Assembly (NCBI GenBank): GCA_030840515.1
Contig: JAVEEJ010000190.1
Coordinates: 1-32,962, forward strand
From: Frankiaceae bacterium
Lineage (GTDB): Bacteria; Actinomycetota; Actinomycetes; JAVEEJ01
Direction of reading: 5' to 3'
Length of the DNA: 32,962 bases
This document shows, piece after piece, positions 1-32,962 of this stretch. Numbering within the stretch: position 1 is the first letter of the stretch; each line of letters starts with the position of its first letter. The notes beneath the pieces were generated by a model. It worked only from the letters and a program-made list of their open reading frames with translations. It searched no databases and was not told the DNA's origin. The translations under genes and the position numbers were made by a program.

Positions 1-431
1 TCGATCCCGAGCGTGTGCAAGCCGAGGCAGGACAGCAGGACGTCGACGATCGAGTCGGCAGCACCCACTTCATGGAAGTGGACGTCGGCGGGGGAGATGC
101 CGTGCACGGCGCCTTCGGCAACGGCCAGCCGCTGGAAGACTGCCGCCGCCCTGGCCTTGACGGCGTCCGGGACCGCGGCATCCCGGGTGAGGGCGAGCAC
201 GTCTTCGAGCCGGCGCAGCTGCGGGTCGTCGTCGTTGACCTCGAGTCGCCAGGACATCGCTGCCAGGCCGTTGACGTCTTCCGCACCGACGGAGCCGCCG
301 GCGCTGATCGGCAGCGACGAGAACAGCCGGAGCTCGGCACCATCGGGGAAAGCATCCACGTGGGCCAGCGCTCCGAGCAGCATGTCGCCACTGACCCCCA
401 TCGAGGCGTCGACCCAGGCCACCCGGCTCAC
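1..431 (-). CDS. larC: LarC, nickel pincer cofactor biosynthesis protein (partial, continues beyond window edge)
   Basis: Manual minus-strand translation from GTG at 431: VSRVAWVDASMGVSGDMLLGALAHVDAF...DVHFHEVGAADSIVDVLLSCLGL; GVSGDMLLGAL and VHFHEVGAxDSIVD are LarC hallmarks. GTGA overlap with larB stop. Confidence 0.85.
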   Translation of the reverse strand, partial: MSRVAWVDASMGVSGDMLLGALAHVDAFPDGAELRLFSSLPISAGGSVGAEDVNGLAAMSWRLEVNDDDPQLRRLEDVLALTRDAAVPDAVKARAAAVFQRLAVAEGAVHGISPADVHFHEVGAADSIVDVLLSCLGLHTLGI

Positions 432-1207
432 GTGCGGGCCGCCGCCCGACGCGCGACCCGCGCCGCGAAGACGCCGGCCCCGAAACCGTTGTCGATGTTG
501 ACGACGGTGACACCGGGCGCGCAGGAGTTGAGCATCGCCAGCAGGGCAGCGAGGCCACCGAAGGACGCTCCGTAGCCGACGCTCGTGGGCACCGCGACCA
601 TCGGCACCCCGACGAGGCCGCCGACGACGCTCGGCAGTGCGCCCTCCATCCCGGCCACGACCACGAGGCAGTCGGCAGAGTCGAGGACCGCGCGGTTCGC
701 CAGCAGTCGGTGCAGCCCGGCGACTCCCACATCGGTGACCTGCTCGGTCTCGGCACCGCAGACCGCGGCGGTGACCGCGGCCTCGGTGGCGACGGGAAGG
801 TCGGAGGTGCCGGCGGCCACGATCACCACCCGACCGCGGGCCGACGGCAGCTCGCCGACGTAGGCAGTGGCGCTCACGTCATCGACCACGGCGGCGGGCA
901 GGTCTCGCCGTACTCGCTCCCGGCTCTCCTCGCTCAAGCGGGTGGCGAGTACGGCGCGGTCGCTGGCCGCGGCCAGCCGGCGCAGGAGAGCCACCACCTG
1001 CTCCGGCGTCTTGCCGGCGCCGTAGACCACCTCGGGGTCACCGGTGCGCAGCGCGCGGTGCAGGTCAGGACGTGCCCAGCCCAGGTCCTCGACACCGGTC
1101 GCGTCAGCTCCGAGCGGGCCCGCGGTCAGCACCTCTGCGGCGGTGTCGGCGGGCAGAGTCCCCGCGGCGACCCGCTCGAGGAGCTCGACGAGCCGTGACC
1201 GGTCCAC
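428..1207 (-). CDS. larB: LarB, nickel pincer cofactor biosynthesis (AIR carboxylase-like)
   Basis: MDRSRLVELLERVAAGTLPADTAAEVL...RVVIVAAGTSDLPVATEAAVTAAVCG...DVGVAGLHRLL...VVVAGMEGALPSVVGGLVGVPMVAVPTSVGYGASFGGLAALLAMLNSCAPGVTVVNIDNGFGAG, typical LarB/PurE-like. Confidence 0.9.
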   Translation of the reverse strand: MDRSRLVELLERVAAGTLPADTAAEVLTAGPLGADATGVEDLGWARPDLHRALRTGDPEVVYGAGKTPEQVVALLRRLAAASDRAVLATRLSEESRERVRRDLPAAVVDDVSATAYVGELPSARGRVVIVAAGTSDLPVATEAAVTAAVCGAETEQVTDVGVAGLHRLLANRAVLDSADCLVVVAGMEGALPSVVGGLVGVPMVAVPTSVGYGASFGGLAALLAMLNSCAPGVTVVNIDNGFGAGVFAARVARRAAART

Positions 1208-1260
1208 GGCGCGACCCTACGGTTCAGATCGGCGTTCAGGTGCGGCTACCCTCGGGCCTC

Positions 1261-1857
1261 GTGCCGGCCCTGTCCAAGGACACCCTCGACCTGCTCGCCC
1301 TCGTCGGCGTCGGGGTGGGCGTGGTGGCACTGCTTCTGGGCGTCGGAGCGTTCGTCCGGCTCCACCAGCTGCGTCGCGACTACGACGTGCTGCAGGGCGG
1401 CGACAACAAGGAGTCCTTCATCACCGCCGTCGGGCGGCAGCGCGCCGAGCTGCTCGGCCTGCGCCGCGACATCGACGCGGCGAAGTCCGAGCTCGCGGTG
1501 GCCCGGGCCGAGCTGCACGACGCGATCCGCCACGTGGCGGTGGTGCGTTACGACGCGTTCGCGGACATGGGTGGTCGGCTGTCCTTCTCCGCAGCGATGC
1601 TCGACGACGCCGGCGACGGCCTGGTCATCACCTCCATCAACGGCCGCAGCGAGACCCGCACCTACGCCAAGGGCGTCAAGGCCGGCACCAGCGAGCACAC
1701 GCTCTCTCCGGAGGAACTGCAGGCCATCGGGTATGCCACGGGTACGACGCCGCCTCGGTTGACGCGGCGGGCGCGTAAGGCAGCCGAGGCCGAGCAGGCC
1801 ATGGAACCGCTGCCGGAGCCCGACGGTGACGTCGAAGGCTTCACCGTCCGGCCCTGA
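1261..1857 (+). CDS. DUF4446 family protein (single TM helix + coiled coil)
   Basis: GTG start; N-terminal TM, then RRDIDAAKSELAVARAELHDAIRHVAVVRYDAFADMGGRLSFSAAMLDDAGDGLVITSINGRSETRTYAKGV, characteristic DUF4446. Confidence 0.85.
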   Translation: MPALSKDTLDLLALVGVGVGVVALLLGVGAFVRLHQLRRDYDVLQGGDNKESFITAVGRQRAELLGLRRDIDAAKSELAVARAELHDAIRHVAVVRYDAFADMGGRLSFSAAMLDDAGDGLVITSINGRSETRTYAKGVKAGTSEHTLSPEELQAIGYATGTTPPRLTRRARKAAEAEQAMEPLPEPDGDVEGFTVRP

Positions 1858-1871
1858 CAGAAGGCGCGTCG

Positions 1872-2816
1872 ATGCCTGGACTGCCTCCCCCGCGTTACGC
1901 CTACCTCGGACCCGAGGGGACCTTCACCGAGGCCGCCCTGCGGTCGCTGCCCTCGGCGTCCAAAGCCCACCTGATGCCCTGCTCGACGGTGCCCGCGGCG
2001 CTCGACGCTGTGCGCCAGGGCGAGGCCGACGGGGCCATGGTGCCGCTGGAGAACTCGGTCGAGGGATCGGTCGCCGTCACCCTCGACGCGCTGGCCGTGG
2101 GCGAGCCGTTGCTGATCGCCCGCGAGGTCGTGCTCCCGGTGGCCTTCGCCGTCGCCACCCGGCCCGGCATCGCGCCGGAAGACGTGCGCACCATCGCCAC
2201 CATCCCGCACGCTCACGCGCAGGTGCGTGGCTGGTTGGACGAGCACCTGCCCGGCGCGGCCTTGCTGCCCACCCCCTCCACCGCCGACGGGGCACGGGTG
2301 GTGGCCGAAGGCGGGGCCGACGCCGCGGTGTGCGCGCCGATCGCGGCCGAGCGCTATGGGCTCGTCGTACTCGCCTCCGACGTCCACGACGCACTGGACG
2401 CGCAGACCCGCTTCGTGCTGGCGGTGCGGCCGAGCGGACCGCCGCCACCGCCGACCGGGTGGGACAGGACCTCGCTGGTGGCGTTCATCGCCGACGACCA
2501 CGCCGGTGCGCTGCTCGAGCTGCTCACGGAGCTGGCGGTGCGGGGGGTGAACCTGACGCGCATCGAGTCCCGCCCCACCGGCGAAGGGCTCGGCCGCTAC
2601 TGCTTCTCCATCGACTGCGAGGGGCACGTCGCCGAGCCGCGGGTGGGCGAGGCCTTGGCTGCGCTGCGCCGGACCTGCCTTGACCTGCGGTTTCTCGGGT
2701 CATACCCCCGGGCGGACGCGGCGCCCGAGTCCACGCCACGACGCCGCGGCACGAGCGAGGCCGAGTTCCGGGACGGGGCAGCCTGGGTGGAGCGGCTGCG
2801 GACCGGCCCGGTCTGA
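1872..2816 (+). CDS. pheA: Prephenate dehydratase (ACT domain)
   Basis: YAYLGPEGTFTEAAL...GAMVPLENSVEGSVAVTLDAL...TSLVAFIADDHAGALLELLTELAVRGVNLTRIESRPT. Confidence 0.95.
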   Translation: MPGLPPPRYAYLGPEGTFTEAALRSLPSASKAHLMPCSTVPAALDAVRQGEADGAMVPLENSVEGSVAVTLDALAVGEPLLIAREVVLPVAFAVATRPGIAPEDVRTIATIPHAHAQVRGWLDEHLPGAALLPTPSTADGARVVAEGGADAAVCAPIAAERYGLVVLASDVHDALDAQTRFVLAVRPSGPPPPPTGWDRTSLVAFIADDHAGALLELLTELAVRGVNLTRIESRPTGEGLGRYCFSIDCEGHVAEPRVGEALAALRRTCLDLRFLGSYPRADAAPESTPRRRGTSEAEFRDGAAWVERLRTGPV

Positions 2817-2828
2817 CCGAGAGCAAGA

Positions 2829-2862
2829 AGAGGCCCGGACCCCCCAGCGGGTCCGGGCCTCT
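2829..2862. terminator. Intrinsic terminator-like hairpin after pheA
   Basis: 14-bp perfect inverted repeat AGAGGCCCGGACCC / GGGTCCGGGCCTCT with 6-nt loop; lies between convergent pheA and the small secreted peptide gene. Confidence 0.8.
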
Positions 2863-2901
2863 CCCAGTAGCAGCGGATCAGTGGTGCCGGTGAGCGTTAG
2901 C

Positions 2902-3045
2902 TCACGGGGCGCACTGGTCCACGGTCTGCTCGGTTCCGTTGACGTTCAGGTACAGGTGCACACAGGCGCCCGGGTCAGCGAGCGCAGGTGCGGTGGTGGC
3001 CAGTGCAGCGCCGCCGAGAACGAGAGCAGCAATGAGCTTCTTCAC
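2902..3045 (-). CDS. Small secreted two-cysteine peptide (47 aa precursor)
   Basis: GTG start at 3045 with [57 protein letters not shown]: clear signal peptide, short mature peptide. Confidence 0.65.
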
Positions 3046-3169
3046 GGATTCCCCTCCCAGTGGGGTCGTGAGTGGTGTATCGGACATCAGGGTTAACGGG
3101 GGACGTCACGTTTGCTCGCGGGTTCCCACAAAAAACTTTTCGCTGGAACGGCTCGGTAGCCTGCGCAGC

Positions 3170-4435
3170 GTGATCGACCTCCGCACCCTCCGCGACGACC
3201 CGGAGCGGGTCCGCGCCTCGCAGCGGCACCGTGGGGCCGACCCCGCAGCCGTGGATACCCTGCTCGCCGCTGACGCCGCACGCCGGGCCGCGATCTCCGT
3301 GGCCGACGAGCTGCGCGCGGAGTCGAACACCGCAAGCAAGGGCATCCAGGCGGCGGCCCCGGACGAGCGCGCGGCGCTGATCGTGCGGGCCAAGCAGCTC
3401 AAGGACGCCGTGCGGGATGCGGAGCTCGAGCAGGGCCACGCAGAGGACGCGCTGCGCGCGGCGCACCTGGCCATCGCCAACGTGGTCGAGGACGGCGTCC
3501 CTCCTGGGGGTGAGGACGACTACGTCCTGCTCGAGGAGGTCGGAGCCCCCACGGTCGGCCCGGACGCGAAGGACCACCTCGAGCTGGGGGAGCGGCTCGG
3601 TGCCATCGACGTCGAGCGCGGGGCCAAGGTCTCCGGGTCGCGCTTCTACTTCCTCACCGGCGTCGGGGCGCTGCTCGAGCTCGCCCTGGTGAACGCGGCC
3701 ATGGCGCAGGCCGTGTCGGCGGGCTTCACGCCGATGATCGTCCCGGCCCTGGTGCGACCCGAGGCGATGGAGGGCACCGGGTTTCTCGGCGCGCACGCCG
3801 CGGAGGTCTACCGGCTCGAGGCCGACGACCTCTACCTGGTCGGCACCTCCGAGGTCCCGCTCGCGGCCTATCACTCGGGCGAGGTGCTCGACCTGTCCGG
3901 CGGGCCGCTGCGCTACGCCGGCTTCTCGTCCTGCTTCCGGCGCGAGGCCGGTTCCTACGGCAAGGACACGCGGGGGATCATCCGCGTGCACCAGTTCGAC
4001 AAGGTGGAGATGTTCGTGTTCACCACGGTCGAGCAGGCCTACGACGAGCACCGTCGACTGCTGGCGTGGGAGAAGGAGTTCCTCGACGCCCTCGAGCTGC
4101 CCTACCGGGTGATCGACGTGGCGGCCGGCGACCTGGGGTCGAGCGCGGCGCGCAAGTTCGACTGCGAGGCCTGGCTGCCCTCCCAGCAGCGGTGGCTGGA
4201 GCTGACCTCCACGTCCAACTGCACCGACTTCCAGGCACGCAGGCTGGGGGTGCGGGTCCGCGGTGAGGACGGCTCGCTCACGCCCGCGGCAACCCTCAAC
4301 GGCACCCTGTGCGCAGTGCCGCGCACGATCGTGGCGCTCCTGGAGAACCACCAGCAGCCCGACGGCGCCGTACGCGTGCCCGCACTTCTCCAGCCCTACC
4401 TCGGCGGCCGCGAGCTCCTCGAACCGGTGAGCTGA
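3170..4435 (+). CDS. serS: Seryl-tRNA synthetase
   Basis: GTG start; [24 protein letters not shown]...[17 protein letters not shown]...[28 protein letters not shown]...[15 protein letters not shown]...[21 protein letters not shown]. Confidence 0.97.
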
Positions 4436-4444
4436 AGACGTCGG

Positions 4445-5254
4445 ATGGACGAGTACGTCGTGCGGTGCGTCGCCACCGACCTCGACGGAACCCTGGTGCG
4501 CACCGACGGGACGATCAGCAAGCGCACCGCTGACGCCCTCGCCGGCGTGGAGGCGGCAGGCATCGACGTCGTCCTGGTCACCGGGCGGCCTCCGCGCTGG
4601 ATGCACCCGGTCGCGGAGGCGACGGGTCACCGCGGGCTGGCCGTCTGCGCCAACGGCGCGCTCATCTACGACCTGCACACGGAGCGGGTCGTCGAGACCT
4701 TCCCGTTGGGCGTGACGGCGGCTGCTGACGTGGTCGACTCGCTGCGGCGAGCGATCGCCGGTGTGAGCTTCGCCGTCGAGCGCGGGGAGAGCTTCGGCCA
4801 CGAGCCCGGCTACCAGACGCGCTATCCGATGCCGGACGGCGTGGTGATCGCACCGATGGACGAGCTGCTTGCCGCTGGCCCTGCCGTCAAGATCCTGGTC
4901 AGGCACGCGTCGTTGTCGGCCGACGAGCTGCTCGCCAGTGCGTCGGAGGTGGTGGGGCAGACCGCGAACGTGACGCACTCCAACGTCAACGACCGGCTGC
5001 TCGAAATCAGCGCCGCCGGGGTGTCGAAGGCCTCGACGCTCGCCCGGCTGTGTGCTGAGCGCGGGATCGACCGCGGTCAGGTCGTCGCCTTCGGCGACAT
5101 GCCCAACGACCTGCCGATGCTGGAGTGGGCAGGCACGTCGTACGCCGTGGCAAACGCGCACCCCGACGTCCTCGCGGCAGTCGACCACGTGACCGCGAGC
5201 AACGACGACGACGGTGTGGCAATGGTGCTCGAACAGCTATTGGGTGGCCGTTGA
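4445..5254 (+). CDS. HAD-superfamily Cof-type hydrolase
   Basis: VATDLDGTLVRTDGTIS...ALAGVEAAGIDVVLVTGRPPRWM...GVSKASTLARLCAERGIDRGQVVAFGDMPNDLPMLEWAGTSYAVANAHPDV. Confidence 0.92.
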   Translation: MDEYVVRCVATDLDGTLVRTDGTISKRTADALAGVEAAGIDVVLVTGRPPRWMHPVAEATGHRGLAVCANGALIYDLHTERVVETFPLGVTAAADVVDSLRRAIAGVSFAVERGESFGHEPGYQTRYPMPDGVVIAPMDELLAAGPAVKILVRHASLSADELLASASEVVGQTANVTHSNVNDRLLEISAAGVSKASTLARLCAERGIDRGQVVAFGDMPNDLPMLEWAGTSYAVANAHPDVLAAVDHVTASNDDDGVAMVLEQLLGGR

Positions 5255-5274
5255 CCCGCATGCTTTGACAGGGT

Positions 5275-6624
5275 GTGCCGGTGATGAAACGCGGGTCGCT
5301 GTGGCGGCATCAGGACTTCCTCAAGCTGTGGACCGGCGAGACGATCAGCGTCTTCGGCTCGTCGATCAGCCAGCTCGCGATCCCGCTGGTCGCCATCTCG
5401 ACGCTGCATGCCACGACGTTCCAGGTCGGCGCGCTCAACGCGGTGGAGACCGCGCCGTTCCTGCTGGTCGCGTTGTGGGCCGGCGTGTACGTCGACCGGC
5501 GCAAGCGGCGCGGGGTCCTGATCGGCGCCGACATCGGTCGTGCCCTCGTACTCGGCTCGATCCCGGTCGTGTTCTGGCTCGGGGGGATGGACGACAACAG
5601 TCGGGCGTCCGGACTCGCGCAGCTCTACGCCGTCGCACTGGTGGCGGGCATCTTGACGGTGTTCTTCGACGTCGCCTACCAGTCCTACCTGCCCTCGCTC
5701 GTGGACCGCGAGCAGCTGGCCGAGGGCAACTCCAAGCTGACGACGACTGAGGCCGCCGCGCAGCTCGCCGGCCCGGGTGCCGCTGGCCTGCTCATCAACG
5801 CGTTGAAGGCGCCGGTGGCGATCGTGGTCGACGCCGCCTCGTTCCTGGTGTCGGCGTTCGCGGTCGGCCTGATCCGGAAGCCCGAGCCCGAGGTGGAGGT
5901 CCCCGAGGGCGGCCACAACTCGGTGCGCAAGGACATCTCGGAGGGCCTGCGTTACGTCACCCGCCACCCGATGCTGAAGAAGATCGCCGGCTGCACGGGC
6001 ACGTCGAACCTCGGCAGCGCCATGACCAATGCAGTCCTCGTGGTCTTCCTGGTCCGGGAGCTCCACTACTCGCCTTCACTCCTCGGCCTGGTGTTCTCGC
6101 TGGGATCGATCGGCTTCCTCGTCGGATCCGTCATCACTGCGCGGGTCACCAACTGGCTCGGCCTCGGTCGCACCATCGTGCTGTCGTCCGGGCTCGCGGG
6201 CTTCGCGACGTTGGTCGTGCCCTTCGTCCCCGCGGACAACAAGGCGCTCTCGGCCCCGCTGGTCGTCGCGTCCAGCATCCTGGTCGGGGTCGGCGTGCCG
6301 ATCTACAACATCGGCCAGGTCTCGCTGCGCCAGGCGATCACGCCCACCCGGCTGCAGGGCCGGATGAACGCCTCGATGCGCTTCATCGTGTGGGGAACGA
6401 TGCCACTTGGCGGGCTCATCGGCGGCGCGCTCGGCGGTCCGCTGGGGCTGCGCAACACGATGCTCGTCGGCGCGATCCTGAACGCCTCATGCTTCCTGTG
6501 GGTGCTGTTCTCCCCGGTGCGCACGCTGAAGGAGATCCCGGAGGTGGAGGAGCCGACCGGCACCGCCGCCGTCGATGTCGCCGAGGCGGAGCACCCCCCG
6601 ACCGGCGCCGCGCCGATGCTCTGA
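5275..6624 (+). CDS. MFS transporter (MefA/drug-efflux type)
   Basis: SLWRHQDFLKLWTGETISVFGSSISQLAIPLVAISTLHATTFQVG... multi-TM, GxxxDRRKRR loop motif. Confidence 0.9.
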   Translation: MPVMKRGSLWRHQDFLKLWTGETISVFGSSISQLAIPLVAISTLHATTFQVGALNAVETAPFLLVALWAGVYVDRRKRRGVLIGADIGRALVLGSIPVVFWLGGMDDNSRASGLAQLYAVALVAGILTVFFDVAYQSYLPSLVDREQLAEGNSKLTTTEAAAQLAGPGAAGLLINALKAPVAIVVDAASFLVSAFAVGLIRKPEPEVEVPEGGHNSVRKDISEGLRYVTRHPMLKKIAGCTGTSNLGSAMTNAVLVVFLVRELHYSPSLLGLVFSLGSIGFLVGSVITARVTNWLGLGRTIVLSSGLAGFATLVVPFVPADNKALSAPLVVASSILVGVGVPIYNIGQVSLRQAITPTRLQGRMNASMRFIVWGTMPLGGLIGGALGGPLGLRNTMLVGAILNASCFLWVLFSPVRTLKEIPEVEEPTGTAAVDVAEAEHPPTGAAPML

Positions 6625-6693
6625 GCAGGAGCTCGACCCTCTGCGTCGAAACACGCGGCACGGGGGCGGATCCGCCCCGTTGGGGGTCGCAAG

Positions 6694-8091
6694 ATGCGCA
6701 AAGCCGTCGCCGTCGTCGCCGTACTCGCCGCCTGCGCCGTGTCAGCGGGCGCGGCCTCCGCCCGCACCACGCCCGTCCCGCGGTTCACCGGCCCGATCCT
6801 GCTGGCGAACACCGACGGGGTCACCGAGCCCCGCATGGCAGTGGATCGCAGGACCGACATCCGCTACGCGGTGGCCAACCTCAAGAGCGGTCCGGCGGCC
6901 GTGTTCGCCTCCACCGACGGCGGCCGGACATTCGGCAAGACGCAAGGGACGATCCCTGGGCAGCAGGCGACGACCATCGACCTGGACATCGTCACCTTGT
7001 CGACCGGTCGCGTCATCGCGAACGAGCTGGACGAAGCGGGCCTGACGTTCCCCACCGGCTACAGCGACGACCACGGCAAGACCTGGCAGGCGTCGTCGGG
7101 CCCCATCGTCGACGTGGACCGGCAGTGGCTCGCGGTCGGGCCGCACGACGAGGTCTACCTGGTGTTCCACAACTTCGTCTCGGGGCTGACTGCGCACGAG
7201 GTCATGGTGCAGAGCTCGACCGACGGCGGGAAGACCTTCGGCGCCCCGGTGCCCGTGACACTGCCCGGGGAGCAGGCCTTCGCCGACCTGTCCTGCGGCG
7301 ACTCGACCGGCCCGTCGGGGATGGCGGTCGACCAGCGCAGCGGTCGCATCTACGTCTCGTTCACCACGCGCACCTCAGCTGTCGGAGGCGGTTGCGGCAA
7401 GAGCGCCACCGGTGAGCCCGGGTTCAACGTCGTGCCCTCCTCGCACATCTGGGTGGCCTCCTCCCCCAACGGCCAGGCCGGCACCTGGAAGACCTCGCTC
7501 GCTGTCGACGCGGCCGAGAGCGGCCTCATCGTCGGCCTCCAGTACTCGCCCGTGCGAGTGGACACGGCGGGAGGCGTGTACGTCGTCTACACGCAGGGCC
7601 TGACCAAGGGTAGCTACGTGTCCGACCTGCACTACGCCTACCTGGCCCCGGGCGCCTCGGCCTGGCGCCAGCACAAGGTCACCGGAACCTCCGGCGGGAT
7701 CCTCTTCGGCCACATCGAGGTCGGCAAGCCGGGGCGGATCGGGCTGGCCTACCTGTACTCCCGCGTCGTCGACGGCGCGACCTTGTGGTTCCCCGCCTTC
7801 TCGCAGACCCTCGACGGCCTCGCTACGCGTCCGCACTTCACGCAGGTCAAGCTGGCCGGCTTCCCGAGTCACAAGGGCAGCGCCGCCCAGATGTCGGGCT
7901 CGTGCGCGACCGGTCCCGGCGCGGGTATCCAGCAGGGGCTGACCTGCGGACGCCAGCTGGACAACTTCGGCACCGCGCTCGATCGCGCGGGCCGGGTGTC
8001 GGTGATCTGGCCCGCCCCGTCGGCCGCCCTCGGTGAGGGGCAGGTCGGGACCTACATCGCCACCCAGCTGTCCGGACCCGGTCTGCTCTAG
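6694..8091 (+). CDS. Secreted sialidase-fold / BNR-repeat protein
   Basis: Signal peptide MRKAVAVVAVLAACAVSAGAASA; Asp-box motifs STDGGRTFG, SDDHGKTWQ, STDGGKTFG. Confidence 0.75.
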   Translation: MRKAVAVVAVLAACAVSAGAASARTTPVPRFTGPILLANTDGVTEPRMAVDRRTDIRYAVANLKSGPAAVFASTDGGRTFGKTQGTIPGQQATTIDLDIVTLSTGRVIANELDEAGLTFPTGYSDDHGKTWQASSGPIVDVDRQWLAVGPHDEVYLVFHNFVSGLTAHEVMVQSSTDGGKTFGAPVPVTLPGEQAFADLSCGDSTGPSGMAVDQRSGRIYVSFTTRTSAVGGGCGKSATGEPGFNVVPSSHIWVASSPNGQAGTWKTSLAVDAAESGLIVGLQYSPVRVDTAGGVYVVYTQGLTKGSYVSDLHYAYLAPGASAWRQHKVTGTSGGILFGHIEVGKPGRIGLAYLYSRVVDGATLWFPAFSQTLDGLATRPHFTQVKLAGFPSHKGSAAQMSGSCATGPGAGIQQGLTCGRQLDNFGTALDRAGRVSVIWPAPSAALGEGQVGTYIATQLSGPGLL

Positions 8092-8116
8092 CGGGCCACC
8101 TAGAGGTAGGGCCCGC
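8091..8116. terminator. Convergent bidirectional terminator hairpin
   Basis: GCGGGCCACC-TAGA-GGT(AG)GGCCCGC spans the facing stop codons of the sialidase-like gene (+) and bpa (-). Confidence 0.55.
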
Positions 8117-8651
8117 TGCCCTCGCGGGGACCCTCTCCGGCCCGCCCGGGCGGGCCACCGGGTGCGCCCATCGGCAGCGCGCGCCGCATCTGCTCGAGCT
8201 GAGCCTGCGCCGCCATCTGCTGGGCGAACAGCGCGGTCTGGATCCCGTGGAACAGCCCCTCGAGCCAGCCGACGAGCTGCGCCTGGGCGATGCGCAGCTC
8301 GGCATCGCTCGGGACGGTCTGCTCGCCGAACGGCAGCGCGAGCCGCTCCAGCTCGGCGACCAGCTCGGGCGCCAGGCCCTGCTCGAGCTCCTTGATCGAG
8401 CTGCGGTGGATCTCACGCAGCCGCACCCGCGACGCGTCGTCCAGGGGAGCGGCGCGGACCTCGTCCAGCAGCTGCTTGATCATCGAGCCGATGCGCATCA
8501 CCTTCGCCGGCTGCTCGACGAGGTCGGTCACCGACGGGGTGCCATCCCCCTCGCCGACCTCCTCGACCGCCATGCCGTCCTCGCTGACAACGACGACACG
8601 GTGCTGCTCGTCCGCGCCGGTGGGCTGCGCCTGCTCAGTCATGGGGGTCAT
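8100..8651 (-). CDS. bpa: Bacterial proteasome activator Bpa (DUF2587)
   Basis: PAKVMRIGSMIKQLLDEVRAAPLDDASRVRLREIHRSSIKELEQGLAPELVAELERLALPF...LVGWLEGLFHGIQTALFAQQMAAQAQLEQMR...C-terminus GPYL. Confidence 0.92.
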   Translation of the reverse strand: MTPMTEQAQPTGADEQHRVVVVSEDGMAVEEVGEGDGTPSVTDLVEQPAKVMRIGSMIKQLLDEVRAAPLDDASRVRLREIHRSSIKELEQGLAPELVAELERLALPFGEQTVPSDAELRIAQAQLVGWLEGLFHGIQTALFAQQMAAQAQLEQMRRALPMGAPGGPPGRAGEGPREGSGPYL

Positions 8652-8702
8652 CCTGCGCTAAACGGTTGGCGCTCACACCCGCCGGGCGGCAGTGTGTGTG
8701 AG

Positions 8703-9650
8703 GTGAACGCATCGACACTGACCCTGCGCGCTCCGCGTGGCGAGGACCTCCACACCGTCTACGAGGTCATCGTCGCCGACGACCGCAACGAGCTCGGCAA
8801 GCCGGACATCGACGAGTCCGACGTCTCCGAGTGGTGGGCCATGCCGCACTTCGACAAGTCGCGCGACGCCTGGATCCTCGAGCGAGAGGGCACCGCCGTC
8901 GGCTACGGACAGACCCACGACCGCAACAAGACAGGTCGGTTCGACACTGACGTCTGGATCAGCGACGAGGAGGACGAGGACGGGTACGGCGCACTGCTCG
9001 ACGCGGCACTGCAACGAGCCCGCGAGCTCCTCGCCGAGACCTCCGCCGACAACAGCGGCGGGCTCAAGCGCCAAGCCTGCACCTGGTCGGTCATGGGTCG
9101 CGAACGGCGTGCCGCATGGCTCGAAGCGCGCGGCTTCAGCAAGGTGCGCCGCTTCTACCGGATGTCCATCACCGTCATCGACGTGGACCCGCCCGAGCTG
9201 CCTGACTGGCTGACGCTGACGCCGCTGGGCAGCAGCGACGAGGACGCGCGCCGGGCCTACCAGGCGATGATGTCGACCGCGTTCATCGGCCACTGGGGGC
9301 ACGTGCCGATCGACTACGACACCTGGCTCGCCCGGGTGACCGCCAGCCCCAACCTCGACTGGGACACGGTCTGGCTGGCCCGGGTCGACGGCGAGCCCGC
9401 CGCGGGCCTCAAGATGCGGATCTACGAGGACGTCGCCTTCATCGACACCGTCGGGACGTTGAAGGAGTTCCGCGGTCGTGGCGTCGCCGGACTGCTGCTG
9501 CGCACGGCCTTCGCCGAAGCGCTGCGGCGCGGCCAGCCCTACGTGGAGCTGGGCGTCGACACCGAGAACGACACCGGTGCGGTGGCGGTCTACGAGAAGG
9601 CCGGGATGTCAGTGGCGTTCGCCCACGACGAGTGGAGCCGTGCGCTCTGA
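8703..9650 (+). CDS. GNAT family N-acetyltransferase (tandem-domain type)
   Basis: GTG start 8703; LTLRAPRGEDLHTVYEV... and C-terminal FIDTVGTLKEFRGRGVAGLLLRTAFAEALRRGQPYVELGVDTENDTGAVAVYEKAGM. Confidence 0.88.
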   Translation: MNASTLTLRAPRGEDLHTVYEVIVADDRNELGKPDIDESDVSEWWAMPHFDKSRDAWILEREGTAVGYGQTHDRNKTGRFDTDVWISDEEDEDGYGALLDAALQRARELLAETSADNSGGLKRQACTWSVMGRERRAAWLEARGFSKVRRFYRMSITVIDVDPPELPDWLTLTPLGSSDEDARRAYQAMMSTAFIGHWGHVPIDYDTWLARVTASPNLDWDTVWLARVDGEPAAGLKMRIYEDVAFIDTVGTLKEFRGRGVAGLLLRTAFAEALRRGQPYVELGVDTENDTGAVAVYEKAGMSVAFAHDEWSRAL

Positions 9651-10418
9651 GTCCAGGCGGCCGGTCGCGGGCTCGACGACGACCGGGTCACCGGGTCGAA
9701 CAGTGCCGCCGCGCACGACCCAGGCGTACATCCGGCTCACCCCCGGGTGCCGCTCGTGGTGGATGCGGTTGAAGTCCCGCCCGACGAAGGAGTCGCGGAT
9801 CTTGGCGCAGGGGATCGCATAGCTCGACAGCTCGGCCAGCACCTCGCCGATGCCCAGCCGCATGCCAGGGCGCAGCGCCGCCCACTCGATGCCGCTGACG
9901 GTGAGGTTCTCCCCGCACGAGCCGGCACTCACGGGATGCCCCTCGGCGTTGAGCGACTCGATCACGTCGAGGGACCACAGCGACAACGCCTGCCACGGAC
10001 GACCGTGGTGCTTGCGGTTGGCCTGCTTGTCGACGGCAAGGCCGAGCCGCCCGACCTCGGCCTCCATCACCGCCGTCTTGGGCACACCTCCGCGGGAGGC
10101 GTTGATGCTCTCCAGCGTCCCGGCCGCACCGGTGGTGGGAGTCCCGCCGTACTCGTGCAGCAGACGTCCCGCGCGGGTGAGGTCGTGCGCCAGGCGGTGC
10201 AGCGCGTCCTGACGGCGCTCGGGGTCGTCGCCGGCCAGCAGCACCTGAGCGACCGAGCGCTCGCGCAGGTCGAGCGCGCTCGGCGTCCCCCGCGACGCGA
10301 GTGCGGGGTCGACCCGGTCGAGGATGAGGTCCCACAGCACCGCGGCCAGGTCGAGCGTCGAGGCGAGGTCCGACGGCGTGTAGTCGTCGGGGTGGTGCCC
10401 GCATTCCTGGCAGCGCAT
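9609..10418 (-). CDS. MOSC-domain protein with N-terminal CxxC/DinB-like region
   Basis: N-term MRCQECGHHPDDY...; C-terminal MOSC: GGVPKTAVMEAEVGRLGLAVDKQANRKHHGRPWQALSLWSLDVIESL..GSCGENLTVSGIEWAALRPGMRLGIGEVLAELSSYAIPCAKI. Confidence 0.85.
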   Translation of the reverse strand: MRCQECGHHPDDYTPSDLASTLDLAAVLWDLILDRVDPALASRGTPSALDLRERSVAQVLLAGDDPERRQDALHRLAHDLTRAGRLLHEYGGTPTTGAAGTLESINASRGGVPKTAVMEAEVGRLGLAVDKQANRKHHGRPWQALSLWSLDVIESLNAEGHPVSAGSCGENLTVSGIEWAALRPGMRLGIGEVLAELSSYAIPCAKIRDSFVGRDFNRIHHERHPGVSRMYAWVVRGGTVRPGDPVVVEPATGRLDSERTAPLVVGERH

Positions 10419-10437
10419 GACAGCAGTCTCCCAGGCG

Positions 10438-11391
10438 TCACCCGATGGTGAGCACCACTTTTCCGATGTTGTGGCCGCTTTCGAGCAGCCGGTGGGCCGC
10501 CGCCACCTCGGTGATCGGGAGGACCCGGTCCACGACGGGCTTGACGGCCCCTGCCGCGATCAGGGGCCACACGTGCTGGACCACCTCGCGGCAGATGCGC
10601 GCCTTCTGCTCCTCGGGGCGGTAGCGCAGCGAGGTCGCGTGCACCGACCCGCGCTTCATCAGGAGCAGACCCAGGTCGAGCTCTCCCACGCGGCCGCCCT
10701 GCAAGCCGATCGTCACCAGCCGGCCACCAGGTGCGAGGACCGCCACGTTGCGTGGCAGGTAGGAGGCTCCGAGGATGTCGAGTACGACGTCCGCGCCGCG
10801 CCCATCCGTCGCGGCCTGGACCGCTGCGACGAAGTCCTGGTTGCGGTAGTGGACGGTCAGCTCGGCGCCGAGCTCGGCGCAGCGCTGCAGTTTCTCCGGG
10901 CTGCCCGCGGTCACCGCGACGTGAGCACCGAGGGCGCGGGCTACCTGGATCGCGTGGGTGCCGATCCCGGAGCCGCCCCCATGGAGCAGCACCCAGTCGC
11001 CGGCCGCCAGCCCCGCGACCATGACGAGGTTGGACCAGACCGTGCAGGCCACCTCCGGGAGCGCAGCCGCGCTGACGAGGTCGAGGCCGTCCGGGACAGG
11101 CATCAGCTGGCCTTCCGGGACCGCGACCAGCTCGCCGTAGCCGCCTCCGGCGAGCAGGGCGCACACCGGCTCACCCGTGTCCACGCGGGTGCCACTGCAC
11201 TCGAGGCCGATCACCTCGGTGGTGCCCGCGGGCGGCGGGTAGTGGCCCTGGCGTTGCAGCAGGTCGGCGCGGTTGACGGCGGTCGCCGAGACCCGGACCA
11301 GGACCTCACCAGGGCGCACCACGGGGTCGGCGACCTCGCCCCACGACATGACGTCAGGGTCGCCGTACTCGCTCAGAACGACCGCCTTCAT
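10438..11391 (-). CDS. NAD(P)H-quinone oxidoreductase (PIG3-like zinc-type ADH family)
   Basis: MKAVVLSEYGDPDVMSWGEVADPVVRPGEVLVRVSATAVNRADLLQRQGHYPPPAGTTEVIGLECSG...LLHGGGSGIGTHAIQVA. Confidence 0.93.
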   Translation of the reverse strand: MKAVVLSEYGDPDVMSWGEVADPVVRPGEVLVRVSATAVNRADLLQRQGHYPPPAGTTEVIGLECSGTRVDTGEPVCALLAGGGYGELVAVPEGQLMPVPDGLDLVSAAALPEVACTVWSNLVMVAGLAAGDWVLLHGGGSGIGTHAIQVARALGAHVAVTAGSPEKLQRCAELGAELTVHYRNQDFVAAVQAATDGRGADVVLDILGASYLPRNVAVLAPGGRLVTIGLQGGRVGELDLGLLLMKRGSVHATSLRYRPEEQKARICREVVQHVWPLIAAGAVKPVVDRVLPITEVAAAHRLLESGHNIGKVVLTIG

Positions 11392-11480
11392 CGAGGAAGA
11401 ACCTAGTCGGGGAATGACGGCGGGGCGTACGCTCTTTCACCAGGTACTTGCGCGTTCAACAACCTGCCTCGGGAGCTCTC

Positions 11481-12458
11481 ATGCCAGCCGTCACCGCTGA
11501 CACCCTCGCCCTGCCCCGCATCCCCGTCCCGGCGAACGACGTCCCGGAGCGCGCGGTGCGCCAGATCACGACGGCGCCGAGCGGCTACGAGGGTGAGGGC
11601 TTCCCCGTGCGCCGGGCCTTCGCCGGCGTGGACGTGGCCGACCTCGACCCCTTCATCCACATGGACCAGATGGGCGAGGTCGAGTACGCGCCGGGTGAGC
11701 CCAAGGGCACGCCGTGGCACCCGCACCGCGGCTTCGAGACCGTGACCTACATGCTCGACGGGACGTTCCTGCACCAGGACAGCCAGGGCGGGGGCGGCGT
11801 CATCTCCGACGGCGACACCCAGTGGATGACAGCCGGGTCAGGCCTGCTGCACATCGAGACACCACCGGAGGCGCTGGTCGTCGCGGGTGGGATGTTCCAT
11901 GGGATCCAGCTCTGGGTGAACCTGCCGGCCAAGGACAAGATGAGCCCGCCGCGCTACCAGTCGCTCGAGGGCGGGCAGGTCGCGCTGCTGTCATCGGGAG
12001 ACGGCGGCGCGCTCGTGCGGGTCATCGCCGGTGACGTCGGCGAGCACCGCGGACCAGGCGCGACCCACACCCCCATCACGCTGGTGCACGCGACGGTGCG
12101 CCCGGGCGCCCGGTTGGTGCTGCCGTGGCGCACCGACTTCAACGCGCTGGTGTACGTGCTGGCCGGCTCGGGCCGGGTCAGCTCCGAGGGCCGGCCGGTC
12201 AGCAAGGGCCAGCTCGCGGTGCTCGGTCAAGGCGGGCAGATCGTGCTGCGCGGCGATGACAACCCGCTGCAGGCGAACGAGCCCGACCTCGAGGTGCTCG
12301 TCCTCGGCGGACGCCCGATCCGCGAGCCGGTTGCCGCCTACGGCCCGTTCGTGATGAACACGCGGGCCGAGCTCGTGCAGGCGGTCGAGGACTTCCAGGC
12401 CGGTCGGCTCGGGACGATCCCGGCTGACGGCTTGCAGCCCTTCCACCCTCGAGGCTGA
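11481..12458 (+). CDS. Pirin family protein
   Basis: FPVRRAFAGVDVADLDPFIHMDQMGEVEYAPGEPKGTPWHPHRGFETVTYMLDGTFLHQDSQGGGGVISDGDTQWMTAGSGLLHIETP. Confidence 0.95.
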   Translation: MPAVTADTLALPRIPVPANDVPERAVRQITTAPSGYEGEGFPVRRAFAGVDVADLDPFIHMDQMGEVEYAPGEPKGTPWHPHRGFETVTYMLDGTFLHQDSQGGGGVISDGDTQWMTAGSGLLHIETPPEALVVAGGMFHGIQLWVNLPAKDKMSPPRYQSLEGGQVALLSSGDGGALVRVIAGDVGEHRGPGATHTPITLVHATVRPGARLVLPWRTDFNALVYVLAGSGRVSSEGRPVSKGQLAVLGQGGQIVLRGDDNPLQANEPDLEVLVLGGRPIREPVAAYGPFVMNTRAELVQAVEDFQAGRLGTIPADGLQPFHPRG

Positions 12459-12511
12459 GCCTCACCCCTTCGGCCGTAGGGACGCTGCTCCGGACGGCCG
12501 ATGGTTCAGGG

Positions 12512-13663
12512 GTGAGGAGTCCTCTGGCGAACGCGCTCGCCATCGCCGGAATGCTCGGCGTGCTCGTGACGGGTACGGCGGCCCAGGCCAGCGACACGAG
12601 CTGCCCGGCCGCGGGGACCTACGTGCCTGGCACCACCTGGCACCGCACCGTGCTCGGCAACGGCATCTCGCTTAGCGAGGCCAGGAAGCGGGATTCGCGC
12701 GGCGTCGTCGACATGCACGTGCTGCGGGTGGCCACTACGACTCCGGGCGTGCACTTCGGTCCGCTGACCAGTCGCCTCGCCGAGCGCCACCCGCTGTCCT
12801 CCCTCGCGGCGGGGCGGGCACACCTGCTGGCTGCCAGCAACAGCGGCTACTACGACTTCACCCTGGGCGCACCCACCGGCCCCGTGATCGTGGCGGGCCG
12901 GCCGTGGGGGCTGTCCAGCGGGCACCAGGCCGCGTTCGGGTTCACCAGCGGCAACATCGCGCAGGCCGGACATGTCTGGCTGACGGGTACGGCGACCTGG
13001 GGGAGCAGCAGGCTGGCGGTGGTCGGGATCAACCGGCCCTCGGTGCCGGCGGGCCTCAGCGTCTACACGCCGCTCTGGGGGACGGCGCACAGGGTGGTGC
13101 TGCCATCGGGGTCCGTCTCGCGCTACGTCGTCTCCGGCAAGGTCACCACCGCGACCGGGACGTACACCTCGGCCCCGAGCAGCGGCTTCCTCGTGGTGGC
13201 ACGTGGATCGACCGCGGTGGCCTGGCTCAAGGCCCCGCCGAAGGGTGCCGCGATGTCGATCGTGACCGGGGTCGCCACCGACGCGCCGCAGCCTTTCGCG
13301 CAGGCCTACGGGGTGGGCGTCACGCTGGTCAGCAAGCAGAGCACGGCGACCACGGGATTCAGCTGCCGCAGCAGCTACCCGCAGCCCGCGCGCACGGCGG
13401 TGGGCTACACCAACGGCGGCAAGACGCTGGTGATCGCCATCGTCACCGACCACCCCGGCACCGAGGTGCACGGCCTCGACGCCGACCAGATGTCCAAGCT
13501 GATGGCCGAGCTCGGGGTCACCCGCGCGTTCAGCTTCGACGGGTCGGGGTCGACCGAGCTGCTGGCCCGCATGCCGGGGACCAGCTCGCTGGCGATCCGC
13601 AACTACACCGCTGACGGCCATGAGCGCACCATGCCCCTCGGGTTGGGCGTCTACCTCGGCTGA
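12512..13663 (+). CDS. Secreted phosphodiester glycosidase family protein (NAGPA domain)
   Basis: Signal peptide; AASNSGYYDFTLGAPTGPVIVAGRPW...ARTAVGYTNGGKTLVIAIVTDHPGTEVHGLDADQMSKLMAELGVTRAFSFDGSGSTELLARM. Confidence 0.85.
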   Translation: MRSPLANALAIAGMLGVLVTGTAAQASDTSCPAAGTYVPGTTWHRTVLGNGISLSEARKRDSRGVVDMHVLRVATTTPGVHFGPLTSRLAERHPLSSLAAGRAHLLAASNSGYYDFTLGAPTGPVIVAGRPWGLSSGHQAAFGFTSGNIAQAGHVWLTGTATWGSSRLAVVGINRPSVPAGLSVYTPLWGTAHRVVLPSGSVSRYVVSGKVTTATGTYTSAPSSGFLVVARGSTAVAWLKAPPKGAAMSIVTGVATDAPQPFAQAYGVGVTLVSKQSTATTGFSCRSSYPQPARTAVGYTNGGKTLVIAIVTDHPGTEVHGLDADQMSKLMAELGVTRAFSFDGSGSTELLARMPGTSSLAIRNYTADGHERTMPLGLGVYLG

Positions 13664-13750
13664 GGCCGGCTGAGGTTGCACTCGCCGCCAACCCGCCTAC
13701 GAGTCACCGCGGGCTTTGGTGGGCAGGTGGGGCGTCTGCCGGTCGAGCGG

Positions 13751-14044
13751 TCAGGAGTCGCTGGCCGCGGTGCCGAGTACGACGTTCCAGGGCCGGACCC
13801 GCCAGGTGTGGGCCAGCCCGTTCACCACGTAGGGGTCAGCCTCCGCGAAGCGGGTGATGACCTCGGGCTCCTCGACGTCCCAGACCAGCAGCGCGCGGTC
13901 CATGGGCTCGGCGAGCGCGCCCGCCAGCACCAGCTCGCCGCGCTCAGCCGCTGCCTGCGCCAGCGCGAGGTGCTCGGCCCGGAACTCCCCGCGCCGCTCC
14001 GCGTGATCAGCCACCAAGTCGTACTCGAGCAGCCACCAGCTCAC
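13751..14044 (-). CDS. YciI family protein
   Basis: MSWWLLEYDLVADHAERRGEFRAEHLALAQAAAERGELVLAGALAEPMDRALLVWDVEEPEVITRFAEADPYVVNGLAHTWRVRPWNVV. Confidence 0.9.
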   Translation of the reverse strand: MSWWLLEYDLVADHAERRGEFRAEHLALAQAAAERGELVLAGALAEPMDRALLVWDVEEPEVITRFAEADPYVVNGLAHTWRVRPWNVVLGTAASDS

Positions 14045-15615
14045 CGTCGCCTCCGCTTCGCCGTACCCAGTACCGAGCGAGTGATCTCGCGGCCCGCCGC
14101 ACTGGCGACCGACCGCGCGAACGACCTGAACACCGACGACGCGAAGATGCCGGCGACCGCGCCCGCTGCGCCGGCCGCGGCGGTCTCGCCGCGATGGGAC
14201 TTCCCCGTCGAGGGGGCCGTGGTGGGAGGGGTCGCAGCCTGGCCGGCGCTGGCGTTCACCGCCGCCTCGCGTGCCGCCAGCTTCTCCCGGGCCGACTCGT
14301 CATCGAGCCGTTGCGCATAGCGCTGGGCCGTCGGAGACCCGGCGACGAGGGCGGTCTGCTGCGCCGGGTCGAGCTGTGCCATCAGCGACGCCGGCGCCCG
14401 CATCCGGGTCCAGGCGACGGGTGTGGGCACCCCGCGCTCCGACAGCACGGTCACCACCGCTTCGCCGATACCGAGCTGGGTCAGGAGCTCCTCGAGGTCG
14501 TAGCCCGACTTGGGAAACGTGGAGACGGTCGCCTTCAACGCCTTCGCGTCATCCGGGGTGAACGCCCGCAGCGCGTGCTGCACCCGGTTGCCGAGCTGGG
14601 CCAGCACGTCGGCCGGGACGTCCTTGGGCGTCTGCGTCACGAAGAACACGCCGACGCCCTTCGAGCGGATGAGCCGGACGGTCTGCTCGATCGAGGCGAG
14701 GAAGTCCTTGGAGGCGTCGTCGAAGAGCAGGTGCGCCTCATCGAAGAAGAAGACGAGCTTGGGCTTGTCGACGTCGCCGACCTCGGGCAGCTCGTGGAAG
14801 AGGTCCGCCAGCAGCCACATGAGGAAGGTCGAGAAGACCCGCGGCTGGTCTTGGACTCCGGGCAGCTCGAGGATCGTGACGAGCCCACGGCCGTCGGGCG
14901 CCAGGCGCATGAGATCAGCGGTGTCGAACTCCGGCTCGCCGAAGAAGTCTCCGGCACCCGCGTCGGTGAAGCCGATCAGCTCGCGCAGCAGCACCTGGGC
15001 GGTCGCCTTCGACAGTCCGCCAAGCCCGTCGAGGTCGGCTTTGCCCTCGTCGGAGACCAGGTAGGTGATCACCGCCCGAAGGTCCTCGATGTCGTCCAGG
15101 TCGAGGCCTTGCGCGTCGGCGTAGTGGAACACCAGGTTCAGCGACGATGACTGCACGTCGTTGAGGTCGAGCACCTTCGACAGCAGCAGCGGACCGAACG
15201 AGGAGACGGTCGCGCGCACGGCAGCGCCTGTCCCGTGACCACCCAACGCGAGGAACTCGACAGGGAAGGCGGCCGGTGCCCACTGCTGGCCGATGTCCGC
15301 CGTACGCGTCGTGATCCGCTCGTTCGGCACCCCCGGTGTGGCCATGCCCGAGACGTCACCCTTGATGTCGGTGAGGAACACCGGCACGCCAGCGGCCGAT
15401 AGCTGCTCGGCCATGAGCTGCAGGGTGCGGGTCTTGCCGGTGCCGGTTGCCCCGGCGACCAGACCGTGGCGGTTGCACATCGCAAGCGGGATCCGCACCC
15501 CCGCGTCCGGGAGCGCCTTGGCGTCCTCGACCAGAGCGCCCAACTCGATCGACGGCCCGCTGAAGCGGTAGGCCTCGGCGATCGTGTCGGCGTCAACTGC
15601 GGCTCGACCTGTCAT
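14041..15615 (-). CDS. HerA-like helicase/ATPase (DUF853)
   Basis: ATG 15615 (MTGRAAVDADTIAEAYRF); NRHGLVAGATGTGKTRTLQLMAEQLSAAGVPVFLTDIKGDVSGMA...FFFDEAHLLFDDASKDFLASIEQTVRLIRSKGVGVFFVTQTPKDVPADVLAQLGNRVQHALRAFTPDD; ATGA overlap with yciI-like gene. Confidence 0.93.
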   Translation of the reverse strand: MTGRAAVDADTIAEAYRFSGPSIELGALVEDAKALPDAGVRIPLAMCNRHGLVAGATGTGKTRTLQLMAEQLSAAGVPVFLTDIKGDVSGMATPGVPNERITTRTADIGQQWAPAAFPVEFLALGGHGTGAAVRATVSSFGPLLLSKVLDLNDVQSSSLNLVFHYADAQGLDLDDIEDLRAVITYLVSDEGKADLDGLGGLSKATAQVLLRELIGFTDAGAGDFFGEPEFDTADLMRLAPDGRGLVTILELPGVQDQPRVFSTFLMWLLADLFHELPEVGDVDKPKLVFFFDEAHLLFDDASKDFLASIEQTVRLIRSKGVGVFFVTQTPKDVPADVLAQLGNRVQHALRAFTPDDAKALKATVSTFPKSGYDLEELLTQLGIGEAVVTVLSERGVPTPVAWTRMRAPASLMAQLDPAQQTALVAGSPTAQRYAQRLDDESAREKLAAREAAVNASAGQAATPPTTAPSTGKSHRGETAAAGAAGAVAGIFASSVFRSFARSVASAAGREITRSVLGTAKRRRR

Positions 15616-15687
15616 AGGGCTCTCCTCGGGGTGTGTTTGTGACCCTATGAGGGTTCGGTTCGCCCCTGCCCGGGGACTGTGCCTGAC

Positions 15688-15882
15688 ATGAGTGGTTCTG
15701 GATCGATTCGCCGTGAGGTGCGGCGCCAGATCCGACGGCCGGGTGTCGCCATCGATGTGGTGGCTGATGTCAGCGCCGCTGTCGCCACGAACGGCGAGGC
15801 GGCGAGCTCGACGCAGTCCATCCAGATCAAGCAGGAGCACGGCGCATCCGTGGTCAGCCACACCGACGAGGAGGAGCAATGA
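15688..15882 (+). CDS. Small peptide P1, divergent first member of the peptide array (alternative GTG start 15679)
   Basis: MSGSGSIRREVRRQIRRPGVAIDVVADVSAAVATNGEAASSTQSIQIKQEHGASVVSHTDEEEQ; stop overlaps the ATG of the next ORF (ATGA) and encodes its SD (GAGGAGGAG). Confidence 0.65.
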   Translation: MSGSGSIRREVRRQIRRPGVAIDVVADVSAAVATNGEAASSTQSIQIKQEHGASVVSHTDEEEQ

Positions 15883-16085
15883 GCGAACGCGAGCCAGAAG
15901 GCCTGCCCCCCGAGGAGCTCGAGGCGCAGAACGGCGAGGAGCTGCCCGACCGCGAGCAGATGAGCCTCGTGAACGCGAACATCGCCATCCCGGTCAATGC
16001 GGCGGTCGCCGCGAACGTCCTGAGCGACGGGGCGATCGCCTACGCCGACGCAACGCAGGACACCCCCATCGACCAGAGCAACTAG
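15879..16085 (+). CDS. Small peptide P2, tandem paralogous putative precursor peptide
   Basis: MSEREPEGLPPEELEAQNGEELPDREQMSLVNANIAIPVNAAVAANVLSDGAIAYADATQDTPIDQSN; strong conservation with the next two ORFs. Confidence 0.85.
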   Translation: MSEREPEGLPPEELEAQNGEELPDREQMSLVNANIAIPVNAAVAANVLSDGAIAYADATQDTPIDQSN

Positions 16086-16094
16086 AGGAGCGAC

Positions 16095-16334
16095 ATGAGC
16101 GAGATGCAGCCTGAGCCCCCCACCAGCACCAGCGGCACCGAGGCCGAGGGCCTCACGCCGGAAGAGCTCGAGGCAGAGAACGGCGAGCAGCTGCCCGACC
16201 GCGAGCAGATGAGCCTCATCAACGCGAATCTCGCGGCACCGGTGAACGCGGCGGTCGCGGCGAACGTGCTGAGTGACAACTCGGTGGCCTACGCCAACGC
16301 CACACAGAACGTGGACATCGACCAGAGCAACTAG
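16095..16334 (+). CDS. Small peptide P3, tandem paralogous putative precursor peptide
   Basis: MSEMQPEPPTSTSGTEAEGLTPEELEAENGEQLPDREQMSLINANLAAPVNAAVAANVLSDNSVAYANATQNVDIDQSN; SD GAGGAG upstream. Confidence 0.87.
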   Translation: MSEMQPEPPTSTSGTEAEGLTPEELEAENGEQLPDREQMSLINANLAAPVNAAVAANVLSDNSVAYANATQNVDIDQSN

Positions 16335-16360
16335 CAGCAATCGACAGAACGGAGCACGGC

Positions 16361-16609
16361 ATGAGTGAGACCACACCCGAGACCGAGCCCACCGGCACCA
16401 GCGACCTCGGCCCGGAAGGCAGTGGCCTGACGGAGGAGGAGCTCGACCAGGAGACGGGCGAGCAGCTCCCCGACCGTGAGCAGATGTCGTTGGTCAACGC
16501 GAACGTCGCCGCCCCGATCAACGCCGCCGTTGCGCTCAATGCGCTCAGCGACAACTCGACGGCGTACGCGAACGCGGAGCAGACCGCTCACATCACGCAG
16601 GGCAACTAG
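16361..16609 (+). CDS. Small peptide P4, tandem paralogous putative precursor peptide
   Basis: MSETTPETEPTGTSDLGPEGSGLTEEELDQETGEQLPDREQMSLVNANVAAPINAAVALNALSDNSTAYANAEQTAHITQGN; SD GGAG upstream. Confidence 0.87.
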   Translation: MSETTPETEPTGTSDLGPEGSGLTEEELDQETGEQLPDREQMSLVNANVAAPINAAVALNALSDNSTAYANAEQTAHITQGN

Positions 16610-16628
16610 CAACAAGTCAGCGCGAAGG

Positions 16629-16655
16629 GAGGCCGGTCACGTCGTGGCCGGCCTT
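16629..16655 (+). terminator. Hairpin (possible partial terminator/attenuator) between peptide array and protease gene
   Basis: GAGGCCGGTCAC-GTC-GTGGCCGGCCTT: 12 pairs including 2 G-U, followed by CTCTC. Confidence 0.55.
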
Positions 16656-16705
16656 CTCTCGCCTGCACGCCCCACCGTCTGATACCGACCCATGAGAGCG
16701 AGCCG

Positions 16706-18466
16706 ATGACGCTGGCACCGGAGCGAACCCAGGACGCGAGTACGTCGGCTCCTGCGTCCCGGACTCGCGTGTGGGGCAGCGAGCGCCGGCACCCGGCGCC
16801 GCCACGGTCAACAGGCAGCGGCGGTAAGGCTGACAAAGGCGCGCCGGCCGACGACCGGCCCAAGCTCGCTGATGGCGTCGAGCTCGTCGGCGAGTACGAG
16901 GGTTCCGGCTACAAGGAGCCGCACTACCTCGCCAGGCGCGGCGCGACCGGCATCGTCCAGCTCAGTCACCTGCTGCATCTCGTGGCCGAGCAGTGTGACG
17001 GCCGCAGGTCCTACGCCGAGATCGCGGCCGCTGTGTCCGACGGCTACGGCAAGCCGGTCTCCGAGGACAACGTCCGCACCCTCGTCAACGACAAGCTCCG
17101 CGCGCTCGGCGTGGTGGCGTCGACCGATGGCCGCACCGCGACCATCGACGACTCAGACCCGCTCTTGGGTCTGAAGTTCAAGGTCACCCTGCTGGGACCG
17201 CGCGCGGTCAACCGCGTCGTCCGGCCGCTGACCCCGCTGTTCTGGGTCCCGGTGGTCGTCCTCATCGGACTCGGCCTCGCCGCTTTCGACGGCTGGCTGT
17301 TCTTCGGCCACGGACTGGCCCAGGGGCTGCGCAAGACGGTGCAGCACCCGATCGTATTCCTCGTCGTCGGTGCACTGGTGGTCGTCTCGGCGGCGATGCA
17401 CGAGCTCGGCCACGCCGGCGCACTGCGTGCAGGTGGAGGCAAGCCGGGCCGGATGGGGGCGGGGCTGTATCTCGCGTGGCCGGCGTTCTACACCGACGTC
17501 ACCGACGCGTACTCCCTGAACCGCCGAGGCAGGCTGCGGACCGACCTCGGTGGCGTGTACTTCAACGCGATCGCCGTACTCGGCTGCGCCGGTGTCTACG
17601 CGCTCACGCGCTTCGAGCCGCTGTTGCTCATCTGCTTCGTGCTCCAGATGCAGGTGCTGCAGCAGATGCTGCCGCTGCTGCGACTCGACGGCTACTACGT
17701 GCTGTCGGACCTGCTCGGCGTCCCCGACCTCTTCAAGCGCACCGGCCCGGTGCTCAAAGGACTGATCCCAGGACGCGAGCGTGACCCGCTCGTCAACGAG
17801 CTCACTCCGAAGGCGCGCCGGATCATCACGTGGTGGACGCTCGCGGTTGTCCCGTTGCTGCTGGCCAACCTGCTCTACATCGTGGTGAACGCGCCGCGCA
17901 TCCTCGCGACGGCCTGGGACTCAGCCGCCCACCAGATCGGCACCATCCAGGGCGACCACGGGGCCGCGCGCGCGGTGGCCGCGTTGCAGCTGCTGATCCT
18001 GCTCATCCCGATCACGGGGATCTGCATCACCCTGGTCCGGGTCTCGTCGCGCACCGGCCGTGCGGCCTGGTCGTGGTCGGCCGGCTCACCTGCGAAGCGA
18101 CTCACCACCGCCCTGGCGACGTTGGCGTTCCTGGGGCTGCTCGTCTTCGCGTGGTGGCCCGACGGCAGCTTCACGCCCTATCGCCCGGGTGACACCGGAA
18201 CCGTCGCCGCAGGCTTCCAGGACATCGGCCGGCCAGGGGTCGGCACCCCCGAGTTGCGGTCGCCGCGTGAGGCCCGCCAGCCGCTGCCGGCGCAGCCGGG
18301 GTCGACGGGCACCACGACGGACACGAGTACGACGCCGGGGGACAACCCGGCGCCAGAGCCCAGCGCCTCCGCCGGCACAGGCGCCCAGCCGGACCCGGTT
18401 GGCTCCGCCCAGCCGACCCCGAGCACCGAGCCGAGCACGGCACCCAGTGCGACGGCGACTCCCTGA
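16706..18466 (+). CDS. Membrane M50-type (site-2-protease-like) peptide metalloprotease with N-terminal PqqD/RRE-like region and Pro/Ser/Thr-rich C-terminal tail
   Basis: HELGHA (HExxH) in a TM segment; second motif LLRLDGYYVLSDLLGVPDLF; about six TM segments; N-terminal HYLARRGATGIVQLSHLLHLVAEQCDGRRSYAEIAAAVSDGYGKPVSEDNVRTLVNDKLRALGVV resembles PqqD-like winged helix. Confidence 0.85.
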   Translation: MTLAPERTQDASTSAPASRTRVWGSERRHPAPPRSTGSGGKADKGAPADDRPKLADGVELVGEYEGSGYKEPHYLARRGATGIVQLSHLLHLVAEQCDGRRSYAEIAAAVSDGYGKPVSEDNVRTLVNDKLRALGVVASTDGRTATIDDSDPLLGLKFKVTLLGPRAVNRVVRPLTPLFWVPVVVLIGLGLAAFDGWLFFGHGLAQGLRKTVQHPIVFLVVGALVVVSAAMHELGHAGALRAGGGKPGRMGAGLYLAWPAFYTDVTDAYSLNRRGRLRTDLGGVYFNAIAVLGCAGVYALTRFEPLLLICFVLQMQVLQQMLPLLRLDGYYVLSDLLGVPDLFKRTGPVLKGLIPGRERDPLVNELTPKARRIITWWTLAVVPLLLANLLYIVVNAPRILATAWDSAAHQIGTIQGDHGAARAVAALQLLILLIPITGICITLVRVSSRTGRAAWSWSAGSPAKRLTTALATLAFLGLLVFAWWPDGSFTPYRPGDTGTVAAGFQDIGRPGVGTPELRSPREARQPLPAQPGSTGTTTDTSTTPGDNPAPEPSASAGTGAQPDPVGSAQPTPSTEPSTAPSATATP

Positions 18467-18477
18467 GGAGGGTGACG

Positions 18478-19223
18478 TGAGCCGATTCAACCTCGGACGC
18501 CTGCGGATGCACGGCAGGCGTGGTGTCGTCATTGCGCTGGCTGCGGGACTCGCCGTCGTCGGCGTCGGTGCTTACGCGTCGGCGGAGCTCGCGAGTGGCG
18601 GCAGCGCCCCCGACTCCGCTGCGAGCCCGAGCAGCGGCGGCAACGGTGACGACAACGTCGCGGTGGCCGTCGGCAAGGACGGCAAATCGGTCTGGGCCAT
18701 CCGACTCAAGGTGGTCAAGGTGAGCGGTGACGTCGTGGACGCCGGGAACGCGGCCGTGGCTGCCGCCGGCTGCACCGACTGCGAGACCGTCGCGATCGCT
18801 ATCGAGGGCGTCCTGGTCACGGGCGACGTCGAGGTCGTGGAGCCGGTGAACATCGCGCTTGCTCTCAACACCGACTGCCAGGGCTGCCAGACCCTTGCAG
18901 CCGCCTACCAAACCGTCATCGGGACCAATGGCAACGTGCGCATCACAGGGGAGGGGCGCCGCGCCATCGCCGACCTGCGCAAGCAGCTCCACGACCTGCG
19001 CAAGAGCGGGCTGCCGCTCGAGCAGATCGCCGCGGAGGTGGACCGGATCGCCGCGGAGTTCACGCAGGTGCTGCGCACTCAGGTCGTTCCCGTCGGGCCG
19101 CGGGACAAGGCCTACGGCACGTCCACTGCGCAGCCGACGGCCTCGCCCACCGAGCAGCCCGCGCCTTCGGCCACAGCGACCGAGCCGGCGAGCCCAGAGC
19201 CCAGCGCGACGCCGACTCCCTAG
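18478..19223 (+). CDS. Membrane-anchored accessory protein with two CxxC repeats (no confident family name)
   Basis: N-terminal TM (GVVIALAAGLAVVGVGAYAS); repeats GNAAVAAAGCTDCETVAIAIEGVLVTGDV and VNIALALNTDCQGCQTLAAAYQTVIGTNGNV; helical QLHDLRKSGLPLEQIAAEVDRIAAEF; Pro/Ser/Thr tail ending PSATPTP. GTG start with SD GAGGAGGGTGAC. Confidence 0.8.
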
Positions 19224-19224
19224 C

Positions 19225-20346
19225 TCACCGCAAGAGTTCAGCCACCAGTGCGCTGACCAGCGCGCTGCGCCGTGCCAGCTCGGCGACGACGATGTGCTCC
19301 GAGCGGGCGTGCGCCCCGCCGCCGACCGCGCCGAGCCCGTCCAGCGTGGGCACGCCTATCCCGGCCGTGAAGTTCCCGTCGGATCCGCCCCCGACCGATA
19401 TCTCGGCCAGCGGGTCCAGGCCGAGGTCGGCGGCGAGCGCACAGGCCCTGTCGAAGAGCTCGACGGACATCCGGCGCTCCAGCGGCGGGCGGTTCGGGGC
19501 TCCCTCGAGTCGAAGCGCAGCGCCGGGGAGCACAGGCGTCAGCGCGTGCAGCGCCGCGTCGACGCGCCACTGCTCGGCGGCGGTCTCGGCCCGCACGTCG
19601 ACGCTGAGTCGGGCCTCGGCCGGAACGGTGTTCGTGGTGGTGCCCGCGTGAGCCACGGTGGGCGTGACGGTGGTGCCCACGTCGACGGCCTGCAGCTCGG
19701 CGATCGCCAGCGCCTGGTGGGCGAGCTCGAGGGTCGCGTTCACCCCCTTCTCCGGCTCGACGCCGGCGTGCGCCGCTAGCCCTCGCACGTGCAGCTCGTA
19801 CATCGACACGCCTTTGCGTTGGGTCTTCACAGCGCCGTCAGCCGCGCCCTCCAGCACCAGCGCCGCGCCCGCGGCCAGCGCGGTCTCCTCGATGAGCGCG
19901 CGGGAGCTCGGCGAACCCGTCTCCTCATCGGTCGTCAACAGCACAGCGACGCCGTCGAGCGAGTCGAGCACCGCGAGTGCGTGCAGCAGCTGGACCACGC
20001 CGGCCTTCATGTCGAAGGTGCCCGGGCCGCTCGCGATGCCGTCCTCCACGCGCAGCGGCCACTCAGCCGTCGTGCCGAGCGGCCACACCGTGTCGAGGTG
20101 CCCGATGAGCACGACGCGGTCCGCGGCACCGAAACGCCAGCGCAGATGGGTCCGCTCGTCCACCACGATGCGCTCGGGCGCCGCCCCGAGCAGTGCCTGG
20201 CCCAGCTCAGCCGCAGCGTCGGCGGCTCGCGTGGTGGCCGCCAGGTCGGCGGTAGGCGACTCGACATCGACCAGTGCGGCCAGGTGCTCCAGCATCACCT
20301 CGGTCCGCTCGGTCAGCGTGCGCAGGACGGAGGTCACCCGCGGCAT
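19225..20346 (-). CDS. M20 family metallopeptidase (glutamate carboxypeptidase/ArgE-DapE-like)
   Basis: VVLIGHLDTVWPLGTTAEWPLRVEDGIASGPGTFDMKAGVVQLLHAL...LLTTDEETGSPSSRALIEE...ISVGGGSDGNFTAGIGVPTLDGLGAVGGGAHARSEHI. Confidence 0.93.
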   Translation of the reverse strand: MPRVTSVLRTLTERTEVMLEHLAALVDVESPTADLAATTRAADAAAELGQALLGAAPERIVVDERTHLRWRFGAADRVVLIGHLDTVWPLGTTAEWPLRVEDGIASGPGTFDMKAGVVQLLHALAVLDSLDGVAVLLTTDEETGSPSSRALIEETALAAGAALVLEGAADGAVKTQRKGVSMYELHVRGLAAHAGVEPEKGVNATLELAHQALAIAELQAVDVGTTVTPTVAHAGTTTNTVPAEARLSVDVRAETAAEQWRVDAALHALTPVLPGAALRLEGAPNRPPLERRMSVELFDRACALAADLGLDPLAEISVGGGSDGNFTAGIGVPTLDGLGAVGGGAHARSEHIVVAELARRSALVSALVAELLR

Positions 20347-20358
20347 CCTGCCCGAGCC

Positions 20359-20706
20359 TCACGCGCGGCCGCGGCAGAGCTCGAGGATCGCCAGCGCCAG
20401 CCTGCCGCCCTCAGGCCCGAGCGCGTCGCGGTAGCGGCCCAGGACGACCCGTTCGCGGCCGTGCTGGATGCGGGGACCACCGCTCGCCACCCGCAGCTGC
20501 TGGATCTCCCGGGACGCGTCCCGCCGGCGGCGCATGAGGTCGACGAGCTCGTCGTCCAGGGCGTCCAGCTCGGCGCGCAGGCCGGCGAGCACCACGTCGA
20601 GTCCGTCGGTGGGGCTCGGACGCGGGATCGCGCTGTGAGTCGGGATGGTGGTGTGAGTCGGGATGGTGGCGTGAGTCGGGATGGTGGTGTGAGTTGGCAT
20701 CGGCAT
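20359..20706 (-). CDS. Chorismate mutase (AroQ-type) with N-terminal hexapeptide repeat extension
   Basis: DGLDVVLAGLRAELDALDDELVDLMRRRRDASREIQQLRVASGGPRIQHGRERVVLGRYRDALGPEGGRLALAILELCRGRA; SD AGGAGG upstream of ATG 20706. Confidence 0.85.
   Translation of the reverse strand: MPMPTHTTIPTHATIPTHTTIPTHSAIPRPSPTDGLDVVLAGLRAELDALDDELVDLMRRRRDASREIQQLRVASGGPRIQHGRERVVLGRYRDALGPEGGRLALAILELCRGRA
20635..20700 (-). repeat. 18-bp coding tandem repeat, about 4 copies, encoding (PTHTTI)n
   Basis: Plus strand GTGAGTCGGGATGGTGGT-type units; encodes PTHTTI PTHATI PTHTTI PTHSAI at the N-terminus of chorismate mutase. Confidence 0.85.
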
Positions 20707-20749
20707 GACATGTCCTCCTGCTAGGAGGGCCGCGCCCGGTGACGCAAGA

Positions 20750-20775
20750 AAGCCCCGGGCGGTGGCCCGGGGCTT
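20750..20775 (-). terminator. Attenuator-type terminator hairpin upstream of chorismate mutase
   Basis: Minus strand AAGCCCCGGGC-CACC-GCCCGGGGCTT followed by TCTTGC; 11-bp perfect stem. Confidence 0.75.
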
Positions 20776-20791
20776 GGTGATCGCGGTCAGG

Positions 20792-20845
20792 TCAGACGCG
20801 AGCAGGCACCGGGATGCGGTGCCCATAAAACCTCTGCGTCGACAT
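20792..20845 (-). CDS. Putative 17-aa leader peptide MSTQRFYGHRIPVPARV
   Basis: Minus ATG TCG ACG CAG AGG TTT TAT GGG CAC CGC ATC CCG GTG CCT GCT CGC GTC TGA; tandem Phe-Tyr codons; TAGAGT -10-like element (20853-20858) 7 nt upstream of the ATG; terminator downstream. Confidence 0.65.
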   Translation of the reverse strand: MSTQRFYGHRIPVPARV

Positions 20846-20916
20846 GGGGGTGACTCTAAGGGCAGGTGATGAGCGGGCGCTGGGTTTCGTCTCGGATGCC
20901 GGGACCGAGCCGCACC

Positions 20917-21189
20917 TCACACGCGGGTGTCGACCTCGCCGTCGGGCTTGCCCGGCACAGCAACGGCCGGCTGCCGGGCGGAAGCGGCCGGGACTCCCGG
21001 CGGTGAGGTGTCCGGGGTCGTCCTGTCACCGGTCGGCTGGCCTGCGGTGGGCACTGTCGGCCCGGGCTGTACGGCCTGGTCGTCGCGGTCCGGCGTACTC
21101 GTTCCCTGCTCTCGCGGGTCTGCTCCGTCGTCCAGCTGGGTCTGAGCGCCGTCATGGACAGGAGTGCCGTCGTGCGCGTCGCGTTCCAT
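20917..21189 (-). CDS. Hypothetical low-complexity hydrophilic protein (90 aa)
   Basis: MERDAHDGTPVHDGAQTQLDDGADPREQGTSTPDRDDQAVQ...; disordered composition, no family recognised. Confidence 0.4.
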   Translation of the reverse strand: MERDAHDGTPVHDGAQTQLDDGADPREQGTSTPDRDDQAVQPGPTVPTAGQPTGDRTTPDTSPPGVPAASARQPAVAVPGKPDGEVDTRV

Positions 21190-21216
21190 GGTTCCGTGCT
21201 ACCCCCGCCGGGTGCC

Positions 21217-21245
21217 CTCACGCGTGAGACCGAGGTCACGCGTGA
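21217..21245. promoter_or_regulatory. Tandem palindromic operator-like sites
   Basis: Two copies of TCACGCGTGA with centres 18 bp apart (first extended to CTCACGCGTGAG) in the divergent intergenic region. Confidence 0.5.
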
Positions 21246-21337
21246 GGCTGGGCGCGGGCGGGTAAGTGGTCCACACCTGACAACCACTGCATGACCATCA
21301 ACTGCATCCACCACCACTGCGCCGGAGGCCACCCCCC

Positions 21338-21796
21338 ATGTCCAGCATCGAAGAGCACGTCGACGTCGAGGTCCCCGTCCGCACGGCCTACAACCAGTGG
21401 ACGCAGTTCGAGGAGTTCCCCCAGTTCATGGAGGGCGTCGACTCGGTCAGCCAGCTCACCGACTCGCTGACCCACTGGACCGTGACGATCGCCGGCCAGA
21501 CCCGCGAGTTCGACGCCGAGATCACCGAGCAGAAGCCCGACGAGCGCATTGCCTGGCGCAGCCTCGACGGCCTGGGGCAGGCGGGGGTCGTGACCTTCCA
21601 CCGGCTGGACGAGTCGACGACGCGGATCATGCTGCAGATGGAGTTCCAGCCCGAGGGACTGGTCGAGAAGGCCGGCGACATGCTGGGGCTCGCCAAGCAG
21701 CGCGCGAAGGGCGACCTCAACCGCTTCAAGGAGTTCATCGAGCGGCGTCAGGTCGAGACCGGTGCGTTCCGCGGTCAGATCGACAACCAGGTCTGA
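21338..21796 (+). CDS. SRPBCC family protein (cyclase/dehydrase-like)
   Basis: MSSIEEHVDVEVPVRTAYNQWTQFEEFPQFMEGVDSVSQLTDSLTHWTVTIAGQTREFDAEITEQKPDERIAWRSLDG. Confidence 0.93.
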   Translation: MSSIEEHVDVEVPVRTAYNQWTQFEEFPQFMEGVDSVSQLTDSLTHWTVTIAGQTREFDAEITEQKPDERIAWRSLDGLGQAGVVTFHRLDESTTRIMLQMEFQPEGLVEKAGDMLGLAKQRAKGDLNRFKEFIERRQVETGAFRGQIDNQV

Positions 21797-21808
21797 GCGG
21801 ACGAGACG

Positions 21809-22867
21809 GTGACTGAGCCTCGCTACGGCTGGACGCCGTCGATCGACCAGGTGAAGCCGCGCGGGCTCCCGAGCCCGCGCGGTCCGCTGTCTGCCTTGCT
21901 CATCGATCAGCTGGCCGGTCCCGTGCGCGGGGTGGGGCGCCCGCCGGCCTACAGCGGCGATCCCGTGCATGGGGAGGACGCGGCGCTCGCGCTCTACGTG
22001 CTCTACGAGCTGCACTACCGGGGCTTCGCCGACGTCGACGAGGACTGGGAGTGGGAGCCGTCGCTGCTCGCGACCCGGGCTGAGCTCGAGCGTGACTACA
22101 TCGCGCGCGTCACCGAGCTCGTCGGTCCTGTCCCGGAGGCCGGCGACGTGGTGACTGGCCTGCAGGCCGCGATGTCGGTGGTGGAGGGCCCCTCGCTGTC
22201 GATGTACGCGGCGGAGCGAGCCGACCTGCGCGAGCTCCGCGAGCTCGCCGTGCACCGCTCGGCGTGGCAGCTGAAGGAAGCCGACCCGCACTCGTGGGCG
22301 ATCCCGCGGCTGGCGGGCCGGCCCAAGGCGGCGCTCATCGAGATCCAGAAGGACGAGTACGGCGAGGGCGTGCAGCGCGACATGCACCAGGTGCTGTTCG
22401 GCCTGACGATGGAGAGCCTGGGGCTCGATGCCTCCTACGGCGCCTACCTCGACCACCTGCCGGCGGTGACGCTCGCCACCGTCAACCTGGTCTCGATGTT
22501 CGGCCTGCACCGCAAGTGGCGCGGCGCGCTGTGCGGCCACCTCGCGACCTTCGAGATGACGAGCGTCGCCCCGATGGGGAACTACGCGGCGGCCATGCGC
22601 CGACTCGGGATGTCCACGGACTCACGGCACTTCTACGAGGTGCACGTGGTCGCGGACGCACACCACTCGAGTGTGGGCGCGGAAGAGCTCGCCGGGGGCC
22701 TGGTCGAGCAGGAGCCGGAGCTGCTGCCGCAGGTGCTGTTCGGCGCGGCTGCGGTCTCGGTGCTGGAGCGGCACTTCGCCGACCACGTCCTCGACAGCTT
22801 CGGCCAGGGCGAGACCTCGCTGCTCAAGCCCTTGGAGCGACGGTCCCGCCGTCTGGTCGTCGCCTGA
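21809..22867 (+). CDS. Iron-containing redox enzyme family protein (heme-oxygenase-like fold)
   Basis: ALALYVLYELHYRGFADVDEDWEWEPSLL...EIQKDEYGEGVQRDMHQVLFGLTMESLGLDASYGAYLDHLP...HRKWRGALCGHLATFEMTSVAPMGNYAAAMRRLG. Confidence 0.88.
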   Translation: MTEPRYGWTPSIDQVKPRGLPSPRGPLSALLIDQLAGPVRGVGRPPAYSGDPVHGEDAALALYVLYELHYRGFADVDEDWEWEPSLLATRAELERDYIARVTELVGPVPEAGDVVTGLQAAMSVVEGPSLSMYAAERADLRELRELAVHRSAWQLKEADPHSWAIPRLAGRPKAALIEIQKDEYGEGVQRDMHQVLFGLTMESLGLDASYGAYLDHLPAVTLATVNLVSMFGLHRKWRGALCGHLATFEMTSVAPMGNYAAAMRRLGMSTDSRHFYEVHVVADAHHSSVGAEELAGGLVEQEPELLPQVLFGAAAVSVLERHFADHVLDSFGQGETSLLKPLERRSRRLVVA

Positions 22868-22870
22868 CGG

Positions 22871-23404
22871 TCAGTCGTTGCTCGCCCGTTGCTGGGCGAT
22901 GGCGTAGCCGTACTGCAGCACGTCACTGGCGGCACGCACAGCGAGCACGGCCGCGACCATCCGCGTGAGGCGCGGAGCGACCACGAGGCCGAAGCCGAAT
23001 CCGGTCGCCAGCCACTGCGCCATGCAGAACGGGCAGGTCAGCAGCTCGCCGAGGGCGTGCTTCACGCCGTCGGGATGCCGCACCTCTTCCTGCAGCTCGT
23101 TGGGTCCGCTCACGCCGTCGAACCGGGTGAACGGCGCCCGCAGTGGGCTGGTCACCGCCTCCTTCGTCAGCAGCCGGCTGGCCTTGTGTGTGGCGACTGC
23201 CAGCAGGGCGATGTCGGCGAGCTCGATGCGCTCAGGCAGCCGCTTCCCACTGCGCCGCAGCAGCAGGGACGCGAGCCCGACGGCGCCGCCGTACACGCCC
23301 ATCACGCGCACGTAGCCACCGAGCGGGCGATCGGCTGACCCGGCGTAGGCCTCTTGAGCCGCGTGCGCTCGGGCCTGCACCCTGTCGTGCATCCTGCTGG
23401 TCAT
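22871..23404 (-). CDS. DUF1360 domain-containing membrane protein
   Basis: LADIALLAVATHKASRLLTKEAVTSPLRAPFTRFDG...GELLTCPFCMAQWLATGF; start MTSRMHD chosen for SD AGGAG upstream. Confidence 0.88.
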   Translation of the reverse strand: MTSRMHDRVQARAHAAQEAYAGSADRPLGGYVRVMGVYGGAVGLASLLLRRSGKRLPERIELADIALLAVATHKASRLLTKEAVTSPLRAPFTRFDGVSGPNELQEEVRHPDGVKHALGELLTCPFCMAQWLATGFGFGLVVAPRLTRMVAAVLAVRAASDVLQYGYAIAQQRASND

Positions 23405-23505
23405 CGCGCTCCTGATCGCGGTGGCTTCCATGCGTGGCCCATGCCCCGCAGCGACGGCTGTGAACCGAAGGCTTGCCTCGGCGCTTCCCGGGGAAGGCAA
23501 CACCC

Positions 23506-23907
23506 ATGGACCGCTTCCCTGATCCCGGCTCTCCACTAGAAGACGCTGGCGTCCCCGACCTCCAGGACGCCACGGTCGGCCAGCGACTGTCAGGTGACGA
23601 GTACGACGAGATCGACGTCACCCACGACCGCCCGCTGGCCAGCGAGGCCTGGGGCACCACCCCCGCCGAGCAGCGTGCGGGGGAGCCGCTCGACATCCGG
23701 TTGGCTCACGAGGAGCCGGACTTCGGCGAGGGCATTGCGCTCGACCCCGACGCCAACGCCGCGGGCCGTCTGGTCGACCCCGACGAGGGTGCCCACTCAG
23801 ATGTGGAGTCCGACGCGGTGGCTCGCTCGGTCGGCCTGGCCGGCGGCGGGCTGACAGCCGAAGAGGCCGCGATGCACCTCATCGACGAACCCACCTACGA
23901 GGACTAG
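23506..23907 (+). CDS. DUF5709 domain-containing protein
   Basis: MDRFPDPGSPLEDAGVPDLQDATVGQRLSGDEYDEIDVTHDRPLASEAWGTTPAEQRAGEPLDIRLAHEEPDF... GGLTAEEAAMHLIDEP. Confidence 0.85.
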   Translation: MDRFPDPGSPLEDAGVPDLQDATVGQRLSGDEYDEIDVTHDRPLASEAWGTTPAEQRAGEPLDIRLAHEEPDFGEGIALDPDANAAGRLVDPDEGAHSDVESDAVARSVGLAGGGLTAEEAAMHLIDEPTYED

Positions 23908-23918
23908 GCGCACACCGC

Positions 23919-24950
23919 ATGCCGCGGTTGCGCCGGGTCGACCCCCGGTCACCCGGGATCACCCGGCGCCGCAAGGGCCGCGGGTTCGAGTACGTCGACG
24001 CGCGCGGGCGCTCCGTCACCAACAGCGAGGTGCTCGACCGGATCAGTGCTCTGGCGCTGCCACCTGCGTGGAAAGACGTCTGGATCTGCGCCGACCCGAA
24101 CGGCCACATCCAGGCGGTCGGCACGGACGCGGCCGGACGCCGGCAGTACCGCTATCACGACCACTGGCGAGAGCGCCGCGACCGCGCGAAGCACGACCGC
24201 GTCCTCGAGCTCGCCGCGGTGCTACCCGACCTGCGCGACCAGGTCTGCAAGGACCTCGCCGAGGCCGGACGCGGCGCCATCAGCCAGCGGGCCGCCCTTG
24301 CGCTTGCGGTGCGGCTGCTGGACCTGGGCTTCTTCCGCATCGGTGAGGAGCGCTACGTCGCGGCGAACGGCACGTTCGGTCTGACGACGCTGCAGCGGGA
24401 CCACGTACGGGTGGTGCGGGGCGAGACGATCAGCTTCGACTACCTGGCCAAAGGAGCGAAGCGCAGAACCCTCGAGCTGACCGACCCGGAGGCGGCGGCG
24501 GTGGTCTCGCGGCTGAAGCGGCGGCGCGAGCGCAGCCGGCGCCTGCTCGCCTGCACGACCGACGGGCGCTGGTGCCGGATCACCTCGCGCGACGTCAACG
24601 ACTACCTGCGCGAGGCCACCGGGCTGGCGATCACCGCAAAGGACTTCCGCACCTGGCACGCCACCGTGTTGATGGCTGTCGCCTTGGCGATGTCGACGGA
24701 GGCGACGACGTCGCAGTCGGCGCGCCAGCGCGCGGTGGCCCGGGCGGTTGCCGAGGTCGCGCACTACCTCGGCAACACTCCGGCCGTCTGCCGACGCAGC
24801 TACATCGACCCGCGCGTCATCGACCGCTTCAACGACGGGGACACGATCCGGCCCGTTATGGACAAGCTCGCTTTCGGTGTCGATCCCAGCGAGCCGGCGA
24901 CGCGCGGCGCCATCGAGGACGCAGTGCGCGACCTGTTGCGCGTCGCCTGA
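23919..24950 (+). CDS. DNA topoisomerase IB
   Basis: YVDARGRSVTNSEVLDRISALALPPAWKDVWICADPNGHIQAVGTDAAGRRQYRYHDHWRERRDRAKHDR...KDFRTWHATVLMAVALA...CRRSYIDPRVIDRF. Confidence 0.95.
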   Translation: MPRLRRVDPRSPGITRRRKGRGFEYVDARGRSVTNSEVLDRISALALPPAWKDVWICADPNGHIQAVGTDAAGRRQYRYHDHWRERRDRAKHDRVLELAAVLPDLRDQVCKDLAEAGRGAISQRAALALAVRLLDLGFFRIGEERYVAANGTFGLTTLQRDHVRVVRGETISFDYLAKGAKRRTLELTDPEAAAVVSRLKRRRERSRRLLACTTDGRWCRITSRDVNDYLREATGLAITAKDFRTWHATVLMAVALAMSTEATTSQSARQRAVARAVAEVAHYLGNTPAVCRRSYIDPRVIDRFNDGDTIRPVMDKLAFGVDPSEPATRGAIEDAVRDLLRVA

Positions 24951-24979
24951 CTCTGCTTCAGGACTGGGACATCGGGCAG

Positions 24980-25630
24980 TCAGGACTGGGACGTCGGGAC
25001 CAGCTTGGGCGCGCCGCTGTCTGCGTCGTCGGACTGCAGCTTCGCGATGCGGTTCTCCAGTGCAGTGATGACGGGCAGGCGGTTGGCGTGATTGCGCTCC
25101 CACTCCCGCAGCTGGATCAGCTGCACGACGTCGAGCGGACGGATCCGGTTGCGCAGCGACCCGATGGTGAGGTGATCGAAGTCCGGCAGCGGCAGCTCGT
25201 CGTGGGTCATGGTGGCGCCGGAGACGAAGTCGTCGGCGTCGGCAACCTGGAGGGCCGCCTTCTCCACGAGGGCGGCGGCAGCGCCTGGGGCTCCGACCTC
25301 CGCGGCCTCCTGCGCCACGGGCTCCGGCTCCGGTCGCGCCTGGGCAGGCGGGGGGAGAGTCGCGTCCCGCTGGGCCTCCACGTCGGCGACCTGGTGCTCG
25401 CCCATCGGCGGCGAGAACGCCTCGCCCGGCATCGCCTTGCGCACGAGCGCCGACCCCACGCCCCAGGCCGTGCCTGCGACGGTTCCGACCAGGTGCGGGA
25501 GCTCCTTCAGCACGGCAGGCGCGGCGCCGCGGGCGGTCGTGGCCAGGGCACCGGCGACCTGCATGGTCGACCGAGCCCGCTCGAGGACCGCCTCGCGGGA
25601 GAGCTCCTCTGGGACGAGGGGAAGTCGCAT
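24980..25630 (-). CDS. Lipid droplet-associated-like protein (conserved C-terminal domain)
   Basis: C-terminal LPLPDFDHLTIGSLRNRIRPLDVVQLIQLREWERNHANRLPVITALENRIAKLQ resembles actinobacterial lipid droplet-associated proteins. Confidence 0.6.
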   Translation of the reverse strand: MRLPLVPEELSREAVLERARSTMQVAGALATTARGAAPAVLKELPHLVGTVAGTAWGVGSALVRKAMPGEAFSPPMGEHQVADVEAQRDATLPPPAQARPEPEPVAQEAAEVGAPGAAAALVEKAALQVADADDFVSGATMTHDELPLPDFDHLTIGSLRNRIRPLDVVQLIQLREWERNHANRLPVITALENRIAKLQSDDADSGAPKLVPTSQS

Positions 25631-25786
25631 CGTGTCCTCCAAGAACGGTCGTGGGTTGATGGTCCCTTGCCCTCAGGTGAGTCGACCCGAACCTGTCACC
25701 TCAGGGTGAGTGGCAGGTCCTCCCCGCGGGGGCAGAAGGCTGACCACGAGGTCGACAGTCGTCCGCCGATCACAGTGGAGGTCCTG

Positions 25787-26179
25787 GTGGAGCGAGGAAG
25801 CACCAAGCACGGGCGACAGCTGGACGAGGCCCTCAAGCACGAGACCGCGGGATTGGTCAGCGGTGGCCACGCGACTCACGCCGAAGAGTGGCGCGACCCC
25901 GAGCCGGCGGGCGAGGACCAGGCGGTGACCACGGCCCTGGTGGGTGGCACGCCTGCAGGCCTTGCGCCCGAGGAGGTCGAGGCGCGGAGCGAGCTCGCTC
26001 GCTACCTGGGTCTTGCCTGCTTCCCCGGCACGGCCATGCTGCTGCTCGAGGCAGCGGCTAGCAACAGTGCTCCGGAGACGATCCTTAACCAGCTGCGCAC
26101 ACTGCCGACCGACGCGGAGTTCGAGAACGTCGCGGAGGTGTGGCAGGGGCTCGGCGGCGGCCTGGAGGAGCGGACCTAG
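25787..26179 (+). CDS. DUF2795-containing protein
   Basis: VERGSTKHGRQLDEALKHETAGLVSGGHATHAEEWRDPEPAGED...ARYLGLACFPGTAMLLLEAAASNSAPETILNQLRTLPTDAEFENVAEVWQGLG; SD GGAGGT upstream of GTG. Confidence 0.75.
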   Translation: MERGSTKHGRQLDEALKHETAGLVSGGHATHAEEWRDPEPAGEDQAVTTALVGGTPAGLAPEEVEARSELARYLGLACFPGTAMLLLEAAASNSAPETILNQLRTLPTDAEFENVAEVWQGLGGGLEERT

Positions 26180-26235
26180 CGGTCTTCCTCAGCGCGCCGG
26201 CACAAGCGCCAGGGCGAGAAAGGCAGCCGACCGGG

Positions 26236-26379
26236 TCATCGCCGTCGGGCCGGCGTGTTCTGGAGGGCGAAGATGCGGCGCCAGGCGAGCCGGGTCTCGG
26301 CGGCCCGGCGCCGCTTCGCGTAGTAGGCACGCAGCAAGGCACGGCGCTGGTCGAGCAGTGTGGTGGCGTCGTCGTTCAC
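26236..26379 (-). CDS. Small basic hypothetical protein (about 47 aa)
   Basis: GTG start; VNDDATTLLDQRRALLRAYYAKRRRAAETRLAWRRIFALQNTPARRR; fills the gap between flanking genes. Confidence 0.4.
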   Translation of the reverse strand: MNDDATTLLDQRRALLRAYYAKRRRAAETRLAWRRIFALQNTPARRR

Positions 26380-26420
26380 GCCTGAGTGATCGCCCGGCTA
26401 CGCGCTGTCCAAACTCCCCG

Positions 26421-27824
26421 TTACCGGTTGAGCTTGGGGCCTCCGACGAGGGTGCCGATGACGCCCTCGTTGTCGTGGATGCTCTCCACCTTCGTCTTCT
26501 CACAGTCGGCTTGGCACGCGTCGACGTACGCGCCCCACGGGGCACCGTCCGGCGCGATCTCCACATCGATGAAGTCGAGCACCCGACCGCAGCGGCCAGG
26601 GCCGCAGTCATCGACCTTGTAGGCGTGCTTCGGGTCGTTGATCGTGGCCGTGTAGAAGGTCGGGTTGGAGGTCAGCAGGCCGGTCGCCGAGGCGAGGTAG
26701 CCGTTCCAGAAGGCGCCCTTGCCAGGCGTCATCGTCGTTCCGTAGTAGGCGATCGCGATCTTGCCGGGGGCACCGACCGTGAGGGTGGCGAGGTTCGTCG
26801 CCTTGACCCCCGGGGCCGCCGCGTTGACCGGCTTGCTCCAGGACTTGCCGGCGTTGCGCGAGATGCTGATCATCGGCTTGCGCTCGGAGTTGTTCCACAG
26901 GTAGTAGAGGTTGTTCTGCTTGTCGATCGCGACGCTCGGGTCACCGCCCTTGACGGGGTCGGGCGAGACGTGCGAGATCGTCCAGCTCGCGCCTTCGTCC
27001 TTGCTGATGGCGAGCGTCGGCCTGTTGCTGCAGCCTGCGTAGGGGATGTAGATCCAGCCTCGGCTGTCGGTGACGCCGTGGCCGTTGAGCCCCGAGCACT
27101 CCGGGTTGTCCGCGCCGACGGTCGGGATCCAGGTGATGCCGCCGTCGAGCGACTTCGTGCAGTCGGTGTAGGCCAGCTTGTTGAAGCAGTAGTAGACGAC
27201 CTTCGAGTACAACGGGGTCAGGGTGCTGGTGACCGGCTTGCCGGTGAAGACCGTCTGGTGGTCGTTGACCGGCTCGCCGCAGGCGATCGGGTTGGTGATC
27301 CAGAGCGCGCCGTTGTTGTCGCTGTAAGAGATCTCGTTGCAGCCCAGGTTGAGGTCGATGTTGTAGATCCGGTCGAAGTCACCGGCGTGGTCGACGTAGA
27401 GGTAGGGGTCCTGCGAGATCACGTGGGTGCTGGCACCGGTGTTCGGGTCACCGGGCGAGACGTTCTGCCAGGTCTTTCCCTTGTCCTTCGTGATGAAGAT
27501 CGCGCGGCCACCGGGGGCGACCGTCTGCAGCGCCTCGGTGGAGCCGGCGCAGGAGGTCACGCAGCCGGAGCTGATGGTCGCGACGACGTACCCGTTGCGC
27601 GTGATGCCCAGCGTGGGTTCCCCCGCACCGTGGTGCAGGCGGAACTCCTTGGGGGTGGGCAGGCCGTGCGCCGCGATCTTCTTGCCGTCCGCGTGGTGGG
27701 CGACCGCGGTGCGGCCGGCAGCGGTTGCGCTGCCTGCCGCGCTCAGCGCGAGCGCGCTGCCGGCCACGAGGGCCCCCACTGCGAGGAGGCGGAACGAACG
27801 AGCATTGCGGCGCGACGTGCGCAT
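26421..27824 (-). CDS. Secreted sialidase-like / exo-alpha-sialidase-fold protein
   Basis: ATG 27824, signal peptide MRTSRRNARSFRLLAVGALVAGSALALSAAGSATA; ITKDKGKTW, KSLDGGITW, ISKDEGASW, ISRNAGKSW Asp-box-like repeats. Confidence 0.8.
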   Translation of the reverse strand: MRTSRRNARSFRLLAVGALVAGSALALSAAGSATAAGRTAVAHHADGKKIAAHGLPTPKEFRLHHGAGEPTLGITRNGYVVATISSGCVTSCAGSTEALQTVAPGGRAIFITKDKGKTWQNVSPGDPNTGASTHVISQDPYLYVDHAGDFDRIYNIDLNLGCNEISYSDNNGALWITNPIACGEPVNDHQTVFTGKPVTSTLTPLYSKVVYYCFNKLAYTDCTKSLDGGITWIPTVGADNPECSGLNGHGVTDSRGWIYIPYAGCSNRPTLAISKDEGASWTISHVSPDPVKGGDPSVAIDKQNNLYYLWNNSERKPMISISRNAGKSWSKPVNAAAPGVKATNLATLTVGAPGKIAIAYYGTTMTPGKGAFWNGYLASATGLLTSNPTFYTATINDPKHAYKVDDCGPGRCGRVLDFIDVEIAPDGAPWGAYVDACQADCEKTKVESIHDNEGVIGTLVGGPKLNR

Positions 27825-27941
27825 GGGGCACTCCAGATCTGGGCGCGCTCGTGGCGCGCTCACTGAGGGGGGCGGGTGGCCTTGCCGGAGTCCTTCGCCA
27901 CCGAGCGCCTGATCCCTCCTCGCTACGCTCGGACCGCTCCT

Positions 27942-28030
27942 GGAGGGTTCGCGTAGTGGCCGAGCGCAGGCGCCTTGAAAGCGCCCAGGCGGTTCATCCC
28001 GTCTCGTGGGTTCAAATCCCACACCCTCCG
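27942..28030 (+). tRNA. tRNA-Ser (anticodon TGA)
   Basis: GGAGGGT...ACCCTCC acceptor stem; anticodon loop CTTGAAA; long variable arm; T-arm GTGGGTTCAAATCCCAC. Confidence 0.93.
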
Positions 28031-28086
28031 CCGGTCGCACGTCTCAACCCCTAGCCTGCCCGCAGGTGCGCGAGGTGGGAGCCGGG

Positions 28087-29697
28087 ATGACGCGCTGTTC
28101 GAGGTGGTGCCTGGCGCTGGGTGCCCTTGGGCTGCTCCTGGTCGGCTGGCCCCCAGGCGTGGCGGCCGCGGCCGCGCCACCCTCGCCGTGCGCCCTCCTG
28201 ACCTCGGCCGAGGTGACCGCGGTCACCGGGCTCCCGGTCAAGACGCCGTACCTGTTCACTCCGGCGAACTGCGTCTGGGACACCCCGAACTTCGCCGACG
28301 ACAGCAGTGGTCAGCCTTACGCCCGCGTCTCCACGATCTTCCAGCCCTACTCGGGCAGCGGGCTGCCGGTGCTGAACGACCAGGACGACGCGGTCAGCGC
28401 ACAGCTCGGTGTCCCCGCCTCGATCGAGGTCATGGGACCGCAGGAGGGCCCCTTCCCGACGACTCGGATCACCGTCATGAACGGCCTGCAGCTCGCCACC
28501 CTCGACTACGGCCGCTGCGATGTGGCCGACGCTGCCGGCGGGTGCAGCAACGCGAAGGGCAGCACGACGGAGGGCGCGCTCAGGCTCGCGAGGCTGATGC
28601 TGCCCCGAGTCCCGTTCATCGCCCCGCCGACGGACACTCCCGGCCCGCAGCCCACCGCGCCGACCATCACGCAGACTCCACCGGCGCCGGCCGTCGCCGG
28701 GCCTGCCGGCCCGCGCCACCACACCCGCCCCGCCGTCTTCGCCGCCAAGCTCCCGGACCTGCGCTCGACCTTCGGCGACGCGTCCCAGGACCTGGTGAAC
28801 CTGCTGCTGGCGTTCGCTGTCCTGCTGTTCGTCACGTTCCCGGCCGAGCTGTTCAACAAGACCTTCGAGAAGCACTACTCCGAGATCCGCGCGGGATGGA
28901 GGCGCTGGTTGCACCTGCCGCCGCCGAACGGTGAACCGCGACCCCCGCGCGGCACGTCGTTCGCGGCGGTGGTGCTCACCGGCGCCGTGCTCGGGGCGCT
29001 GCTCGATCCCCACGCCGGTCTGGACCTGTCAACCGCGCTCGGGCTGCTCGCCACGCTCGTCACGATCGTCGTGTTCCTCCTGCTCAAGGCAGGGATCGAG
29101 ACCGGCTACCGCCGGAGCCGACAGCTTGACGGCGCGCGGGTCCTGCGGGCGCTGCCGGGCGGGCTCGCGGTCGCAGCGGCGTGCGTGCTCTTCTCGCGGC
29201 TGCTCAACTTCCAGCCCGGCTACCTCTACGGCGTGGTCGCCGTAGTCGCCTTCTCGACGGCGATGCCGAAGCAGGACAAGGGACGCGTCAGCGCCGTCTC
29301 TCACGTGGCTCAGTTGGTGGTCGGCTTGGTCGCGTGGCTGGTCTGGCTTCCTGTCCACGATGCCGGCAGCACGTGGCCGGTCATTCTCGCCACGGATGTT
29401 CTGGGCGCCCTTTTCGTCGCCGCGCTCGTGAGCACCACTCTGACCCTGCTCCCGCTGCGCTTCCTCGACGGTGGTCACGTCTTCGAGTGGCGCCGAACCG
29501 TGTGGGGCGCCCTGTTCCTGACGGCGGCCTTCGTCATGCTTGCCGTCATGCTCAACCCCCACAGTGACAAGGTCAGCTCTGGTCCTAGCAACTGGGTGCT
29601 GGCGATCGCGCTGCTTGTGCTCTTCGGCGCCGCCTCGGCGGGGTTCGCCTTCTACTGGCACCGGCGCGATGCGCGGGCCGTCGCGGTCACCCCGTAA
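28087..29697 (+). CDS. FGLLP-motif-type multi-TM membrane protein with secreted N-terminal domain
   Basis: Signal peptide and Cys-containing N-terminal domain (PCALLTSAEVTAVTGLPV...NCVWDTP); about seven TMs; LLPLRFLDGGHVFEWRR motif. Confidence 0.7.
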   Translation: MTRCSRWCLALGALGLLLVGWPPGVAAAAAPPSPCALLTSAEVTAVTGLPVKTPYLFTPANCVWDTPNFADDSSGQPYARVSTIFQPYSGSGLPVLNDQDDAVSAQLGVPASIEVMGPQEGPFPTTRITVMNGLQLATLDYGRCDVADAAGGCSNAKGSTTEGALRLARLMLPRVPFIAPPTDTPGPQPTAPTITQTPPAPAVAGPAGPRHHTRPAVFAAKLPDLRSTFGDASQDLVNLLLAFAVLLFVTFPAELFNKTFEKHYSEIRAGWRRWLHLPPPNGEPRPPRGTSFAAVVLTGAVLGALLDPHAGLDLSTALGLLATLVTIVVFLLLKAGIETGYRRSRQLDGARVLRALPGGLAVAAACVLFSRLLNFQPGYLYGVVAVVAFSTAMPKQDKGRVSAVSHVAQLVVGLVAWLVWLPVHDAGSTWPVILATDVLGALFVAALVSTTLTLLPLRFLDGGHVFEWRRTVWGALFLTAAFVMLAVMLNPHSDKVSSGPSNWVLAIALLVLFGAASAGFAFYWHRRDARAVAVTP

Positions 29698-30253
29698 CGC
29701 TGAGCCGGATGTCCATGCCCCCGCGCGTGGGGACCAGGGCAACCGCCGCGGTGAGCCCGCCGCGCTCGAAGCGCAACAGCTCCGGGCTCGCCGCGAGGGC
29801 GGTCCAGCCGCCGGCGCGCATCGCCGCCTCCAGCTGAGGGCGCACCTGTGCGCTCGTGAGGCTCGTCTGTGTTGCAGCGGCGAGCACCGGGTCGCCGCTG
29901 CCTGGGATCGTGATCCGGGGCGCTTCCTGCCGGCCACCCGGCACCACCGGCAAGGACTTGATGAGATCGAGCACACCGGCGGCGCCGACCAGCAGCGCGG
30001 TGCACCGCGAGTGCATGGCGGCATCCCCGCAGACCCCGACCTCGTCAGCGGCCCGATGCTGCGGCTGACCGTTTCCAGGACCGTCGGCGGCGCTGCGGAC
30101 AAGGACCGTGAGCAGACCACTGAGCACGAGTACGGCGATGCTCACGCCAAGGGTCGGCGTACTCGTCGCCCACTGCTTTGCTCGTCCTTGCGGCACCGCG
30201 CGCCAGACGAGCAGCAGCCCCAGCGCGACGAGGACGAGGGCGAGCGCTCTCAC
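29687..30253 (-). CDS. Hypothetical membrane-anchored protein
   Basis: VRALALVLVALGLLLVWRAVPQGRAKQWATSTPTLGVSIAVLVLSGLLTVLVRSAADG...VPTRGGMDIRLSVTG*; GTGA overlap with acyl-CoA dehydrogenase stop. Confidence 0.65.
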   Translation of the reverse strand: MRALALVLVALGLLLVWRAVPQGRAKQWATSTPTLGVSIAVLVLSGLLTVLVRSAADGPGNGQPQHRAADEVGVCGDAAMHSRCTALLVGAAGVLDLIKSLPVVPGGRQEAPRITIPGSGDPVLAAATQTSLTSAQVRPQLEAAMRAGGWTALAASPELLRFERGGLTAAVALVPTRGGMDIRLSVTG

Positions 30254-31413
30254 AGCCCCATCGTGCGGCCGATGATCTCCTTCATGATCTCGGTTGTGCC
30301 GCCGTAGATCGTCTGCACGCGGGTGTCGAGGTAGGCGCGGGCGATGGGGTACTCGCTCATGTAGCCGTAGCCGCCGTGCAGCTGCAGACAGGTGTCGATC
30401 ACGCGCTTCTGCATCTCGGTCGCCCACCACTTCGCCATCGCGGCGTCGGCGACGGAGAGCTCGCCGCGGACGTGGGTCTCGAGGCACTTGTCCACGAAGG
30501 CCTGCGCGACGGCGACCTCGGTCGCAGCCTCGGCGAGAGTGAAGCGCGTGTTCTGGAACGAGCCGATGGACTTGCCGAAGGCCTTGCGCTCCTTGACGTA
30601 GTCGGTCGTTGTGCGCACCGCCCAGTCCGCCGCCGCAACGCCGACGAGGGCGATGCACAACCGCTCCTGCGGAAGGTTGTGCATGAGGTAGATGAAGCCC
30701 TTGCCCTCCTCGCCGAGCAGGTTCTCCTTGGGCACGCGCACGTCGGTGAACGACAGCTCGGCGGTGTCCTGCGCCTTGAGGCCGATCTTGTCGAGGTTGC
30801 GGCCGCGCTCGAAGCCGGGCATGCCGCGCTCGAGCACGATGAGGCTGATGCCCTGGTGCTTCGCATCGGGATCGGTCTTCGCCACGACGATGACGAGGTC
30901 GGAGTGGATGCCGTTGGTGATGAACGTCTTCGAGCCGTTGACGATGTAGTCGCTGCCGTCCTTGACCGCGGTGGTGCGGATGCCCTGCAGGTCCGAGCCG
31001 GCGCCGGGCTCGGTCATGGCGATCGCGGTGATGAGCTCGCCGGTGCAGAACGGCGGCAGCCAGCGCTGCTTCTGCTCGTCGGTGCCGTAGGCAAGCAGGT
31101 AGGGCGCGACGATGTCGTTGTGCAGGCCCCAGCCGAGGCCGGTCGCGCCGGCGAAGGTGATCTCCTCGTCGAGCACCGCGTTGAAGCGGAAGTCGTCGGT
31201 CCCGCCGCCGCCGTACTCCTCCGGCACCTGGAAGCCGAGCAGCCCCTGCTTGCCCGCCTCGGTCCACACCTCCCGGTCGACGATGCCGTTCTTCTCCCAC
31301 TGCCCGTGGAAGGGCACCACTCGCTCGGCGAAGAAGTCGCGGGTCGACTGACGGAGGGCCTCGTGCTCGGCTTCGAAGACTGTGCGGTTCACGTGGGTGA
31401 GAGTACGGCGCAC
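30250..31413 (-). CDS. Acyl-CoA dehydrogenase
   Basis: RTLTHVNRTVFEAEHEALRQSTRDFFAERVVPFHGQWEKNGIVDREVWTEAGKQGLLGFQVPEEYGG...AIAMTEPGAGSDLQGIRT...LHGGYGYMSEYPIARAYLDTRVQTIYGGTTEIMKEIIGRTMGL. Confidence 0.96.
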   Translation of the reverse strand: MRRTLTHVNRTVFEAEHEALRQSTRDFFAERVVPFHGQWEKNGIVDREVWTEAGKQGLLGFQVPEEYGGGGTDDFRFNAVLDEEITFAGATGLGWGLHNDIVAPYLLAYGTDEQKQRWLPPFCTGELITAIAMTEPGAGSDLQGIRTTAVKDGSDYIVNGSKTFITNGIHSDLVIVVAKTDPDAKHQGISLIVLERGMPGFERGRNLDKIGLKAQDTAELSFTDVRVPKENLLGEEGKGFIYLMHNLPQERLCIALVGVAAADWAVRTTTDYVKERKAFGKSIGSFQNTRFTLAEAATEVAVAQAFVDKCLETHVRGELSVADAAMAKWWATEMQKRVIDTCLQLHGGYGYMSEYPIARAYLDTRVQTIYGGTTEIMKEIIGRTMGL

Positions 31414-31482
31414 TGCGGCGAAGGGCCGTCGTACCCGTCCGAGCCTCTTCTGGGGTCCGGTAGCCTTCTGCGTCGCACCACT

Positions 31483-31572
31483 GGAGGCTTCGCCTAGTCC
31501 GGTCTATGGCGCCGCACTGCTAATGCGGTTTGGGTCTCAAGCCCATCCGGGGTTCAAATCCCCGAGCCTCCG
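31483..31572 (+). tRNA. tRNA-Ser (anticodon GCT)
   Basis: GGAGGCT...AGCCTCC acceptor; anticodon loop CTGCTAA; long variable arm; GGGGTTCAAATCCCC T-arm. Confidence 0.93.
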
Positions 31573-31594
31573 CCAGAGCACCGATCGCTGTCGG

Positions 31595-32320
31595 TCACGC
31601 TTGGCCGAGCAGGAACGCCATCGCGAATCCGAGCACCGTCACCAGCCCCACTGCGCTGCCGCCACCCTCCGTGGCCTCGGGCAGCATCGTGTCCGCGAGC
31701 ATGGTGAGGATGGCACCGGCCGCGAAGGCCTGGATCCCGGCGATGACGTTGCCGGAGGCGTGGGCGAGCAGGCCGTAGCCCGCGGCCGCCGAGGCCGCTG
31801 AGATCAGGGTCACGCCGGACCAGAGGGCGAGGATCCACCGCGCCGAGTGGCCGGCCTTCTGCAGTCCGGTCGCCGCCGACAGGGACTCGGGGACGTTGGA
31901 CAAGAACACGGCGGCGACGACCGCGACGCCGACTCCGCCGCCCCCGACCAGCGTGACGCCGATGGCGACGGACTCGGGTATGCCGTCGAGCAGGCTGCCG
32001 AGCACGATGGCGCCGGCCGCGCCGTCGGCCTGCTGGCCGCCCGAGCGCTTGCGGTGCTCGCCGCCGCGGTGGTCGATGATCCAGTCGCCCAGGAAGAAGG
32101 TCAGCGAGCCGGCCGCGAGGCCGACGACGACAGCGTCGGCGCCGCCCGTGAGGTAGGCCTCGTGGGTGAGCTCGAAGGACAGCGCGCTGATGAGAACGCC
32201 CGACCCGAAGCCCATGACCAGGGCGATGACCCGGGTGGAAGCGCGTGCATAGAGGCCGATCAGGGCGCCGACGAGAAGGGCGGCACCCGCCACGAAGCCC
32301 CAGAACGCCGCCTCGAGCAT
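31595..32320 (-). CDS. ZIP family metal transporter
   Basis: MLEAAFWGFVAGAALLVGALIGLY...GSLLDGIPESVAIGVTLVGGGGVGVAVVAAVFLSNVPESLSAATGL. Confidence 0.9.
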   Translation of the reverse strand: MLEAAFWGFVAGAALLVGALIGLYARASTRVIALVMGFGSGVLISALSFELTHEAYLTGGADAVVVGLAAGSLTFFLGDWIIDHRGGEHRKRSGGQQADGAAGAIVLGSLLDGIPESVAIGVTLVGGGGVGVAVVAAVFLSNVPESLSAATGLQKAGHSARWILALWSGVTLISAASAAAGYGLLAHASGNVIAGIQAFAAGAILTMLADTMLPEATEGGGSAVGLVTVLGFAMAFLLGQA

Positions 32321-32355
32321 GTCGGTATGCTTCCCCTTCGTGCCTGTAGGCACCC

Positions 32356-32428
32356 GCGCCCGTAGCTCAACGGATAGAGCATCTGACTACGGATCAGAAG
32401 GTTAGGGGTTCGAATCCCTTCGGGCGCA
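32356..32428 (+). tRNA. tRNA-Arg (anticodon ACG)
   Basis: GCGCCCG...CGGGCGC acceptor; anticodon stem-loop CTGACTACGGATCAG; T-arm GGGGTTCGAATCCCTT. Confidence 0.93.
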
Positions 32429-32568
32429 CCCAGTCTTGTGCGTTATCCGACGACGTGCTCTTCTTCCGCCGCCGCGCGTGGCGATCTTGATGCAGCCGGG
32501 GAGGCTTCGAGCGTGCCGGTGCATGAATGTCGCCTGGGATCGGCGGGTTGCGCAGGCTAGGAGGAGCG

Positions 32569-32962
32569 TTGCCCCTCTCGGCGAATCCCCTGACCGTGAC
32601 CACCTCTCGCCCCGCGCGCCTGCTCAGGCTTCTGCTGCCTGGCCTCCTCCTGACGGGCATGGCCGTCGGGCTCCCCGGCGCCGCGGCTGCCGACGTCGTC
32701 TACACCGTGTCCTACGTCACGGGTAAGGACGGCGACCTGCTGCGCGTGGAGACGATGCGCGACCCGTCGCAGGGCAAGCACCAGCCGGTCATCCTCACGC
32801 TGTCGCCGTACAACGACACCACTGCGGGCAGCCGATCCGCCGACGACTCGCTCGCGGCGCGCTACGTCAAGCAGGGCTACGTCCGCGCCGTGGCCGACGT
32901 ACTCGGCACCCGCGCCTCCTCCGGCTGCTGGGACTACGGCGGCGCGAAGGAGCAGCAGGCCG
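32569..32962 (+). CDS. Secreted CocE/NonD family hydrolase (X-Pro dipeptidyl-peptidase-like), partial at window end
   Basis: TTG start after GGAGGAG (or GTG 32596); signal peptide; VSYVTGKDGDLLRVETMRDPSQGKHQPVILTLSPYNDT...ARYVKQGYVRAVADVLGTRASSGCWDYGG. Confidence 0.75.
   Translation, partial: MPLSANPLTVTTSRPARLLRLLLPGLLLTGMAVGLPGAAAADVVYTVSYVTGKDGDLLRVETMRDPSQGKHQPVILTLSPYNDTTAGSRSADDSLAARYVKQGYVRAVADVLGTRASSGCWDYGGAKEQQA

Follow-up and report, generated by a model that had tools for sequence, protein, structure and literature searches.

A compact set of six genes in a Frankiaceae genome encodes small leader-bearing peptides, an intramembrane metalloprotease and a CxxC protein, and the latter carries, in exact register, the same motif as the peptide cores. 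The genes very probably form one functional system. Our main reading, to which we give a probability of roughly 0.5, is that unmodified hairpin peptides are matured, released and assembled outside the cell on a stack of hairpins provided by the CxxC protein. The assembly is inferred, and there are no experimental data. Four things are new in this analysis: the shared hairpin motif, the three-hairpin CxxC fold predicted by a model, the absence of the CxxC protein from loci with motif-less peptides, and a predicted RNA hairpin between the peptide genes and the protease gene.

Gene content and recurrence of the locus

The unit occupies positions 15679-19223 on the + strand of the window, the whole 32,962-nucleotide stretch of DNA that was analysed. 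Its six ORFs were confirmed where the initial annotation had placed them, and the features are as follows.

15679..15882, + strand: P1, GTG start with an in-frame ATG at 15688; 67-aa basic, leaderless putative accessory peptide
15879..16085, + strand: P2, alpha-class precursor of a putative hairpin peptide
16095..16334, + strand: P3, beta-class precursor of a putative hairpin peptide
16361..16609, + strand: P4, gamma-class precursor of a putative hairpin peptide, P-I-N-A-A-V-A-L-N core
16622..16662, + strand: predicted intercistronic RNA hairpin, 14-bp stem plus 4 bp, between the peptide genes and the protease gene
16706..18466, + strand: RRE-M50, 7-TM intramembrane metalloprotease with an N-terminal RRE-like region
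16934..17110, + strand: RRE/PqqD-like region of the protease, residues 77-135
17399..17413, + strand: HELGH zinc-binding motif of the protease (HExxH, residues 232-236)
18477..19223, + strand: CxxC protein, GTG start; signal-like N-terminus, hairpin-stack domain, two helices and a Ser/Thr/Pro-rich tail
18651..18926, + strand: three tandem beta-hairpins of the CxxC protein predicted by AlphaFold2, residues 59-150

P1 and P2 overlap by 4 bp, and the successive gaps from P1 to the CxxC gene are -4, 9, 26, 96 and 10 bp. On one side the unit is flanked by a HerA_C gene (14041-15615; Pfam E=1e-184) that runs divergently, and on the other by a convergent M20 peptidase gene (19225-20346), which is separated from the CxxC gene by 1 bp. 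The description of a compact same-strand unit of six ORFs between HerA-like and M20 genes has therefore held. A scan detected no sigma-70 promoter and no classical terminator, and Rfam gave no match. The search for a phage origin returned no phage match, only two Streptomyces plasmids. Chance does not account for these ORFs, since dozens of unrelated loci have counterparts of P2-P4, the M50 protein and the CxxC protein.

The system was followed in 90 loci, which belong to Actinobacteria and to a number of MAGs labelled Chloroflexi, and the CxxC domain is present in 81 of these loci. Among 199 genomes, the protease occurs in 18 and the CxxC domain in 14, with both in 12 (p=3e-13); p-values of this kind are overstated, since related loci are not independent. 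Conservation of gene order had been set beforehand as a test that could refute the reading of a peptide maturation system. That test was run and the reading was not refuted: gene content is kept while exact order varies, the CxxC gene being upstream and on the opposite strand in L028, L029, L058 and L069. The reading is in fact supported, as peptides, RRE-M50 and CxxC domain recur together phylum-wide. Orphan CxxC genes also exist in some genomes, including the window's own. Across 88 neighbourhoods, no modification enzyme, ABC transporter or immunity gene recurs, and the claim that the locus lacks modification enzymes and transporters holds in this sense. The literature searched for a prior description gave only daptide and RiPP reviews, subscription journals being outside its coverage. 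The operon has no recognised name across Actinobacteria, and it is possible that the kind of surface assembly it suggests is undescribed.

The peptides and the CxxC protein share a motif

P2-P4 have the leader LPDREQMS within the pattern ..EEL....GE.LPDRExMS, and end in Asn. In P2 the leader EELPDREQMS precedes the core NANIAIPVNAAVAANVLSDGAIAYADATQDTPIDQSN. Upstream peptides bearing an LPx[RK]E leader are found at about 70 of the 90 loci; leader-bearing upstream ORFs were gathered from 71 loci, a few of them being chance matches, and the RRE-type maturation feature of small adjacent precursors with a conserved leader motif is met. There are several paralogous peptides per locus. P2 falls in an alpha clade (support 0.97) whose 15 members come from 15 loci, and the alpha, beta and gamma classes are maintained in distant taxa. 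Some loci have long two-module precursors with extended linkers, one of which was modeled by AlphaFold2 with low confidence (pLDDT 53).

The initial annotation had counted four paralogous peptides, and this is only partly upheld: P1 is not a paralogue of P2-P4, because its N-terminus is basic (RREVRRQIRR..VAIDVVADVSAAVATNGEAASSTQSIQIKQ) and the LPxRE leader is absent. P1-like ORFs lie upstream of the peptides in L017, L029, L031, L038 and L045, and adjoin peptide or M50 genes in L122, L123 and L124. Judged by sequence and position, P1 is a distinct component of the system.

The window's CxxC protein is predicted to form three tandem beta-hairpins (AlphaFold2, pLDDT >90 over most of the domain), with the CxxC pairs placed at the turns of the second and third hairpin. 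Seven columns are invariant in 59 CxxC sequences (N91, A95, C99, C102, C134, C137 and Q145). The protein had been described as membrane-anchored. It is real, but judging from its sequence it is probably secreted via a Sec-type signal, most plainly in orthologues L015 and L017, and is not clearly anchored. In 43 loci the CxxC domain is fused to the protease, whose odd number of TM segments (7) places the fused domain outside. Neither the peptides nor the CxxC domain match any Pfam, NCBIfam or PDB family, and searching PDB sequences with profiles of the protease, the CxxC protein and the peptides gave nothing meaningful. Foldseek found no significant structural neighbour; its top match, the amyloid FapC, was discarded as a homologue (E=0.018, probability 0.08, TM 0.09).

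The peptide cores and the CxxC protein have in common the register-exact motif N-x-A-x-A-x-N..[S/C]..[S/C]...A-x-A-x-Q, the peptides carrying Ser where the CxxC protein has Cys. When the P4 peptide family is aligned to the CxxC domain by hhalign, the score is 30.4 (E=7e-5), and none of 150 shuffles does as well (best 18.6; reversed 16.8). The peptide and CxxC HMMs also cross-match. For the Streptomyces peptides, the match is not significant from hhalign alone. Across loci, presence of the motif against presence of the CxxC protein gives counts of 59/0/1/7 (Fisher 9e-9), and loci with motif-less peptides also lack the CxxC protein. Surface assembly had been raised earlier as one alternative. 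It is now preferred, on the ground that the peptides' hairpin motif, which had gone unseen, is also borne by the CxxC protein.

Two other explanations bear on these sequences. In the first, the CxxC domain binds metal through its paired turns and the peptides are accessory subunits. Both CxxC pairs are indeed invariant in most members and sit in successive hairpin turns. However, the peptides have Ser for Cys and no metal-ligand pattern, the first Cys pair is more widely spaced in Streptomyces members, the domain probably lies outside the cell, a setting in which Cys pairs often form disulphides, and no metal transporter or sensor recurs beside it. Metal handling is thus very unlikely. In the second, these are true RiPPs, modified by enzymes whose genes lie at another place in the genome. 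The RRE-like region and the leader-core layout speak for this, and stand-alone modification enzymes are possible. Against it, no enzyme family recurs in the 88 neighbourhoods, and the cores show no conservation of Cys, Thr or aromatic residues of the sort usually modified. What is conserved instead is a small-residue hairpin pattern, which they share with a protein that does not serve as a leader-bearing substrate. We consider this reading very unlikely too.

The protease and its relatives

The protease has 7 hydrophobic segments. Its HExGH and RxDGY motifs (H232, E233, H236, D328) are invariant in 10 relatives, and its TM segments carry the two hallmarks of a site-2-type M50 enzyme, HExxH plus a distal Asp motif. 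Its best family match is the daptide MpaP model NF041824 (E=2e-29, 102.8 bits); the relatives tested score 81-100 bits, and the cut-off is 300 bits. The YydH/LiaK model matches more weakly (E=1e-10). In phylogeny, the protease falls in a clade separate from MpaP (support 100/93). It is nearer to daptide MpaP than to YydH, yet a member of neither. The initial comparison with YydH is refined in this way, and the proposed PqqD/RRE-M50 architecture held for the M50 part. The daptide protease model covers the RRE-like region, beginning at profile position 22; the direct PqqD match is weak (E=0.04; hhalign to single PqqD-like sequences, E=0.011), and Pfam PqqD has no match in the protease. Overall, the initial annotation was essentially right. 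Epipeptide membership was rejected, neither cut-offs nor gene content being met. The protease is not confined to hairpin assembly, as in some loci it is paired with Gly-rich peptides and the CxxC protein is missing.

The locus could also be a divergent daptide cluster, as the NF041824 match covers both the RRE and protease regions. This is all but excluded: oxidoreductase, aminotransferase, methyltransferase and ABC genes are missing, there is no C-terminal Thr, and the protease is below cut-off in its separate clade. Moreover, genome G002 has this system alongside a daptide locus that does exceed the cut-off.

Proposed assembly and comparison with known systems

The predicted RNA hairpin between P4 and the protease gene has a local z of -4.3, and at the equivalent position in relatives a hairpin at z<=-2 occurs in 28 of 36 loci, vs 9 of 60 control gaps. 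Such a position fits the expectation for abundant subunits, and the hairpin may possibly raise peptide output over that of the protease. This bears on a further explanation, in which the RRE-protease matures diffusible antimicrobial or signalling peptides and the CxxC protein is a peptide-mimicking immunity protein or receptor. RRE-site-2 proteases are known in daptide and epipeptide maturation (PMC10036551; PMC10885120), paralogous peptides are several per locus, and mimicry would also account for the shared motif. Nevertheless, typical weapons look different from these cores, which are rich in Asn and Ala, neutral to acidic, and slow to evolve across orders; neither transporter nor immunity gene recurs; the two-module precursors appear structural; and the RNA hairpin points to high abundance. 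We regard this explanation as unlikely, though less remote than the others.

For the preferred reading, surface assembly, the following steps can be proposed. P2-P4 would be made in excess over the protease, aided by the RNA hairpin. By analogy to daptides, the RRE-like region would bind their leader at the cytosolic face of the membrane. The intramembrane HExxH center would then remove the leader and the core would exit outward, as proposed for EpeP, which sets the precedent of cleavage and export without a transporter (PMC10885120); there is no direct evidence for export here. Once outside, each core of about 35 residues would form one beta-hairpin and stack on the CxxC protein, which, with its three tandem copies of the peptide hairpin (a fold predicted with high confidence), may act as base or nucleator. 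The CxxC pairs in the turns would stabilise this protein by disulphide or metal, and the three conserved peptide classes might build a heteromeric fibre or coat.

A bolder reading, in which we have less confidence and which we would not bet on, is that Actinobacteria have a phylum-wide, undescribed class of fibre or coat outside the cell: leader recognition of the RiPP type, together with proteolysis within the membrane, would deliver unmodified one-hairpin subunits, which polymerise on a three-hairpin CxxC nucleator that is either secreted or fused to the protease. RRE-protease fusions serve as beacons for new RiPPs, and the present family of such fusions is large, lacks modification enzymes and seems to have a structural product. 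If this is true, RiPP maturation would be joined to surface assembly in a minimal, transporter-free route of subunit delivery. Functions would also be given to several hypothetical proteins in Streptomyces, Mycobacterium, Arthrobacter, Nocardioides and Frankiaceae, genetics being available in several genera.

Daptides (MpaP, PMC10036551) share with this system an RRE fused to an intramembrane site-2 protease, several small leader peptides per locus, and a proposed leader removal by the RRE-protease. Their precursors have an ELExMEAP leader and an invariant C-terminal Thr (PMC10036551), whereas here the leader is LPxRE, P2-P4 lack that Thr, the six-gene unit lacks the daptide enzymes and ABC transporter, the protease is far below the family cut-off, and there is an extra CxxC hairpin protein. 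Epipeptide EpeP/YydH, likewise an M50 protease of the membrane, is proposed to cut a ribosomal peptide and carry it out of the cell (PMC10885120). Epipeptides require a radical SAM epimerase; the six-gene unit has none, no such family recurs, and an RRE-like region is fused to the protease here, with only the weak YydH/LiaK match. In pearlins, the membrane M50 protease TglG/TmoG also acts on a carrier peptide (PMC10885120), but it cuts a modified amino acid off the C-terminus, and PEARL-type enzymes are not among the recurring neighbours of the peptides described here. In functional amyloids such as curli CsgA/CsgB, FapC and the chaplins, abundant hairpin subunits are combined with a same-repeat nucleator, and small polar residues alternate. 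Neither the peptides nor the CxxC protein have a Pfam match to curli, chaplin or Fap, and there was no significant fold match. The L126 peptide had looked chaplin-like by eye, but such a relationship was rejected for lack of a Pfam match. While maturation by an RRE-protease has no counterpart in curli, FapC or chaplins, the logic proposed here, of abundant hairpin subunits and a nucleator with the same repeat, is the one these amyloids follow.

Organization of the locus and its relatives

The unit is composed of six genes on one strand, and the positions assigned to them in the initial annotation held:

15679-15882 (+): P1, a small basic peptide, overlapping P2 by 4 bp
15879-16085 (+): P2, leader-bearing peptide
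16095-16334 (+): P3, leader-bearing peptide, 9 bp after P2
16361-16609 (+): P4, leader-bearing peptide, 26 bp after P3
16706-18466 (+): M50 gene, RRE-M50 intramembrane protease, 96 bp after P4
18477-19223 (+): CxxC gene, GTG start, 10 bp after the M50 gene

The unit is flanked by a divergent HerA_C gene and, one base away, a convergent M20 peptidase gene. Since neither family recurs among the compared neighbourhoods, both are placed outside the system. Elsewhere in the window, four 18-bp tandem repeats (20623-20694) encode a THTTIP-type repeat at the N-terminus of a chorismate mutase, and 6694-8091 and 26424-28040 (-) encode two secreted-looking BNR-repeat (sialidase-like propeller) proteins, both slightly under Pfam cut-offs.

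The closest full-length relatives of the M50 protein come from the same class and share 38-50% identity with it. A scan of genome contigs gave at least 559 relatives among at least 599 pattern hits, and the best 80 loci were kept. These belong to Frankiaceae, Acidimicrobiia, Thermoleophilia, Rubrobacteraceae, Nocardioides, Arthrobacter, Mycobacterium, Streptomyces, Pseudonocardiales, and a few MAGs labelled Chloroflexi. In the wider loci, small peptides precede the M50 gene, and the CxxC domain either follows the protease or is fused to it. By HMM the domain is present in 81/90 loci, and in 43/90 the protease chain itself ends with it (one, L086, duplicates L018); four of the nine loci without it are truncated by a contig end (L031, L036, L039, L051). 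ORFs with LPx[RK]E-type leaders lie upstream in about 70 of the 90 (the filter took 71, a few being chance matches). Among 199 genomes of the phylum, the protease occurs in 18, the CxxC domain in 14, and both in 12 (p=3e-13).

The peptides are of four types. Type A, that of the window, consists of small peptides, in most loci three; type B is a single long precursor of 220-400 aa with two modules (Arthrobacter, Nocardioides, Mycobacterium), and the AlphaFold2 model of one long precursor was uninformative; type C comprises Streptomyces peptides reading LLPGREALG[RK]LKFSF..., usually two; and type D is Gly-rich (Pseudonocardiales and Saccharopolyspora). In L094, L107 and L078, from these last two taxa, the same protease family lies by Gly-rich (GGNGG) leader peptides without CxxC proteins. 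Type A peptides sort into alpha, beta and gamma classes, and by simple sequence criteria the window has one of each. The alpha clade (support 0.97) holds 15 members, each from a different locus; random draws cover 12.2 loci on average and 15 at most, so the support is only moderate. P1 stands apart: it heads several type A loci, and in a split system it lies next to the M50 gene. One LPxRE-leader peptide (L126:3714-3983), with NVCG...C spacing, looks chaplin-like by eye; it has no Pfam match, its locus lacks a CxxC gene, and this identity was rejected.

When the neighbours in 88 loci are clustered, only the peptides, the protease and the CxxC proteins recur broadly, the other recurrent genes being single-genus synteny or general genes, bar a lipoprotein. 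Among these neighbours, neither a RiPP modification enzyme nor a dedicated ABC transporter is recurrent. The lipoprotein gene, which by eye resembles the LppX/LprG type, lies 3' of the CxxC gene in type A loci L015, L017, L032, L033, L035, L037, L038 and L042, and is absent from the window. In the one Streptomyces plasmid neighbourhood viewed, NCBI annotates all these genes as hypothetical.

The protease and the predicted RNA hairpin preceding its gene

The M50 protein has no Pfam match. Its nearest NCBIfam model is the daptide intramembrane metalloprotease (E=2e-29; 102.8 bits against a cut-off of 300), followed by YydH/LiaK. Among its relatives, the HExGH and RxDGY motifs show little or no variation. 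Hydropathy alone indicates seven hydrophobic segments, which would put the RRE-like N-terminal region on the inner side of the membrane and the C-terminus, with any fused CxxC domain, on the outer. In a maximum-likelihood tree the family stands apart both from the daptide proteases and from a further RRE-M50 group, with support of 100/93 and a warning about long branches. One genome contains a daptide locus above cut-off as well as this system. The further RRE-M50 group (L136-L147), from the same phylum, scores 150-180 bits against the daptide model, with open frames of 490-1008 aa. The M50 protein of L022 (6617-8902) carries a fused MinD/ParA-type ATPase in place of the CxxC domain, and a separate CxxC protein has three CxxC repeats.

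A GC-rich RNA stem of 14 bp is predicted at 16622-16662, in the gap separating P4 from the protease gene. Across loci, a predicted hairpin between peptides and protease gene reaches z<=-2 in 28 of the 36 with a usable gap and z<=-3 in 21; as a control, 60 gaps separating other genes on one strand in these loci yielded 9 and 3, respectively. Types A, C and D account for almost all of the 36; most type B loci, in which only tens of bases separate precursor and protease gene, were left out. The effect on expression is inferred, the simplest reading being that the peptides are required in far greater amount than the protease.

The CxxC protein and its motif in common with the peptides

No family in Pfam, NCBIfam or the PDB matches the CxxC protein. 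AlphaFold2 predicts a confident domain (pLDDT mostly >90 over residues 61 to 200) in which strands 59-65/71-83, 90-97/103-115 and 124-131/138-150 form three tandem hairpins, followed by two helices. Foldseek finds no significant relative of this model, and no match to amyloid or any other fold can be claimed. Columns N91, A95, C99, C102, C134, C137 and Q145 are invariant in an alignment of 59 members. The protein had been described as membrane-anchored; its N-terminus looks like a Sec-type signal, L015 and L017 being the clearest cases, and "secreted" is therefore the better term. A second, orphan CxxC-domain gene (L116, G000:C122:5972-6613, -) exists in the window's own genome beside pilMNO-like and shikimate-pathway genes, on a 7.9-kb contig with neither peptides nor an M50 gene.

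Position by position, the peptide core matches hairpin three of the CxxC protein, the common pattern being P-x-N-x-A-x-A-x-N-x-x-[S/C]-x-x-[S/C]-x-x-x-A-x-A-x-Q. This register, spotted by eye, also emerged independently when hhalign compared the two alignments (score 30.4, E=7e-5); 150 column shuffles scored 18.6 at most, and the reversed alignment 16.8. Type B peptides reach 23.4, where their best shuffle attains 22.4; type C peptides are not significant alone, though their sequences fit the register. HMM cross-matches agree with it, the CxxC model matching a cysteine-free peptide of L123 (4e-5) and the peptide model a CxxC domain of L118 (3e-4). When seven key positions are scored, at a threshold passed by 2% of shuffled cores, motif and CxxC domain occur together in 59 loci, the motif without the domain in none where the flank suffices, and neither in seven; in one locus, from Mycobacterium, the domain is accompanied by a degenerate motif. 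The two thus covary (Fisher 9e-9, uncorrected for relatedness). The strongest rival explanation starts from the same resemblance and makes the CxxC protein a receptor or immunity protein that mimics the peptide; we consider it unlikely.

A proposed mechanism and its place among known systems

The reading we prefer as the best explanation, at a probability of roughly 0.5, is that of peptides matured by the protease and assembled on the CxxC protein. The RRE-like region would recognize the peptide leader, and the protease would cleave within the membrane at a site that is itself inferred. Unmodified one-hairpin cores would then be released, their export also being inferred, and would assemble on the CxxC hairpin stack. 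The analysis itself demonstrates the association of the genes, the fusion, the common motif and its covariation with the CxxC domain, and it predicts the hairpin fold and the RNA hairpin; leader binding and assembly, like the cleavage site and export, are inferred. A precedent is EpeP, an epipeptide-type M50 protease thought to perform both cleavage and export (PMC10885120). The protease architecture is already known from daptides. In the families, structures and open literature searched, no case emerged of an RRE-protease combined with both a hairpin-stack partner and unmodified hairpin peptides.
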